Source: Alcanivorax sp. DSM 26293 (lineage in GTDB: Bacteria > Pseudomonadota > Gammaproteobacteria > Pseudomonadales > Alcanivoracaceae). From it: a stretch of DNA of 64,000 nucleotides. The position numbers and the translations under genes are program-made. The stretch is from positions 126,501-190,500 of the forward strand of contig NZ_FNUM01000007.1 in assembly GCF_900107995.1 (NCBI RefSeq), in the 5' to 3' direction. Below the pieces are notes generated by a model. The model saw nothing but the letters and a program-made list of their open reading frames with translations. It ran no database searches and was not told the origin of the DNA. Below, piece by piece: positions 1 to 64,000 of this stretch; within the stretch, counting starts at the first letter, position 1, and every line of letters starts with the position of its first letter.

Positions 1-2
1 AC

Positions 3-482
<480 letters not shown>

Positions 483-618
483 TCTCTGTTCACAAACTGA
501 CCAGTCGGGCAGGCACAGCAGCCAGCCCGGCCAATGTCTTCTTGCTGCCCTGGCATACACTTCCCGGGTTTTCTGCCGATTCTTTCTTTGTGTCGGGTCT
601 CTGACCCCGGGAGTTGTT

Positions 619-747
619 ATGCGTACTCTGATCCTGATCGCCACCCTGAGCCTGTCGAGCCTGGCCAGCGCGGAAGGCCGCGCTCCCACTGTCCAGGAGA
701 TGCAGGAGCTGGACATCATCCAGCAATCCTGGATCTTCCAGGGCTAG
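619..747 (+). CDS. Small exported peptide, 42 residues, unknown function
   Basis: A short reading frame starts at the ATG at 619 and ends TAG at 745-747. The product begins MRTLILIATLSLSSLASAEG, a good Sec signal peptide with a likely cut after ASA, leaving a mature peptide of about 24 residues, rich in Gln and acidic residues, that ends SWIFQG. A hairpin terminator follows within 20 bases, which supports a real transcript. It lies between hemB and the convergent TonB receptor gene. I do not recognise the family. It could be a small periplasmic peptide, or a remnant of a longer exported protein. Confidence 0.5.
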   Translation: MRTLILIATLSLSSLASAEGRAPTVQEMQELDIIQQSWIFQG

Positions 748-762
748 AAAATAGCCAGACAC

Positions 763-793
763 AAAAAAGCCGGCGCATGCGCCGGCTTTTTTA
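763..793. terminator. Bidirectional intrinsic terminator
   Basis: An A-run, a perfect GC-rich stem (AAGCCGGCGC / GCGCCGGCTT around a CATG-type centre) and a T-run lie between the small peptide gene and the end of the TonB receptor gene. With A and T tracts on both sides it can serve both convergent genes. Confidence 0.85.
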
Positions 794-808
794 TTGCCCT
801 GAAATCGT

Positions 809-2935
809 TCAGAAACGATAACGGGCATTGGCGGTAACGGTACGGGTCTCACCGTAGCCACAGTCATACACGGTTGTCGCGAACTGACCGCGACACCAGG
901 ACACGTATTCCTTGTCGGTCAGGTTCTGCACGTTGACGCTGAAGTCCCAGTCGTTGACAGCATAACCTAGCATGGCGTCGTAAAGGGTGACAGAAGGTAC
1001 CTTGGGAGCAGCCCCGACACCATCCGCAGAGCCGGCATAATCAAAGCCCACGTTGTCGCCCACGTAACGCACACCGGCACCAAAGCGCAGACCGTTTTCC
1101 AGTTCGTACTTGCCCCAGGCAGAGGCCAGTCGGTCTGCGATATAGGGCAGGCGCTCACCGGACTGGTCATCCACCACACGCAGGTCGGTATAGTTGGCCA
1201 GCAGCTCCAGGTTGCCCAGCTGCTTCTTCACTTCCACTTCCCAGCCTTCGGACTTGGCGCCCACCTGTTCAACGCTGTCTTGACCGGGAGAAGGCACCAC
1301 ACGATTGGTTTCTTCGATATAGAAATAGGCCGCCGAGGCAGACAGATCACCCGCGTCGTTCAGATACTTGAACCCGGCTTCCTGCTGCTCACCGGTGGTG
1401 GCCGCAAGGCTGCTGCCATCGTTCGTCCCCAGATTCGGCACAAACGCTTCGGAATAACTCACATAGGGAGACAGACCGAAATCGAACTGGTACATCAGGC
1501 CCAGGCGACCGGTGGTTTCGCTGTCATCACTTTCCGTATTGGCATCATCCACAACGAAAACCTTGTTGGTGGATTCGTCGTGGCGCAAGGCACCGGACAC
1601 CACCACATTGCCGATTTCCATATGGTCAATCAGGTAAACCCCGGTCTGGCGAATGGCATTATCGTTACGATCTTCCGGGTCCAGGGCGCTGTAGACCACA
1701 TTGCCATACTGGGGGTTGTAGAGGTTGATCGTGGATGTTGCCACAACATCAGAGAAATAGTTGCCCTCTTCCCACAGGGCATCCTGATAATCAACACCCA
1801 GCGCCAGGGTATGGCGGGTCACCCCCAGGTCCATCTTGCCTTCCAGGCGCACATCGAAGTTGCTGACATCGGTGGCACGATCCGCCATGTGCATGGTGCG
1901 CTCAATCGTTCCATCGGCACTGATGGTACCGCCAATGGCCGCCCAGTGCTCCCGGGTTTCCGTCTCGGAACTGGTGTGGCGGGCGGTAGCCGCCAGGTTC
2001 CAGTTGTCAGTCAGACGCTGGTCCACGAACAGGGTGACTTCGTTCTGGGTACGGTCATAACGGTCCCAGCTCGGCTCACCGACAAAGGTCTCCACCGGAA
2101 TGTCGCCCTTGACGCCCGGCAGCAAGGTACCTTCCGCCGGCAGAAACTGGGCGGAGATGCCGCCATTGTTTTCCTGGGCATTGAACAACAGGGTGACGGT
2201 GGTGCTGTCCGTGGGCAGCCAGGTAAAGGACGGAGCAAACACAAAGCCATTGTCGTCCACGTGATCCACCTGGGTACCGCTTTCACGCTTGAGTGCCACC
2301 AGGCGGTACAGCAGCTTGCCATCTTCGGACATGGGGCCGGTCACATCGGCGGCCAGCTGTTTGCGGTCGTAGGAGCCCACCTGCGCCCAGATTTCACCCT
2401 GCTTCTCCGGTTTGGGTAGCTTGGACACCGTATTCACGATCCCGCCCAATTCCGCCTGACCGTAGAGCACGGAAGACGGTCCCTTGAGCACTTCGATGCT
2501 TTCCAGGGCATAAACGTTGGGCCGGGCACTGTTGTAGGAACCATAAACAGAACGCAGGCCATCCTTATAGACGGAGGCATCCAGACCGCGCACCTTCACC
2601 CAGTCGCCGCGAGTATCGAAACCGAAAGCACCGGAATAGACGCCGGAGGAATACACCAGCGCGTCCTGAACATTCTTGGCACCGGTATCCTTGATGAACT
2701 CTTCATTTACCACCGTAATGGCATAGGGGGTCTTTTCCACCGGCACATCCAGCTTGCCCGACTGGGCAGCCCGGTCCTCGGTGATATAGCCCTCACCCTC
2801 AGGGACGTCGGCATTTACCTGAACGGCAGGAATAACATGGCTGTCGGCCTCATCGGCCTGAACAGGAATGGTGGCAACCAGCAATAGGGTGCCGAGCATC
2901 GGCGTGCCCCAAAACACGCGATTTCGGTAATTCAT
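809..2935 (-). CDS. TonB-dependent siderophore receptor
   Basis: A 708-residue outer-membrane receptor that would import a ferric siderophore using TonB energy. The start at 2935 (MNYRNRVFWG) is chosen over the upstream TTG-type extension because a GGGAG ribosome site lies just before it. A signal peptide ends near IPVQA. The plug domain follows, with TPYAITVV, VKVRGLD and ESIEVLKGPSSVLYG plus GGIVNTVSK, all typical of the siderophore-receptor class. A 22-strand barrel follows and ends in the aromatic C-terminus ARYRF. A Fur-like site lies 30 bases upstream. The gene sits alone between hemB and ppk, with no siderophore synthesis or ABC genes nearby, so the ligand cannot be named. It could be a xenosiderophore such as a ferrichrome or ferrioxamine type. 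Confidence 0.93.
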   Translation of the reverse strand: MNYRNRVFWGTPMLGTLLLVATIPVQADEADSHVIPAVQVNADVPEGEGYITEDRAAQSGKLDVPVEKTPYAITVVNEEFIKDTGAKNVQDALVYSSGVYSGAFGFDTRGDWVKVRGLDASVYKDGLRSVYGSYNSARPNVYALESIEVLKGPSSVLYGQAELGGIVNTVSKLPKPEKQGEIWAQVGSYDRKQLAADVTGPMSEDGKLLYRLVALKRESGTQVDHVDDNGFVFAPSFTWLPTDSTTVTLLFNAQENNGGISAQFLPAEGTLLPGVKGDIPVETFVGEPSWDRYDRTQNEVTLFVDQRLTDNWNLAATARHTSSETETREHWAAIGGTISADGTIERTMHMADRATDVSNFDVRLEGKMDLGVTRHTLALGVDYQDALWEEGNYFSDVVATSTINLYNPQYGNVVYSALDPEDRNDNAIRQTGVYLIDHMEIGNVVVSGALRHDESTNKVFVVDDANTESDDSETTGRLGLMYQFDFGLSPYVSYSEAFVPNLGTNDGSSLAATTGEQQEAGFKYLNDAGDLSASAAYFYIEETNRVVPSPGQDSVEQVGAKSEGWEVEVKKQLGNLELLANYTDLRVVDDQSGERLPYIADRLASAWGKYELENGLRFGAGVRYVGDNVGFDYAGSADGVGAAPKVPSVTLYDAMLGYAVNDWDFSVNVQNLTDKEYVSWCRGQFATTVYDCGYGETRTVTANARYRF

Positions 2936-2965
2936 CAGAAACTCCCAGAATAAGGCAAGCAATAA

Positions 2966-2985
2966 CAAGAATGATTCGCATTATA
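2966..2985 (-). promoter_or_regulatory. Fur box upstream of the TonB receptor gene
   Basis: On the minus strand the sequence reads ATAATGCGAATCATTCTTG, a close match to the Fur palindrome (AATGATAATCATT type, here AATGCGAATCATT). It lies about 30 bases upstream of the receptor start, where bound Fe-Fur would block transcription when iron is plentiful. Confidence 0.75.
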
Positions 2986-3229
2986 GTTCATTCCGTAACC
3001 CGCTGAAAAGCCCCAGACAACGCCAAAATCAACGCTTACGAACCTAATTCAACTCTGCAGCACCGGGTAACCCGGCAAAAAGGGGCGCCTGCAGGAAGCA
3101 CAGACGGGATGTGAACAGCCCCCGGGGGAGCCTTTGCATGAAGCCCTGCATGATCAGCGTGGACTGAAGTATGCTGGGCATAATTCAGGGGCCCCTTTTC
3201 CGGCCAGGTAACATAAAATCTTTTTTCGG

Positions 3230-3258
3230 CTGTCATTGCCGTGTCACATTAATGTCAT
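3230..3258 (+). promoter_or_regulatory. Pho box, three tandem PhoB half-sites upstream of ppk
   Basis: CTGTCAT-tgcc-GTGTCAC-atta-ATGTCAT: three 7-base PhoB-type half-sites, each followed by a 4-base spacer, giving the 11-base periodicity of Pho boxes. The last one ends 41 bases before the ppk start codon. This predicts activation of polyphosphate kinase by PhoB during phosphate limitation. Confidence 0.75.
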
Positions 3259-3299
3259 GCAATAGGGAACCCCGAAAACGGTCCCGTCAGGACGACGCC

Positions 3300-5387
3300 A
3301 TGAATGACATTGCCAGCGAACACAGCGCCATCGACCTCAATAACCCGGATTACTATTTCAACCGGGAGTTGAGCCTGCTGCAGTTCAACCTGCGGGTACT
3401 GGAGCAGGCCATGGACGACAGCCATCCGTTAATGGAACGGCTGAATTTTCTGCTGATTTTTTCCAGCAACATGGACGAATTTTTTGAAATTCGTGTGGCC
3501 GGGCTGAAGAACAAGCTGGAAACCCACACCGGCCAGCCTGGTCCTGACGGCATGCTTGCCGAGGAAGTGCTAAAGGAAATCAGCCGCATTACCCACGAAG
3601 CGGTGGATCGCCAGTACCATATCCTCAACAACATCCTGTTGCCGGCTCTTCGTGAGGAAGGCGTGGACTTTCTGCGTCGCGAAGACTGGACCGAAGCGCA
3701 GATTGAATGGGTGAAAAAGTATTTTCGCGAACAGATCTATCCGGTGCTCACGCCCATCGCGCTGGATCCTTCCCACCCGTTCCCGCGACTGGTGAATAAA
3801 AGCCTGAACTTTATCGTGTCACTGGATGGCAAGGATGCCTTTGGCCGCTCCACCGGCCTGGCCATTGTGCCTGCACCCCGCTCCCTGCCCCGGCTGATTC
3901 GTATTCCCGACGAGATCAGTGAAAGCGGCGATGACAACTTCGTGTTCCTGTCATCCATGATCCACGCCCACGTGTCGGATCTTTTCCCCGGCATGAAGGC
4001 CACCGGCTGCTACCAGTTCCGGGTCACCCGCAATGCGGACATGGAAGTGGACGAGGATGTGGAAGACCTGGCCAGCGCCCTGAAAGGGCAGCTGCTGTCC
4101 CGGCGTTATGGTGACGAGGTGCGCCTGGAAGTGGCGGACAACTGCCCGCGCCACCTAACTGATTATTTGCTGGAGCAGTTCGAACTGACCGAGATTGATC
4201 TGTACGAGGTGAACGGCCCGGTGAACCTGGCGCGCATGTTCACCAGCGTCAATCGCCCGCGCCTGCACTACCCGCCTTTCACACCGAAGCTGGCGCCAGC
4301 GGTGAAAAAAGCAGACACCATTTTCGACGCCATGGACCAGGGCGACATTCTGCTGCATCACCCTTATGAATCCTTCCAGCCGGTGGTCAACCTGCTGGCG
4401 GAAGCGGCCCGGGATCCCAAGGTGCTGGCCATCAAACAGACCCTCTACCGCACCGGCACCAAGTCAGAAATCCTTGATCATCTGGAAACCGCCGCCCGTA
4501 ACGGCAAGGAAGTCACCGCCATCGTGGAACTGCGGGCGCGCTTTGACGAAGAATCCAATATCGAAGGGGCCCGGCGCTTGCAGGAAGCCGGCGCCATCGT
4601 GGTGTACGGGGTGGTGGGCTACAAGACCCACGCCAAGATGCTGCTGGTGGTGCGCCGCGAAGGCGATGGCATCAAACGCTATGTGCACCTGGGCACCGGT
4701 AATTACCACACCAAGACCACCAAGCTGTACACCGACTACGGCCTGATGACCTGCGAGAAAGGCATCTGCCAGGACGTGCACAAGATCTTCCAGGAGCTCA
4801 CCGGCATGGGCAAGGCGGCGCGGCTCAAGCAGCTGAAGCATTCGCCATTTACCCTGCACCCGTCACTGATCGAATGGATCGACTTTGAAACGCAGCAAGC
4901 CACCGCCGGGAAACCGGCGCGGATCATTGCCAAATTCAATTCCCTCACCGAAGAGAAGATCATCCAGGCCCTGTACCGGGCCAGTCAGGCGGGGGTGGAG
5001 ATTGATCTGATCGTGCGCGGTATCTGTTGTCTGAAACCCGGAATCCCGGGGCTCTCCGAAAATATCCGGGTGCGCTCGGTGATCGGACGTTTCCTGGAAC
5101 ATACGCGGATTTATCACTTCCACCATGGCGGCGAGGATCTGGTGTATGGCTCCAGTGCCGACTGGATGGATCGCAACCTGTTCAACCGGGTGGAAACCTG
5201 CTTCCCGATCAACGACCCGGTGCTCAAGGCCCAGGTAATTGAACAGGGCTTGCACTATTACCTGCGCGACAACAGCCGCGCCTGGCTACTGCAACCCGAT
5301 GGCAGCTACCTGCGCGCCCAACCCGAGAATGGCGAGCCCGTGTTCATCGCTCAACAGACCTTGCTGGAAACCCTGGGCGGAAGCTGA
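3300..5387 (+). CDS. ppk1: Polyphosphate kinase 1
   Basis: A 695-residue cytoplasmic enzyme that polymerises the gamma-phosphate of ATP into polyphosphate, reversibly. Start ATG 3300 (MNDIASEH) is chosen because the conserved N-domain begins soon after ([13 protein letters not shown]) and the reading frame upstream overlaps the Pho box. Visible features are the [11 protein letters not shown]-domain, [15 protein letters not shown], the tunnel region with HPYESF, the phosphohistidine segment [10 protein letters not shown] and the following HLGTGNYH, and the second histidine region [21 protein letters not shown]. Length matches the family. The gene converges with ppx, so synthesis and breakdown of polyphosphate are encoded side by side. 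Confidence 0.97.
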
Positions 5388-5457
5388 GTTTTTCCCGGAT
5401 ATGTGAGAAGGGATAGTCGATAACGGCGCAGATTGGCGTCGCGGCTGTCTTTGCAGG

Positions 5458-5495
5458 CAAGAGGCCGCGTCCAAGCGTTTGGGCGCGGCCTCTTG
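5458..5495. repeat. GC-rich hairpin, core copy 1 (ppk/ppx)
   Basis: CAAGAGGCCGCGTCCAA pairs with TTGGGCGCGGCCTCTTG (one G-T wobble) around a short loop. The same hairpin core recurs at 19465-19509, 37751-37800 and 57134-57170, each time between convergent genes. To its right, 5528-5546 reads as a decayed AT-rich arm (ATCAATTATCCATTAAC) that also encodes the last residues of Ppx. A left arm is barely recognisable. It probably acts as a bidirectional terminator. Confidence 0.75.
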
Positions 5496-5529
5496 TGTTT
5501 CAGAACGGGATGCCCTTTCCCGCGAGTGA

Positions 5530-7026
5530 TCAATTATCCATTAACTTCAACTCATAGCCGCCAGCGCGGAAATAGTCCTGTTCCTGCTCCAGATCCGCCA
5601 GCGTCAGCGGATGCTCTTCCAGCCAGTGACGAGGGAAACGCAGGCTGAGCGTCGTGTCCTCGGCGTTGAGAATCATCTCGGGTATGACTTCGTCGCAGCG
5701 GGCATGGTGCAAGCGGGCAGACAGTCGCAGCACCAGGCAAAGCCGCAACAGGCCCTGCTGCTCATCGTCGGGCAGTTCCGAGAGCGCAGAAAGAGGAAGT
5801 TTGCGGCGGTGGCCGCGCACCAGCACTGCCACGGCCTGCTGCTCCTGGCGGGAAAACCCGGGCAGGTCTGAATTGGTTACCAGATAGGCACCATGTTTGT
5901 GGAACTGGCTATGGGAGACCGCCAGGCCCACCTCGTGGAGCAACGCCCCCCAACGCAGGGTGTCCGCCAGCTCGTCATCCTCCAGTTGCCAGCTTTTGGC
6001 CACCTGACGGTAAAGCCCCATGGCCGTGTCGCAGACGCGCTCCGCCTGGGTGCGCTCCACATGATGGCGGCTCATCAGCGACTGGATGCTGCGTTCGCGC
6101 ACGTCCTCGTGGGCGAATCGACCCAGCAGGTCATACAAGAGACCTTCGCGCAGCGCGCCACCGGACACTTCCATCTGATCAATGCTCAACTGCTCGAAGA
6201 TGCCATAGAGAATCGCCAGCCCGGAGGGAAAGATCGCCCGACGATCCTCGCGCAGCCCCTTCAGATCCAGCTGCTCCACCTTGCCGGCCTTGATCACCTT
6301 CTTGCGGGCCTTTTTCAGGCCCTCCATGGTGATGCCGGTCTCTGACCAGCCGTTGTCCACACACACCTGGCTGATGGCCTTGATGGTGCCAGACGCCCCC
6401 ACGGCCTGCTGCCAGCCCAGACGGCGATAGTTGGCGTGGATGGATAGCACCTCCTGCCGGGCAGCGGTGACGGCACGGTCAAAGGCCTTTTCGCTGATAC
6501 TGCCGTCGGCAAAGAAGCGCTGGGCAAAACTGACACAGCCCATGTGCAGGGATTCTGTCTCGGTGGATTCAAAACGCTCACCGATAATCAGCTCCGTGGA
6601 GCCGCCACCGATATCCACCACCAGCCGCTGACCGGCATCATCCGCCAGACTGTGCGCCACACCCAGGTAAATAAGACGGGCCTCTTCGCGGCCGGCCACG
6701 ATCTCGATGTCGTGGCCCAGCACCGCTTCCGCCCGGTCGATGAATTCCCGGGCATTGCGGGCCTGACGCAGGGTATTGGTGCCCACCACACGCACGCTGC
6801 CGCGGGGAATCCCGGCAATGCGCTGGGCAAACCGGCCCAGGCAATCCAGCGCCCGTTCCTGGGTCTCCCCGTCCAGCCGGTTATCCCGGTCCAGACCGGC
6901 ACCCAGCTGCACTTTCTCGGACAAACCGTCCAGAATCTGGACCTCACCGTGGGCCTGTCGGGCCACGACCATGTGAAAGCTGTTCGATCCCAGGTCAATG
7001 GCCGCCAGATGCTCGCCATGTTCCAT
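5530..7026 (-). CDS. ppx: Exopolyphosphatase (Ppx/GppA family)
   Basis: A 498-residue enzyme that releases phosphate from polyphosphate ends. It starts at ATG 7026 (MEHGEHLAAIDLGSNSFH), which has AAGGAGT five bases upstream; the GTG two codons earlier overlaps that ribosome site and is unlikely. N-terminal actin-like motifs are visible: LAAIDLGSNSFHMVV (phosphate 1 loop), VVGTNTLRQARN, and LVVDIGGGSTELIIG. The C-terminal HD-like region contains LRWGALLHEVGLAVSHSQFHKHG. Length matches Ppx rather than short Ppx. The last codons lie in the AT-rich repeat arm between ppk and ppx. The stop is TGA at 5530-5532. Confidence 0.95.
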   Translation of the reverse strand: MEHGEHLAAIDLGSNSFHMVVARQAHGEVQILDGLSEKVQLGAGLDRDNRLDGETQERALDCLGRFAQRIAGIPRGSVRVVGTNTLRQARNAREFIDRAEAVLGHDIEIVAGREEARLIYLGVAHSLADDAGQRLVVDIGGGSTELIIGERFESTETESLHMGCVSFAQRFFADGSISEKAFDRAVTAARQEVLSIHANYRRLGWQQAVGASGTIKAISQVCVDNGWSETGITMEGLKKARKKVIKAGKVEQLDLKGLREDRRAIFPSGLAILYGIFEQLSIDQMEVSGGALREGLLYDLLGRFAHEDVRERSIQSLMSRHHVERTQAERVCDTAMGLYRQVAKSWQLEDDELADTLRWGALLHEVGLAVSHSQFHKHGAYLVTNSDLPGFSRQEQQAVAVLVRGHRRKLPLSALSELPDDEQQGLLRLCLVLRLSARLHHARCDEVIPEMILNAEDTTLSLRFPRHWLEEHPLTLADLEQEQDYFRAGGYELKLMDN

Positions 7027-7269
7027 ATGCACTCCTTTCCCGAAAGGCCACTGCCCTTTCCCTGCCCAGCCTAGCAGGCTGCCGGTAGACGCAGAATTGA
7101 AAAACGTCCCGAATTCTAACCGAATATCATGGCGTTACGGTGTCATAGGCAAACTCTACCGCGATAATTCACTCACTCGCTTGAAATTCAGCACCCACGA
7201 CCTGATATTATCCACCATCGCAACAGCCCGCCCGTCGGGCCAGCTAACCCCCTATTTCAGGAGAATTCA

Positions 7270-7596
7270 ATGAGCGGCGAGATTATCAACGTGACCGACG
7301 CGGACTTCGAAGCCCAGGTCATCAATGCAGACGGCCCGGTGCTGGTGGATTACTGGGCACCCTGGTGCGGCCCCTGCAAAATGGTCGCGCCGATCCTGGA
7401 GCAACTGGCCGGCGAGTACGGTGACAAGCTGACCATTGCCAAGATCAACATCGACGACAACCCGGAAACGCCCAAGAAGTATGGCGTTCGCGGCATTCCC
7501 ACCCTGACCGTATTCAAGAACGGCAACGTGGAAGCCACCAAGGTTGGCGCCCTGTCCAAGAGCCAGCTGACCGCATTCCTGGACAGCACCCTCTAA
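7270..7596 (+). CDS. trxA: Thioredoxin 1
   Basis: A 108-residue cytoplasmic disulfide reductase. It has the classic fold and active site: [16 protein letters not shown] contains WCGPC, with [16 protein letters not shown] supplying the cis-proline loop. An AGGAG site lies 8 bases before ATG 7270. It is transcribed away from ppx; the 243-base gap (7027-7269) must hold both promoters, and I could not assign them with confidence. The order ppx-trxA-rho-ubiD is the usual one in related gammaproteobacteria. Confidence 0.98.
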
Positions 7597-7615
7597 GCAG
7601 ATCGCACCCTCTGTC

Positions 7616-7650
7616 CGTTCCCCCGCCACCAGGCGGGGGAACGGCGTTTT
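7616..7650 (+). terminator. Intrinsic terminator after trxA
   Basis: CGTTCCCCCGCC-acca-GGCGGGGGAACG followed by GCGTTTTATTT: a 12-base perfect stem and a T-rich tail 20 bases after the trxA stop. Confidence 0.9.
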
Positions 7651-7898
7651 ATTTACCACGCGCAAATACTAGACAGCCTGTTGTTCGGGTGGTAGATTCC
7701 AGAACCAGCTTACAACAAGCACCCCCTTAGCAAGTCCTTCGGAACCTCTGGTTACCTTTATATTCCTGATGGCCCCCTTTAAGGCTTGCCGGGCCAGATT
7801 CCGAATAAACCGGATGCTCAACTCGAATAGTCAAAACAATCGCTGCACTCCCGTAGTGCACCCTCTCAATTCATTCAAAGACACCAAACTAGACGCCA
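7651..7898 (+). promoter_or_regulatory. rho leader region
   Basis: A 248-base gap separates the trxA terminator from the rho start. It contains no reading frame with coding character. Long untranslated leaders that allow Rho to limit its own transcription are known for rho in enterobacteria, so this stretch probably holds the rho promoter and such a leader. I see no defined motif beyond pyrimidine-rich stretches. Confidence 0.4.
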
Positions 7899-9158
7899 AT
7901 GAATCTTTCTGAACTGAAGCAGAAGCCGATTGGAGAACTTCTGAACATTGCCAAGGAACTCGGTCTCGAGAACCTGGCAAGAACCCGCAAACAGGACGTG
8001 ATCTTTTCCATCCTCAAGCGCGCTGCCAAGAACGGCTCCGACATCTACGGAGACGGTGTGCTGGAAATCCTGCAGGATGGTTTCGGTTTCCTTCGTTCCG
8101 CCGAGGGCTCTTACCTGGCAGGCCCGGACGACATCTATGTCTCCCCCAGCCAGATCCGTCGCTTCAATCTGCGCACCGGCGATACCATTTCCGGCAAGAT
8201 CCGGCCTCCCAAGGATGGCGAACGTTACTTCGCCATGCTCAAAGTCAACGAGATCAACTTCGACAAACCGGAAAACGCCAAGAACAAGATTCTGTTCGAA
8301 AACCTGACCCCCCTGTTCCCCACGGAACGGCTGGTGATGGAAATCGGCAACGGCTCCACAGAGGACATCACCACCCGGGTCATCGATCTGGTGGCCCCCA
8401 TCGGCAAAGGGCAACGCGGCCTGATCGTGGCCCCGCCCAAAGCCGGTAAGACCATGCTCCTCCAGAACATCGCCCAGTCCATCGCCCGCAACAACCCCGA
8501 AACCCACATGATCGTGCTGCTCATCGACGAGCGCCCGGAAGAAGTGACGGAAATGTCACGGACCGTGCGCGGTGAAGTGGTGGCATCCACCTTTGACGAG
8601 CCACCGGCCCGTCACGTCCAGGTGGCCGAGATGGTGATCGAGAAGGCCAAGCGACTGGTAGAGCACAAACAGGACGTGGTCATCCTGCTGGACTCCATCA
8701 CCCGTCTGGCCCGTGCCTACAACACCGTGCAGCCCAGCTCCGGCAAGGTACTCACCGGTGGTGTGGACGCCCACGCCCTGGAAAAGCCCAAGCGCTTCTT
8801 CGGTGCCGCCCGTAATATCGAGGAAGGTGGCAGCCTGACTATCCTGGCCACCGCCCTGGTGGACACCGGTTCCAAGATGGACGAGGTGATCTACGAAGAA
8901 TTCAAGGGCACCGGCAACATGGAACTGCACCTGGATCGCAAGGTGGCTGAGAAACGTGTGTTCCCGGCCATGAATATCAAGAAGTCCGGCACCCGTCGCG
9001 AAGAGCGTCTGGTGGGCGAGGACGAACTGCAGAAGATGTGGATCCTGCGCAAGGTTCTGCATCCCATGGACGAGATCGGTGCCATGGAATTCCTGATCGA
9101 TCGCATGAAGCAGACCAAGACCAATCTGGAATTCTTCGAGTCCATGAAGCGCAAATAA
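7899..9158 (+). CDS. rho: Transcription termination factor Rho
   Basis: A 419-residue hexameric RNA helicase, the usual length. [22 protein letters not shown] is the N-terminal helical domain, [17 protein letters not shown] the cold-shock-like RNA-binding domain, and [17 protein letters not shown] the Walker A loop. [13 protein letters not shown] is the Q-loop neighbourhood, [17 protein letters not shown] is Walker B, and [20 protein letters not shown] includes the R-loop. No insertion is present of the kind found in high-GC Gram-positives. A terminator follows directly. Confidence 0.99.
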
Positions 9159-9179
9159 GAGGCGCTTCCCGCAACACAC

Positions 9180-9210
9180 AAACCCCCGCCCCGGCGGGGG
9201 TTTGTTTTTT
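9180..9210 (+). terminator. Intrinsic terminator after rho
   Basis: AAACCCCCGCC-cc-GGCGGGGGTTTGTTTTTT: a perfect stem with T-run, 22 bases after the rho stop. Confidence 0.92.
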
Positions 9211-9230
9211 GGGGCCCACTAATAGCCGCT

Positions 9231-9258
9231 GTTGGAGCTATGCTTGCATAGCTCCAAC
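9231..9258. repeat. GTTGGAGC-type short palindrome
   Basis: GTTGGAGCTATGC pairs with GCATAGCTCCAAC around a 2-base centre. It is a REP-like extragenic palindrome. The same head GTTGGAGC-TTTGC/ATGC occurs at 58509-58587 and in a damaged form near 23190. The gap to ubiD (9259-9448) holds nothing else I can support apart from the ubiD promoter. Confidence 0.7.
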
Positions 9259-9448
9259 AAAGTGCTCAGGTTATTTATTGGCGCCGAACTCAACGACCTG
9301 AGAGTCTTTTCCGTTCTTCGGAAAAGCGCGGGGACTTTCCAGGTTCTCCCAATCCAGGCGTAGCGTGTAGCTCACGACTCGCCGCTCACCCCCAGCCTGC
9401 TATACTCGCGGCACAACCTTTCTGGTTATCCAAACAACAAGGAACGTC

Positions 9449-10915
9449 ATGAAATACCGCGACCTGCGTGACTTTCTGCAACAGCTAGAACAACTTGGCG
9501 AGCTCAAACGCATTACCGCACCGGTGAACCCGAACCTGGAAATGACCGAGATCTGCGACCGCACCCTGCGTGCCGGCGGTCCGGCACTGCTGTTTGAAAA
9601 CCCGGTGGGCTTCGGCACCCCGGTGCTGGGCAACCTGTTCGGCACGGAACGTCGGGTGGCGCTGGGCATGGGCCGCGAGTCCGTTGAGGAGCTGCGCGAA
9701 CTGGGTGAACTGCTGGCCTTTCTCAAGGAACCGGAACCGCCCAAGGGCATGCGTGATGCCTGGGAAAAACTGCCGATATTCCGCAAGGTGCTGAGCATGA
9801 GTCCCAAGCTGCGCGGCTCCGGGCCCTGCCAGGAAAAGGTGCTGGAAGGCGACGACGTGGATCTGTACCAGTTACCGATCCAGACCTGTTGGCCCGGCGA
9901 TGCAGGTCCGCTGGTGACCTGGCCGCTGGTGATCACCCGTGGCCCCAACAAGGAACGCCAGAACCTGGGCATCTACCGCCAACAATTGATCGGCCGCAAC
10001 AAGCTGATCATGCGCTGGCTCAGCCATCGCGGTGGCGCCCTGGATTTCCAGGAGTGGCAGCAGGCCCACCCGGGAGAACCCTTCCCGGTGGCAGTGGCCC
10101 TGGGCGCTGACCCGGCCACCATCCTCGGCGCGGTCACCCCGGTGCCGGATACCCTTAGCGAGTACGCCTTTGCCGGACTGCTGCGCGGCTCCAAAACCGA
10201 GCTGGTGGAATGTATCGGCAACGACCTGCAGGTACCGGCCAGCGCCGAGTTCGTCCTGGAAGGCCATATCTATCCGGACGAGATGGCCGAGGAAGGGCCG
10301 TTCGGCGACCACACCGGCTATTACAACGAGGTGGAACGTTTTCCGGTTTTCACCGTGGAGCGCATCACCCACCGCCGTGATCCGATCTATCACAGCACCT
10401 ACACCGGCCGGCCACCGGATGAACCGGCGGTGCTGGGCGTGGCCATGAACGAGATCTTCGTACCGATCCTGAAAAAACAGTTTCCGGAAATCGTGGATTT
10501 TTACCTGCCCCCGGAAGGCTGCTCCTATCGCATGGCCGTAGTGACCATGAAGAAACAGTACCCGGGCCACGCCAAGCGGGTAATGATGGGCGTGTGGTCA
10601 TTCCTGCGCCAGTTCATGTACACCAAGTTCGTGATTGTCTGCGACGACGACGTCAACGCCCGCGACTGGAAGGACGTGATCTGGGCCATGACCACCCGCA
10701 TGGACCCGGCCCGGGATACCCTGCTGGTGGAAAACACCCCCATCGACTATCTGGATTTCGCTTCTCCGGTATCCGGTCTTGGCTCCAAGATGGGCATGGA
10801 CGCCACCAGCAAATGGCCCGGCGAAACCGACCGGGAGTGGGGCCGCGCCATCAGCATGAGCCCGGCAGTGAAGCAGCGGGTGGATGAGATGTGGGAAAGC
10901 CTGGGAATCAGTTGA
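9449..10915 (+). CDS. ubiD: 4-hydroxy-3-polyprenylbenzoate decarboxylase
   Basis: A 488-residue prenyl-FMN-dependent decarboxylase of ubiquinone synthesis that removes the carboxyl group from the prenylated benzoate ring. Family stretches are [14 protein letters not shown] at the start, [41 protein letters not shown] (cofactor and metal site), [12 protein letters not shown] with the catalytic glutamates, and [19 protein letters not shown]. The length matches UbiD. An AAGGAACG site precedes the ATG. The stop codon (TGA 10913-10915) lies inside the left arm of the repeat that follows. The UbiX partner that makes the cofactor is not in the window. Confidence 0.96.
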
Positions 10916-11073
10916 CAGTGGACAGTTGATAGTTGACAGCTACGCAGTTGAAAGCGGGATGCACGTCAAAAGCACAAGGCCACGTTCAACGCACGGACGC
11001 GGCTGGTAGAGTTGCAGTGAATACGGACACGACCCGCGTAACTGTCAACTGTCCACTATCAACTGCCAACTAT
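10909..11073. repeat. Inverted-repeat element with GTTGACAGT arms
   Basis: Left arm 10910-10945 and right arm 11036-11071 are inverted copies matching at about 30 of 36 positions. Both are made of reiterated words (AGTTGACAGT, GGACAGTTGA, TAGTTGACAG). The roughly 90-base centre contains no good hairpin and no reading frame. The left arm covers the ubiD stop codon; the right arm ends about 40 bases before the Tat-FAD oxidase start. No target duplication or transposase is visible. Confidence 0.75.
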
Positions 11074-11111
11074 TTTTTGTACGATGGTGCCAAATAACAA
11101 AAGGACGCACC

Positions 11112-12479
11112 ATGGCCTTGTTAGATTCCATTGACCGACGCAGTTTCCTGAAAGCCCTGGCCTCGGCCGGGGCCACGGGGGCATTGGCCCCCCAGGCCCT
11201 GCTGGCTGAGACCGGGAAGGCGCCAGCCTGGCAGAACTGGTCCGGCAACCAGAGCGCCAACCCGGCCAACCTGGTATTTGCCACCAGCGAATCCCAACTG
11301 CGTCAGACCCTGCGCGACAGCAGCGGCACCATTCGCCCCTTCGGCGGCAGCCATTCATTCAGTGCCGTGGTACCCAGCGATGACACCCTGGTATCCCTGG
11401 AAGCCCTGGCAGGACTGCGGGGTCAGGACGGCGACATCTTCACCTACGGTGGAGGCACCCGACTGGCCATGGCCAGTGCCCAGGCCAACGGCCTGGGCTA
11501 CAGCTTCAGCAACGAGCCGGATATCAACCTGCAATCCCTGGCCGGCGCCATTGCCACCAGCACCCACGGCACCGGCAGCAACCTGCAGAGCCTGTCCGGC
11601 CAGGTGGAAAGCCTGCGGCTGATCCTCCCCGACGGCGAGGCCCTGAGCCTGACCCGGGAAGACGGCGACACCTTTCTGGCCGCCTGCTGCAGTGTCGGGG
11701 CCCTGGGCGTGGTCAGCGAAATCGGTTTTCGACTGGAACCTGCCTACCGGCTCAAGGAGCGCACCTGGACCCTGCCCCTGCAGGAAGCCATGGATTTCGT
11801 GGAGAGGGAAAAAGACAACTTTCGCCACATCGAATTCTTTGCCTTCCCCCTGGGCGAACAGGCCATCGTCAAGACCATGGAAATCACTGATGACCCCACC
11901 GACAGCAGCGAACGGGAAGACAGCAACGACCTGCTGGAGCTGGTCTGCAAAGTGGCCATGCGCGCTGGCTGGCTGACCCCGAACCTGCAGAAGCTGGTCA
12001 CCCTGTTTGTGGAAGACAGCACCTATACCGGCCCCGCCCACAAGGTGTTCGCCAACCGCCGCACGGTGCGGTTCAACGAGATGGAATACACCGTGCCGGC
12101 GGAAGACGGCATCGCCTGCCTGCAGGAAGTCTGCGAGACCATTCGCAAGCAGGACATCAATGTGTTCTTCCCCATCGAGTTCCGTTATGTGGCCGCCGAT
12201 GATCGCCTGCTGTCCATGTACCACGACCGCCCCGGCGCCAGCCTGTCGATCCATCAATATTTCGCCCAGGACTATCAGCCCCTGTTCACGGCCGTGGAGC
12301 CGATCCTGCGTCGCTATGCGGGCCGCCCCCACTGGGGCAAGCTGCATACTCTGGACCAGCGGCAACTGCGCGAGCTGTATCCCGCCTTTGATCGCTTTCA
12401 GGCCGTGCGCCGGGAACTGGACCCACAGGGAAGGATGCTCAACCAACACCTGCAAACCCTGTTTGGAGCAACCGGATGA
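11112..12479 (+). CDS. Tat-exported FAD-linked oxidase, aldonolactone oxidase-like
   Basis: A 455-residue flavoprotein of the vanillyl-alcohol-oxidase type. The N-terminus has a twin-arginine signal (DRRSFLKALASAG, cut near LLAE), so it should fold in the cytoplasm and work in the periplasm. The FAD-binding half includes TIRPFGGSHSFS and NLQSLAGAIATSTHGTG, where GTG ends the pyrophosphate loop. The C-terminal half resembles D-arabinono-1,4-lactone oxidase, with IEFRYVAADDRLLSMYHDR and GRPHWGKLHTL near the end, typical of that domain. The next gene overlaps its stop (ATGA), so the two are co-translated. The substrate is unknown; sugar lactones or alditols are plausible. Confidence 0.8.
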   Translation: MALLDSIDRRSFLKALASAGATGALAPQALLAETGKAPAWQNWSGNQSANPANLVFATSESQLRQTLRDSSGTIRPFGGSHSFSAVVPSDDTLVSLEALAGLRGQDGDIFTYGGGTRLAMASAQANGLGYSFSNEPDINLQSLAGAIATSTHGTGSNLQSLSGQVESLRLILPDGEALSLTREDGDTFLAACCSVGALGVVSEIGFRLEPAYRLKERTWTLPLQEAMDFVEREKDNFRHIEFFAFPLGEQAIVKTMEITDDPTDSSEREDSNDLLELVCKVAMRAGWLTPNLQKLVTLFVEDSTYTGPAHKVFANRRTVRFNEMEYTVPAEDGIACLQEVCETIRKQDINVFFPIEFRYVAADDRLLSMYHDRPGASLSIHQYFAQDYQPLFTAVEPILRRYAGRPHWGKLHTLDQRQLRELYPAFDRFQAVRRELDPQGRMLNQHLQTLFGATG

Positions 12480-13750
12480 AACGCCGTGGATTTCTCATCG
12501 GGCTGGGCGCTCTCGCCGCCGGCGGCTGGCTGCTGCGCCCGGGGAATCAGGGGGCGCCGCATACCCCCTACTTCCAGGCCATCAACGACACTCTGAAAAG
12601 AGACGGGCCCGGTCGGCCATTGATGCTGGTGGACCAGCAACGGCTGGTGCGTAATTGCCACACCCTGAAAGCCATGCTGCCGCCCCGCTGCGCGCTGCGT
12701 ATCGTGGCCAAGTCCCTGCCCAGTGTGCCGATGGTCCAGACCGTGATGCGCGAAACCGGCAGCAACCGTGTCATGGTGTTCCATCAGCCGTTCATGAATG
12801 CCCTGGCCGACGCAGAGCCCGGCGTGGACATGCTGCTGGGCAAGCCCATGCCGGTCCAGGCCGCCCGACAGTTCTACAGCGAAACAGGTAGCGCCTTCGA
12901 TGCGGAGCGGCAACTCCAATGGCTGATCGATTCCCGCCCGCGGCTGGAGCAATATCTGCAACTGGCCACCGATCTGGACCGGCGCCTGAACATCAATCTC
13001 GAGATCGACGTGGGGCTGCACCGGGGCGGCCTCACCGACCCGAACCAGCTCGATGCAATGATCGCCCTGATCCAGGCCCACCCAGACCGACTTCGCTTCA
13101 GCGGTTTCATGGGCTATGACGCCCACGTGGGCAAGCTGCCCGCCTTTATTCAAAGCGCCGAGGAAGGCCACCGGGAAACCGAGGCCATCTACCAACGCTT
13201 TATCGAACGCCTCTACCAACTGGCACCCGCCTACCGGAATGAGACCCTGTGTTTCAACGGCGGCGGCAGCCCCACCGTCGGCCTCTACGACGACAGCACC
13301 GTGGTCAACGAACTGGCCGCCGGCTCCTGTCTGGTCAAGGCCAGCGATTTTGATCTGCCCCTGCTGGCGGATTTCGAACCGGCGGTGTTTATCGCCGCAC
13401 CAGTGCTCAAGCAATGGGACGGCCTGAACCTGCCCGGACCGTTACCGCTGGGTGAGCTATGGCAACGCTGGGACCCGAACCGCCGCCAGACCTATTTCAT
13501 CTACGGCGGTTACTGGAAGGCCACCCCGGTGTCACCGGCGGGCATTCGCGAGAATGGTGTCTATGGCCACAGCACCAACCAGATGATGTTCAACGGCAGC
13601 CCGGATACCGCCCTGCAGGTGGACGACCAGCTGTTCCTGCGCCCCACCCAAAGCGAATTCGTGCTGCTGCAGTTCGGCGACCTGGCCGTGTGGCAAGACG
13701 GCGCCATCCAGGACTGGTGGCCACCGTTGCCCCAGGGCCAGGGCGCCTGA
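12476..13750 (+). CDS. PLP-dependent alanine-racemase-fold protein (D-threonine aldolase/D-serine dehydratase-like) with export signal
   Basis: 424 residues. The start overlaps the previous stop by 4 bases. An N-terminal MKRRGFLIGLGALAAGGWLL resembles a Tat or Tat-like signal anchor. The fold is that of alanine-racemase N-domain proteins: LMLVDQQRLVRNCHTLK, then LRIVAKSLPSVPMV with the expected PLP lysine in VAKS, later NINLEIDVGLHRGG and LCFNGGGSPT (phosphate-binding Gly-rich stretch). The C-terminal part, with VYGHSTNQMMFNGS, fits the metal-containing domain of D-threonine aldolase-like enzymes. A PLP enzyme outside the cytoplasm is unusual but known for broad-spectrum racemases. The role, probably on a D-amino acid or beta-hydroxy amino acid, is inferred only from the fold. 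Confidence 0.7.
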   Translation: MKRRGFLIGLGALAAGGWLLRPGNQGAPHTPYFQAINDTLKRDGPGRPLMLVDQQRLVRNCHTLKAMLPPRCALRIVAKSLPSVPMVQTVMRETGSNRVMVFHQPFMNALADAEPGVDMLLGKPMPVQAARQFYSETGSAFDAERQLQWLIDSRPRLEQYLQLATDLDRRLNINLEIDVGLHRGGLTDPNQLDAMIALIQAHPDRLRFSGFMGYDAHVGKLPAFIQSAEEGHRETEAIYQRFIERLYQLAPAYRNETLCFNGGGSPTVGLYDDSTVVNELAAGSCLVKASDFDLPLLADFEPAVFIAAPVLKQWDGLNLPGPLPLGELWQRWDPNRRQTYFIYGGYWKATPVSPAGIRENGVYGHSTNQMMFNGSPDTALQVDDQLFLRPTQSEFVLLQFGDLAVWQDGAIQDWWPPLPQGQGA

Positions 13751-13791
13751 GCCGCCCCGACACCTGCCTCCCACTGACTCCCTTCTCCTCT

Positions 13792-13827
13792 TGACCACCG
13801 GCACCGAATTGACGGTCCCGGTGGTCA
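13792..13827. other. Inverted repeat after the PLP gene
   Basis: TGACCACCGG pairs with CCGGTGGTCA 16 bases on. It has no T-run. It could be a weak terminator, or an operator for the EphD-like gene, whose 174-base upstream gap (13751-13924) it sits in. A second related word, TTGACCGTTA, lies at about 13839-13848. Confidence 0.35.
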
Positions 13828-13924
13828 CTGCCTGCACGTTGACCGTTACATTAGGCACTGATACATTCGACAAAACTTGACGTCGTCTAGATTTAACGTC
13901 GCCATTGCCCGGCAGGAGTACAAC

Positions 13925-15676
13925 ATGACAACCACAACAACAGTGGCAAGCCAGGGTATAAATCTGCAGGTTTATACCTTCGGAGAGAGCAGCAAGCCCC
14001 CCGTGGTCCTGGTTCACGGCTACCCGGACAACCACAGTGTCTGGCAGCCCGTGGCCGAGCGACTGGCCAAAAAGTACTTCGTGATCAGTTATGACGTGCG
14101 CGGCGCCGGTGCCTCCGACGCGCCCCGCAAGCAGGCGGATTACCGCATGGAGCTGCTGTCGGCAGACCTGAAGGCCGTCGTCGACGCCACCCTTCCCGGG
14201 CGGGATTTTCATCTGGTGGGCCATGATTGGGGCTCTATTCAGAGCTGGGAATCGGTCACCGCCGAGGGGCCGCTCAAGGCCCGCATCAAATCCTACACCA
14301 CCATCTCCGGCCCCTGCCTGGATCATATGGGCCACTGGATGCGTCGGCGCACGCTGAATCTGTCTCCCTCCGCCAAGGCCAAGGTGTTCAAACAGGCACT
14401 CAGCTCCTGGTATATCGGTTTCTTTCACCTGCCGGTACTGGCTCCAAGTGCCTGGCAGGGTGGCCTGGACAAGCTCTGGCCCCGCTACCTGAAACACCGC
14501 GAGAACGTGCAGGAGCCGGACGCCAATCCCACCCAGGGCAAGGATGGCAAACACGGGGTGCAGCTGTATCGCGCCAACTTCCGCAACAAGCTGATCAACC
14601 CGCAAGACCGCCACGCGGCCTGTCCGGTCCAGCTGATCGTGCCCACCCGTGACAACTACGTGGGGACCCAGCTGTTTGAGGACCTGCACGAGTGGGTGGA
14701 CGAACTGTACCGCCGGGATATCAACGCCAACCACTGGGTACCGCTGAGCCATCCGGACACCATCGCCGCCTGGATTGGCGATTTCGTGGCCGGAGTAGAA
14801 AGCGGCAAGATGCCTGGCGCCCTGCAGCATGCCCGCGTTCGTCCGGAAAGACAGGGCCTGCCCCTGTATGGCAAGACGGCGGTTATCACCGGTGCCGGTT
14901 CCGGCATTGGCCGGGCTACCGCCCTGCGCTTTGCCGCAGAAGGCGCCGATCTGGTGTGCGTGGATATCAATGAAGACAGTGCCGACGCCACCGCGGAACA
15001 GGCCCGGCAACGGGGTGCCACCGCCTGGCCCCGCAAGGTGGATGTGGGCTCGGCCCAGGCCATGCAGCGGCTGGCCAACTGGGTGGAGAAAGAACTGGGT
15101 GGTGCGGACATTGTGGTCAACAACGCCGGCATCGGCATGGCCGGCGGTATGCTGGAAACGTCCACCAAGGACTGGGACCGCCTGCTCAAGGTCAACCTGT
15201 GGGGCGTGATCCATGGCTCGCGGTTGTTTGCCCGGCAAATGATTGACGGCCATCGCAAGGGGCACATCGTCAACGTGGCCTCCGCCGCCGCCTTCGCCCC
15301 CAACCGCAAGCTGACCGCCTACTCCACCAGCAAGGCCGCCGTGCATATGCTCAGCGAATGCCTGCGCGCGGAGCTGGCCGAACACCATATCGGCGTCAGC
15401 TCCATTTGCCCCGGCTTTGTGGCCACCGGCATTGCCAACAGCACCGTCTACGCCGGCCTCAGCGACGAGCAACAGGCCGAAAAACGCGCCAAAGCCGACG
15501 CCTTGTACAAGCGCCGCAATTTCTCCCCGGACCAGGTGGCCGCCGCCATTTTCGATGCGGTGCAAAGCAATCCGGCCCTGTCCCTGGTGGGAGCCGAAGC
15601 CTGGACCACCCGACTACTCAGCCGCTTTGCCCCGGTACTGTCCCGGCAGGTAGCGCGTCTGGATATTACCGCCTGA
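13925..15676 (+). CDS. Bifunctional alpha/beta hydrolase - short-chain dehydrogenase (EphD-like)
   Basis: A 583-residue fusion. Start ATG 13925 (MTTTTTVASQ) follows GCAGGAG. Residues 1-300 form an epoxide-hydrolase-type alpha/beta hydrolase: VVLVHGYPDNHSVW is the oxyanion loop, LVGHDWGSIQSW holds the Asp nucleophile, and NANHWVPLSHPD supplies the late histidine. Residues from about 313 form a classical SDR: AVITGAGSGIGRAT is the NAD(P) loop, VVNNAGIG follows, and AYSTSKAAVHM contains the catalytic Tyr-xxx-Lys. The same domain order is known in EphD of Mycobacterium tuberculosis. A likely role is turning an epoxide or ester into a diol or alcohol and then oxidising it, perhaps on lipid or hydrocarbon intermediates. 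The next gene may be co-transcribed (40-base gap). Confidence 0.87.
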   Translation: MTTTTTVASQGINLQVYTFGESSKPPVVLVHGYPDNHSVWQPVAERLAKKYFVISYDVRGAGASDAPRKQADYRMELLSADLKAVVDATLPGRDFHLVGHDWGSIQSWESVTAEGPLKARIKSYTTISGPCLDHMGHWMRRRTLNLSPSAKAKVFKQALSSWYIGFFHLPVLAPSAWQGGLDKLWPRYLKHRENVQEPDANPTQGKDGKHGVQLYRANFRNKLINPQDRHAACPVQLIVPTRDNYVGTQLFEDLHEWVDELYRRDINANHWVPLSHPDTIAAWIGDFVAGVESGKMPGALQHARVRPERQGLPLYGKTAVITGAGSGIGRATALRFAAEGADLVCVDINEDSADATAEQARQRGATAWPRKVDVGSAQAMQRLANWVEKELGGADIVVNNAGIGMAGGMLETSTKDWDRLLKVNLWGVIHGSRLFARQMIDGHRKGHIVNVASAAAFAPNRKLTAYSTSKAAVHMLSECLRAELAEHHIGVSSICPGFVATGIANSTVYAGLSDEQQAEKRAKADALYKRRNFSPDQVAAAIFDAVQSNPALSLVGAEAWTTRLLSRFAPVLSRQVARLDITA

Positions 15677-15716
15677 TTTGATGACGTGTGACCTTAACAA
15701 CGGGAGAACAACAGCC

Positions 15717-16634
15717 ATGAATAGCCCTGTGCGCCATCAACTGAAAGCCCGCCGTGTGCAATTCGATTTCGACAATACGCCTCTGCACTGGCTAAAGGAT
15801 GATCCGTTTTCCACCCATATCATCAACGGCATCCACCTGCTGCTGCCCGCCGGAGAGCTGTGGTTCTGCCGGGTCTACAACCAGGCCCTGCCGCTGGTCA
15901 GTGACGATCAGTTGCGCGCCGACGTGGAAGGGTTTATCCGCCAGGAGGCTGTGCATTCCCGGGCCCACAGCAAGGCCCAGCTTTATCTGGAGCGCCATGG
16001 ATTGAGCGTGGATGAGTACGTGCAGCGGGTGGAATGGCTGTTTGGCACTTTTCTGGGGGAGGCACCTTTCGGACTCACATTCCTGCAGCGCAAGGCGATT
16101 CAGAAGCAATGGCTGGTACTGCGTGTGGGGCTGATCGCGGCCATCGAACACTTCACTGGCGTACTGGGTCAGTGGGCCATGGACAACGACACCTGGGAGC
16201 AGAACGGCGACCCGGCCATGGTAGACCTGTTCAAATGGCATCTGGCCGAGGAAGTGGAACACCGCACCGTTGCCTTCGATCTGTTCGAGCACCTGTGCCA
16301 ATCCCAGCTCGGCTTTTACGTGAGCCGCCAGGCGCTGATGGCCATCGTCTTTCCGCTGTTCATCTACTTCATTTCCGAAGGGGGTCGCAGCCTGGCACGT
16401 CAGGACCCGGATCCCCAGGTGCGCAAGCTGGGGCGCACCCTGATCCCGAAATTACTGCTGCAACTGGAACAGACCGGCAAGCAAACCCGGAACGTGCCCA
16501 CTTTCACCTTCCTGGTCAACGCCACTCTGCGCTGGTTGTCTCCCCGTTTCCACCCGATCCACGAAGGGGACACGGAGCAGGCGCTGGCCTACCTGGCACG
16601 CTCGCCGGCGGCACAGGCAGCAGCCATGCACTGA
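15717..16634 (+). CDS. Predicted metal-dependent hydrolase (PF10118 family)
   Basis: 305 residues. Start ATG 15717 (MNSPVRHQLKAR) follows CGGGAG. The family is a four-helix-bundle-like metal protein rich in Glu and His: FIRQEAVHSRAHSKAQ, IAAIEHFTGVLGQWAM and WHLAEEVEHRTVAFDLFEHL contain E-x-x-H pairs that probably bind two metals. Biochemical function is not established; ferritin-like oxygenase chemistry is as plausible as hydrolysis. Genes of this family are often found beside EphD-like fusions and lipid genes, as here. Confidence 0.8.
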   Translation: MNSPVRHQLKARRVQFDFDNTPLHWLKDDPFSTHIINGIHLLLPAGELWFCRVYNQALPLVSDDQLRADVEGFIRQEAVHSRAHSKAQLYLERHGLSVDEYVQRVEWLFGTFLGEAPFGLTFLQRKAIQKQWLVLRVGLIAAIEHFTGVLGQWAMDNDTWEQNGDPAMVDLFKWHLAEEVEHRTVAFDLFEHLCQSQLGFYVSRQALMAIVFPLFIYFISEGGRSLARQDPDPQVRKLGRTLIPKLLLQLEQTGKQTRNVPTFTFLVNATLRWLSPRFHPIHEGDTEQALAYLARSPAAQAAAMH

Positions 16635-16709
16635 CACCATCGCTGGCGGCGCGATATCCCCAACCTACGCCACCTGATCTGTGCAGGTCCGCGGCGATAA
16701 CCAAAAATC

Positions 16710-16775
16710 AGAAGCGAGCGAGTGACTAGGTTCGAGTTACGAAAAGCCCTTGGCTCTTCGTAACTCGCTTCTCGC
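16710..16775. repeat. Inverted-repeat element with GAGTTACGA arms
   Basis: GAGTTACGAAAAGCC pairs with GGCTCTTCGTAACTC (hairpin 16734-16766), flanked by GAAGCGAG at 16711 and CTCGCTTC at 16764. The same words recur at 55155-55223 and 60128-60200. It lies between the convergent metal-hydrolase and amidase genes. The preceding bases 16641-16657 contain half of a GCTGGCGGCGCGAT element. Confidence 0.75.
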
Positions 16776-16785
16776 CGTTTCGCGC

Positions 16786-18282
16786 CTACATCGGCACCTT
16801 GTCGAACCAGGGCGCCGCCTCTTCCAGCTGGGCCGCCAGCGCCAGCAGCTTGCCTTCATCGCCATGACCACCAACGAACTGGGACCCCAACGGCAGACCG
16901 GTGTTTCCTGACGAAGAGTCGCACCAGTGCAATGGCACCGACATGGCCGGCACCCCGGTGACATTGGCGAACTGGGTGTAAGGCATGTACTTGAAATTTT
17001 CCAGCGCCATCTGCTCGATCATGCCGGTCTTCATCAGCAGTTTTTCACCGCCCACCTTGAGCAGCATTTTCAGAGCGCTCTGCTGCCAACCCGGGGTGGC
17101 CATTTCCCCGATTCGTGCCGGGGGCATGGCCAGCGTCGGCGTCAGCCAGAAATCGTACTGCTCCAGGAAGGTATCCAGCGCGATCATGTACTGTTGCCAA
17201 CGGGTCTGACACTTCACGTATTCATGGGCAGGCGTCGCCCGGCCAAAGGCGGCAATGGCCAGGGTATCCAGCTCGAACCCGTCATCACCGCAGCCGGTCA
17301 GTGCCTTCACTTCATCCACTTCGGCGGCGCACTGGCCAAACCAGACGGAGAGCCAGTCCATGCACATCTGTTTGGCATCCATTTGCGGTTCGGCCTCGAC
17401 CACCTCATGGCCCAGGTCCCGTAGCAGGGCCACGGTTTTCTCTACCGCTTTGACTGCTTCTGCGTCCACCGGCGTCCCCAGGGGCGACGCCGTGGAATAA
17501 CCGATCCGCAATGTGCCGGGTCGGGATGCAGCCGCCGCCTGATAGGACTGTTGCGGGGGCGCGATATGGAACAGGCTGCCGCGCTCATCGCCATGGGTCA
17601 GGTCCAGCAACAGGGCACTGTCGCGCACTGAACGGGTCAGCACATGGTTCACCGCTATGCCGTGCATGGCTTCGGTGAAGGTGGGCCCCCAGGGGGTACG
17701 CCCGCGGCCGGGCTTGAGTCCGAACAGGCCACAGCAGGCCGCCGGGATACGAATGCTGCCACCGCCGTCATTGGCACCGGCCACCGGCACGACACCCGCC
17801 GCCACCATGGCCGCAGACCCCCCGGAGGACCCCCCGGGGGTATGATCCAGATTCCAGGGGTTACGGGCCGGGCCATAGGAGTCCGGCTCGGTAATCCCCT
17901 TGGCGCCAAACTCGGGAGTGTTGGTCCGCCCGAACGGCACCAGCCCGGCGGCTTTCCAGCGCGCCACCAGGGTGGAATCCCGGTCCGCGCGGATGTCGTG
18001 CTTCTTACGCGCCTTATTGCCCTGATAGCAGGGTGCACCGGCCATTTCCTGGAACAGGTCTTTCACCAACATGGGCACCCCGGCCAGCGGACCTTGCAGC
18101 GGTGCGGCGGCCCGTTCCCGGGCCTGTTCATAGAGGGGAATAATCAGCGCATTCAGGGAAGGGTTCACCTGCTCCGCCCTGGCGATGGCCGTGTCCAGCA
18201 GCTCAGCGGCGCTCACCTCTCCCCTGGCCACCAGCTCCGCCAGCCCCATGGCATCAAATTGACGATATTCCTCAAAATTCAT
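16786..18282 (-). CDS. Amidase (amidase signature family)
   Basis: 498 residues. Start ATG 18282 ([18 protein letters not shown]) is preceded by GGGAGA and is preferred to an upstream extension that runs through the neighbouring promoter. The Ser-cis-Ser-Lys triad is visible: Lys in [11 protein letters not shown], the Ser pair and nucleophile in [16 protein letters not shown] and [16 protein letters not shown]. The C-terminal part ([18 protein letters not shown]) is also typical. It would hydrolyse a carboxamide; the substrate is unknown, and 6-aminohexanoate-cyclic-dimer hydrolases are among its relatives. It is divergent from the MDR gene with 126 bases between. Confidence 0.9.
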
Positions 18283-18408
18283 GCGTGTGCTCTCCCGGAA
18301 GCGTTCGATTTTTTTGCGACGGTCGCAAGGCGACAATTCACTTACTGTGGCATAGTCTGCCCTGCCAAGTGGGCCAAAGCTTGTGTGTTTACGTTGTAGG
18401 GGCAAAGC

Positions 18409-19425
18409 ATGAAAGCGATCGGTTTCAACCAACCCAGAACCATTGATGATGTGCACGCGCTGGAGGATATCCAGCTGGATCTGCCATCTCCCGGCCCCCG
18501 GGACCTGCTGGTGTCGGTGCAGGCGGTGTCAGTGAATCCCATTGATACCAAACTGCGCCAGCGCCCGGTGGACCAGGGTGGCTATCGGGTACTGGGGTTT
18601 GATGCCGCAGGCGTGGTGGAAGCGGTGGGCGCCGAGGTCAAGAACTTTCAACGTGGTGACCGGGTCTGGTACGCCGGGGCCCTGCAGCGTCAGGGCAGCA
18701 ATGCCCAGTACCAATGCGTGGACGAGCGGCTGGTGGCGAAGAAACCGGATAGCCTGGGCATGCAGGAAGCCGCGGCCCTGCCACTCACCGCCCTGACCGC
18801 CTGGGAAACCCTGGAAGACCAGCTCGGTTTTCGTCCCGGCGCCTGCGAGGGAAAAAGCCTGCTGGTGATCGGCGGCGCCGGTGGGGTGGGGTCCATCGCT
18901 ATCCAGCTGGCCGCCCGCCATTTCGGCCTGACCGTGATTGCCACTGCCGGACGTGAGACCTCCAACAACTGGTGCCAGGCCATGGGGGCGGATCACATCG
19001 TCGATTACCGCAAGGATCTACTCCCACAACTGGAGCTGCTTGGCCACCCTCAGGTAGACGGCATTCTGGTCACACAGAGTCTGGATGACTACTGGCACAC
19101 GGCCTGTCAGGCCGTGGCCCCCTTCGGCGGCATCTGCGCCATCGTCGATGCCCGTGCGCCCCTGGACCTGAACCCGCTGAAACCGAAAAGTGCCCGCTTC
19201 TGCTGGGAGTTCATGTTCACCCGCGCCATGTTCGCCGCCGAGATGCCTCGCCAGGGCCAGATACTCGACCAGCTTCGCACCCTGGTCGATGCCGGCACCA
19301 TTCAAAGCACCGTCAGCGAAGGACTGGGGCCGATCAATGCCAACAATCTGAAGACCGCTCACCGCAAACTGGAAAGCGGGCAGACGATCGGCAAGCTGGT
19401 GTTGGCGGGGTGGGAAAATAATTAG
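18409..19425 (+). CDS. MDR-family oxidoreductase, zinc-type alcohol dehydrogenase-like / quinone reductase
   Basis: 338 residues with an AGGGGC site before ATG 18409. The N-terminal GroES-like domain runs from MKAIGFNQP to VNPIDTKLRQ and VLGFDAAGVVEAVG. The nucleotide-binding domain has LLVIGGAGGVGSIAIQLAARH, typical of NADPH quinone reductase-like MDR enzymes. Catalytic zinc ligands of true alcohol dehydrogenases are not evident. The last residues (WENN) and stop TAG sit in the left arm of the following repeat. It is divergent from the amidase gene, so the two may share a regulator that is not seen here. Confidence 0.85.
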   Translation: MKAIGFNQPRTIDDVHALEDIQLDLPSPGPRDLLVSVQAVSVNPIDTKLRQRPVDQGGYRVLGFDAAGVVEAVGAEVKNFQRGDRVWYAGALQRQGSNAQYQCVDERLVAKKPDSLGMQEAAALPLTALTAWETLEDQLGFRPGACEGKSLLVIGGAGGVGSIAIQLAARHFGLTVIATAGRETSNNWCQAMGADHIVDYRKDLLPQLELLGHPQVDGILVTQSLDDYWHTACQAVAPFGGICAIVDARAPLDLNPLKPKSARFCWEFMFTRAMFAAEMPRQGQILDQLRTLVDAGTIQSTVSEGLGPINANNLKTAHRKLESGQTIGKLVLAGWENN

Positions 19426-19567
19426 CAGTTAACAGTTGCGCGTGAAAAGATGGGTTTGATCTGTAACGCAAGAGGCCGCGCCCATAGTTTGAGCGCGGCC
19501 TCTTGCGTTGAAAAAACAACCCACACAAATCGCGTCGCTGTTAACTATTCACTGTTAACTGTTAACT
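19420..19567. repeat. Inverted-repeat element with TTAACAG arms and hairpin core copy 2
   Basis: The right arm, 19532-19567, is built of GTTAACTATTCACTGTTAACTGTTAACT. The left arm, from 19421, is shorter and decayed (TTAGCAGTTAACAGTTGCGCG). The core hairpin 19465-19509 is AACGCAAGAGGCCGCGC pairing perfectly with GCGCGGCCTCTTGCGTT. The left arm covers the stop codon of the MDR gene. It lies between convergent genes. Confidence 0.8.
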
Positions 19568-19631
19568 CCCAACCACTCCCCCATCATCCTTATCTTTGGT
19601 AATCACCACTGTTGCCTAGCGGGGCCGGGTG

Positions 19632-20675
19632 TCAGGGCCTCACCGATGGACAGGCGCTTCCCGCCGGCAAGGTTTCCAGCGTTGTCAGGCAAAGAATGGG
19701 CTGGCGGGACAGAGTGCGATCCAGCAGAGCCGGCCAGGCCTGGGGGTTGGCCATGGGGCGAGGCAGTTTATAACTGGGTAGAGCCTGCCAGACGCCCTCT
19801 TGCTGTTCCGCCAGCACAAACTGGAAGGGGTGCAGACCCGGTACGCCCAGGCGAATATCCGTGGCCAGCAACTGGTCCGGTCCGGCTTCCACATCCATAA
19901 AGCCCCGGGTAAACCAGGCCAGCTTGCGCCCCGCCGGGACCTGCATGGCCTGGGCGTAATCCTGCGGTGAACGGGGAAAGGTTTCCACCGTCAGGGCATC
20001 GCCGTTATCCAGCACGCCGGTGACGATCTCCAGCCGCTGCTGTTCGCCCAGCACCGTCACCCGCCACAGCAGGGTGGAGAAAGGCATGGGCTGCACCAGA
20101 CGCGGCGCCTCACTCAAGCCCCGTTCCGCCAGCGCCGGCATCACCCGCTGCGTCATCCATTGCTGGGCCACCAGGCTCCAGCACAGATACAGGGAGGACA
20201 ATGCCAGCCCCACCGCCAGGGCCGGCCTGGCGGGTGGGCGCCAAAGTGCCACAATGACACCAATCAACAGGGGGAGGGTATACAGCGGGTCAATAATGAA
20301 AATACTGCTGATTGCCACCGGATCCCCCAGCGGCCAAAACAGGCGGGTCCCGTAGGTGGTAAAGGCATCCAGTAACGGGTGCGTCAGCAGACACAAACCC
20401 GTGAAGGCCCACCAGCGCCACACACTTATCGCCGGGCGCCAGCGCTGCAGCCCCCAGGCCAGTAGCAGGGAGGCGGGCAGCAACACCAGCAGGGAATGAC
20501 TGAAACCGCGATGCTCGGTGAAGTTGGCCACCGCATCGCCGTAATCGATCAGCACATCCAGGTCGGGCAAGGTGCCCAGCAGGGCGCCACCCAACAAGGC
20601 TGTGCGCCCCAGCGTGCGGCCCATGACCGCACCGCCCACCGAAGCACCCAGAACCACCTGTGACAAGGAATCCAT
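19632..20675 (-). CDS. Inner-membrane metal-dependent hydrolase, YdjM/DUF457 family
   Basis: 347 residues, start ATG 20675 (MDSLSQVVLGASVGGAVMG). The N-terminal part carries the conserved metal residues: GTLPDLDVL and NFTEHRGFSHSLLVLL (His/Asp ligands), then CLLTHPLLDAFTTYGTRLFWP. Several hydrophobic segments follow (WWAFTGLCLLTH, TLPLLIGVIVALW, GLALSSLYLCWSLV), then a soluble C-terminal domain of about 170 residues. E. coli YdjM is LexA-regulated. I see no obvious LexA box here. The physiological substrate is unknown. Confidence 0.85.
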   Translation of the reverse strand: MDSLSQVVLGASVGGAVMGRTLGRTALLGGALLGTLPDLDVLIDYGDAVANFTEHRGFSHSLLVLLPASLLLAWGLQRWRPAISVWRWWAFTGLCLLTHPLLDAFTTYGTRLFWPLGDPVAISSIFIIDPLYTLPLLIGVIVALWRPPARPALAVGLALSSLYLCWSLVAQQWMTQRVMPALAERGLSEAPRLVQPMPFSTLLWRVTVLGEQQRLEIVTGVLDNGDALTVETFPRSPQDYAQAMQVPAGRKLAWFTRGFMDVEAGPDQLLATDIRLGVPGLHPFQFVLAEQQEGVWQALPSYKLPRPMANPQAWPALLDRTLSRQPILCLTTLETLPAGSACPSVRP

Positions 20676-20745
20676 CAAACCGCCTCTGGCAAAATCAGCA
20701 TGCTAGCTGCGCCATCGCCAGCAGGCCGTCAAGGCTGCGGACCGA

Positions 20746-21351
20746 TCAAACGCCCCACAAGCCTTTCAGGCTGTTCAGCACCTGCCCGGTGACACCTTTA
20801 TCACCAAGAAAGCCCAGGATTTTCGGTGCAAACTGGCTGACCATCTCCGGGCTCATGCCCAGGGCACTGAACGCCTTGGTGACACCCTGCATGCTGGAAA
20901 TATTGCCCAGCATGGATGACGCCAGACCGCCGCCTTCCCCGCCGCCAAGCAGAGAGCCCAGCCCCGGCACCTTGTTCAGCACACCGCTGAACTGGTCACC
21001 GGACAGGTTGCTTTGTGCCATGGCCAGCAAGGCTCCGGCACCGCCTGCGGCCTGCTGACCGGAAACCCCCAGCTCCGAGGAAAGGGAATCGACCAGTGCC
21101 CTGGCTTCACCGGATACCGCCATGCCGCCATTCACGCCGTCCAGCGTGGTGTTGGCTGAATCGCTGGCCTTGTTGATCCCTTCATTGGCAGTGTCGGATG
21201 CCTTGTTGATACCCGCATCGGCACTTTCGGAGGCCTTGTTCACCGCCGCATTGGCAGAGTCCGTCATCTTCTTCAGATCAAACGCCTGCACCGGTGAGCT
21301 CAGCACCAGACAGAAGGACACACCCAGGATCCCGACTCGCAACATCTTCAT
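20746..21351 (-). CDS. Exported protein, DUF2780-like, with heptad-like repeats
   Basis: 201 residues. Start ATG 21351 (MKMLRVGILG) has AAGGAG seven bases upstream. A Sec signal ends at SPVQA. The mature N-terminus holds about four copies of an 11-residue repeat (SANAAVNKASE, SADAGINKASD, TANEGINKASD, SANTTLDGVN) that should form an amphipathic helix similar to LEA-type proteins. The C-terminal 120 residues, with QSNLSGDQFSGVLNKVPG and LGMSPEMVSQFAPKILGFL, match the DUF2780 or VcgC/VcgE-like group. Function unknown. The gene is alone with short gaps either side. Confidence 0.65.
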   Translation of the reverse strand: MKMLRVGILGVSFCLVLSSPVQAFDLKKMTDSANAAVNKASESADAGINKASDTANEGINKASDSANTTLDGVNGGMAVSGEARALVDSLSSELGVSGQQAAGGAGALLAMAQSNLSGDQFSGVLNKVPGLGSLLGGGEGGGLASSMLGNISSMQGVTKAFSALGMSPEMVSQFAPKILGFLGDKGVTGQVLNSLKGLWGV

Positions 21352-21499
21352 ACCTTGCTCCTTAATCATTGATTGCACTTCCTGTTGTGGCCATAAACCT
21401 TACCGGCTCCGCATACCCGAAACCAACGGTTTATGGCCTCCTCATGACTCCGTCGACAAACATTTTCCAGCAGGTGCAGCAGGCACGAGACAAACGCCC

Positions 21500-22114
21500 T
21501 CAGTCTTCCGGCACGTTGTAGTGGAAGCGCGGCAAATGCCACTGATAACGAATGGCCAGCAGGCGCACCATAAAGCCCGCCGTTACCGTCACTGCCGTGG
21601 CCAGCCAGGCCGCCACCTGCCACTGCAGTAACAGCAGATACAGGCAGGCCGCGCCCAGCGAGACCACCGCATACAATTCTTTCTGAAAAACCAGTGGCAC
21701 CCGGTTGCAGAGCAAATCGCGAATCACCCCGCCAAAGATACCGGTAATCAGCCCGGACAGAATCGCCACCGGCGCCGCCAGCCCCATATCCAGCGCCACC
21801 TTCACGCCGATCACCGTGAACACCATCAGCCCCATGGCATCCAGGATCAGAAACAGCATCCGCAAACGGCGCATCAACGGCGCCACCCAGGTGGTAATCA
21901 GCGCGGCCATGGCGGTCAGTGCCAGATACTCCGGATGCGCCACCCACACCAGCGGATAATGGCCGAGCAGCACATCGCGCATGGAGCCACCGCCCATGGC
22001 GGTGACACAGGCCACCATCACCACCCCGAACAGGTCCATGCGCAACCGCCCCGCCGCCAGGGCACCGGTCATGGCTTCGGCGGTGATGCCGATAAGATAG
22101 AGACTTAACAACAT
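21500..22114 (-). CDS. TRIC-type cation channel family protein (UPF0126, YadS/YicG-like)
   Basis: 204 residues with about seven membrane segments in two tandem UPF0126 units. ATG 22114 follows CGGAG. The first unit shows AAGRLRMDLFGVVMVACVTAMGGGSMRDVLLG; the second shows ILSGLITGIFGGVIRDLL. These paired GGGxxRD signatures are those of prokaryotic trimeric intracellular cation channels. The gap on its 3' side (21352-21499) contains no feature I can support. Confidence 0.9.
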   Translation of the reverse strand: MLLSLYLIGITAEAMTGALAAGRLRMDLFGVVMVACVTAMGGGSMRDVLLGHYPLVWVAHPEYLALTAMAALITTWVAPLMRRLRMLFLILDAMGLMVFTVIGVKVALDMGLAAPVAILSGLITGIFGGVIRDLLCNRVPLVFQKELYAVVSLGAACLYLLLLQWQVAAWLATAVTVTAGFMVRLLAIRYQWHLPRFHYNVPED

Positions 22115-22228
22115 GCTCAGAGACTCCGACTATTCAGGCCATGATGCCTGAATCCAGGCCGCGGTGAATTCGACCTTGGTGGCTGACGTTACTCAGGGAA
22201 GCCCATGACTGCCGGGGAGTGGGTCGGC

Positions 22229-23077
22229 TCAGGCCTGGGGTGTCAGGCGGATAGATTGCTTGTCAATCACGATACGACGCTCCTTATAGAGCCCACCGAT
22301 GGCCTGCTTGAAGGCGTTCTTGCTGCAGCGGAAAGTCGCAAAGATATCCTCCGGGCTGCTCTTGTCTCCCAGCGGCAGTTCGCCGCCAGCCTTTTCCAGA
22401 GCGGCCAGGATCTGCTCGCTGAGCCCTTCGCTTTTCAATGCCCCGGGAGGATTCAGTGACAGGCTGAGCTTGCCATCATCGCGCAGGCGCTGCACATAGC
22501 CGGTGACCCGTTGACCGGGCCGCAGGGGAGCACGCAGCTCCTGTTTGGCAATCATGCCCCAGCAGCGGTTATCCACCACCACCTTGTATCCCAGATCCGT
22601 GCCATGGGCTGCCACCAGGGACACTTCATCACCCTGCTGGTAGTCATCGCTGGTATCGTCAAGAAACCGGTCCAGCTGGGCGCTGGCCAGCAGACGGCCT
22701 TCGCGGTCGGTGGTCACCATTACCAGCACCCAGTCGCCTTCACGAATCGGTCCTTTCTGTTCCGCAAAGGGCAACAGCAGGTCCTTGGGCATGCCCCAGT
22801 CGAGGAAGGCCCCCACCTTGCTGGTAGAGACCACTTTCAGCGACGCCACCTGACCGTGCTGGACGCGAGGGGTACGCAGACTGGCCATGGGGCGGCCCTG
22901 GCCATCGCTGTACAGAGTGACCAGCACACTATCACCGGGGCCGAGATTCTGGTCTTCGACTTCCCGGGACGGCAACAGCACCTCGCCCAGCGAACCGCCG
23001 TCCAACAGCAACCCGTTATGGATCGGCTTGATGACTTCCAGGGAGTGGCGGGCGCCAAGTTTGGTGGATGCGGTCAT
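22229..23077 (-). CDS. cvfB: CvfB/YitL-family S1 RNA-binding protein
   Basis: 282 residues. It contains successive S1-like beta-barrels: LLLDGGSLGEVLLPSRE, then VGAFLDWGMPKDLLLPFAEQ, and VVDNRCWGMIAKQELRAPL. A C-terminal winged-helix segment follows (SPEDIFATFRCSKNAFKQAIGGLYKERR). This is the layout of CvfB, an RNA-binding regulator of virulence and metabolism in Gram-positives that is also widely conserved in gammaproteobacteria. The length fits. Confidence 0.9.
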   Translation of the reverse strand: MTASTKLGARHSLEVIKPIHNGLLLDGGSLGEVLLPSREVEDQNLGPGDSVLVTLYSDGQGRPMASLRTPRVQHGQVASLKVVSTSKVGAFLDWGMPKDLLLPFAEQKGPIREGDWVLVMVTTDREGRLLASAQLDRFLDDTSDDYQQGDEVSLVAAHGTDLGYKVVVDNRCWGMIAKQELRAPLRPGQRVTGYVQRLRDDGKLSLSLNPPGALKSEGLSEQILAALEKAGGELPLGDKSSPEDIFATFRCSKNAFKQAIGGLYKERRIVIDKQSIRLTPQA

Positions 23078-23136
23078 GGTTCTAGCCTGTTTGGTTCAAG
23101 GGGGCAGGCTTGGCGCCTGAACGGAATAGAAACGAA

Positions 23137-23164
23137 GGTGGATTACGCCTGCGGCTAATCCACC
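23137..23164. repeat. GGTGGATTA palindrome
   Basis: GGTGGATTA-cgcctgcggc-TAATCCACC followed by CTACG. This is the kind of dispersed palindrome (GTAGGGTGGATTA...) met in many proteobacterial genomes. It starts a 388-base gene-free stretch (23078-23465) that also holds a damaged GTTGGAGC element near 23190, a half GGGCGCTCCTACAGC element near 23325 and the heptamer array. Confidence 0.6.
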
Positions 23165-23398
23165 CTACGATGTTACCCCAACCGCCTGTTGGAGCCATGC
23201 TTGCATGGCGAATGGGGTTGGCGGTGGCACGAAACCGGTATTATCTGGATAAGCCTGTCGAACGCTGAGATTCCTGATCGCCCGTTGGGCGATTTCCGCG
23301 CAAGCGCGGTTCGCGCCCTGGAAGGGCGCTCCTACAGCAGCCTTGTAGAAAGCACCGGGACCAGGGAACTTCCCATACCTTTCCCATCCAACCGAGCA

Positions 23399-23450
23399 TA
23401 GCTTGTAGCTTGTAGCTTGTAGCTTGTAGCTTGTAGCTTGTAGCTTATAG
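23399..23450. repeat. Tandem heptamer array (TAGCTTG)n
   Basis: About seven consecutive copies of TAGCTTG, the last one changed to TAGCTTA, followed by TAGCTCGCGCTC. The array ends 15 bases before the stop codon of the DUF2058 gene. Such arrays can change copy number by slippage. It looks like a single arm of the word-built inverted repeats seen elsewhere. Confidence 0.9.
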
Positions 23451-23465
23451 CTCGCGCTCAGCGCC

Positions 23466-24005
23466 CTACCACATCAGATCATCGGGAATCGGGAAGTCCT
23501 TGTAGGGATCATCCTCGTCCACGGCATTTTTGCCACGCTCGTTGAGCAGTAGTACGGCATTCTCGTCGCGCTGGCGAATCTTCTCCGCCACCACGGTGGG
23601 CACCAGCTCATAGCCATCGCCCAGTGCCACAATGGCAATCTGACCCCGCTCCAGCTGGGCCTGCTGTTTGGCGGTAACCCAGGCCTTCTTGATCTTCTTG
23701 TCCTGCACGAACTGGTAGGCCACATCACCGTGCTGACGGTCCAGACGGCTTTGTTCAATCATCTGCTTGATCTGGGCGGCGATCTCTTTCTTCTCGCGCT
23801 CGGCCTTGCGGGCGGCTTCGCGCTGACGGTCCGCCTCGGCTTTTTCTTCCCGCTGGCGACGGGCCCGTTCCGCCGGGTCTTCCAGTTCAATCTCGCCACG
23901 CTTGGCCTGGTTGGCCTCCTGGCGCTTCTGCTGCTTGGCACGGCGGGCCTTCTTCTGGTCCGCCAGACCGGCTTTCATCAATTGTTCTTGCAGGGAGTTG
24001 GCCAT
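23466..24005 (-). CDS. DUF2058 family protein (YaiL-like)
   Basis: 179 residues. Start ATG 24005 (MANSLQEQLMKAGLADQKKA) has TTGGAG upstream. The first 20 residues are the conserved family start. Residues 20-100 are a highly charged Arg/Lys/Glu/Gln helix, probably coiled coil. The C-terminal half (QLERGQIAIVALGDGYELVP) is a small folded domain. A nucleoprotein or RNA-binding role has been guessed for the family but none is established. It follows the DUF4262 gene by 14 bases, so they form an operon. Confidence 0.85.
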   Translation of the reverse strand: MANSLQEQLMKAGLADQKKARRAKQQKRQEANQAKRGEIELEDPAERARRQREEKAEADRQREAARKAEREKKEIAAQIKQMIEQSRLDRQHGDVAYQFVQDKKIKKAWVTAKQQAQLERGQIAIVALGDGYELVPTVVAEKIRQRDENAVLLLNERGKNAVDEDDPYKDFPIPDDLMW

Positions 24006-24019
24006 GTTGCGCTCCAAAC

Positions 24020-24550
24020 TCAACGACGATTCTGGGTTAACGGGGAGGCCGGCGCCGCCCCCAGCAGGGGCTGGGCCCGATGGAACCGGGTATCGTAACC
24101 GGGCTGCCACGGGAATACGCCCTTGGGGTCGGGCCAGACCATCTGCAGGGCCGGATACGGGGCCGGCAGGCTCTGGTAAAACCAGTTGGCGAAGCCCAGG
24201 TATTCCTTGTAATGCGGAAAGGCCACCGGCAGGAACATGACCTCCAGACCATCGGCGATATCGTTATACAACCGGTAGGGCTGGTAGGGCTTGTTAAGAC
24301 CACGAATGCGCACTGCAGCGCTGTCCAGCAGGCGGCTGGCCAGGGAATCCTTGAGCCCCAGCACGATCAGTTCCGGGTGATTCAGGTTGAGGAAATGTCC
24401 CACGCTGAAGGTGTACCCGGGCTGCCCGTCACCGCCAGGCACCGCAAAGTGGTGCCATCCCTTACGCTGGATATCCGCCAGCAGGTCCTTGTCTTGTGCA
24501 TCTTCCGGAGCCGGATAGCGGAACTTTCCGGGCATTTCATCTAGAAACAT
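24020..24550 (-). CDS. DUF4262 domain protein
   Basis: 176 residues. The sequence WHHFAVPGGDGQPGYTFSVGHFLNLNHPELIVLGL matches DUF4262, a domain of unknown function found in bacteria. FANWFYQSLPAPYPALQMVWPDP near the end is also characteristic. No signal peptide or membrane segment. It is the first gene of a two-gene unit with the DUF2058 protein. The TIGR04219 gene is divergent, with 150 bases between. Confidence 0.75.
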   Translation of the reverse strand: MFLDEMPGKFRYPAPEDAQDKDLLADIQRKGWHHFAVPGGDGQPGYTFSVGHFLNLNHPELIVLGLKDSLASRLLDSAAVRIRGLNKPYQPYRLYNDIADGLEVMFLPVAFPHYKEYLGFANWFYQSLPAPYPALQMVWPDPKGVFPWQPGYDTRFHRAQPLLGAAPASPLTQNRR

Positions 24551-24700
24551 AGGTAACTGTCAGCAGGCGCCGGGGCGAACCTGCCTGGCCCCGGCCAATA
24601 AATCGTAATTGTTGTGGGCATGGTACCAGAATCCCTGTGGACTTGGTGACACCCTTGCAGACCTGCAATACTGACTTTTCACCCACAAGCAGGAGTTTCC

Positions 24701-25441
24701 ATGAAACGTATCAGTCTGCTGGCTGCCGGCCTGTTGGCCGCGCCCCTGGCCTGGTCGGCACCGGGCATTGCCGTCTACGCCGGGGGTTACAGCTGGGACA
24801 CCGAGTTTGAAGGCACGGTGGCGTCCGGTGGCGAAGATATCGATATGCAGGACGACCTGGGCTTTGAGGAAGCCAACCAGCAAGTGCTCTATCTGGGCGT
24901 GGAGCATGCCGTGCCGCTGATTCCCAATGTGCGGGTGCGCAGCCTGGATCTCTCTGATGATGCCAGTAACCGCCTGCAACGGACCTTTGTGTTCAATGGC
25001 CAGCTGTTTGTGGCCAACACCAAGGTGGAAACCGACATTGATCTGGATATCCTCGACGGCACCCTCTACTACACGCCGCTGGATAATGCCCTGAAAGTGA
25101 ATCTGGGGCTGACCGTCCGCAAGATCGAGGGCAGCATCAGCCTGGACAGCCTGCTGGCCAGTTCCACCAAGAATTTCGACGAAACCCTGCCCATGCTGCA
25201 TGCCTCCGGCCGGCTCAACCTGCCGGTGCCCGGCGTCTATGTGGGCGGCGAGATCGATACCATCAGCTACGATGGCAACACCTTACGGGATCTGACCGCT
25301 CGCATCGGCTGGCGTTCGGATTTCCTGCTGGGCGTGGAGCTGGGTTACAAGCACATGGATCTGGAGCTGGATGATGTCAGCGATCTGGACGCGGATCTGG
25401 ACATGGGCGGCCCCTATCTGGCGGCCTCACTGAGCTTCTAG
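24701..25441 (+). CDS. Outer-membrane beta-barrel protein, TIGR04219 family
   Basis: 246 residues, with CAGGAG before the ATG. A signal peptide MKRISLLAAGLLAAPLAWSA is followed by alternating beta-strands (GIAVYAGGYSWDTEF, VRVRSLDLSDDASN, ALKVNLGLTVRKIEGS) and a final aromatic LAASLSF, the signal for barrel insertion. Acidic loops (DISDLDADLD type) are abundant, as in marine bacteria. Function unknown; the size suggests an 8 to 10 stranded barrel. Confidence 0.85.
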   Translation: MKRISLLAAGLLAAPLAWSAPGIAVYAGGYSWDTEFEGTVASGGEDIDMQDDLGFEEANQQVLYLGVEHAVPLIPNVRVRSLDLSDDASNRLQRTFVFNGQLFVANTKVETDIDLDILDGTLYYTPLDNALKVNLGLTVRKIEGSISLDSLLASSTKNFDETLPMLHASGRLNLPVPGVYVGGEIDTISYDGNTLRDLTARIGWRSDFLLGVELGYKHMDLELDDVSDLDADLDMGGPYLAASLSF

Positions 25442-25455
25442 GCACAGACCGGACT

Positions 25456-25495
25456 GGCATTGCCCCTCTCGCCCCATGAAAGAGGGAGCAATGCC
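25456..25495. terminator. Hairpin between convergent genes
   Basis: GGCATTGC-CCCTCT pairs with AGAGGG-A-GCAATGCC (one bulge), in the 66-base gap between the barrel gene and the acyltransferase gene. It lacks a long T-run, so terminator strength is uncertain. Confidence 0.6.
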
Positions 25496-25507
25496 TTTCG
25501 CGGCGCG

Positions 25508-26437
25508 TTACTCGCTACTGGCGCGTTCCCCCGACAGGGCCCTGTTACCCCTTTCCTGCTCTGCCATCTGCACCAGACGCGCATCCTTTTGCGCCCACAG
25601 ATCACTGACCCACTGTTGCATTTCCGCCCGGAAGACCGGATCTTCCTGGTAATCACTGCGCCACAGGGCCGGGTCCAGGGCCCGGGTCTGCACATCGATC
25701 ACCACCCGCGACACCCGACCGCAAAGCAGGTCCCAGAACCCTGGTGGAGTTCCCTCCGGGTAAAGAATCGTCACATCCAGCAGGGCATCCAGATTGTCGC
25801 CCAGAGCGGCCAGCACAAACGCTACTCCGCCGGCCTTGGGCTTGAGGAGATGCCGGTAAGGGGATTGCTGATCGCGATGTTTTTCAGGTGTAAAGCGGGT
25901 GCCCTCCAGGAAGTTCACCACCGTCACCGGTATCCCCTGGAATTTCTCACAGGCCTGCCGGGTAATCTCCAGATCCTTGCCCTTCAGGTGCGGATTCTTG
26001 TCCAGAAACGCCTTGCTGTAACGCTTCATGAAAGGGTAATCCAGCGCCCAGAACGCGAGCCCCAGAAACGGCACCCAGATCAGTTCCTTCTTGAGAAAAA
26101 ATTTGAAATAAGGGGTCTTGCGATTGAACGCCTGCACCAGGGCAGGAATATCCACCCAGGACTGATGGTTGCTGACCACCAGATAGGAGGTATCACTGCG
26201 CAAGTCCTCCACCCCGCGAATATCCCACTGGGTAGGCGTCATCAGCGCAAAGATGCCCTTGCAGATCTCGGCCCAGGTTTCAGCGATACCCATAACCACA
26301 GAGGAGCAGATCTGGCGGGCTCGCGCGCCCGGTAGAATCACCTTGAGCAACGCCACCAGCATCATGGGGCCAATCAGCACCAGCGTATTCAGCAGTAACA
26401 ATATTGCGGTGATAACGCCTGTTATCGTGGCACCCAT
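25508..26437 (-). CDS. 1-acylglycerol-3-phosphate acyltransferase-like membrane protein (YihG family)
   Basis: 309 residues; ATG 26437 (MGATITGVITAILL) with AGGAG seven bases upstream is preferred to a GTG two codons earlier. The N-terminal 40 residues are membrane-spanning. The acyltransferase motif I is VSNHQSWVDIPAL (H-x4-D), motif III is VVNFLEGTRFTPEK (ExTR), and KAGGVAFVLAAL follows. The LWAQKDA tail fits YihG-like acyltransferases, which modify membrane lipids at the inner membrane. It could equally be called PlsC-like. Confidence 0.9.
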   Translation of the reverse strand: MGATITGVITAILLLLNTLVLIGPMMLVALLKVILPGARARQICSSVVMGIAETWAEICKGIFALMTPTQWDIRGVEDLRSDTSYLVVSNHQSWVDIPALVQAFNRKTPYFKFFLKKELIWVPFLGLAFWALDYPFMKRYSKAFLDKNPHLKGKDLEITRQACEKFQGIPVTVVNFLEGTRFTPEKHRDQQSPYRHLLKPKAGGVAFVLAALGDNLDALLDVTILYPEGTPPGFWDLLCGRVSRVVIDVQTRALDPALWRSDYQEDPVFRAEMQQWVSDLWAQKDARLVQMAEQERGNRALSGERASSE

Positions 26438-26531
26438 GCACACACTCCTGTTCTTTTTACTCCGTCAGCAAGGTTATTAAACCCGCTTCTCACAATCACG
26501 CAAGTGTGTCGGACAAGGGGCAGGCATCTTC

Positions 26532-26547
26532 GCGATGCAAGCATCGC
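26532..26547. repeat. Small GCGATGC palindrome
   Basis: GCGATGC-aa-GCATCGC followed by TTCCCACAGCGC, resembling the core of REP-type elements. It lies in the 240-base gap (26438-26684) before parC's terminator. Confidence 0.45.
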
Positions 26548-26628
26548 TTCCCACAGCGCACCCTTACGGTATGGGAATCATCTTTCACATGACGAACCTG
26601 GCTTCTGTATGAGCCGTGACAAAGCAAA

Positions 26629-26663
26629 AAAAAAACGGCACGCTGAGGCGTGCCGTTTTTTTA
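26629..26663 (-). terminator. Intrinsic terminator after parC
   Basis: AAAAAACGGCACGC-tgag-GCGTGCCGTTTTTTT: a perfect stem with A and T tracts, 22 bases beyond the parC stop; it works in both directions. Confidence 0.92.
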
Positions 26664-26684
26664 TTACTCAGTGATGAGGTGAGA

Positions 26685-28925
26685 CTATTCGCCTTTACGC
26701 TCCACCGCCATCTGGTCCACATTCTGGAAACCACGCGGCAGCTTGGCACCGCGGCGGCCCCGCTCCCCGTAATAGTGCTCCAGGTCGCTGGCCTTCAAGG
26801 TCAGGTGGCGTTTGCCGGCATGGATGGTAAGGGCATCCTGCGGCCCCAATACCTGCATGTCCTGCACGAACTCCACCCGGTCGGCCACCCGGGCAGCAGG
26901 GATGGACATCATCTTGTTGCCCTTGCCCCGTGCCATCTCCGGTAGTTCCTTCACCGGGAACACCAACAGACGGCCTTCGTTGGAAACCAGCGCAATCAGA
27001 TCGTCCTCGGTGGACGCAATCGGCTTCGGCGGCAGCACCCTGGCGCCCTTGGGCACCGACAGCACCGTCTTGCCTGCCTTCTTGTTGGCCAGCAGATCCC
27101 CGTAGCGCACCACGAAGCCGTAACCGGCATCGGTACTCATCAGGTAGGCATCCTTTTCCTTGCCCATCACCGCCGCCATAAAGCTGGCCCCGGAGGGTGG
27201 GTTGACGCGGCCGGACAGGGGCTCGCCCTGGCCACGGGCACTGGGCAGGGTATGGGCCGGCAGGGAGTAACTGCGGCCGGTGCTGTCGATGAAGCACACG
27301 GGCTGGTTGGATTTACCCTGGGCCGAAGCCTTGTACTTGTCACCGGCCTTGTAGCTGAGGCCGACCACGTCCACATCATGCCCTTTGGCAGAACGCACCC
27401 AACCTTTCTCGGACAACACCACGGTCACCGGATCGGCGCTGACCAGATCGGTTTCATCCAGCGCCGTTGCCGCATCACGCTCTACCAGCGGAGAGCGACG
27501 GTCGTCACCATACTTGTCCGCATCTTCCTGCAGTTCCTTGGCCACCAACTTTTTCATCTTGGCGGTGGACCCCAGTGTTTCTTCCAACTTTTCCCGTTCT
27601 TCGTTGAGCTCATCCTGCTCACCACGGATCTTCATTTCCTCGAGCTTGGCCAAGTTGCGCAGCTTCAGTTCGAGGATGGCTTCCGCCTGGCGATCAGAAA
27701 TACCGAAACGCTCCATCAGCACCGGCTTCGGTGCGTCTTCGGTACGAATAATATGGATCACCTCATCGATATTGAGGTAAGCGACCAAATAACCTTCCAG
27801 CAGGTGCAAGCGCTCCAACACCTTGTCGAGACGATGCTGCAGACGCCGGCGCACAGTGACCATGCGGAATTGCAACCACTCGTTGAGAATCATATCCAGG
27901 CTTTTTACCTGCGGCCGGCCATCGATGCCGATCATGTTCAGGTTCACCCGGTAGTTCTTTTCCAGATCCGTAGTGGCAAACAGGTGACTCATCAACTGCG
28001 GAATATCCACCCGGTTGGAACGCGGTGTGATCACCAGGCGGGTGGGGTTCTCATGATCCGACTCATCACGCAGATCGCTGACCATGGGCAGCTTTTTCTT
28101 CTGCATCTGGTCGGCGATCTGTTCCAGCACCTTGGCGCCGGACACCTGGTAGGGCAAGGCAGTGATGACGATGTCCCCTTCCTCGCGCTCATACACGGCA
28201 CGCTGCTTGAGTGAACCCTTGCCTTCCGCATACATGCGGATGATGTCGTTCTGGGAAGTAATCACCTCACCCTCGGTGGGGAAATCCGGCCCCTGGATGT
28301 ACTGCATCAGATCATCCAGAGAGGCACCCGGGTCCTTGAGTAGATGGATACAGGCATTGGCCACTTCACGCAGGTTGTGCGGTGGAATATCCGTGCTCAT
28401 GCCCACCGCAATACCTGTGGTGCCGTTCAGCAACACATTGGGCAGACGGGCCGGCAACAGCTTGGGCTCGTCCATGGTGCCGTCGAAGTTGGGCACCCAT
28501 TCCACCGTGCCCTGGCCCAATTCGGAAAGCAGCACTTCCGCATAGGGGGCCAGTTTGGATTCGGTGTAACGCATGGCAGCGAACGATTTCGGGTCGTCCG
28601 CGCTACCCCAGTTCCCCTGGCCATCCACCAGCGGATAGCGGTAGCTGAACGGCTGCGCCATCAGCACCATGGCCTCGTAACAGGCGGAATCACCATGGGG
28701 ATGATACTTACCCAGTACATCGCCCACGGTACGGGCGGACTTCTTGTACTTTGCGGTGGCCTTCAATCCGAGCTCACTCATGGCGTAAACAATACGCCGC
28801 TGCACAGGCTTGAGGCCGTCACCGATATTGGGCAGCGCCCGGTCAAGAATCACGTACATGGAATAATCCAGGTACGCTTTTTCGGTGTAATCCCTTAAGG
28901 GAAAACGTTCAAATTCATCAGCCAT
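26685..28925 (-). CDS. parC: DNA topoisomerase IV subunit A
   Basis: 746 residues, the length of gammaproteobacterial ParC. It cuts and rejoins DNA to unlink daughter chromosomes, with ParE. The winged-helix segment reads [19 protein letters not shown], which carries the Ser and Glu of the quinolone-resistance region in their susceptible form. [14 protein letters not shown] carries the catalytic Tyr. The C-terminal beta-pinwheel has repeated blades such as [30 protein letters not shown]. The gene usually follows parE closely; here a GxxExxY gene and repeat arms lie between them. Confidence 0.98.
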
Positions 28926-28942
28926 TTTTCAGCTCTTTTTTA

Positions 28943-28978
28943 TTTACCACAGAGGACACAGAGGTCACTGAGGAAAAA
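28943..28978. repeat. CCACAGAG-type repeat arm, parC side
   Basis: Reads TTTACCACAGAGGACACAGAGGTCACTGAGG. Its inverted partner is at 29422-29460. It sits 17 bases upstream of the parC start and 3 bases past the end of the GxxExxY gene. The arm is made of the reiterated word CACAGAGG. Confidence 0.85.
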
Positions 28979-28981
28979 CAT

Positions 28982-29356
28982 TCAAATTACAAAGCGTTTG
29001 ATACCGTGAACAAGCTTGGGGACATTGAAATTAATCAACAGTCCTCTCCTGATCTTTGCCAGTCGCATATAGGTGATCACCTGAGCACCATGGAGATCAG
29101 AAAGCGCTTTTACGCTTTTCAGCTCCACCAGCACCTGACCTGCCACAATCAGGTCTACGCGGTAATCACATTCCAGCTTGCAGCCCTTGTAATAAACAGG
29201 AATAGCAACCTGGGAGACTGTAGTCAGTCCTGCCTGATTCAGCTCATGCAGCAAACATCGCTCATAAACTGATTCCATAAAACCAGGCCCCATATGCCGG
29301 TGCACTTCGATAGCACAGCCAATAATGGTTCCTGTCAGCTCATCGTTTTCCAGCAT
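28982..29356 (-). CDS. GxxExxY family protein, predicted PD-(D/E)xK nuclease-like
   Basis: 124 residues from ATG 29356 (MLENDELTGTIIGCAIEVH), preceded by AAGGAAG. The family signature is GPGFMESVYERCL (Gly-x-x-Glu-x-x-Tyr). CDYRVDLIVAGQVLVELKSVKAL fits the D...ExK core of the PD-(D/E)xK nuclease fold, so a nuclease or DNA-end role is plausible but unproven. It interrupts the parE-parC pair and is bracketed by inverted CCACAGAG repeats. The AT-rich flanks and isolated codon character suggest later acquisition. It may be the mobile or maintenance gene of the repeat element. Confidence 0.85.
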   Translation of the reverse strand: MLENDELTGTIIGCAIEVHRHMGPGFMESVYERCLLHELNQAGLTTVSQVAIPVYYKGCKLECDYRVDLIVAGQVLVELKSVKALSDLHGAQVITYMRLAKIRRGLLINFNVPKLVHGIKRFVI

Positions 29357-29382
29357 GGCTTCCTTTCCAATGCTGCTTCGAT

Positions 29383-29460
29383 TTACCACAAAGAGATCAG
29401 AGCGCACGAAGAGATTTATCTTTTCATCTCTGTGAACTCTGTGCCCTCTGTGGTGAAAAA
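29383..29460. repeat. CCACAGAG-type repeat arm, parE side, with a second decayed copy
   Basis: 29422-29460 reads TCATCTCTGTGAACTCTGTG then CCCTCTGTGGTG, the inverse of the arm at 28943-28978, matching well through CACAGAGNNCACAGAGG. Just inside it, 29383-29418 holds a decayed direct-orientation copy (ACCACAAAGAGATCAGAGCG). The arm ends at the base before the parE stop codon (29461-29463). Confidence 0.8.
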
Positions 29461-31347
29461 TCAGATCTCAGCCAGATTCCCTTTCTCTTCCAGCCAGATT
29501 TTGCGATCGGAGGCGCGCTTCTTGCTCAGCAACATATCCATCAGCTGGTGGGTGTCGTCGCCGCCGGTCACTTCCAGACGTACCAGCCGGCGGGTGTCCC
29601 GGGCCATGGTGGTTTCGCGCAGTTGTAGCGGGTTCATCTCGCCCAGGCCCTTGAAGCGGGTGACATTGACCTTGCCGCGTTTCTTCTCGGCCTTGATGCG
29701 GTCCAGCACCCCTTCGCGCTCTTCCTTGTCCAGGGCGTAGTACACGTCCTTTCCCACATCGATGCGGTACAGCGGAGGCATGGCCACGAACACATGACCG
29801 TTCTTCACCAGCGCCGGGAAATGGCGCAGGAACAGGGCGCAGATCAGGGTGGCGATGTGCAGACCGTCAGAATCCGCATCGGCGAGGATACACACCTTGC
29901 CGTAACGCAGGCCGCCCAGATCATCACTGCCCGGCTCGATACCCAGTGCCACAGCGATATCGTGAATTTCCTGACTGCCCAGCACCTCGGCGGAATCCAC
30001 TTCCCAGGTGTTCATGATCTTGCCGCGCAGGGGCATGATGGCCTGGTAGACCCGGTCCCGGGCCTGCTTGGCAGAGCCTCCCGCCGAGTCCCCTTCCACC
30101 AGAAAGATTTCACTCTGGGAAGGGTCGTCGCTGGTGCAGTCAGCCAGCTTGCCGGGCAATGCCGGGCCACTGGTGACTTTCTTGCGAGTGACTTTCTTGG
30201 CAGCGCGCAGTCGCTTCTGGGCATTGTTGATGCACAGGTCCGCCAGCTTCTCGGCCTCATCGGTGTGCTGGTTCAACCACAGGGAAAACGCATCCTTGAC
30301 CACGCCGGAGACAAACGCGGCGGTCTGCCGGGAACTGAGACGCTCCTTGGTCTGGCCAGCGAACTGCGGGTCCTGCATCTTGACACTGAGCACATAGGCA
30401 ACCCGGTCCCAGATATCTTCCGGGGTCAGTTTGACACCACGGGGCAGCAGGTTGCGGAACTCACAGAACTCGCGCATGGCTTCCAGCAAGCCAGAGCGCA
30501 GCCCATTCACGTGAGTCCCCCCCTGGGGAGTGGGAATCAAGTTAACGTAGGATTCCTGCACCAGCTCGCCACCTTCCGGTAGCCACATCACCGCCCAGTC
30601 CACCGCTTCGGTTTCTGCGCTCATGGCGCCATTGAAGGGTTCATCCGGTACCCGCTCCCAGCCCCGGCCGGATTCCAGCAGGTATTCGATCAGGCCATCG
30701 GCGAACTGCCAGCTGTCGGTTTCGCCGCTGACCTGGTTGTCCAGGGTGACCAGCAGGCCCGGGCACAACACCGCCTTGGCGCGCAGCAGATGCTTGAGCC
30801 TGGACACGGAAATCTTCGGGGAATCGAAGTATTTGGCATCGGGCCAGAAACGCAGAATCGTGCCGGTGTTGCGCTTACCGACGGTGTCGACCACTTCCAG
30901 GTCGCTGCGTTTTTCGCCATCACCGAATTCCATGCGGTGCAGCTGGCCATCCCGTTTCACCAGGATCTCCAGCTTGGTGGACAGGGCATTCACGACCGAG
31001 ACGCCCACCCCGTGCAGACCACCGCTGAACTGGTAGTTGTTGTTGGAGAACTTGCCGCCGGAATGCAACGTGGACAGGATCACTTCCACACCAGGCTTTT
31101 TCTGCACCGGGTGCATGTCCACCGGCATGCCGCGACCATCATCTTCCACTTCCACCCCGCCATCCTTCAGCAGCGTGACCTTGATGGATTTGGCATGGCC
31201 GGCCAGGGCTTCATCCACGGAGTTGTCGATGACTTCCTGGGCCAGGTGATTGGGGCGGGAGGTATCGGTGTACATCCCCGGGCGCTTGCGCACCGGGTCG
31301 AGGCCCGACAACACTTCAATATTTTCGGACGTATACGTATTGGCCAT
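29461..31347 (-). CDS. parE: DNA topoisomerase IV subunit B
   Basis: 628 residues, normal ParE length. The GHKL ATPase motifs are VIDNSVDEALAGHA (Asn/Glu), VEDDGRGMPVDMHP and the glycine-rich GGLHGVGVSVVNALS. The TOPRIM metal site is LVEGDSAGGSAKQARDR with VCILADADSDGLHI. The C-terminus has RFKGLGEMNPLQLRETTM. ATPase partner of ParC in decatenation. It is followed by yqiA and cpdA upstream, as in E. coli (cpdA-yqiA-parE). Confidence 0.98.
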   Translation of the reverse strand: MANTYTSENIEVLSGLDPVRKRPGMYTDTSRPNHLAQEVIDNSVDEALAGHAKSIKVTLLKDGGVEVEDDGRGMPVDMHPVQKKPGVEVILSTLHSGGKFSNNNYQFSGGLHGVGVSVVNALSTKLEILVKRDGQLHRMEFGDGEKRSDLEVVDTVGKRNTGTILRFWPDAKYFDSPKISVSRLKHLLRAKAVLCPGLLVTLDNQVSGETDSWQFADGLIEYLLESGRGWERVPDEPFNGAMSAETEAVDWAVMWLPEGGELVQESYVNLIPTPQGGTHVNGLRSGLLEAMREFCEFRNLLPRGVKLTPEDIWDRVAYVLSVKMQDPQFAGQTKERLSSRQTAAFVSGVVKDAFSLWLNQHTDEAEKLADLCINNAQKRLRAAKKVTRKKVTSGPALPGKLADCTSDDPSQSEIFLVEGDSAGGSAKQARDRVYQAIMPLRGKIMNTWEVDSAEVLGSQEIHDIAVALGIEPGSDDLGGLRYGKVCILADADSDGLHIATLICALFLRHFPALVKNGHVFVAMPPLYRIDVGKDVYYALDKEEREGVLDRIKAEKKRGKVNVTRFKGLGEMNPLQLRETTMARDTRRLVRLEVTGGDDTHQLMDMLLSKKRASDRKIWLEEKGNLAEI

Positions 31348-31353
31348 AGATTT

Positions 31354-31436
31354 TCCAGAAGCGCCAGACGCATGACGCCAGACGCTGAACGCTTGGCAAG
31401 ATCAAGCGTCTGGCGTCTGGCCTCGGGCATCAGGCG
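31354..31436. repeat. Inverted-repeat element with GACGCCAGACGC arms
   Basis: Left arm GCGCCAGACGCATGACGCCAGACGCTGAACGCTTG (31362-31396) and right arm CAAGCGTCTGGCGTCTGGCCTCGGGCATCAGGCGTG (31403-31438) are inverted and built of the word GACGCCA. The right arm contains the yqiA stop codon (TGA at 31430-31432). It fills the gap between yqiA and parE. Confidence 0.8.
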
Positions 31437-32020
31437 TGTATTTCAATACCACAAAACCGCAGTATCAGCGGAATGAAGGCGTCAAAGTTATCAAAGCCGT
31501 GGCTGCCACCCAAGCCGCAATAGCGGTGACAGTCCCCGTAATAGTCCCAGCCGTCTTCCCAATCGAGGGTTTCATCGCCGGTCTGGGTGAGCAGAAGCAG
31601 GTTTTCCGGCTGGCTGATGGCCGGCACTTCATAGCGCTTCAGCTCGTCCAGCCAGGCCGGATTGAATTCCCAGGCCTCGCCGGTGTGATAGTTATGCTGG
31701 ATACCTGTGTATTTGTCCAGTAGTCGCCATGGTCGAACGGCAGGATTTACGATTACCGCCTGCAAATCATGGTGCTCGGCCAGCCAGGTGGCATAGAACC
31801 CTCCCAGGGACGAACCCAGCAGCGCCACCGGACCCGCTCCGGCAATCACCGCATCCAGCTCCGCCATGGCTGCCTTGGGCTCCACCGGCAGCGCCGGCAC
31901 ATGCAACCGCTCCGGACAACCGGCGCGCTCGAACACCTCTCGCAACAGGGTCGCCTTGTGGGACGCCGGGGAGCTGTTGAAGCCGTGGATATAGATGAGA
32001 GAGGTTTCGGGAACCGACAT
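31430..32020 (-). CDS. yqiA: YqiA-type alpha/beta hydrolase (esterase)
   Basis: 196 residues from ATG 32020 (MSVPETSLIYIHGFNSSPAS). The ribosome site is weak; a TTG four codons earlier is the alternative, but it lies in sequence next to the repeat arm. Motifs are IYIHGFNSSP (oxyanion), ALLGSSLGGFYATWLAE with GSSLGG as nucleophile elbow, QTGDETLDW for the acid and GGSHGFDNFD for the histidine. E. coli YqiA is an esterase with acyl-CoA or palmitoyl-ester activity. The position between cpdA and parE is conserved. Confidence 0.92.
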   Translation of the reverse strand: MSVPETSLIYIHGFNSSPASHKATLLREVFERAGCPERLHVPALPVEPKAAMAELDAVIAGAGPVALLGSSLGGFYATWLAEHHDLQAVIVNPAVRPWRLLDKYTGIQHNYHTGEAWEFNPAWLDELKRYEVPAISQPENLLLLTQTGDETLDWEDGWDYYGDCHRYCGLGGSHGFDNFDAFIPLILRFCGIEIHA

Positions 32021-32029
32021 GAGAAGAGC

Positions 32030-32158
32030 CAATTGATAATTGAGAATGGATAATTGATAACGAAAGAGCCTCTCAGGCCCCGGACAAGTTGTCCATTATC
32101 AATTGAGGATTCACGGTTTTAGCTATCAATTATCCATTCTCAATTATCAATTAATCAG
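32030..32158. repeat. Inverted-repeat element with perfect 29-base AATTGATAATTGAG arms
   Basis: The left arm, 32031-32059, reads AATTGATAATTGAGAATGG then ATAATTGATA, and has an exact inverted copy at 32124-32152. A third, partial copy lies at 32091-32107 (CCATTATCAATTGAGGA). The cpdA stop codon touches the right arm; the yqiA start is 10 bases from the left arm. The centre has GAGCCTCTCAGGCCCCGG but no long hairpin. Confidence 0.85.
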
Positions 32159-32961
32159 TATCCCTTGACGCTGAAGTCCACCTCAAAGGTAATCCCCTCC
32201 ACCCGACTGACAGCGGTGTCGATGCGGCCATCCGGATACAGGTCCAGCCAGCGGTAACCGGGATTGCTCTCGTCCACGGCGAAGTCTTCGCTTTTCGGTT
32301 TGAACTGCACACAGGTACTGGGCACGGCCAGCAGGCGGACGCCATTGCGCTGGTCATCGTATTCCTGGTGCACGTGACCCCAGATAATGGCGCGCACACG
32401 GGGGTGGCGGTCTATGACGGCAAAAAACTGCTCGGCGCTGCCCACCACCTGAGTGTCCAGCCAGGCGCAGTCCATGGGCACCGGATGGTGATGCAGGCAG
32501 ACCATCAGGTGTTCACCACGGGCGTTGGCCAGGGCCTCATCGAGAAATTTCAGGTCTTCGTCAAACAGGTCACCGGGGACTTCGCCAGGAATGGTGGAGT
32601 CGAGCATGACAATGGTCCAGTTGCCGATCTCCAGCACACAGGGACTCATACGCTCGCGGTCACAATCCAGGGCCTGCAGCATGGGGGCCGGTTTGTCGTG
32701 GTTGCCTTCCAACCAGTAAACCGGCGCGCTGAACGATGACAGGGCCTGACCGAGTCGCTGGTAGGATTCAAAGGAGGCATCCTGGGAGAGATCCCCGGTG
32801 GCCAGGATCAGGTCCGGGCTGGGCTGCTCGCGACGGATCAGTTCCAGCACTTTTTCCAGACTGAACTGGGTATTCAGACCCAACAGCTTGCCTTGCGTAT
32901 CGGCAAACAGATGGCAGTCCGATAACTGCACCACTCGAAGGGGCTGCAACTGCTGCGTCAA
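32155..32961 (-). CDS. cpdA: 3',5'-cyclic AMP phosphodiesterase
   Basis: 268 residues if translation begins at TTG 32961 (preceded by GGGAGCGG); a GTG at 33012 would add 17 unconserved residues. Metallophosphoesterase motifs are all present: VQLSDCHLFAD, LATGDLSQDAS, YWLEGNHDKPAP, VCLHHHPVPMD and IIWGHVHQEYD. CpdA hydrolyses cAMP and so tempers CRP-type regulation. It is upstream of yqiA-parE and downstream of yqiB in the same direction, as in E. coli. The 180-base gap to yqiB (32962-33141) probably holds its promoter; I assign no motif. Confidence 0.93.
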   Translation of the reverse strand: MTQQLQPLRVVQLSDCHLFADTQGKLLGLNTQFSLEKVLELIRREQPSPDLILATGDLSQDASFESYQRLGQALSSFSAPVYWLEGNHDKPAPMLQALDCDRERMSPCVLEIGNWTIVMLDSTIPGEVPGDLFDEDLKFLDEALANARGEHLMVCLHHHPVPMDCAWLDTQVVGSAEQFFAVIDRHPRVRAIIWGHVHQEYDDQRNGVRLLAVPSTCVQFKPKSEDFAVDESNPGYRWLDLYPDGRIDTAVSRVEGITFEVDFSVKGY

Positions 32962-33141
32962 GATCCCCGCTCCCGTCCTCGATTTATTATTCCCGTTTGG
33001 GGGGCCAAACACCGCCTCCCGAGCATTCCCTCAATACTCTTCAATCACTTATAACCAAGATGATGGCACTTTTCTAGGAAAGACGTTCCAGATCAGGAAG
33101 TGGTTAGCAATTCTTTACAGCCGCATGCATTCCGGCAGCAT

Positions 33142-33599
33142 TCAGGAATTCCCGGTCACTCGCTGGCGCCAGTCCTGACCGCCATCGCGCCCATGATCAT
33201 GGACATGACGTAGCCACTCGGCCAGAAAGCGGTTCCATTGCACTTTTTCATCACGCTGGTGCATATGGCGGTTGGGGTAGGCGTAGCGGGCATTCACCCG
33301 CCGGAAGGGGCGCGCCTCGGTGACTTCCGCCAGCCGGGCATCGTGATAAAGCCGCACCGTCAGCCGCGATGCCGGCAGCACATCCAGTAACTCCTGATCC
33401 TCCAGGCGCACGGTGGTGGTGTAGGGGGAGCGCTCCAGCACTCGCATCTGCAAAGTGTGGGTGTGGTGGCTGTGGCCCAGCTCCACATTCATGCTGTCGC
33501 GCTCTCCCATGGCATTCATCAGCGGCAACATGCGGGCATAGTTTTCCTCGCACTGACTCATCAGCGCGCGGAAATCCAGCCGGTAGCGGTCGCGTCGCT

Positions 33600-33603
<4 letters not shown>
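33142..33603 (-). CDS. yqiB: DUF1249 protein YqiB
   Basis: 153 residues. Start ATG 33603 (MKRRDRYRLDFRALMSQCEENYARM) overlaps the nudF stop by 4 bases. The DUF1249 signature is the opening segment plus HTHTLQMRVLERSPYTTTVRL and RVNARYAYPNRHMHQRDEK. Function is unknown; conserved linkage nudF-yqiB-cpdA is seen across enterobacteria and pseudomonads. Confidence 0.92.
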
Positions 33604-36260
<2,657 letters not shown>

Positions 36261-37688
36261 ATGAAGCGTAGCCCGGCAACGCCCCTAGTTCTTCTTCTTA
36301 CCTCACTGGCCAGTGCCGTTCAGGCCGCTGACCTTACTGAAGTCGCCAACGCAGCCTGGAGCTACGACGGCACCTGGCGCGCCGCCCGCCAGACCTGGGA
36401 AGCGGATCAGGAAACGCTGGTACAGGGGCGGGCCGCGCTGCTGCCGACCATCGATGCCAGCCACCGCCATTCGGAAATCAACCAAACCTACGAATCGACG
36501 GGTGACCTGGAGATAGACGGTAGATCTCGTTCCACCTCGGTGACGCTAACGCAACCGCTGTTCCGCCTGGATGCCTTCTACGGCTACAAGGAAGCCAAGT
36601 CGCTGACCTCCGTAGCCCAGGCCGAGTTCTACCAGTCCCGCCAGGATTTCGTGCTGCGCGTGGCGCAGGGCTACTTCGGCGTGCTGCGCGCCTGGGACAC
36701 CCTGGTGTCCGCCCAGGCCGAGGAGAAGGCGATCAGCCGGCAGCTGGAACAATCCCAGGAACGTTTCGACGTGGGCCTGGTGGCCAGCACCGATGTGGAA
36801 GAAGCGCGCGCCGCCTACGACCTGGCCCGGGTGAACCTGATCGTCGCCGAGCAGGAATTCGATATCGCCCGCGACCAGTTAGAAACACTCACTGGTCGTA
36901 AATGGGAGACGCTGGCGGAGTTGCGCGACAATCTGCCGATGGAGGGGCCGCAACCGTCAAAAATGAATGCCTGGATCGATAAGGCCGCGTACCAGAATCC
37001 GCAGATTCTCGCCGCCCGCTACAGCGCCAAAGCAGCGGGTTTTACGGCCGACCGACAACTGGGGGCCATGCTTCCAAAGGTTCAATTGTTCGCTGAGTAT
37101 CAGCACAACCACAATACCGATCCAAGCGTCTCGGGAGGCGATCCCGGCAATCAACTCACGCAATTCTACTCGACGCAACCGGACACTAATTCAAAGACTA
37201 TCGGCATTGAAGTAACCGTGCCGCTGTTCCGCGGTGGCGGCCTCAACAGCCAGCGCAAGCAGGCGGCCCTGCTCGCCGACGCCGCCGGCCAGCGGTACCA
37301 GCAGACGATTCGCGACATCAGCCAGCAGGCGCGCACGTTCTACCGCACCGTGGAAGCCGACGCCCTGCGCGTGGAAGCCCGCCGCCAGGCGATCCGCTCC
37401 ACCCGTTCCGCCCTGGAAGCCACCCAGTCCGGCTACGAAGTGGGCACCCGTAACGTGGTCGACGTGCTCAACGCCCAACAGGCGCTGTACGCCGCCGAGC
37501 GCGACTATGCCAACGCCCGTTACGACTACATCATCAACTCCCTGACCCTGAAATCCACCACCGGCGACCTGCAGCAGGGCGACCTGGCGGCCATCAACCA
37601 GTGGCTGTCAGAGACCGACACCCTGAACATCTACCAGCCGGATCTGGAAGGCCGCAGCGACGCCCTGGTACCGGACGCGCGATACTGA
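36261..37688 (+). CDS. tolC: TolC-family outer-membrane efflux channel
   Basis: 475 residues. A signal peptide ends at SAVQA. Two outer-membrane-efflux-protein repeats of about 200 residues each contain the long helices, for example FYQSRQDFVLRVAQGYFGVLRA and later YQQTIRDISQQARTFYRTVEAD. LEATQSGYEVGTRNVVDVLNAQQALYAAERDYANARYDY is the hallmark second repeat. It is the exit duct for RND, MFS and type I export systems. The nearby nudF-yqiB-cpdA-parE block matches the tolC neighbourhood in E. coli, supporting the housekeeping TolC. Confidence 0.94.
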   Translation: MKRSPATPLVLLLTSLASAVQAADLTEVANAAWSYDGTWRAARQTWEADQETLVQGRAALLPTIDASHRHSEINQTYESTGDLEIDGRSRSTSVTLTQPLFRLDAFYGYKEAKSLTSVAQAEFYQSRQDFVLRVAQGYFGVLRAWDTLVSAQAEEKAISRQLEQSQERFDVGLVASTDVEEARAAYDLARVNLIVAEQEFDIARDQLETLTGRKWETLAELRDNLPMEGPQPSKMNAWIDKAAYQNPQILAARYSAKAAGFTADRQLGAMLPKVQLFAEYQHNHNTDPSVSGGDPGNQLTQFYSTQPDTNSKTIGIEVTVPLFRGGGLNSQRKQAALLADAAGQRYQQTIRDISQQARTFYRTVEADALRVEARRQAIRSTRSALEATQSGYEVGTRNVVDVLNAQQALYAAERDYANARYDYIINSLTLKSTTGDLQQGDLAAINQWLSETDTLNIYQPDLEGRSDALVPDARY

Positions 37689-37694
37689 AAGAGC

Positions 37695-37856
37695 AATTAA
37701 TAGTTAATAATGAATAATTAATAACGACGCGCTTACAGCGCATGCCCTGCTGAAAGCAAAGAGGCCGCGCCCAACTCTGGGCGCGGCCTCTTTGCTTTCA
37801 GGATAAAAAAACGTTGTCTCACGAAACTATTAATTATTCATTATTAACTATTAATT
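37695..37856. repeat. Inverted-repeat element, perfect 29-base arms, hairpin core copy 3
   Basis: The left arm, 37695-37723, is AATTAATAGTTAATAATGAA then TAATTAATA; it has an exact inverted copy at 37828-37856. The core hairpin 37751-37800 is a perfect 23-base stem with a 4-base loop (TGAAAGCAAAGAGGCCGCG side). The right arm encodes the last residues and stop of WaaA. The left arm is identical to that at 57071-57099. Confidence 0.9.
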
Positions 37857-39105
37857 TCCCGACCAACCCCAGCCCTTTCTCCAGTGCCCCACGATTGGCT
37901 TCGACAACCGCCGCCGCTGCCTGCCCCTGATGCTGGCGTTGCGCCGGGTTACGGAACAGGCCCTGCAGGGTAATGGCCAGGGCATCCGCATCCTCTACCA
38001 GGGTCAGGGCGCCAGCGTCATCCAGCAGCCCCGAGATGGCGGTGAAGTTGTGCAGGTGCGGGCCAGTCACAACCGGCTTTCCCCAGCCTGCGGGTTCCAG
38101 CAAATTGTGCCCCCCCACCGGCACCAGGGAACCGCCCACAAAGGCCACGTCCGCCACCCCAAACAGCATCAACAGCTCCCCCATGGTATCAGCCAGGTAC
38201 ACCTGGGTGTCCGCGGTGACGGTGTCCTGTTTGCTTCGCCGGGCCAGCCCCAACCCTTGCTGACGGATCAACTGGGCGACGCCGTCGAAACGCTCCGGGT
38301 GCCGGGGCACCAGCACCAGCAAGGTCTGCGGTGCCGTTTCCAGCAACGCCTTGTGCGCTGCCAGCACCGGCTCGTCTTCACCGGGATGGGTACTGGCGGC
38401 GATCCACACCGGACGCTCGCCAATAGCGGCACGTAAATCCCCTGCCGCCTGACGCACAGCATCATCCAAACTCATGTCGAATTTCACGCTGCCGATGGCA
38501 TGGACCCGTTCCGGCCAGGCACCCAGAGCCACATAGCGTTTCGCCTCCACCGGGGTCTGCACCGCCAGGGCATCGAAGCGCGCCATCATGGGCCGCACCA
38601 GACGGGGAAACTTGCGGTAGCCCCGGTAGCTTTTCTCCGACAGCCGCCCGTTCATCAGCATCAGTTTGGCTCCGTGACGCTTCACCGCCGCACACAGGTT
38701 GGGCCACAACTCGGTTTCCAGCACGATCACCGTTTTCGGATCAAAAGCGCGCAGAAAACGGTTCAATGCCGTGGGCAGCTCCCAGGGGCAATACACATGG
38801 GTCACCCGGTCACCGAACAGGGCTTTCACCCGCTCCGAACCGGTGGGCGTGGTGGTAGTCACCAGCAGCGGCGTATCCGGGTAATCCGCCAGCAACCGCT
38901 CGATCATCGGCACCGCCGCCAGGGTTTCCCCCACCGACACCGCATGAACCCAGAGACTGTTTTTCAGGGTACCGGGCCGGTATCCCCAGGCCATGCGCTC
39001 CTTCCAGCGCTGACGATAGGCCGGCGCCTGCCGCCCGCGCAGCCACAGCCGCAGGAACAGAAAGGGAAGCAGCAGATACCAGAGGGCGGAATAAAAAATA
39101 CGCAT
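37834..39105 (-). CDS. waaA: Kdo transferase (3-deoxy-D-manno-octulosonic acid transferase)
   Basis: 423 residues. An inner-membrane glycosyltransferase (GT30) that adds Kdo to lipid A precursor. N-terminal membrane anchor MRIFYSALWYLLLPFLFLRLWL, then SLWVHAVSVGETLAAVPMIERL with the conserved catalytic Glu, TTTTPTGSERV and ETELWPNL. The C-terminal nucleotide-sugar domain has PVGGHNLLEPAGWGKPVVTGPH. The final residues LIVNNE and the stop come from the repeat arm, so the C-terminus has been remodelled by the element. Confidence 0.96.
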   Translation of the reverse strand: MRIFYSALWYLLLPFLFLRLWLRGRQAPAYRQRWKERMAWGYRPGTLKNSLWVHAVSVGETLAAVPMIERLLADYPDTPLLVTTTTPTGSERVKALFGDRVTHVYCPWELPTALNRFLRAFDPKTVIVLETELWPNLCAAVKRHGAKLMLMNGRLSEKSYRGYRKFPRLVRPMMARFDALAVQTPVEAKRYVALGAWPERVHAIGSVKFDMSLDDAVRQAAGDLRAAIGERPVWIAASTHPGEDEPVLAAHKALLETAPQTLLVLVPRHPERFDGVAQLIRQQGLGLARRSKQDTVTADTQVYLADTMGELLMLFGVADVAFVGGSLVPVGGHNLLEPAGWGKPVVTGPHLHNFTAISGLLDDAGALTLVEDADALAITLQGLFRNPAQRQHQGQAAAAVVEANRGALEKGLGLVGKLIVNNE

Positions 39106-39117
39106 AGGGCTTCTTGT

Positions 39118-39145
39118 GTCGGACGTCGGACGTCGGACGTCTGAC
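39118..39145. repeat. Short tandem GTCGGAC array
   Basis: GTCGGAC repeated three times, then GTCTGACG, between the divergent waaA and FAD oxidoreductase genes. It resembles a lone arm of the word-built repeats and lies within the promoter gap 39106-39195. Confidence 0.75.
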
Positions 39146-39195
39146 GCCCGACCTGTCTATGCTAGCATAGCGGCAACTTTCTCCGATGGTGAGCC

Positions 39196-40389
39196 ATGAG
39201 CAACTCCCCTCTGAAACCCGACATCCTGATCTTCGGCGGCGGTATTGCCGGCCTGTGGTTGATCAACCGACTCAACGCGGCCGGTTACCAGTGCCTGCTG
39301 CTGGAAACCGCCACCCTGGGCGGTGACCAGACCCTGGCCAGCCAGGGCATTATTCACGGTGGCCTCAAGTATGCCCTGGGCGGCAATCTGTCCAGTGAAT
39401 CGGAATCCATTGCCGCCATGCCGGACCGTTGGCGTGCGGCCATGGCCGGCAACGATCCGGTGGACCTGCGCCAGCTGCAGGTACTCAGCGACACCCAGCA
39501 CATGTGGTCCAGTGGCTCAGTGGCCTCGCGCATGACCAACTTCTTCGCCAGCAAGATGCTGCGCGGGCGCATCGAAAAGCTGAAGCGGGACCATTTCCCC
39601 TCCGCGTTGGCTGACAAGGCCTTCAAGGGCAATGTCTACAAGCTGGATGATCTGGTCATCAACACTGAATCACTGATCGACACCCTGGCCGCGCCGGTAC
39701 GTGAACGCCTGCTGGCCTTCGACAGGGAACGCGATTCTCTGGAATGGGGAGAGCAAGGATTGAAGGCGGTGACCGTCAATGGCCAGCGTATCGAGCCGAC
39801 GTTGACCATCCTGTCCGCCGGCAATGGCAACCCGGCACTGCTGGACGGCGCCCACCAGGCCCGCCTGCTGCCAGAGGAACACAGCCAGCTGCGGCCACTG
39901 AAAATGCTGCTGGTGAAACACGATCTGGGCCACCGCCTCTATGCTCACTGTGTTGGCACCAGCAACAAACCGGTACTCACCGTCACCACCCACGACTGCC
40001 CGGACGGCAAGGTGGTCTGGTATCTGGGCGGCGACCTGGCGGAACGGGGCGTGGAACGCAGCGATGAGGAACAACTGGCCGCTGGCCGCGACGAACTGAA
40101 ACACCTGTTCCCCTGGCTCGATTTCAGTCAGGCCCAGTTCGCCGTTCTCAACGTAACCCGGGCCGAACCGAAACAACAGGCCCTGGTAAAACCGGATAAC
40201 GCCTACGCCCACCGCGATCACAACCTGATCGTGGCCTGGCCCACCAAGCTCACCCTGGCCCCGGACCTGGGCGACAGAGTGATGGCATTGGTGGAAGAGA
40301 GCGGGCTGAAACCAGGAGCACCGTTAACGGTGCCGGAAACACTGGAAAAAGCCCCCATGGGCGTGCCGTACTGGCATCGCTGTTTTTGA
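39196..40389 (+). CDS. FAD-dependent oxidoreductase (DAO family)
   Basis: 397 residues. The Rossmann FAD motif is at the start (DILIFGGGIAGLWLINRL), followed by ATLGGDQTLASQGIIHGGLKYALGG, which is typical of D-amino-acid oxidase/glycerol-3-phosphate dehydrogenase-like proteins. The C-terminal GVPYWHRCF is unusual. No signal peptide or membrane segment. Substrate unknown. The gene is followed by a hairpin and then an aldo/keto reductase gene, so they may be independent units. Confidence 0.78.
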   Translation: MSNSPLKPDILIFGGGIAGLWLINRLNAAGYQCLLLETATLGGDQTLASQGIIHGGLKYALGGNLSSESESIAAMPDRWRAAMAGNDPVDLRQLQVLSDTQHMWSSGSVASRMTNFFASKMLRGRIEKLKRDHFPSALADKAFKGNVYKLDDLVINTESLIDTLAAPVRERLLAFDRERDSLEWGEQGLKAVTVNGQRIEPTLTILSAGNGNPALLDGAHQARLLPEEHSQLRPLKMLLVKHDLGHRLYAHCVGTSNKPVLTVTTHDCPDGKVVWYLGGDLAERGVERSDEEQLAAGRDELKHLFPWLDFSQAQFAVLNVTRAEPKQQALVKPDNAYAHRDHNLIVAWPTKLTLAPDLGDRVMALVEESGLKPGAPLTVPETLEKAPMGVPYWHRCF

Positions 40390-40396
40390 TTACCCT

Positions 40397-40467
40397 CCGT
40401 AGGAGCAAGCGTCGTTGGCGGCGCGATTCCGTGCGTGGTTAATCGCGCCGCCAGCGACGCTCCTACG
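40397..40467. repeat. GTAGGAGC-type long palindrome, copy 1
   Basis: CCGTAGGAGC-aagc-GTCGTTGGCGGCGCGATT pairs with AATCGCGCCGCCAGCGACGCTCCTACGG around a 12-base loop; the left side has a 4-base insertion. It is the same element as at 56026-56088. Half copies occur near 16643, 23325 and 55101. This REP-like family starts with GTAGGAGC, as many Pseudomonas REPs do. Confidence 0.85.
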
Positions 40468-40490
40468 GCAAGACGAACAAGGAAGCTTTC

Positions 40491-41276
40491 ATGGCCTTCA
40501 TGCGCCCGCTGGGCAACACAGGATTGACCGTCAGCGCCCTCGGTCTGGGCACAGTGAAAATCGGCCGCGACAAGGGCGTGAAATACCCCGGTGCCTTTAC
40601 CATTCCCGATGACGCGGCAGTAATCGATTTGATCGCCCAGGCCCGGGACCTGGGCCTGAACCTGATCGACACCGCACCAGCCTACGGTCGCAGTGAAGAA
40701 CGACTGGGGCAACTGCTCCGGGACCGCCAGCACTGGGTTATCGTCACCAAGGTGGGCGAGGAATTCGATAATGATAGCGGCGAAAGCCACTTCGATTTCT
40801 CCCCGCAACATGTGCGTGCCTCGGTGGAACGCAGTCTCAAGCGGCTGAACACCGACTACCTGGATTGCGTGCTGGTGCATTCGGACGGGAACGATCTGGA
40901 TATTCTCGAGAGGGGCACACTGGATGCCCTCAACGATCTGAAGAAGTCGGGCCTGATCCGCGCCACCGGCATGTCTACCAAAACCGTGGCCGGGGGTATC
41001 GACACCCTCAGACAAGCAGACGTGGCCATGGTCACCTACAACCTGGCCCACGACGAAGAAGTGCCGGTCATCGAGCACGCCGCCAGTCACCACAAGGGCA
41101 TTCTTATCAAGAAGGCCTTTGCCAGCGGCCACCTGTGCAGCGAGGGACAAGACCCGGTACAGGAAAGCATGAACAAGATCCTTGGCACTGCCGGCGTCGG
41201 CAGTATCATCGCCGGCACCATCAACCCGCAACACCTGCGGGAAAACGTGGAAAAAGCGCGCCGGGCCTGTGAATAA
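40491..41276 (+). CDS. Aldo/keto reductase
   Basis: 261 residues; AAGGAAG precedes the ATG. A TIM-barrel NADPH-dependent carbonyl reductase. The catalytic tetrad is recognisable: Asp in NLIDTAPAYGRSEERLG (with Tyr in PAYG), Lys in WVIVTKVGEEF and His in DCVLVHSDG. Slightly short for the family, which suggests a compact member. Substrate unknown. Confidence 0.9.
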   Translation: MAFMRPLGNTGLTVSALGLGTVKIGRDKGVKYPGAFTIPDDAAVIDLIAQARDLGLNLIDTAPAYGRSEERLGQLLRDRQHWVIVTKVGEEFDNDSGESHFDFSPQHVRASVERSLKRLNTDYLDCVLVHSDGNDLDILERGTLDALNDLKKSGLIRATGMSTKTVAGGIDTLRQADVAMVTYNLAHDEEVPVIEHAASHHKGILIKKAFASGHLCSEGQDPVQESMNKILGTAGVGSIIAGTINPQHLRENVEKARRACE

Positions 41277-41295
41277 CAACAAAAAAGGAGCCACT

Positions 41296-41631
41296 ATGCG
41301 CAGACTGCTCAGTATCGGATTGCTACTTCTGGCCGCCAGCAGTCAGGCTGACAAGGTCTTACTCCTGAAAACGCCCCCCAGCGGCTGCCAGCCCGGTGAC
41401 ACTGTCTCTATAGAAACCGGCGGCAAACTCCAGGGCTTGCTGTTCAGCGACGCCTGGATCGAAAACAACGCCAAAAAGAAACTGCTCAAGGCCATCAAAA
41501 AAGCCGACGGCAACCGGGCGGTATTGAAAGACCGGCGTGTCTTTCTGATGGATAACCATCACCGTGGCATTCAACGCATGGAGCTGGAAGCCTGGACCTG
41601 GCGCTGTGAAGAGTCGGATAGCAGCAGGTAG
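41296..41631 (+). CDS. Small exported protein of unknown function
   Basis: 111 residues from ATG 41296, with AAAGGAG upstream. Signal peptide MRRLLSIGLLLLAASSQA. The mature part has two Cys (SGCQPGD, WRCEES) that may form a disulfide, and a basic middle (NNAKKKLLKAIKKADGN). I do not recognise a family. It starts 19 bases after the aldo/keto reductase stop, so it is probably in the same operon. Confidence 0.65.
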   Translation: MRRLLSIGLLLLAASSQADKVLLLKTPPSGCQPGDTVSIETGGKLQGLLFSDAWIENNAKKKLLKAIKKADGNRAVLKDRRVFLMDNHHRGIQRMELEAWTWRCEESDSSR

Positions 41632-41671
41632 TCAACACGACTTGCCGGCAGCGCTGTTTTGCAGGCTGCCC

Positions 41672-42520
41672 TCACCCCACCGCTTCGAAAAGCGGCTCGC
41701 CCAACATCACCGACGCGGCCTGATGCCCCTGCCAATACCCCTGCTCCAGCTTTTGGCCATGGGTGGTCAAGCGGCTGACCGGAAAGCCGCGGTCTGGCGC
41801 AATCACTGTGAGTCGGCAATCCTCGGGCGGGTTCTCGATGAACGCCAGTGCGTCATTGTAGGTTTGCGAGCGTTTCCGCATACCGGCATATAGCCCCGGC
41901 ATTTCCCTGACCCAGGGTTTCAGCAGGGGTGCCAGCGGGCTGGGTTTCTTGCGATACCCCTGATGCCGTGACAGCACCACGGTGATATCCCTGGCGCCCT
42001 GTTCATAGGCCCAGCGCACGGGAATGGAATCGCCCACCCCGCCATCGGTCATGGGATGCCCGTCCACCGTGGGAAATTGCCGGTAGGCAAAAGGAATGGA
42101 ACAGGACGCTGTCATGATCTCGTCCAGGTTGTCCGGCGTCGCGTGGTGATAACGTGGCTCGCCATCCTCCACGGAAGTGGTCACCACCCATAGCGGCGTC
42201 TGCGATTGCCAATACCGGTCCAGACTCAGCGGCACATCCCGTAAGGATTGATGCCACAGCCAGTGCACATCACACAAATGACCGCCGGCCATGAAGCGCT
42301 GCCAGTTGATGAAATCCGGGCGGCAGGCATGGTCGGTAATGATGCGCCGGTTGCGGCCATGATCTCCGGCCAGGTAACCGATCAGGTTGGTGGAACCGGC
42401 GGATACGCCCACCGCAAAATCAAACTCCCGGTAATCTTTCTCCAGAAAGGCATCCAGCACCCCGGCGGCAAAAATGCCGCGCATGGCACCCCCTTCCACG
42501 ACCAGAGCCCGCGAGGACAT
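41672..42520 (-). CDS. Patatin-like phospholipase (YjjU-like)
   Basis: 282 residues from ATG 42520 (MSSRALVVEGGAMRG), with AGGAGA seven bases upstream; an open frame upstream runs into the urea promoter and is rejected. Motifs are GGAMRG (oxyanion), AVGVSAGSTNLIGY with the GxSxG serine, and MTDGGVGDSIPV with the Asp of the dyad. A Ser-Asp lipase acting on phospholipid acyl chains; E. coli YjjU is the nearest model. No signal peptide. Confidence 0.9.
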   Translation of the reverse strand: MSSRALVVEGGAMRGIFAAGVLDAFLEKDYREFDFAVGVSAGSTNLIGYLAGDHGRNRRIITDHACRPDFINWQRFMAGGHLCDVHWLWHQSLRDVPLSLDRYWQSQTPLWVVTTSVEDGEPRYHHATPDNLDEIMTASCSIPFAYRQFPTVDGHPMTDGGVGDSIPVRWAYEQGARDITVVLSRHQGYRKKPSPLAPLLKPWVREMPGLYAGMRKRSQTYNDALAFIENPPEDCRLTVIAPDRGFPVSRLTTHGQKLEQGYWQGHQAASVMLGEPLFEAVG

Positions 42521-42646
42521 ATCCGTCTCCTGTTTGATCTGACACCTTGATTCACTTTGCCAAAGCCAGGCCGAGAGCGGAAATAACCCCTCCCTGTTCC
42601 CGCCATCGCCGTCGCCCATGGCGACATCTTGCACAACGCAACCTTT

Positions 42647-42682
42647 TGCACTGTTACGGCGCAGCTGCATCAGCGTGACGCA
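42647..42682 (+). promoter_or_regulatory. Two NtrC-like enhancer sites
   Basis: TGCACT-gttac-GGCGCA (42647-42663) differs from the NtrC consensus TGCACC-N5-GGTGCA at two positions. TGCATC-agcgt-GACGCA (42666-42682) is a weaker second copy immediately after. They lie about 110 bases upstream of the sigma-54 promoter, the normal enhancer distance. Confidence 0.55.
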
Positions 42683-42768
42683 CACCAGCCTGACAAATCC
42701 CACCAACCTGGTCAGCCCTTCGACATTTAATTTATGTAAAAACAATTACTTAAATTTTTTCTGTCTGT

Positions 42769-42785
42769 TTGGCACCGGGTTTGCA
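42769..42785 (+). promoter_or_regulatory. Sigma-54 (-24/-12) promoter of the urea locus
   Basis: TTGGCACcgggtTTGCA: the -24 element TTGGCAC and the -12 element TTGCA are exact, with 10 bases between GG and GC as required. Transcription would begin near 42796, just upstream of the GntR-type palindrome and 35 bases before allophanate hydrolase. Confidence 0.8.
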
Positions 42786-42802
42786 CTAGTCCGCATACCA
42801 AC

Positions 42803-42812
42803 TTGTATACAA
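42803..42812. promoter_or_regulatory. GntR-type operator
   Basis: TTGTATACAA is a perfect 10-base palindrome fitting the FadR/FCD GntR pattern (GT-n-AC core). It lies just after the predicted start point, where bound repressor would block transcription. The GntR gene of the same cluster (48258-48965) is the natural candidate to bind it. Confidence 0.65.
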
Positions 42813-42829
42813 ACAGGTGTGCTAAACGA

Positions 42830-44623
42830 ATGATCGGCTGGACTCTTCAACAATGGCAGGCGGCCTACCGCAGCGGTGACCTCACCCCGCTACAGGCCAT
42901 GAAACAACTGGCGGCACTGCTGCACGACAGCGAGCGCGCCCTGTGGATTCACCTGCTGGACGAGTCCTCCCTGGTCGCCCAGGCCGAGACCCTGACGGAT
43001 CCGTCCCTGCCTCTCTACGGCATTCCCTTCGCGGTGAAAGACAATATTGATGTGGCCGGTATGCCGACCACGGCGGCCTGCCCCGCCTTTGCCTACACAG
43101 CGCAGGAAGACGCCACCGTGGTCAGACTGCTGCGCGACGCCGGCGCGATTGTGGTGGGCAAAACCAATCTGGATCAGTTTGCCACCGGACTGGTCGGCAC
43201 CCGCTCCCCTTACGGGGAAGTGCCCAACCCGTTCAACGGCGACTACCTCAGCGGCGGCTCCAGTTCCGGTTCGGCGGTGAGCGTCAGCCTGGGGCTGGTG
43301 CCCTTCTCGCTGGGCACCGACACCGCCGGCTCCGGGCGGGTACCCGCAGCCTTTACCAATATCGTCGGACTGAAACCCAGCCGCGGTGCCATCAGCACCC
43401 GAGGCGTGGTGCCCGCGTGCCGAACCCTGGACTGCGTCAGCGTGTTTGCGCTGAACGTGGAAGATGCCCTGACCATTTACCGCCTTATCGGCCAGTTCGA
43501 TAGCGACGATGCTTTCAGCCGTCCGGCGCCGTCACGGCAGAAAACCGGGCTGCCTGCACGACCGAAGCTGGGGATTCCCCACGATCTGCCCTGGTTCGGT
43601 GACCACAAGGCAAAGGCGCTCTGGGAACAACAACTGGAGAGCCTCAGCAGTCTTGCCGAGCTGGTTACCGTGGATACCACCGTGCTGCAGGATGCGGCAG
43701 CCCTGCTGTATCAGGGCCCATGGATAGCCGAGCGTTTCTCTGTCACTGACACCCTGTTGCAGGAAACACCGCAAGCCCTGTTACCGGTCATCCGTGACAT
43801 CCTGGAACCGGCGGCACAGATCAGCGCCGTTGACAGTTTCCGCGCCCAATATCGTCTGGCCGAACTCAAACGTCAGTCAGACAACCTGCTGGCCGGTGTG
43901 GATGCCCTGCTGCTACCCACCACCCCGGGCATCTATACCCGCGACGCGGTACGCAACGATCCCATCACCCTGAACAGCCAACTGGGTACCTGGACCAACT
44001 TCGTCAACCTGCTGGACCTGTGTGCCCTGGCCCTTCCCGGCGGTTTTCGGGACGACGGCCTGCCCGGCGGCATCACCCTGATTGCCCCCGCCTGGCAAGA
44101 CCATGCCCTGGCGGAATTCGGCCAGCGCTGGCAACAGCACCAGCCCTGGCAGGCCGGCGCCACCGGTCAGGCACTGCCGGCACCGGAAAAAAATGCCGCC
44201 AGCGATAACCATGATGATTCCATCACCGTGGCGGTGGTCGGTGCCCACCTGACCGGCATGCCACTGAACAGTCAGCTGGTGGAACGCGACGCGGTGCTGC
44301 TGGAAGCCACCCACACCGCTCCCTGCTATCGCCTCTATGCCCTGGCCAACACGGTGCCTCCCAAACCCGGGCTGATCCGCAACGAAAAAGACGGCGGAGA
44401 CAGCATTCCCATCGAACTGTGGCAAATGCCTATCGAACACTTCGGCAGCTTTGTCGGGCTGATTCCTGCACCCCTTGGCATTGGCAGCCTGGAAACCGTG
44501 GATGGCCGCTGGGTGAAAGGATTTATCTGCGAGCCCTGGGCCATCGACGAAGCCACCGACATTACCGAACTGGGCGGCTGGAGAAACTACATCGCCGCGC
44601 TGAACAAGAAGGAGTCCCTCTGA
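42830..44623 (+). CDS. atzF: Allophanate hydrolase
   Basis: 597 residues from ATG 42830. It hydrolyses allophanate to two ammonia and two CO2, the second step of the ATP-dependent urea amidolyase route. The amidase domain (residues 1-440) has Lys in GIPFAVKDNIDVAGMPTTAA and the Ser residues in LSGGSSSGSAVSV and LGTDTAGSGRVPAA. The C-terminal ~130 residues (ITVAVVGAHLTGMPLN and beyond) are the extra domain found in AtzF and Dur1,2. It ends overlapping the next start (TGATG), so the two are coupled. Confidence 0.95.
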   Translation: MIGWTLQQWQAAYRSGDLTPLQAMKQLAALLHDSERALWIHLLDESSLVAQAETLTDPSLPLYGIPFAVKDNIDVAGMPTTAACPAFAYTAQEDATVVRLLRDAGAIVVGKTNLDQFATGLVGTRSPYGEVPNPFNGDYLSGGSSSGSAVSVSLGLVPFSLGTDTAGSGRVPAAFTNIVGLKPSRGAISTRGVVPACRTLDCVSVFALNVEDALTIYRLIGQFDSDDAFSRPAPSRQKTGLPARPKLGIPHDLPWFGDHKAKALWEQQLESLSSLAELVTVDTTVLQDAAALLYQGPWIAERFSVTDTLLQETPQALLPVIRDILEPAAQISAVDSFRAQYRLAELKRQSDNLLAGVDALLLPTTPGIYTRDAVRNDPITLNSQLGTWTNFVNLLDLCALALPGGFRDDGLPGGITLIAPAWQDHALAEFGQRWQQHQPWQAGATGQALPAPEKNAASDNHDDSITVAVVGAHLTGMPLNSQLVERDAVLLEATHTAPCYRLYALANTVPPKPGLIRNEKDGGDSIPIELWQMPIEHFGSFVGLIPAPLGIGSLETVDGRWVKGFICEPWAIDEATDITELGGWRNYIAALNKKESL

Positions 44624-47600
44624 TGTTAACGAAAGTGCTGATCGCCAACCGGGGTGAAATTGCGGTGCGTATCTGTCGCACCCTGAAGCAGATGGGCATT
44701 GCCTCGGTGGCGGTCTATTCAGAGGCGGATCGCAACAGCCAGCACGTCAGCGTGGCGGATGAAGCGGTATCCCTGGGCGGCCAGACCGCCGCAGACAGTT
44801 ATCTGAAAACCGACCTGATTCTGCAGGCCGCCAAAGACACAGGCGCCGAGGCTATTATTCCCGGCTACGGATTTCTTTCCGAAAACGCCGAGTTTGCTGA
44901 AGCCTGCGCCGCCAACGGCATCGCTTTTGTGGGCCCGACCCCGCAACAACTGCGCGAGTTCGGCCTCAAGCATGAAGCCCGTGCCATCGCCGAAAAAGCC
45001 GGCGTGCCACTGGCCCCCGGTACCGACCTGCTGCAAAGCCTGGACGACGCCAAACAGGCCGCACTGCAGATCGGCTACCCGGTGATGCTGAAAAGCACCG
45101 CCGGTGGTGGCGGCATCGGCCTGTCCCGCTGCAACAACGAAGACGAACTGGTCGCTGCCTTTGAGTCGGTAAAGCGGCTCGGGGAAAGTTTCTTTTCTGA
45201 CAGCGGCGTTTTTATCGAACGTTTTGTGGCCCGGGCCCGCCATGTGGAAGTGCAGATCTTCGGTGACGGTAACGGTACCGTGCTGGCCCTGGGCGAGCGC
45301 GAATGTTCCCTGCAGCGTCGTAACCAGAAAGTGGTGGAAGAAACCCCGGCGCCCAATCTGCCACAGGCGACCCGGGAACAACTGCACGCCAGTGCGGTGC
45401 GGTTGGGCCAGACCGTGAAATACCGCTCTGCGGGCACGGTGGAATACATTTACGACGACGAGCGTGATGAATTCTATTTCCTGGAAGTGAATACCCGCCT
45501 GCAGGTGGAGCACGGCGTCACCGAATCCGTCTTCGGCGTGGACCTGGTTCAGTGGATGTTGCAACTGGCCGGCGGCGAACGTCCGCCACTGGATGACAGC
45601 TACACCAGCCAGGGGTCTTCCATGGAAGTGCGCATCTACGCCGAAGATGCGCTGAAAGATTTCCAGCCCAGCCCGGGCGAACTCACCGAGGTGCGCTTCC
45701 CGGACAATATCCGCCTGGATGGCTGGGTGGACACCGGCACCGTGGTCAGCCCTCACTATGATCCCATGCTGGCCAAAGTCATCGTCCATGGCAGTGATCG
45801 TGCCGACGCCCTGAAGAAGATGCAGACCGCCCTGGCACAAACCCGCCTCTCGGGCATCGCCACCAACCTGGACTATCTGCGCCAGATTCTGCGCGACGAC
45901 AATGTCATTGCCGGCACCGTTTCCACTCGCTATCTGGAAACCTTTACCTATACGCCCAGGGCCTTCGACGTTGTCGAGCCAGGCACCTACACCACGGTGC
46001 AGGATTATCCTGGCCGGGCCGGCTACTGGGATATCGGTGTGCCGCCGTCCGGGCCCATGGACGACTTTGCCTTTCGTCTGGCCAATCGCATCGTCGGCAA
46101 CCATGACAGCGCCGCCGGCCTGGAAGCCACCCTGGTGGGGCCCTCGCTCACCTTCCATTGCGATACCGTGGTAGCACTTACCGGTGCGCCCTGCCCGGCG
46201 CAACTGGATGGTGTCAGCGTACCCTTGTGGGAACCCATCACCGTCAAGGCCGGCCAGACCCTCACCACCGGCAAGGTAGAAAACGGTTGCCGCACCTATA
46301 TTGCCGTGCGCAACGGCATTGATGTCCCCGACTACCTGGGCAGTAAATCCACCTTCGTACTCGGCAAGTTTGGCGGCCACGGTGGGCGCACCCTGCGCAA
46401 GGGTGACGTGTTGTCGATCTGTCAGCCGCAGCTGGAGGGGTGCCCCACCCCGGCGCCGGTGGCCGAGCCGCACCCGGTCGAGAACGGATTGATCCCGGAC
46501 TACCCGCAACAATGGGACATCAAGGTGCTGTACGGCCCCCATGGGGCGCCGGATTTCTTTAGCGAAGATGCCATTGAAGAATTCTTCAACGCCGACTGGC
46601 AGGTGCATTACAACTCCAACCGACTGGGCATTCGCCTGGTGGGTCCGAAGCCGAGCTGGACCCGTACCGATGGCGGCGAAGCCGGGCTGCACCCGTCCAA
46701 TGTTCACGACAACGAGTACGCCATCGGCTCCATCAATTTCACCGGTGATTTCCCGGTCATCCTGACCAAGGATGGCCCGAGCCTTGGGGGGTTCGTCTGC
46801 CCGGTGACCATCGCCAAGGCCGAGCTGTGGAAAGTGGGCCAGTTGAAACCCGGGGACAGCATCCGCTTCTCGCCAATCAGCTTCGCCGAGGCCAAGGCCA
46901 TGGAAGACGCCCAGGATGCGTCCATTGAAAACCTGGGTGTGATTCCGCTGGTCAACCCGGCGGTGACCGATCACAGCCACACCTTTACCTCTTCCACCAT
47001 GCTGGCGGAGATAGATGCCAACGGTCATGTACCGCGGATCGTCTACCGGCAGGCCGGCGACAAGTACATCCTTATCGAGTACGGCGACAACGTGCTCGAC
47101 CTTGCCCTGCGCATGCGTGTCCATGCGCTGATGGAAAACCTGAAGGCGTCACCGGTGGAGGGCATTCTGGAATTGTCTCCGGGGGTACGCAGCCTGCAGG
47201 TCCATTACGATTCCCGCCGCCTTGATCAGGACCGCCTGGTCAACACACTGCTGGACCGTGAACAGACCATCGGCAGTGTGGACGACATGGTCGTGACTTC
47301 CCGGGTCCTGCATCTGCCCATGGCCTTCGAAGACAGCGCCACCCTGGATGCGGTCACCCGTTACCAGGAAACCATTCGCCAGGATGCCCCCTGGCTGCCC
47401 AACAACGTGGAATTCATTCGCCGCATCAACGGCCTGCAATCCACCGACCAGGTGCGCGACATTATTTTCAGTGCTAGCTATCTGGTGTTGGGCCTGGGAG
47501 ATGTGTATCTGGGGGCCCCCTGTGCGGTGCCCATTGATCCGCGCCACCGCCTGATGACCTCCAAGTACAACCCGGCGCGCACCTATACCGCCGAAGGCAC

Positions 47601-48246
47601 CGTGGGTATCGGCGGCGTCTACATGTGCATCTACGGCATGGATTCCCCCGGCGGTTACCAGCTGGTGGGTCGCACCCTGCCGATCTGGAACAAACATCTG
47701 AAGAACGCCCAGTTCCACAGTGGTGAGCCCTGGTTGCTGAAGTTTTTCGATCAGGTCCGCTACTACCCGGTGAGCGAGGAAAAACTCACCGAGATGCGCG
47801 AGGCCTTCCGCCACGGCCACCTGCAGGTGGAGATCAGCGAAGAGCCCTTCAGCCTGGCCGAGCATCGCCAATTCCTGAAAAACAACGAACAGGAAATTGC
47901 CGATTTCAACGCCCGCCGCGATGTGGCCTTCCGAGAGGAAGTGGCGCGCTGGCAGGACGAAGACGCGGCAGTGGAATCCGCGCTGATGGGCAGTAAAACG
48001 GATATCGGCCAGGTAGATGGCCATCTGGTCAGCGCCGAAATCAGCGGCAATGTCTGGAAGCTGCTGGTGGAAGAAGGCTCACAGGTCAGCGAAGGCCAGC
48101 CCCTGGTGATCGTGGAAGCCATGAAGATGGAATTCGAAATCGTCGCCAATGCCAGCGGCAAGGTCACCGGTCTGCATTGCCAGCCCGGCTCCATCATCCA
48201 TGCCGGGGATCCGGTGTTGGTCATTGATCCGAAAGCGGTGGCCTGA
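44623..48246 (+). CDS. uca: Urea carboxylase (biotin-dependent; possibly guanidine carboxylase)
   Basis: 1207 residues from ATG 44623, which follows AAGGAG and overlaps the atzF stop. Domains: biotin carboxylase residues 1-445 (MLKSTAGGGGIGLSRC glycine loop, FVARARHVEVQIFGD, FLEVNTRLQVEHGVTE), a KipA-type carboxyltransferase part from about 447 (GTYTTVQDYPGRAGYWDIG), a KipI-type part from about 807 (GDKYILIEYGDNVLDLALRM) and a biotin carrier domain with EAMKMEFEI at about 1165. It makes allophanate from urea using ATP and bicarbonate. Some homologues prefer guanidine; the usual markers of those, the paired DUF1989 deiminase genes, are not in the window, and the Urt genes favour urea. Confidence 0.93.
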   Translation: MLTKVLIANRGEIAVRICRTLKQMGIASVAVYSEADRNSQHVSVADEAVSLGGQTAADSYLKTDLILQAAKDTGAEAIIPGYGFLSENAEFAEACAANGIAFVGPTPQQLREFGLKHEARAIAEKAGVPLAPGTDLLQSLDDAKQAALQIGYPVMLKSTAGGGGIGLSRCNNEDELVAAFESVKRLGESFFSDSGVFIERFVARARHVEVQIFGDGNGTVLALGERECSLQRRNQKVVEETPAPNLPQATREQLHASAVRLGQTVKYRSAGTVEYIYDDERDEFYFLEVNTRLQVEHGVTESVFGVDLVQWMLQLAGGERPPLDDSYTSQGSSMEVRIYAEDALKDFQPSPGELTEVRFPDNIRLDGWVDTGTVVSPHYDPMLAKVIVHGSDRADALKKMQTALAQTRLSGIATNLDYLRQILRDDNVIAGTVSTRYLETFTYTPRAFDVVEPGTYTTVQDYPGRAGYWDIGVPPSGPMDDFAFRLANRIVGNHDSAAGLEATLVGPSLTFHCDTVVALTGAPCPAQLDGVSVPLWEPITVKAGQTLTTGKVENGCRTYIAVRNGIDVPDYLGSKSTFVLGKFGGHGGRTLRKGDVLSICQPQLEGCPTPAPVAEPHPVENGLIPDYPQQWDIKVLYGPHGAPDFFSEDAIEEFFNADWQVHYNSNRLGIRLVGPKPSWTRTDGGEAGLHPSNVHDNEYAIGSINFTGDFPVILTKDGPSLGGFVCPVTIAKAELWKVGQLKPGDSIRFSPISFAEAKAMEDAQDASIENLGVIPLVNPAVTDHSHTFTSSTMLAEIDANGHVPRIVYRQAGDKYILIEYGDNVLDLALRMRVHALMENLKASPVEGILELSPGVRSLQVHYDSRRLDQDRLVNTLLDREQTIGSVDDMVVTSRVLHLPMAFEDSATLDAVTRYQETIRQDAPWLPNNVEFIRRINGLQSTDQVRDIIFSASYLVLGLGDVYLGAPCAVPIDPRHRLMTSKYNPARTYTAEGTVGIGGVYMCIYGMDSPGGYQLVGRTLPIWNKHLKNAQFHSGEPWLLKFFDQVRYYPVSEEKLTEMREAFRHGHLQVEISEEPFSLAEHRQFLKNNEQEIADFNARRDVAFREEVARWQDEDAAVESALMGSKTDIGQVDGHLVSAEISGNVWKLLVEEGSQVSEGQPLVIVEAMKMEFEIVANASGKVTGLHCQPGSIIHAGDPVLVIDPKAVA

Positions 48247-48257
48247 GAGGAAATGCC

Positions 48258-48965
48258 ATGAAAGCGCATAAAGAAAAAAAATCCAGCAACCTGGCGGACC
48301 GCATCTATCAGCAGCTGAAAAGCGACATCTTCGACTTTCGCCTGATGCCCGGTGACCGCTTCAGCGAAAACGAGATTGCCGAACGCATGGGCGCCTCACG
48401 CACTCCGGTTCGTGAAGCCCTGTTCCGGCTGCAACGGGAATCCTATGTGGATGTGCTGTTCCGCAGCGGCTGGCAGGTCAAACCCTTTGACTTCGATTAC
48501 TTCGAAGAACTCTACGATGTGCGCACCATTCTTGAATGCGCTGCGGTACGCAAGATCTGCGAGCAGGAAAACAACTCACCCAAACTCGATGACCTGATTC
48601 GCATCTGGTGCGTGCCGGAATCGGAAAGACTGGAAGACGGCAACACTCTCAGCCGACTGGATGAGCGCTTTCACGAAATGCTGGTGGAAGCCGCTGGCAA
48701 CACCGAGATGGCACGCATTCATCATGACCTGACCGAACGTCTGCGCATCATTCGCCGCCTGGATTTCACCAAGCCACCGCGTATTGATGCCACCTATCAG
48801 GAACACAGCTCCATTCTGGAAGCCATTCAGCATCGCCGCTGCGAGCAGGCGCAGATTCAGCTGCGCGCTCATATCGAAAGCTCACGCAATGAAGTGCGAA
48901 AAATAACGCTGCACATGCTTCATGAAGCCCGGATGCACAGCGGCAAGGCAGACAACGACGACTGA
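48258..48965 (+). CDS. GntR-family transcriptional regulator (FCD subfamily)
   Basis: 235 residues. N-terminal winged helix LADRIYQQLKSDIFDFRLMPGDRFSENEIAERMGASRTPVREALFRLQ is the GntR DNA-binding motif. The all-helical FCD effector domain begins at about residue 80 (ELYDVRTILECAA) and has the conserved Asp and His residues for metal (RLDERFHEMLVEAAGN, RLRIIRRLD). It starts 11 bases after the carboxylase. It probably responds to a nitrogen or carbon metabolite and controls this cluster through the TTGTATACAA site. Confidence 0.9.
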   Translation: MKAHKEKKSSNLADRIYQQLKSDIFDFRLMPGDRFSENEIAERMGASRTPVREALFRLQRESYVDVLFRSGWQVKPFDFDYFEELYDVRTILECAAVRKICEQENNSPKLDDLIRIWCVPESERLEDGNTLSRLDERFHEMLVEAAGNTEMARIHHDLTERLRIIRRLDFTKPPRIDATYQEHSSILEAIQHRRCEQAQIQLRAHIESSRNEVRKITLHMLHEARMHSGKADNDD

Positions 48966-49005
48966 TACACAGTGACCTTTTTCATTCATCAATGGGGGGA
49001 TACCC

Positions 49006-50037
49006 ATGTTACGAAAGGAAGCAGTAACGAGCGCGCTTGCCATGGCCGCTCTCATCACACCGATATCAGCCATGAGTGCCGATATCGATCCGGAAATCTC
49101 TGTGGGCGGAGGCCTGCGCACCAGCTTTACCAGTGTGGAAAACGCAGCGCCTGACGGTGAATCCAGCTCCAGTGATTTCAATCTGGACAGTGTGCGGCTG
49201 TACATCAACGGCCAGGTCACCGACAACATCAAGATGACCGTGAACACCGAATACGACGGTGTTGAAGAAAAGGTGCGGGTGCTCGATGCCATTGCCCGGT
49301 TCGAGTATTCCGACACCTTTAACATCTGGGCCGGCCGATTCCTGCCCGCCAGTGATCGTTCCAACCTGTCCGGGCCGTACTATCTGACCACCTGGAATTT
49401 CCCGTCCGTGCAAGCCTATCCGGCCATCTTCGCCGGTCGTGACGACGGCGTCGCTTATTGGGGCCAGGCCAACGAGGGCCAGTTCAAGTGGCAGTTCTCG
49501 GTCACCGAAGGTCCGGAGGATCCGGTCCCCGCCGAGGATGACGACGATCTGCTGTACAGCGGCCGACTCACTCTCAACCTGCTCGATCCGGAACCGGGCT
49601 ACTACAACTCCAGCACCTATTACGGCGAGAAGGACATTCTGGCGGTGGGTCTGGTTGGCCAGAGCCAGGGGTCTGACTCCGCCTGGAGCGTGGATGCCCT
49701 GTTCGAGAAAAACACCGGCGCCGGCACAGTGACTCTCGAAGGCGCCTATTACCAGTACGACGGTCTGGGCGGCCTGGGCGGCGACGAAAGCGAAGGCTAC
49801 TTCGTGCTGGCCGGCTTCCTGTTCCCCCAGGAAATCGGTCCGGGCCGGCTGCAACCGGTGATCCGTTACACCGAGGGTGAAGTGACCGATGGCGCCGAGG
49901 GTGACATCAGCGAGTTCAATCTGAACTACATCATCAAGGGTCATAACGCCCGTATCAGTGCCGCTTACCAGGATCGTAACGACGAGCTGTTCAGCGATAA
50001 CGACACCTTTGTACTGGGTCTGCAACTACAGATGTAA
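49006..50037 (+). CDS. Porin of the urea cluster
   Basis: 343 residues with GGGGGGATACCC then ATG 49006. Signal peptide ends at AMSA. A beta-barrel porin: strands such as VRLYINGQVTDNIKMTVNTEY and NIWAGRFLPASDRSNLSGPYY, acidic loops (GPEDPVPAEDDDDL), and the C-terminal TFVLGLQLQM. It has features of phosphate-selective or DUF-type porins and may be used for urea or short amides. It lies between the GntR gene and urtA, with 25 bases to urtA, so it is in the operon. Confidence 0.82.
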   Translation: MLRKEAVTSALAMAALITPISAMSADIDPEISVGGGLRTSFTSVENAAPDGESSSSDFNLDSVRLYINGQVTDNIKMTVNTEYDGVEEKVRVLDAIARFEYSDTFNIWAGRFLPASDRSNLSGPYYLTTWNFPSVQAYPAIFAGRDDGVAYWGQANEGQFKWQFSVTEGPEDPVPAEDDDDLLYSGRLTLNLLDPEPGYYNSSTYYGEKDILAVGLVGQSQGSDSAWSVDALFEKNTGAGTVTLEGAYYQYDGLGGLGGDESEGYFVLAGFLFPQEIGPGRLQPVIRYTEGEVTDGAEGDISEFNLNYIIKGHNARISAAYQDRNDELFSDNDTFVLGLQLQM

Positions 50038-50062
50038 GTGCTACACCACAAGGAGTTTTGCC

Positions 50063-51364
50063 ATGCAATTTTCAAACACACTGAAACGACTCACTGCAGG
50101 AATCATGCTTTCCGGCAGCCTTATCTACAGCGGCGCCGCCATGGCCGCTGACACCATCAAGGTCGGGGTGCTGCACTCCCTGTCCGGCACCATGGCCATC
50201 AGTGAATCCACCCTGAAAGACACGGTTCTGATGATGATCGAGGAGCAGAACAAGAAGGGCGGCGTGATGGGCAAGCAGCTGGAACCCGTGGTCGTTGACC
50301 CGGCCTCCAACTGGCCCCTGTTCGCCGAAAAAACCCGGGAACTGATCAGCCAGCAAGGTGTGGATGTAATCTTCGGCTGCTGGACTTCCGTGTCCCGCAA
50401 GTCCGTGCTGCCAGTGGTGGAAGAACTCAATGGCCTGCTGTTCTACCCGGTGCAGTACGAGGGTGAAGAGTCGTCCAAGAATGTGTTCTACACCGGGGCC
50501 GCCCCCAACCAGCAGGCCATCCCGGCGGTCAACTACCTGATCAACGAACTGGGTGTGGAGCGCTTCGTGCTGGCCGGTACCGATTATGTGTACCCGCGAA
50601 CCACCAACAAGATCCTGGAAGCCTACCTGAAGTCCAAGGGCGTGGCTGACAAGGACATCATGATCAACTACACCCCGTTCGGGCATTCCGACTGGCAGTC
50701 CATTGTCAGCGACATCAAGGCCTTCGGTAACCAGGGCAAGAAAACCGCAGTGGTCTCCACCATCAACGGCGATGCCAACGTGCCCTTCTACAAGGAACTG
50801 GGCAACCAGGGCGTCAGCGCCCAGGACATTCCCGTGGTGGCCTTCTCCGTGGGTGAAGAGGAATTGTCCGGCATCGACACCGGCCCGCTGGTGGGTCACC
50901 TGGCCGCCTGGAACTACTTCCAGAGTGTCTACAACGACGCCAACGATGCCTTCATCGCCCAGTGGCACGACTTTACCCAGGACGACAAACGCGTCACCAA
51001 CGATCCCATGGAAGCCACCTATATCGGTTTCAACATGTGGGTGAAGGCCGTAGAAAAAGCCCAATCCACGGACACGGATAAAGTGGCGGAAGCCATGATC
51101 GGCATGGAAACCCCGAACCTGACTGGCGGTATGGCGGTGATGAATGAAAACCACCATCTGTCCAAGCCGGTGCTGATCGGCGAAATCCAGGATGACGGCC
51201 AGTTCGCCGTGGTCTGGGAAACCGATGGTCTGGTCAAAGGCGATGCCTGGTCCGATTACCTGCCCGGCTCCAAGGACCTGATTTCCGACTGGAGCGCGCC
51301 GACGAAATGCGGCAACTACAACACCAAGACCAAGCAGTGCCTTGGCAGCAAAGCCATGCAGTAA
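50063..51364 (+). CDS. urtA: Urea ABC transporter, periplasmic binding protein
   Basis: 433 residues from ATG 50063 (MQFSNTLKRLTAGIML), with AAGGAG upstream. Signal peptide ends at AAMAA. It is the branched-chain amino-acid-type binding protein fold: TIKVGVLHSLSGTMAISEST, VDVIFGCWTSVSRKSVLPVVEE, FYPVQYEGEESSKNVFYTGAAPNQQ and LVGHLAAWNYFQSV match UrtA. It captures urea in the periplasm for UrtBC. A strong hairpin terminator follows, giving excess of binding protein over permease, as in many ABC operons. Confidence 0.95.
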   Translation: MQFSNTLKRLTAGIMLSGSLIYSGAAMAADTIKVGVLHSLSGTMAISESTLKDTVLMMIEEQNKKGGVMGKQLEPVVVDPASNWPLFAEKTRELISQQGVDVIFGCWTSVSRKSVLPVVEELNGLLFYPVQYEGEESSKNVFYTGAAPNQQAIPAVNYLINELGVERFVLAGTDYVYPRTTNKILEAYLKSKGVADKDIMINYTPFGHSDWQSIVSDIKAFGNQGKKTAVVSTINGDANVPFYKELGNQGVSAQDIPVVAFSVGEEELSGIDTGPLVGHLAAWNYFQSVYNDANDAFIAQWHDFTQDDKRVTNDPMEATYIGFNMWVKAVEKAQSTDTDKVAEAMIGMETPNLTGGMAVMNENHHLSKPVLIGEIQDDGQFAVVWETDGLVKGDAWSDYLPGSKDLISDWSAPTKCGNYNTKTKQCLGSKAMQ

Positions 51365-51379
51365 ACGATCCGACCCTCT

Positions 51380-51426
51380 CCGGTTATCCGTGTGCGCTAA
51401 CGCGCACGCTGGTAACCGGCTTTTTT
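51380..51426 (+). terminator. Terminator or attenuator between urtA and urtB
   Basis: CCGGTTA-tc-CGTGTGCG-ctaa-CGCGCACG-ctgg-TAACCGG-C-TTTTTT: a long two-part stem with T-run in the 91-base gap. Partial read-through would lower urtBCDE relative to urtA. Confidence 0.85.
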
Positions 51427-51455
51427 CGATACACCCAGTCTGTAAGGAGCCCACT

Positions 51456-53087
51456 ATGGGTCACGCTATTGGCCGGTTTTTGACAACCCTGCTGCTGGCA
51501 GCGTTGTGCAATACGGTGCTGGCCGACCTGGCCACAGACACAGGCCCGGCCCCAGGCCCCGGCCTCCACGATATTCTTAACCAGTTGGCCAGCCGCAGCT
51601 TTGATGACAAGGAAACGGCCATTCGCCAACTGGCCGAGCAGGACCACCCGCGCGTGGTGCCTTTGCTCAATGCCCTGATGAACCGCGACCTGGTGCAACA
51701 CCGGGACAGCGGCGCCATTTTACTGGGTCGCAAGAACAGTGACGGCTGGCTACTGCTGGACCCCGTCAGCGAAGCCGAACAACAACAGGTGGGATCACGG
51801 GATGCCCGCCCGGTGGTGATCAATAACCGCCTGCGTACCGTCATCAATAATCAACTGGCCCTGCGCGACCTGGCCAGCCCGGACAGCGAGCAACGCTATC
51901 AGGCCGCCGGCCAGCTGATCGGCAATGCCGACCCGGAAATGCTCTCGGCACTGACAGCCCGCCGGGCCAAGGAAACCGTTGCCCGGGTACAGGACCGTAT
52001 TGATGTGGCCCTGAACATTGCCACCCTGGACAACGACGATCTGGCCGCCCGCCTGAATGCCATCGACGCTCTGGCCGACAGTCTGCATCCGGCGGCCAAG
52101 AACGCCCTGCGCGACCGGGTGGCTGCCAGCGACAACCCGGCGGAAGTGCGCACGGCAGAAAAGGCGCTGGCCCGCATCGAAGCCCGCATCGAGCGCTACC
52201 AGACCGCCGACACCCTGTTCTTCGGCCTCAGCCTGGGCTCGGTGTTGTTGCTTGCCGCCATCGGCCTGGCCATCACCTTCGGGGTCATGGGTGTGATCAA
52301 CATGGCCCATGGCGAGCTGATCATGATCGGCGCCTACACCACCTATGTGATTCAACAAATTTTGCCCAACAGCCACGAATGGTCGCTGTTGATCGCCATT
52401 CCTGCCGCCTTTGTGGTGTCGGCACTGGTGGGCATTCTGATTGAACGCTTTGTGATCCGTTTCCTGTATGGCCGTCCCCTGGAAACCTTGCTCGCCACCT
52501 TCGGGGTGAGCCTGATTCTGCAGCAGGCGGTGCGGGTGATTTTCTCGCCCCTGAATCGCACCGTGGTAACACCGGAATGGATGAGTGGCGCACTGGAAAT
52601 CAACCCGGTGTTCTCACTGACCTATAACCGCCTCTACATCATTTTCTTTGCCCTGGCCGTGTTTCTGGCCCTGCTCACGCTGCTGAAGAAAACCCGCCTG
52701 GGCCTGCAGGTCAGAGCTGTCAGTCAGAACCGGACCACCGCCCGCGCCATGGGGATTCGTAGCGAGCGGGTCAATGCGCTCACTTTCGGCCTGGGTTCCG
52801 GTATCGCCGGCATCGCCGGGGTGGCCCTGGCACAGCTCACCAATGTGGGGCCCAACCTGGGTCAGAGCTACATCATCGATTCCTTCATGGTCGTGGTGTT
52901 CGGCGGTGTCGGCAATCTGTGGGGCACTCTCACCGCCGCCTTCAGCCTGGGGATCGCCAACAAGCTGCTGGAGCCCATGGCCGGAGCCGTGCTGGCAAAA
53001 ATCATCGTGCTGATCTTCATCATCCTGTTTATCCAGCGCAAACCACGGGGTCTGTTCCCGCAACGTGGCCGGGCCGCGGAGGAGTAA
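51456..53087 (+). CDS. urtB: Urea ABC transporter permease UrtB, with N-terminal extension
   Basis: 543 residues from ATG 51456 with AAGGAG. A signal-like start (ending near NTVLA) is followed by a soluble part to about residue 250, made of helical HEAT-like segments (FDDKETAIRQLAEQDHPRVVPLLNALMNRD), then the LivH-type permease with about eight membrane helices (LFFGLSLGSVLLLAAIGLAITFGVMGVINMAHGELIMIGAYT). The extension is typical of UrtB in many proteobacteria and probably faces the periplasm. It has 38% more residues than plain LivH. Confidence 0.93.
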   Translation: MGHAIGRFLTTLLLAALCNTVLADLATDTGPAPGPGLHDILNQLASRSFDDKETAIRQLAEQDHPRVVPLLNALMNRDLVQHRDSGAILLGRKNSDGWLLLDPVSEAEQQQVGSRDARPVVINNRLRTVINNQLALRDLASPDSEQRYQAAGQLIGNADPEMLSALTARRAKETVARVQDRIDVALNIATLDNDDLAARLNAIDALADSLHPAAKNALRDRVAASDNPAEVRTAEKALARIEARIERYQTADTLFFGLSLGSVLLLAAIGLAITFGVMGVINMAHGELIMIGAYTTYVIQQILPNSHEWSLLIAIPAAFVVSALVGILIERFVIRFLYGRPLETLLATFGVSLILQQAVRVIFSPLNRTVVTPEWMSGALEINPVFSLTYNRLYIIFFALAVFLALLTLLKKTRLGLQVRAVSQNRTTARAMGIRSERVNALTFGLGSGIAGIAGVALAQLTNVGPNLGQSYIIDSFMVVVFGGVGNLWGTLTAAFSLGIANKLLEPMAGAVLAKIIVLIFIILFIQRKPRGLFPQRGRAAEE

Positions 53088-53088
53088 T

Positions 53089-54249
53089 ATGCGAGACTCA
53101 ACCTTCAAAAGTGCCTTCAGTGATCGCACCGCGAAAACCTTTATGGGCGTCCTGCTGGGCGCCACCCTGGTGGTGACCCTGCTCAACCAGTTTTTCCCGC
53201 CGGACTCGCCACTGCACGTGAGCGCCTACACCGTCACCCTGCTGGGCAAGTACCTGTGTTACGCCCTGCTGGCCCTGTCGCTGGATCTGGTGTGGGGTTA
53301 TTGCGGCATTCTCAGCCTGGGTCATGGGGCCTTCTTTGCCCTGGGTGGCTATGCCATGGGCATGTACCTGATGCGCCAGATCGGCGACCGGGGCGTTTAC
53401 GGCAATCCGGAGTTGCCCGACTTCATGGTGTTCCTCAACTGGGACGAGCTTCCCTGGTACTGGCAGGGCTTCGATCAGTTCTGGTTTGCCGCCTTGATGA
53501 TCCTGCTGGTCCCCGGCCTGCTGGCCTTCGTATTCGGCTGGCTGGCATTTCGTTCCCGGGTTACCGGCGTCTATCTGTCGATCATCACCCAGGCACTCAC
53601 CTATGCCCTGATGCTGGCCTTCTTCCGCAACGAACTGGGCTTTGGCGGCAACAACGGTCTTACCGACTTCAAGGAACTGCTGGGCTTTTCCCTGCAGTCC
53701 GACAGCACACGTGTGGGCCTGCTGATCGCCACCGCCCTCTCTCTGGCCATAGCCTTTGTGCTGTGCCGCTGGATCACCGGCAGCAAGCTGGGCCGGGTGG
53801 TCATGGCGGTGAGGGATGCGGAATCCCGGGCCCGTTTTGTGGGTTACCGTACCGAACATTACAAACTGTGGATCTTCACCGTCAGCGCCATTCTGGCCGG
53901 CATTGCCGGGGCGCTCTATGTGCCCCAGGTGGGCATCATCAACCCGGGGGAATTCTCGCCGCTCAATTCCATCGAGCTGGTGGTCTGGGTAGCGGTAGGC
54001 GGACGCGCCACCTTATATGGGGCGGTAATCGGCGCCATCCTGGTCAACTACGGCAAGACCATTTTCACCGGCGTTATGCCCGAGGCCTGGCTGTTTGCCC
54101 TGGGCGGGCTGTTTGTGGCGGTTACCGTGTTTCTGCCCCAAGGTCTGGTGGGTCTGGTCAGCCAGAGATGGGCGGCTCTGCGCAAACAATTCCCGCCAAA
54201 GAAAACAAATAACGACACCCTCACCCCGGCAGAAGGAGAGGCCCCATGA
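53089..54249 (+). CDS. urtC: Urea ABC transporter permease UrtC
   Basis: 386 residues from ATG 53089, 1 base after the urtB stop, with GGAGGAG. LivM-type permease: YALLALSLDLVWGYCGILSLGHGAFFALGGYAMGMYLM is the family hallmark, later GKTIFTGVMPEAWLFALGGLFVAV. It pairs with UrtB as the heterodimeric membrane channel. The stop overlaps the urtD start by 4 bases. Confidence 0.94.
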   Translation: MRDSTFKSAFSDRTAKTFMGVLLGATLVVTLLNQFFPPDSPLHVSAYTVTLLGKYLCYALLALSLDLVWGYCGILSLGHGAFFALGGYAMGMYLMRQIGDRGVYGNPELPDFMVFLNWDELPWYWQGFDQFWFAALMILLVPGLLAFVFGWLAFRSRVTGVYLSIITQALTYALMLAFFRNELGFGGNNGLTDFKELLGFSLQSDSTRVGLLIATALSLAIAFVLCRWITGSKLGRVVMAVRDAESRARFVGYRTEHYKLWIFTVSAILAGIAGALYVPQVGIINPGEFSPLNSIELVVWVAVGGRATLYGAVIGAILVNYGKTIFTGVMPEAWLFALGGLFVAVTVFLPQGLVGLVSQRWAALRKQFPPKKTNNDTLTPAEGEAP

Positions 54250-55091
54250 GCGCACTGGATAACCTGCGCGACACCTTTCGCCGCGACCAGGTCTTCGATT
54301 TCATGCGCCAGGGCACCCGTGCCGTGGCGCCCGGTCAGCTGGATTCCGGTAGTGGCAAGAACATTCTCTATCTGGAAGATATCACCGTCAGTTTTGACGG
54401 CTTCAAGGCCCTCAATGATCTGACCCTGTACATCCAGACCGGCGAACTGCGCTGCATCATCGGCCCCAACGGCGCAGGCAAATCCACCATGATGGACGTG
54501 ATCACCGGCAAGACCCGACCGGATAGCGGCACCTGTTTTTTCGGTCAGACCCTGGACCTGACAGCCATGAGCGAAACCGACATCGCCATGGCCGGCATCG
54601 GTCGAAAATTTCAGAAACCCACCGTGTTCCCCGAACACACCGCCTTTGAAAACCTGGAGCTGGCCATGAACGGTCCCAGAGGGCCCTGGCATTCCCTGTT
54701 CACCCGATTAAGCGGCGAACAGACAAACTGGATCGAGGACACTCTGGCCACCGTGGGTCTGCTTGAAGACCGACACAAGGTGGCGGGCCTGCTTTCCCAC
54801 GGACAAAAGCAGTGGCTGGAAATCGGCATGGTGCTGATGCAGAAACCACAACTGCTACTGGTGGATGAACCCATCGCCGGGATGACCCGCCAGGAAGTGG
54901 AACGCACCGGGGAACTTCTGAAAAGCCTGGCCGGCAAACACTCGGTGGTTGTCGTCGAACATGACATGGAATTCATCCGCTCCATCGCCAGCACCGTCAC
55001 CGTGCTGCACCAGGGCAGCGTACTGGCGGAAGGCACCATGGAGCAGGTGCAGAATGATCCCAAAGTCATCGAAGTTTACCTGGGCGAATAA
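54246..55091 (+). CDS. urtD: Urea ABC transporter ATP-binding protein UrtD
   Basis: 281 residues. The Walker A is IIGPNGAGKSTMMDVITGK, the signature LLSHGQKQWLEIGMVLMQ (LSHGQ in place of LSGGQ, as usual for UrtD), Walker B LLLVDEPIAGMT and the H-loop VVVEHDMEFI. Its role is ATP-driven urea import. A large nested palindrome follows before urtE. Confidence 0.95.
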   Translation: MSALDNLRDTFRRDQVFDFMRQGTRAVAPGQLDSGSGKNILYLEDITVSFDGFKALNDLTLYIQTGELRCIIGPNGAGKSTMMDVITGKTRPDSGTCFFGQTLDLTAMSETDIAMAGIGRKFQKPTVFPEHTAFENLELAMNGPRGPWHSLFTRLSGEQTNWIEDTLATVGLLEDRHKVAGLLSHGQKQWLEIGMVLMQKPQLLLVDEPIAGMTRQEVERTGELLKSLAGKHSVVVVEHDMEFIRSIASTVTVLHQGSVLAEGTMEQVQNDPKVIEVYLGE

Positions 55092-55100
55092 CAGCCCCCT

Positions 55101-55280
55101 GTAGGAGCGCCGCTCTCTGTGCTCTGCCATTATGAGGCTCAAGCATCCAGTTTTGAGTTACGAGAAGCGAGTCTCGAAAGGCAAAAGATTTTTGGGTTTT
55201 CGCAACTCGTTACTCGCTTCTCGGCACTCTCAATTGAGCGAGGCATTCGTGCCTCATACTCGCAGAGCGCAGAGAGCGGC
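55101..55280. repeat. Nested inverted-repeat element inside the urt operon
   Basis: Outer arms GCCGCTCTCTGTGCTCTGC (55109-55127) and GCAGAGCGCAGAGAGCGGC (55262-55280) pair with one mismatch. Inside them TATGAGGC pairs with GCCTCATA (55131-55138/55251-55258), GCTCAA with TTGAGC, and GAGTTACGAGAAGCGAG (55155-55171) with the CTCGTTACTCGCTTCTCG block (55206-55223). It starts with a half GTAGGAGC element. There is no gene in it. It separates urtD from urtE by 217 bases in an otherwise tight operon. Confidence 0.85.
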
Positions 55281-55308
55281 TTCGAAATACTGTTACGGAG
55301 TTAACACC

Positions 55309-56004
55309 GTGCTGAAACTGAACAACGTCAACCAGTACTATGGCGAATCCCACACCCTCTGGGATCTGGATTTGGGGCTAACCCAGGGCGAATGCCTGTG
55401 CGTCATGGGCCGCAACGGTGTGGGCAAGACCACCCTGCTGAAAACCATCATGGGATTGTTACCGGTGAAAAGCGGCAGCATTGAATTCAACGGGCTCGAT
55501 TATGCCAAACAAGCGGCGGAAGAACGGGCCCGGGCAGGAATCGGTTATGTGCCCCAGGGGCGGGAAATTTTTCCGCTACTCACCGTGGAGGAGAATCTGG
55601 AAACCGGTCTGCAGGCCCGTCCGGATCGCAGCAGGAAAATCCCGGATCGCATCTACGAGCTGTTCCCGGTACTCCATGAAATGCGCAACCGCCGCGGCGG
55701 CGATCTCTCCGGCGGACAGCAACAACAACTGGCCATCGGCCGTGCCCTGGCGCTGGACCCGAAACTGCTGATCCTTGATGAACCCACCGAAGGGATTCAG
55801 CCCAATATCGTCGACATGATCGGCCGGGTGATTAAAACCCTGAACAAGGAAGAAGGCCTCACCGTGTTACTGGTGGAGCAGAAGCTGCACTTCGCCCGTG
55901 CCACCGCTGACCGTTTTGCCATTCTTGACCGTGGCAGCAAGGTGGCGGAAGGCGAGATGGGTGAGTTGGATGATACCTTGATCAAGAGTTATCTGACCGT
56001 TTGA
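55309..56004 (+). CDS. urtE: Urea ABC transporter ATP-binding protein UrtE
   Basis: 231 residues if started at GTG 55309 (MLKLNNVNQYYGESHTLW), preceded by CGGAG. A longer frame reaching into the repeat element has no family support. Walker A VMGRNGVGKTTLLKTIMGL, signature DLSGGQQQQLAIGRAL, Walker B LLILDEPTEGIQPNIV. The length is the UrtE norm. Separated from urtD by the nested palindrome, which may affect its expression. Confidence 0.93.
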   Translation: MLKLNNVNQYYGESHTLWDLDLGLTQGECLCVMGRNGVGKTTLLKTIMGLLPVKSGSIEFNGLDYAKQAAEERARAGIGYVPQGREIFPLLTVEENLETGLQARPDRSRKIPDRIYELFPVLHEMRNRRGGDLSGGQQQQLAIGRALALDPKLLILDEPTEGIQPNIVDMIGRVIKTLNKEEGLTVLLVEQKLHFARATADRFAILDRGSKVAEGEMGELDDTLIKSYLTV

Positions 56005-56025
56005 TCATCAACACTCCCCTTTGAC

Positions 56026-56088
56026 GTAGGAGCGTCGCTGGCGGCGCGATTCCATAGGCTGATATCGCGCCGCCAGCGACGCTCCTGC
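56026..56088. repeat. GTAGGAGC-type long palindrome, copy 2
   Basis: GTAGGAGCGTCGCTGGCGGC then GCGAT pairs with ATCGC then GCCGCCAGCGACGCTCCTGC with one mismatch, around a 13-base loop. Same family as 40397-40467. It follows urtE and may end the urea operon, although it has no T-run. Confidence 0.85.
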
Positions 56089-56168
56089 AGACAAAGACGG
56101 GTTGCTCCTGTGCGTCGATACCCTAGTCAGCTTACACTGGCCGCCTTGCACACTGACAGGCGACCGCA

Positions 56169-57083
56169 ATGCTCCACCGCTTGACCCAACTCTTTCCACT
56201 CTGGGCCCTGCTGTTTTCCCTGCTGGCCTACTGGCAGCCGGCCCTGCTGGTGGGCGGCAAGGGGGCCATTGTGCCGCTACTGATGCTGATCATGTTCGGC
56301 ATGGGCCTGTCGCTGACCTGGGAGGATTTCCAGCGGGTGCTGCGCCAGCCGGGCACCATTGGCCTGGGCCTGCTGCTGCAGTACAGCCTGATGCCACTGC
56401 TCGCCTTTGCCATCGGCATCGCCCTGCAGCTCCCCCAGGAATTGCTGGTGGGGCTGGTGCTGGTGGGTGCCTGTCCTGGCGGCACCGCGTCCAACGTGAT
56501 CGCCTATCTGGCGCGGGCGGATGTGGCTCTGTCAGTGGCCATTACCTTTGCCTCTACCCTGTTGGCGGTGGTTGCCACGCCCTTGCTGACCTGGGTGTAT
56601 CTGGGGGAGCGCATCCCGGTGCCCATTGATGGCATGCTGATTTCCCTGCTGCAGATCGTACTATTGCCGGTGACCGTGGGCTGTTTTCTCAATACCCGAT
56701 TTGCCCGCCAGCTGGCACCGCTACGGGATGTCTTCCCGCTGGTGTCCGTGGCGGCCATTGTGGGGGTGATCGGGATTATCGTCGCCCTGAACCAGGGCCA
56801 TATTGCCCAGGCCGGCATGGCCATCTTTATTGCCGTGGTGGCCCATAACGGTCTCGGCCTGGCCAGTGGCTATGGCATCGCGCGCCTGCTTTGTCTGGAC
56901 AAAAAGCGCGCCCGCACCCTGGCCATCGAAGTGGGCATGCAGAATTCCGGTCTGGGTGTGGCGCTTGCAGTAAAACACTTCAGCGCCATGGCCGCCCTGC
57001 CAGGGGCCCTGTTCAGCATCTGGCACAATCTGTCCGGATCGTTGTTGGCGACGATTTGGCGGCGAAAGGCAATTAATAGTTAA
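56169..57083 (+). CDS. Bile acid:sodium symporter (BASS) family transporter
   Basis: 304 residues with about nine to ten membrane helices. Family features: LLMLIMFGMGLSLTWEDFQRVLRQP, and GACPGGTASNVIAYLARADVALSV, the sodium-site region of BASS proteins. The substrate is probably an organic anion such as pyruvate, pantothenate or a 2-oxoacid; that cannot be told from sequence. The last residues (AINS) and stop TAA lie in the repeat arm at 57071. Confidence 0.92.
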   Translation: MLHRLTQLFPLWALLFSLLAYWQPALLVGGKGAIVPLLMLIMFGMGLSLTWEDFQRVLRQPGTIGLGLLLQYSLMPLLAFAIGIALQLPQELLVGLVLVGACPGGTASNVIAYLARADVALSVAITFASTLLAVVATPLLTWVYLGERIPVPIDGMLISLLQIVLLPVTVGCFLNTRFARQLAPLRDVFPLVSVAAIVGVIGIIVALNQGHIAQAGMAIFIAVVAHNGLGLASGYGIARLLCLDKKRARTLAIEVGMQNSGLGVALAVKHFSAMAALPGALFSIWHNLSGSLLATIWRRKAINS

Positions 57084-57230
57084 TAATGAATAATTAATAG
57101 CTCGCGGGTTGACGCTGCGAGTCTTTCAAACGGCAAGAGGCCGCGCCCAGAGTTTGGACGCGGCCTCTTGGTTTGGATAGCTCCGGTGCTCTTGCGCGCG
57201 TTATTAATTATTCATTATTAACTATCAATT
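57071..57230. repeat. Inverted-repeat element, 29-base arms, hairpin core copy 4
   Basis: The left arm, 57071-57099, is identical to the arm at 37695-37723. The right arm, 57202-57230, is its inverse with one change. Core hairpin 57134-57170 is CAAGAGGCCGCG-c-CCA pairing with TGG-a-CGCGGCCTCTTG. The left arm supplies the BASS stop codon and the right arm touches the pdxH stop codon. Convergent genes. Confidence 0.9.
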
Positions 57231-57859
57231 CACGGCGCAAGCCGCTCCCGCACCCAACTCCCGTCTGCCTGTTTGCGATAGCGAAAGCGATCATGCAATC
57301 GACTGGGGCGGCCATGCCAGAACTGGATTTCCGTGGGCATGATACGGTAGCCACCCCAGTTGGCTGGTCGGGGCACGGGCGCTTCCGGGTGCTGCTGTTG
57401 CAAAGCCTCCACTTCCGCTTCCAGCCATTCCCGGCTGGCGGGCTGGCTCTGGGGGGAGATGGCGGCGCTGATCTGGCTGGCATAGGGCCGCGACGCAAAA
57501 TAACTGTCGGACTCTTCTTCATCCACTTTTCGGGCTTCACCGATCACGATCAGTTGCCGATCGAAGGGCTGCCAGAACATGGTGAACGATACCTTGGGGT
57601 TGGCCGCAATCTCTTCCCCCTTGCGACTGTCGTAGTGGGTGAAAAAGGTAAAGCCACCGCCCTCGATTCCTTTCAGCAACACCACCCGGCTGGAAGGCTG
57701 GCCGTCAGCACTGACCGTGGCCAGGGTCATGGCGTTGGGCAAGGGCAGCCCGCCCTCAATGGCTTCATCCACCCAGCGCCGGGCCTGCTCCACCGGATCG
57801 GTGTGGAGGTTCGCTTCGCTCAGGCCCTCGGCATGATATTCTTCGCGCACGTCTTTCAT
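57230..57859 (-). CDS. pdxH: Pyridoxamine 5'-phosphate oxidase
   Basis: 209 residues. FMN enzyme that oxidises pyridoxine/pyridoxamine phosphate to PLP. Motifs: MTLATVSADGQPSSRVVLLKG, FFTHYDSRKGEEIAANPKVS, and the C-terminal WGGYRIMPTEIQFWHGRPSRLHDR with the substrate-binding Arg and His. Length and order match PdxH. Start at ATG 57859 with the family opening MKDVREEYHAEGL. Confidence 0.97.
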   Translation of the reverse strand: MKDVREEYHAEGLSEANLHTDPVEQARRWVDEAIEGGLPLPNAMTLATVSADGQPSSRVVLLKGIEGGGFTFFTHYDSRKGEEIAANPKVSFTMFWQPFDRQLIVIGEARKVDEEESDSYFASRPYASQISAAISPQSQPASREWLEAEVEALQQQHPEAPVPRPANWGGYRIMPTEIQFWHGRPSRLHDRFRYRKQADGSWVRERLAP

Positions 57860-57936
57860 GGTTTCCCCGGCAGTGAGACTGAGCCCGGAGTATAACGCCG
57901 AGACCGTGAAGACACCGAACCGGGATCAAGAAAAGT

Positions 57937-58494
57937 ATGCTCGACACCTCTGCAGAGAACCGCCGGCGCCACCCGCTGGATCCACACCAGCCCGTGTGGC
58001 TGTTTGGCTATGGCTCGCTGATCTACAAGGCGGATTTTCCCTTTCTGGAACGCCGCCCCGCTACCATCCGCGACTGGGCGCGCCGCTTCTGGCAAGGATC
58101 CCACGACCATCGAGGCACCCCGGAAAACCCGGGCCGTGTGGTTACGCTGATACCGGCACCGGGCGCCCTCTGCACCGGGATGGCCTACCGCATCACCCCG
58201 GATGTGTTCGAGCATCTGGACCACCGGGAGAAAAATGGCTATTTGCGATTTCGCACCCCGCTGACCTTCGCCGATGGCGATCAGGCTGACGGCTTGGTCT
58301 ACATCGCCACCGAGGACAATGCCGCCTTTCTCGGCCAGAGCGACGAGCTGCTGATTGCCCGTCACATTGCCACCAGCCACGGTCCCAGCGGCAGTAACCG
58401 GGACTATCTGCTGCAGCTTGCTGAAGCCCTGCGCGCCCTGGACGCTGACGATGAGCATGTCTTTACCATCGAGCAGCACCTGCTGAGCCTCTAG
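57937..58494 (+). CDS. Gamma-glutamylcyclotransferase (ChaC family)
   Basis: 185 residues. Contains VWLFGYGSLIYKADFPF (the YGSL-type glycine loop), RRFWQGSHDHRGTPENPGRVVTLI and Glu in FEHLDHREKNGY as probable catalytic acid. ChaC proteins cleave glutathione to 5-oxoproline and Cys-Gly. Divergent from pdxH with 77 bases between. Confidence 0.92.
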   Translation: MLDTSAENRRRHPLDPHQPVWLFGYGSLIYKADFPFLERRPATIRDWARRFWQGSHDHRGTPENPGRVVTLIPAPGALCTGMAYRITPDVFEHLDHREKNGYLRFRTPLTFADGDQADGLVYIATEDNAAFLGQSDELLIARHIATSHGPSGSNRDYLLQLAEALRALDADDEHVFTIEQHLLSL

Positions 58495-58508
58495 GCTTTG
58501 CCGTCTAC

Positions 58509-58587
58509 CGTTGGAGCTTTGCTCGCAAAGCGAAGGTTTACGTCGGCACATTTGTCGGGAATTTGTTTTGCGAGCAAAGCTCCAACG
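58509..58587. repeat. GTTGGAGC-type palindrome between convergent genes
   Basis: CGTTGGAGCTTTGCTCGCAA then A (21 bases, 58509-58529) pairs exactly with 58567-58587 around a 37-base loop. It ends 8 bases before the VOC gene stop. Same family as 9231-9258. Confidence 0.9.
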
Positions 58588-58594
58588 ACCACCC

Positions 58595-59011
58595 TCACAC
58601 CGTCTGCATGTACCGATCCCAATAGCCTTGCTGCGGCGCAATCTGATCCACCACATCCACCCATAATCCGGAGGGGTCACGCAGGCCGAAGCGGCGCTGA
58701 CCGAATGGCTCGTCGCTGAGCGGGTACGCCACCGCCCCCCCTCTGGACTGGAAATCCGCCAGCGCCTGGCGGGCATCCTCCACTTCGATCTCCAGACACA
58801 TACCCAGTCCACCAAAGGTGTCCGGACCCGGCGGTGCCGAGGGATGATCCGGACTCATGAACGCCACCACGCTGCCCTGCTGCGCGTCTCCAAGCAGTAC
58901 AAACCAGTCGCTGTCGAACAACACATCCAGACCAAAATACCGCTGCCAGAAATCCCGGCAGGCCACTTTATGCTCGGTCACCACAATGGGGTAACGGTCG
59001 CGGATCTTCAT
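58595..59011 (-). CDS. VOC (glyoxalase/bleomycin resistance) family protein
   Basis: 138 residues from ATG 59011, with GGAGG upstream. The two beta-alpha-beta-beta-beta units are visible: YPIVVTEHKVACRDFWQRYFGLDVLF and MCLEIEVEDARQALADFQSRGG. Metal ligands of the class fit His and Glu in these. Substrate unknown. It is divergent from a TetR gene with two palindromic operators between them, so its expression is probably relieved by a small molecule. Confidence 0.88.
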   Translation of the reverse strand: MKIRDRYPIVVTEHKVACRDFWQRYFGLDVLFDSDWFVLLGDAQQGSVVAFMSPDHPSAPPGPDTFGGLGMCLEIEVEDARQALADFQSRGGAVAYPLSDEPFGQRRFGLRDPSGLWVDVVDQIAPQQGYWDRYMQTV

Positions 59012-59030
59012 CGGATACCTCCTTGGGATA

Positions 59031-59083
59031 AAACAGACTATTAGTCTGTTTTGAGAAAATAAAAACAAACTGATAGTCTGTTT
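59031..59083. promoter_or_regulatory. Tandem TetR operators
   Basis: AAACAGACTATTAGTCTGTTT (59031-59051) is a nearly perfect 21-base palindrome, and AAACAAACTGATAGTCTGTT then T (59063-59083) is a second, imperfect copy 32 bases on. They fill the 92-base gap between the divergent VOC and TetR genes and overlap the likely promoters, so the TetR protein should repress both. Confidence 0.85.
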
Positions 59084-59103
59084 GTCAACCGAAAGAGGAT
59101 TTC

Positions 59104-59688
59104 ATGGCCACCAATGCCCAACGCCGCGCCCAAACCCGCGGCTGCCTGATCAATGCTGCCCGTCACCTGTTTGCCGAACAGGGCTACGCGGACACCAGCA
59201 CCGAGACCATTCTGTCCGGCGCCGGGGTCACCCGGGGCGCCATGTACCACCATTTCCGCAACAAGGCAGAGCTGTTCGAAGCGGTCTGCGATCTGCTCAG
59301 CCGGGAAGCCATGGTCGCCATCGAAAAGGCGGTGGCCGGGCAGCGCGGCAGCCTGGCCACGTTAAAAGCCGGCAGTCTGGCCTGGGTAGACTTCATGGCG
59401 CGGGACGATGTGCGACGCATCCTGGTGGTCGAAGCCCCCTCCGTGCTGGGCCAGGAACGCTGGCGAGCCCTGGACGAGCGCTACAGCTTCCCGCTGTTGT
59501 GTGAAGGCATCCGTGAAGCCATGGAAGAAGGCGCCCTGCAGTTTTCCGGCAGTGCCGAAGGCCTGGCCGTGCTGCTTAACGGCGCCATGAATGCGCTGGT
59601 ACTGAATGATCCCCGGGCCGACAATCGGCCCAGACTGCGCCAGGATCTGCTGGCCCTGTTCGATTGCTTTCGCGGAGAGAGCCCATGA
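59104..59688 (+). CDS. TetR-family repressor
   Basis: 194 residues. The helix-turn-helix is [44 protein letters not shown]. The C-terminal ligand domain ([22 protein letters not shown]) is of the TetR type with a long helix. The downstream ychJ overlaps it by 4 bases. It sits beside the operators described at 59031-59083 and likely regulates itself and the VOC gene. Confidence 0.93.
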
Positions 59689-60125
59689 GCGCTTGCCCCT
59701 GCCAGTCCGGACTGGACTACGCACATTGCTGTCAGCCCCTTCACCAGGGCAAACCCGCCGCATCGCCAGAAGCGCTGATGCGCTCGCGGTTTTCCGCCTT
59801 TGCGCTGAAAAATACCGATTACATCGCCCAGAGCTGGCACCTGAGCCAGCGCCCCCCTGGACTGAATCTTGATGATGACCCGCAGTGGCTTGCCCTGGAA
59901 ATTATCGCCAGCGGTGAAGAGGGCGATACCGGCTGGGTCCACTTTCGCGCTACCAGCAAGGATCGCCAGGGCTTGAGTGTGCTCGAGGAACGCTCCCGTT
60001 TCGTGTGCGAAAACGGCCACTGGTATTACCTGGACGGCACGCCCTCGGTAATCCCGCTAAAGCGCGGCCGAAATGACCCTTGCCCCTGTGGTAGCGGAAA
60101 AAAATTCAAGAAGTGTTGTGGGTGA
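59685..60125 (+). CDS. YchJ family protein (UPF0225, SEC-C zinc motif)
   Basis: 146 residues, start ATG 59685 overlapping the TetR stop. The family has [17 protein letters not shown] at the N-terminus and a second, SEC-C motif at the C-terminus, [17 protein letters not shown], which probably binds zinc and nucleic acid or ribosome partners. YchJ is of unknown function. Co-translation with TetR suggests coordinated expression. Confidence 0.92.
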
Positions 60126-60127
60126 GG

Positions 60128-60200
60128 GAAGTAGCGAGAAACGAGTCACGAGGCGCGAAAGGCAGCATCAATTTGCTTCTCGTAACTCGTAACTCGCGCT
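60128..60200. repeat. Inverted-repeat element with GAGTTACGAG-type arms, copy 3
   Basis: Left block GCGAGAAACGAGTCACGAGG (60137) and right block GCTTCTCGTAACTCGTAACTCGCGCT (60175-60200) are inverted and share words with 16710-16775 and 55155-55223. It lies between convergent ychJ and almA. Confidence 0.7.
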
Positions 60201-60218
60201 TATTCCTCTTGCCCGGGA

Positions 60219-61688
60219 TTAGCGGGAAAAGGACAGCAAGCCATCTTCCACGGGTTCCTCCAGAAGCATGTGCTTGTCTTTACTGTAATGGTTCATAACC
60301 TTCCAGGGATGGTGACGTCCCTGGCGCGGCAGCTTATGACTGGAGCGCTTCACATAGCCGGAAGCCAGGGCATCCATGATTGACCTGTCTGCCAATGTCA
60401 GATCGCTGTCCCCTTGCGGAGTTACCACCGCCATGCCTTCCGAATCCATATAATTGAGCAGACGGCAAATATAGGCCGACGCAATATCCGCCTTCAGGGT
60501 CCAGGAGGCATTGGTGTACCCGAAAATCCAGGCCATGTTCGGAACCCCTTCCATCAGCACGCCCTTGTAGGTCATCCGTTCACTGACATCCAGGGGAGCG
60601 CCATCGATGGAAAGCTCCATGCCCCCCAGTACCTGCAAGTTCAGACCGGTGGCGGTAACAATGATATCCGCCTCCAGTTCGCGGCCGGATTTCAGACGGA
60701 TACCGTTTTCCGTAAAGGTATCAATGTGGTCGGTGACGATGTCCGCTTTGCCCTCACGCAAATCCCGGAAAAGATCCGCATCCGGCACCGCACAGAGTCG
60801 TTCGTCCCAGGGTTGATAGACAGGCTGAAAGTGGGTCATGTCGAAATCTTTTCCCACATGGCGCCGGACATTGGACAACAAAAGCTTGCGGGTAAAATCG
60901 GGATACTTTTTTGCCAACAAATAAATCAAACGCTGCAGTTTGATATTCCGCCAGCGGGCCATGCGATACACCCAGCCAGACGGCAATACACGGTCCAACC
61001 ATTCAGAAAACTTGTCATAGGCGGGCACCGAAAAAATATAGGACGGGGAGCGCTGCAGCATGGTGATATGCGCGGTCTCTTCCGCCATGGCGGGAACCAG
61101 CGTAACGGCGGTGGCGCCGCTGCCGATCACCACCACTTTCTTGTTTCGGTAATCCAGATCCTCGGGCCATTGCTGGGGATGCACGCAGGTCCCCTGAAAA
61201 CGTTCCATGCCGGGAAATTCCGGCAGATAACCCTGATCATAATTGTAATAACCGGTACAGCCGATCAGGAAACGGGAGCGGAATTTTTCTGTCTCTCCAT
61301 GACGTTCCTGTCGCGCTGTCACTGTCCATATTTTTTCATCGGAAGACCAGTCCGCGCCGGTAATCGTCAACCCGTAATGAATATGCTGGCTGACTCCGAA
61401 TTCGTCAGCCGTTTCCTTGATATAATTCCGAATGGAAGGGCCATCCGCCAGCACCTGCAACTCATTCCACGGACGAAAGCCGTAACCGAAACTGAACATG
61501 TCCGAATCGGAACGGATACCCGGATAGCGAAAAAGATCCCAGGTTCCCCCCATGGCCTGCCGGCGTTCCAGAATGGCAAACGTCTTGTCGCTGCACGCTT
61601 TCTGGAGATGACAGGCGGCGCCGATGCCGGATAATCCGGCACCAATAATCAGCACGTCATACTCTCGAGAATCGTTGGATTTATCCAT
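60219..61688 (-). CDS. almA: Flavin-binding monooxygenase, AlmA type
   Basis: 489 residues from ATG 61688 (MDKSNDSREYDVLIIGAG), which follows GGGAGAG; an upstream 15-codon extension lacks a site. FAD motif DVLIIGAGLSGIGAA, NADPH motif VVVIGSGATAVTLVPAMAE, and the Baeyer-Villiger-type signature FQGTCVHPQQWPE (FxGxxxHxxxWP). AlmA proteins of Acinetobacter and Alcanivorax are linked to growth on very long alkanes (above about C20). Being divergent from an AlkB gene supports a hydrocarbon role. Other BVMO-like substrates cannot be excluded. Confidence 0.87.
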   Translation of the reverse strand: MDKSNDSREYDVLIIGAGLSGIGAACHLQKACSDKTFAILERRQAMGGTWDLFRYPGIRSDSDMFSFGYGFRPWNELQVLADGPSIRNYIKETADEFGVSQHIHYGLTITGADWSSDEKIWTVTARQERHGETEKFRSRFLIGCTGYYNYDQGYLPEFPGMERFQGTCVHPQQWPEDLDYRNKKVVVIGSGATAVTLVPAMAEETAHITMLQRSPSYIFSVPAYDKFSEWLDRVLPSGWVYRMARWRNIKLQRLIYLLAKKYPDFTRKLLLSNVRRHVGKDFDMTHFQPVYQPWDERLCAVPDADLFRDLREGKADIVTDHIDTFTENGIRLKSGRELEADIIVTATGLNLQVLGGMELSIDGAPLDVSERMTYKGVLMEGVPNMAWIFGYTNASWTLKADIASAYICRLLNYMDSEGMAVVTPQGDSDLTLADRSIMDALASGYVKRSSHKLPRQGRHHPWKVMNHYSKDKHMLLEEPVEDGLLSFSR

Positions 61689-61941
61689 ATCGTCTCTCCC
61701 GAAACATTGAGCGATGCATTCGCTATCTTTCACCGGCTTGTTGGGGAAACGGCGCTGCGACCGTTTTTTCTATCCCATCGTGCCTTTGTGTCTTAAACAA
61801 TCCTTTTATGATCTTTCTTAAAATGCAAATTATTGCCGCAAAAAGTGCAGGCAGGTTGCCAAGTTAATACAAACCATGGCTTGGCCACCCGCAACATTGG
61901 GTATAGCGTAAAAGTCACAACCTGGCACGTAGGGTGGAGAG
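61689..61941. promoter_or_regulatory. almA/alkB divergent regulatory region
   Basis: 253 bases containing the promoters of both hydrocarbon genes. It is AT-rich around 61795-61850 (TTTATGATCTTTCTTAAAATGC). I found no confident operator; CCTGGCACGTAGGGTGGA near 61920 resembles half of a sigma-54 site but lacks the -12 GC. Confidence 0.45.
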
Positions 61942-63363
61942 ATGAAATCAGCAGAACAAACCACCGCTTTTTCTGACTGGCATGACGGCAAACGTTACCT
62001 TTGGTTACTCAGCCCCGCCATTCCGGTGCTGGCTGTTTCGTTTCTACTCATTTACCTGTTTATCTGGGACTGGCCCGGTCTGCTATGGGGTGGTCCCTTC
62101 CTGGTGTATGGCCTGATCCCGTTTGCCGACTGGCTCATCGGCACCGATACCAATAACCCCCCGGAGTCTGCCGTCCCACAACTGGAAGACGACAAGTATT
62201 ACCGCCTGATCGTCTATGCCTATATTCCCATGCAATACCTGGCCACGATTCTGGGTGCCTGGCTGGTGGCCCAGGGACAAGTCCCGTTATGGGGTCTGGT
62301 CGGTCTTGTCTTCAGTGTCGGCGCGGTGAACGGGATCGCCATCAACACTGCCCACGAACTGGGACACAAGAAATCGAGAACCGAACGCTGGCTGGCCAAG
62401 ATCACACTGGCGCCAGTGGCCTATGGTCACTTCTTTGTGGAGCACAACAAGGGCCATCACAAGAACGTGGCCACACCAGAGGACCCGGCCAGTGCCCGCA
62501 TGGGGGAATCCTTCTGGCGCTTCCTGCCGCGCACCATGATCGGCAGCGTCAAATCCGCATGGCAGATTGAAGCCCAGCGCCTGGCACGTTGCGAAGAGCC
62601 ACTGTGGTCACTGAAAAATGAAAACCTGCAGGCCTGGCTGATGACCGTGGTGCTGTTCGGGCTGTTGACCCTGTGGCTGGGCTGGATCGTATTGCCTTTC
62701 CTGCTGCTTCAGGCCTTCTATGGTGCCTCTCTGCTGGAAGTGATCAACTACATGGAACACTATGGCTTGCTTCGCCAGAAGAAGGCCGATGGCCGCTATG
62801 AGCGCTGCGAACCCAGACACTCCTGGAACAGCAACCATATCGTTACCAACCTGTTCCTCTATCAGCTGCAACGCCATTCCGATCATCATGCCAACCCTAC
62901 CCGGCGCTTCCAGGCCCTGCGGCATTTCGACGACAGCCCGCAGCTGCCTTCCGGTTATGCCTCCATGCTGATGCCGGCCTATATCCCCTTTGTCTGGTAC
63001 CAGAAAATGGATCCGCTGGTTTATCAGCATTACAAGGGCGATCTTAGCCTGGCCAATCTGCAACCGGACAAGCGCGAGGAACTGCTGAAAAAATGGCAGC
63101 AGCCCGCCGTGACCTATCAAAGCGCCGACTCGGAACCGGATGTGGCAGAGGGTGCCGTGGCGGCTGCCCGTCAGGCGGAACAGGATCTCGATACCCCTCA
63201 CCAGTTTCAGTGCCCCAACTGCGGTTACATCTACGACGAAAGCCGTGGCGAGGAAAATGAAGGCTTTCCTCCGGGCACCCGCTGGCTGCAGATTCCCAAT
63301 GACTGGCCCTGCCCGGATTGTGCGGTACGCGAGAAAGTGGATTTCGTCCTCAAGCAACACTGA
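61942..63363 (+). CDS. alkB: Alkane 1-monooxygenase fused to rubredoxin
   Basis: 473 residues. The membrane di-iron hydroxylase occupies residues 1-405. The four histidine boxes are NTAHELGHKKS, FVEHNKGHHKNVATPEDPAS, NYMEHYGLLR and LQRHSDHHANPTRRFQ. About six transmembrane helices are seen (PVLAVSFLLIYLFIW, LWLGWIVLPFLLLQAFY). Residues about 421-473 are a rubredoxin domain with two CxxC pairs (CPNCGYIYDE, WPCPDCAVRE), the electron donor normally made as a separate protein. It hydroxylates n-alkanes at the terminal carbon. A GGAGAG lies just before the ATG. AraC-type regulator gene follows convergently. Confidence 0.95.
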   Translation: MKSAEQTTAFSDWHDGKRYLWLLSPAIPVLAVSFLLIYLFIWDWPGLLWGGPFLVYGLIPFADWLIGTDTNNPPESAVPQLEDDKYYRLIVYAYIPMQYLATILGAWLVAQGQVPLWGLVGLVFSVGAVNGIAINTAHELGHKKSRTERWLAKITLAPVAYGHFFVEHNKGHHKNVATPEDPASARMGESFWRFLPRTMIGSVKSAWQIEAQRLARCEEPLWSLKNENLQAWLMTVVLFGLLTLWLGWIVLPFLLLQAFYGASLLEVINYMEHYGLLRQKKADGRYERCEPRHSWNSNHIVTNLFLYQLQRHSDHHANPTRRFQALRHFDDSPQLPSGYASMLMPAYIPFVWYQKMDPLVYQHYKGDLSLANLQPDKREELLKKWQQPAVTYQSADSEPDVAEGAVAAARQAEQDLDTPHQFQCPNCGYIYDESRGEENEGFPPGTRWLQIPNDWPCPDCAVREKVDFVLKQH

Positions 63364-63387
63364 GAGGGCAACCCCGGCAAGCAATAT

Positions 63388-63412
63388 CCCCCCCTGTGCG
63401 CCGGGGGTCTTT
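63388..63412. terminator. Terminator after alkB
   Basis: CCCCC-ctgtgcgc-CGGGGG followed by TCTTTT: a short stem with U-rich tail between alkB and the convergent AraC gene. Confidence 0.65.
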
Positions 63413-63999
63413 TACACCCGGGACGCCTTTCGCATGGCGAGAGGCGTGGTCTGAAACCAGCGGCGAAAGGTACGACTGAAGTTCGATGTATCCTGGTAGC
63501 CCAGCTGCTCGGCAATGCGCTCTATGGGCAGGCTGGTTTCCGTCAATAACCAGGCGGCCTGTTCACTTCGAACATCATCCAGTAATTCCTGGTAACGGGT
63601 ATCTTCCGCTTTCAGTTTGCGAATCAGGGTGCGCGTGGACATGGCAAATTTCTCCGCCATGGCCTCCAGGGAAGGAAGCTCTCCCTGGCAATCCAGCAGC
63701 ACCATGCTCACTTGCTGACTGAACGCGCCCCCCTTTTCCAGCTGCTTGAGCTGGTGTTCACAATCCCGAGTGGCATTGCGATGCATGGTCGGGTCTGCCG
63801 TCAGACAGGGAGATCCCAGCTGCTCCGGCGGCATTTCAACCAGAAAGTGGTCCGCACCGAAAATGACCGGACAGCCCAGCAAACGCTCATAGTGCGCCGC
63901 CCAGACGGGACGCGGGAAAGGCAGCTGGACCCGGGCTTCCCGAATCCGTCCGGCGGAAACCGCATCGGTCATCTGGAAGTAAGTGCCCAGCAGGGCCCC
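63412..63999 (-). CDS. AraC-family transcriptional regulator, C-terminal part
   Basis: The frame is open to the window end (63999), so the N-terminal part is outside. The last 196 residues show the end of an Arabinose_bd-type effector domain (PVWAAHYERLLGCPVIFGADH) and the double helix-turn-helix: LEAMAEKFAMSTRTLIRKLKAE and IERIAEQLGYQDTSNFSRTFRRW, which is the AraC/XylS signature. AraC-type activators commonly drive alkane genes; this one is convergent with the alkB-rubredoxin gene, so a role there is an inference. Confidence 0.93.
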   Translation of the reverse strand, partial: GALLGTYFQMTDAVSAGRIREARVQLPFPRPVWAAHYERLLGCPVIFGADHFLVEMPPEQLGSPCLTADPTMHRNATRDCEHQLKQLEKGGAFSQQVSMVLLDCQGELPSLEAMAEKFAMSTRTLIRKLKAEDTRYQELLDDVRSEQAAWLLTETSLPIERIAEQLGYQDTSNFSRTFRRWFQTTPLAMRKASRV

Positions 64000-64000
64000 C

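Follow-up and report, generated by a model that had tools for sequence, protein, structure and literature searches.

The window analysed here is a stretch of 64,000 nucleotides from Alcanivorax sp. DSM 26293. Between two genes that the initial annotation named parE and parC, it holds a short gene encoding a GxxExxY protein, together with inverted repeats built of short tandem units. The features of this region are, in order:

26685-28925, minus strand, parC (name from the initial annotation), context gene
28940-28972, plus strand, outer arm on the parC side, with the units CACAGAG (28948), CACAGAG (28957) and CACTGAG (28966), period 9
28982-29356, minus strand, GxxExxY gene of the PD-(D/E)XK nuclease family PF13366/TIGR04256, 124 codons and a stop
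29381-29415, plus strand, third, degenerate inner arm, made of the repeat families 29381-29407 and 29405-29415 and judged by eye to pair with the parE-side arm
29428-29460, minus strand, outer arm on the parE side, with three CACAGAG units in the minus-strand reading, period 9
29461-31347, minus strand, parE (name from the initial annotation), context gene

The initial annotation had described the gene as enclosed by inverted arms between parE and parC, and this description holds. The outer arms are 33 nt each, 85% complementary and separated by 455 nt, and each carries three tandem 7-nt CACAGAG-like units. On the parE side the arm ends at 29460, one base short of the parE stop codon (29461-29463), while the parC-side arm starts at 28943 in the initial annotation, 17 nt from the parC start at 28925, and at 28940 in the repeat analysis, 14 nt from it. 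The string CACNNAGNNCACNNAG occurs five times in the window, four times within the outer arms; 100 shuffles gave a mean of 0.18 occurrences and a maximum of 2. The inner arm (29381-29407) is 74% identical to the parC-side arm in the same orientation and lies just inside the parE-side arm. Because it adjoins the latter, the parE side can make a small hairpin alone.

The gene begins with an ATG at 29356 and ends with a stop codon at 28982-28984, and the same locus also allows a longer, GTG-started frame of 141 aa. Its protein is a member of both PF13366 (E 5.8e-43; 146.4 bits, curated cut-off 22) and TIGR04256 (E 1.6e-44; 151 bits, cut-off 35). In alignment numbering its motif residues are G32xxE35xxY38, D75, E85-x-K87 and Q99, and among 37 aligned GxxExxY proteins, a selection from the 64 gene loci introduced below, E35, Y38, D75, E85, K87 and Q99 are invariant. 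The GxxExxY signature and the nuclease-like D...ExK core first read from the 124-codon gene are thereby confirmed. We take D75, E85 and K87 to be the PD-(D/E)XK catalytic residues, and the arrangement of D, ExK and Q(xxxY) is the RecB/Cas4-type pattern of these nucleases. A Pfam search of the window protein (E up to 1) returned PF13366 only and no Y1 (HUH) transposase domain, and no solved structure matched it in sequence. Broken copies of the gene are found at L036, L047, L053 and L058, and in L018 a stop falls close to where the match begins. A phage or plasmid vehicle is disfavoured, with no GxxExxY match in 50,697 phage records searched and matches in 8 of 72,556 plasmid records. The literature searched contained almost nothing on GxxExxY proteins except isolated mentions, one in the context of reverse transcriptases, and the arm strings led to unrelated work.

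To set the locus beside its relatives, 64 GxxExxY loci from several phyla were assembled, 59 of them relatives from genome contigs and 5 from the window's order, including the window's own; PF13366 is present in 4 of the 293 genomes of that order. Control windows for arm score, CRCNRAG pairs and the PF05635 loci considered later were taken from elsewhere in the same loci. The best inverted-arm score between the flanks had a median of 17.25 at the 64 loci compared with 9.5 in 879 control windows. The 99th percentile of the controls was exceeded at 41 loci, and 34 loci exceeded the 95th percentile obtained when left flanks were paired with right flanks from other loci. Strict paired CRCNRAG units stood on both sides of 31 of 62 genes (L063 and L064, with 78-nt matches, are left out of this count) and in none of 1580 control windows. 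Twenty-three of the 64 loci fell below the arm threshold, and L005, L060, L063 and L064 had nothing over 8.5. Some loci use other units, namely AACGAAG (four Prevotella-like loci), ACAGGAG (L033, L037) and CATGAAG (L009). In the Sphingobacteriaceae, to which G328 (the Pedobacter genome carrying L010) belongs, the median arm score of gene loci was just 13.5 (27 scored of 30, three being cut by contig ends). Since gene and arms occur together in many genomes, the enrichment of arms beside GxxExxY genes elsewhere, which had been put forward as a check, is positive, and the proposal of a compact element whose sole gene encodes a nuclease-like protein is supported. The case that gene and arms are one unit is strong.

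A separate observation concerns Ignavibacteria-like genomes, in which L011, L012, L013, L017, L018, L020, L025, L027, L053 and L058 apparently occupy one site with different arm units. The flanks of this site are hemE-like and coproporphyrinogen-oxidase-like genes.

Unit sequence and nuclease subfamily tend to go together, also where the sites differ. The 35 arm pairs at gene loci span a median of 437 nt; their variable columns agreed between left and right at 0.71 compared with 0.47 across pairs (0/5000 permutations). For gene-less pairs, agreement was 0.49 vs 0.36 in the window's genus (11 pairs, 37/5000) and 0.83 vs 0.40 in G266 and its relatives (6 pairs, 25/5000); the gene-less copies of G226 (7 elements) and G331 (5) had no excess of left-right covariation. 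On the protein trees, in which 38 of 57 rows were labelled and L018, L036, L047, L053 and L058 were left out for stops in the matched segment, the base before CCAC changed once as opposed to 8.1 times after shuffling (0/300 as low). The fifth unit base changed 8 times against 12.2 (2/300), and the second 7 times against 9.0 (15/300, a weak signal). A Sphingobacteriaceae sample of 40 genes from eleven genomes, drawn from 327 matches in 99 gene-positive genomes, could be grouped by eye into subfamilies, each with its typical unit, among them CACCGATT, CACAGAT, AGGATT, CGCAGAT, CATATAAG, CACNAAG and CACAGAG. For 391 pairs lacking homologous flanking frames, the similarity of the arms correlated with that of the proteins (Mantel rho 0.38, 0/2000 permutations), using 29 of the 40 genes, the other 11 having no arm above 11.5. 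Arms and gene therefore appear to move together between sites, by whatever means. Among these 40, genes from the same genome do not cluster overall (33 label changes vs 30.7 shuffled), the exceptions being L318 and L319 of one genome, which group together, and other genomes that hold two genes in one subfamily.

Arms are also found without the gene. Across the order, the three-unit arm pattern is present in 15 of 293 genomes, in 10 of them in multiple copies on both strands; the remaining five are G221, with a simple tandem array on one strand, and four genomes with a single match. The gene occurs in 3 of the 10 multi-copy genomes vs 1 of the 283 others (Fisher p 1e-4). The initial annotation had held that arms equally common without the gene would speak against its reading, and on this point the outcome differs by group. 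In the window's genus, with five genomes to compare, arms are indeed no rarer without the gene, with 17 (G000) and 54 three-unit matches in the gene-positive genomes and 65 (G282), 26 (G243) and 8 (G263) in the gene-negative ones. G000 has a single GxxExxY gene and at least two gene-less hairpins (L100, L199). Sphingobacteriaceae do not follow this picture. There the CACNRAG pattern occurs in 27 of 99 gene-positive and 0 of 102 gene-negative genomes (p 6e-10) and the CACAGAT pattern in 12 of 99 and 0 of 102 (p 1.4e-4), neither these p values nor the other genome counts being corrected for relatedness. Both arm types are absent from 71 of the 99 gene-positive genomes. Of the 7 genomes in which the CACAGAT nuclease has a close relative, 4 have CACAGAT arms, vs 8 of the 194 others (p 2.4e-4). 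Just 4 of the 12 CACAGAT-arm genomes hold a matching-subfamily gene, which in one case is broken, and CACAGAT arms are missing from 3 of the 7 genomes that do have a CACAGAT-subfamily gene. The link of arms to the matching subfamily is thus partial, and weaker than the link to gene presence.

It had also been proposed that sister strains be compared for an empty site at the parE-parC junction. The last 99 aa of parE found a match in 46 of 46 genomes of the family, and 30 parE-parC junctions were read. Four are near-empty (2, 3, 3 and 20 nt), and in G317 parC begins ~38 nt on by eye. CACAGAG elements occupy the junction in G000 and G263, and grouping by eye assigns the hairpins at the other 23 junctions to different unit types. 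Near-empty sites therefore do exist in the family, but none is closely related to the window allele. The gene-less CACAGAG elements of G263 and G160 look like internal deletions because they retain the apparent last codons of the GxxExxY gene; in G160 the GxxExxY gene lies on the opposite side of parE. G300 has a parE 99.4% identical to that of the window and a different hairpin between parE and parC. Compared with G300, the window drops to 94% identity along the final 100 nt of parE. Through the initial 540 nt of parC, identity in 60-nt steps is 90-100%, and from there to the end of the 726 nt compared it is back at 100%. From this pattern the window allele looks to have been brought in by homologous recombination, and no donor of the parE-parC tract was found. 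Direct insertion at parE-parC in the window strain is unsupported, since the flanks resemble a recombined tract relative to G300.

Two known systems offer themselves for comparison. In REPIN-RAYT systems, an enzyme gene lies beside palindromic repeats with gene-less copies elsewhere, distinct enzyme-repeat types share one genome, and the closest relatives of an enzyme are in other genomes (PMC3116915). GxxExxY genes are alike in lying beside inverted repeats with gene-less copies elsewhere and in forming several enzyme-repeat types per genome; whether their closest relatives are in other genomes is a less even match, given the sampled genomes in which two genes share a subfamily. They differ in encoding a PD-(D/E)XK nuclease where RAYT is a Y1 transposase, and in arms of tandem 7-nt units with a period of 8-9, the gene often standing between both arms. 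As the enzyme is unrelated, the GxxExxY element is not a member of REPIN-RAYT. The second system, the 23S intervening sequence, is characterized as a small ORF enclosed by terminal inverted repeats that can pair into a long stem, with the S23p protein as a homopentamer (PMC4990558). The window element is likewise an ORF within terminal inverted repeats. It differs in sitting between parE and parC, whereas the named 23S copies sit in rRNA.

The S23p family itself (PF05635) occurs in 16 of 17 genomes of the window's genus vs 0 of 14 control genomes. All 29 scorable of its 30 loci (L145-L174) exceeded the 99th percentile of 350 control windows for inverted arms. Like GxxExxY genes, the PF05635 genes of the genus thus have tandem-unit inverted arms; unlike them, the period is a clear 7 in the 27 arms analysed (self-match 0.73), while GxxExxY arms peak at 8-9 (0.45, 0.38), and S23p is not a nuclease. 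Y1_Tnp (RAYT-type) genes are also present in 16 of 17 genus genomes, where the same arm measure gave a median of 9.5 and ~10 of 28 scored genes were flanked by REP-type hairpins. Two further resemblances are looser. GxxExxY proteins share the D, ExK, QxxxY arrangement with Cas4/RecB-like nucleases, and the Cas4 profile gave weak matches for two relatives (best E 4.1e-5), not for the window protein. Cas4 has a cysteine cluster, whereas GxxExxY proteins are much shorter and have no invariant cysteine among the 37 aligned. As with MITEs, there are gene-less inverted-repeat copies of the arms, some in G331 with 6-7 nt duplications; unlike MITEs, the arms are tandem units and the sole gene found inside is the nuclease.

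These comparisons lead to a reading that we regard as evenly poised, a partnership of nuclease and hairpin working like REPIN-RAYT or the 23S intervening sequences with an unrelated enzyme. A long hairpin, each arm of which comprises about three 7-nt units with a period of 8-9, would carry the gene for a RecB/Cas4-like nuclease in its loop. The nuclease would recognise the tandem units in hairpin or cruciform form, both in its own arms and in gene-less copies, and might nick or trim them. By analogy with what RAYTs are thought to do for REPINs, such nicking or trimming could let the arms be copied to new sites in trans, and deletion derivatives would be descendants of gene-bearing elements. 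Judged from sequence, it is likely that the nuclease acts on the arms. That it drives their spread is plausible, with real contrary evidence.

Part of this contrary evidence lies in where the gene-less copies sit, and it favours the alternative in which RAYT or IS transposases move the hairpins as generic repeats, with the nuclease gene carried along as cargo. By simple patterns, REP-like sequence lies on both sides of 11 of 13 gene-less copies in G226 and on at least one side of all 13; of 22 distinct gene-less places in the window's genus, in nearly all genomes of which RAYT-type genes occur, 7 have it on both sides and 9 on one or both. The gene-less copies of G331 (L279-L294) are contained in a MITE of ~190-215 nt with the CACAGAG arms inside and ends resembling GAGTCTACTGAAAAA and GGCTCCCCTGAAAAAA. 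Six of these copies had both ends found by script, with a duplication of 6-7 nt in three, 4 nt in two and none in one; that of L279 was seen by eye. One end of the MITE is shared with the gene-bearing L021. Given copies in REP-like repeats and in a MITE with duplications, other enzymes may therefore have amplified some gene-less arms. The same copies suggest that insertion at hairpin tips could be a target rule. Counter to such a rule, just 7 of the 22 places in the genus have REP-like sequence on both sides, and most G520 copies share no outer repeat (of 17 stretches, 12 have flank pairs with some similarity). Within 90 nt, just 5 of the 17 CACAGAT places in G520 have a clear inverted partner arm. 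Against the cargo alternative, the carriers vary by host although the nuclease is accompanied by similar units in several phyla, and arms were found in 0 of 102 gene-negative Sphingobacteriaceae. We hold repeats with a cargo gene to be quite improbable.

An element acting at the level of RNA, as the 23S intervening sequences do, is also unlikely, if slightly less so. The arms would pair in a polycistronic transcript, RNase III would cut the stem and the neighbours would be insulated, leaving the nuclease as a passenger or acting on the RNA stem. The predicted transcript fold does pair the arms (-195.8 kcal/mol, z -6.1, 0/100 shuffles). Neighbours are co-oriented upstream at 52 of 60 loci and downstream at 49 of 59 (crude gene calls, no control), and the PF05635 genes of the genus show the same gene-in-arms plan at every scorable locus. 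RNase III is reported to cut 23S intervening sequences (PMC4990558). Such an element would leave unexplained why units match subfamilies and why arms are limited to gene-positive genomes, and the one 23S motif tried was in none of 360 loci, many of them short. Very improbable, finally, is that the arms serve just to regulate a nuclease with a selfish, toxin-like or defence role. The protein is a small conserved nuclease, and two relatives match Cas4 weakly; however, the window protein had no PADLOC or PHROGs profile match at E 0.1, broken copies are tolerated, phage and plasmid records hold few or no matches, and the dispersed gene-less arms would be left without explanation.

More tentatively than the partnership itself, GxxExxY nucleases may constitute a widespread, undescribed enzyme-hairpin class parallel to REPIN-RAYT, in which a minimal Cas4/RecB-like nuclease reads tandem units and several orthogonal pairs share a genome. 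Together with the period-7 arms of S23p (PF05635), this class may belong to a larger one, that of genes within tandem-unit hairpins, whose named part would be the 23S intervening sequences. The association suggests an overlooked partnership of a nuclease with hairpin sequences scattered through genomes. If true, a common, little-described protein family would gain a function, a class of dispersed hairpins would be accounted for, and there would be a further example of repeats changing in step with their enzyme. The findings also have a bearing on the origin of 23S intervening sequences, because PF05635 shows the same plan outside rRNA here.

Dispersed hairpins are present in the window itself, the type of the ~7-nt-unit ones (units such as AATTAATAGTTAATAATGAATA) being assigned by eye:

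10909-11071, gene-less hairpin, units of ~7 nt
31362-31436, gene-less hairpin, units of ~7 nt
32031-32152, gene-less hairpin, units of ~7 nt
37695-37856, gene-less hairpin, units of ~7 nt
40408-40461, REP-like hairpin (AGGAGCGTCGCTGGCGGCGCGAT), of the type flanking some RAYT-like genes in the genus
55148-55236, gene-less hairpin, units of ~7 nt
56028-56086, REP-like hairpin (AGGAGCGTCGCTGGCGGCGCGAT), of the same type
57071-57230, gene-less hairpin, units of ~7 nt

The sole Rfam match was sub-threshold, to mir-6301 (25 bits vs 70), on the neighbouring hairpin at 31362-31436. Several arms in the window are ~35 nt long, equal to five units, a number that may or may not be connected with the S23p homopentamer. 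By eye, the gene-less hairpins with ~7-nt units resemble the arms that flank PF05635 genes in the genus.
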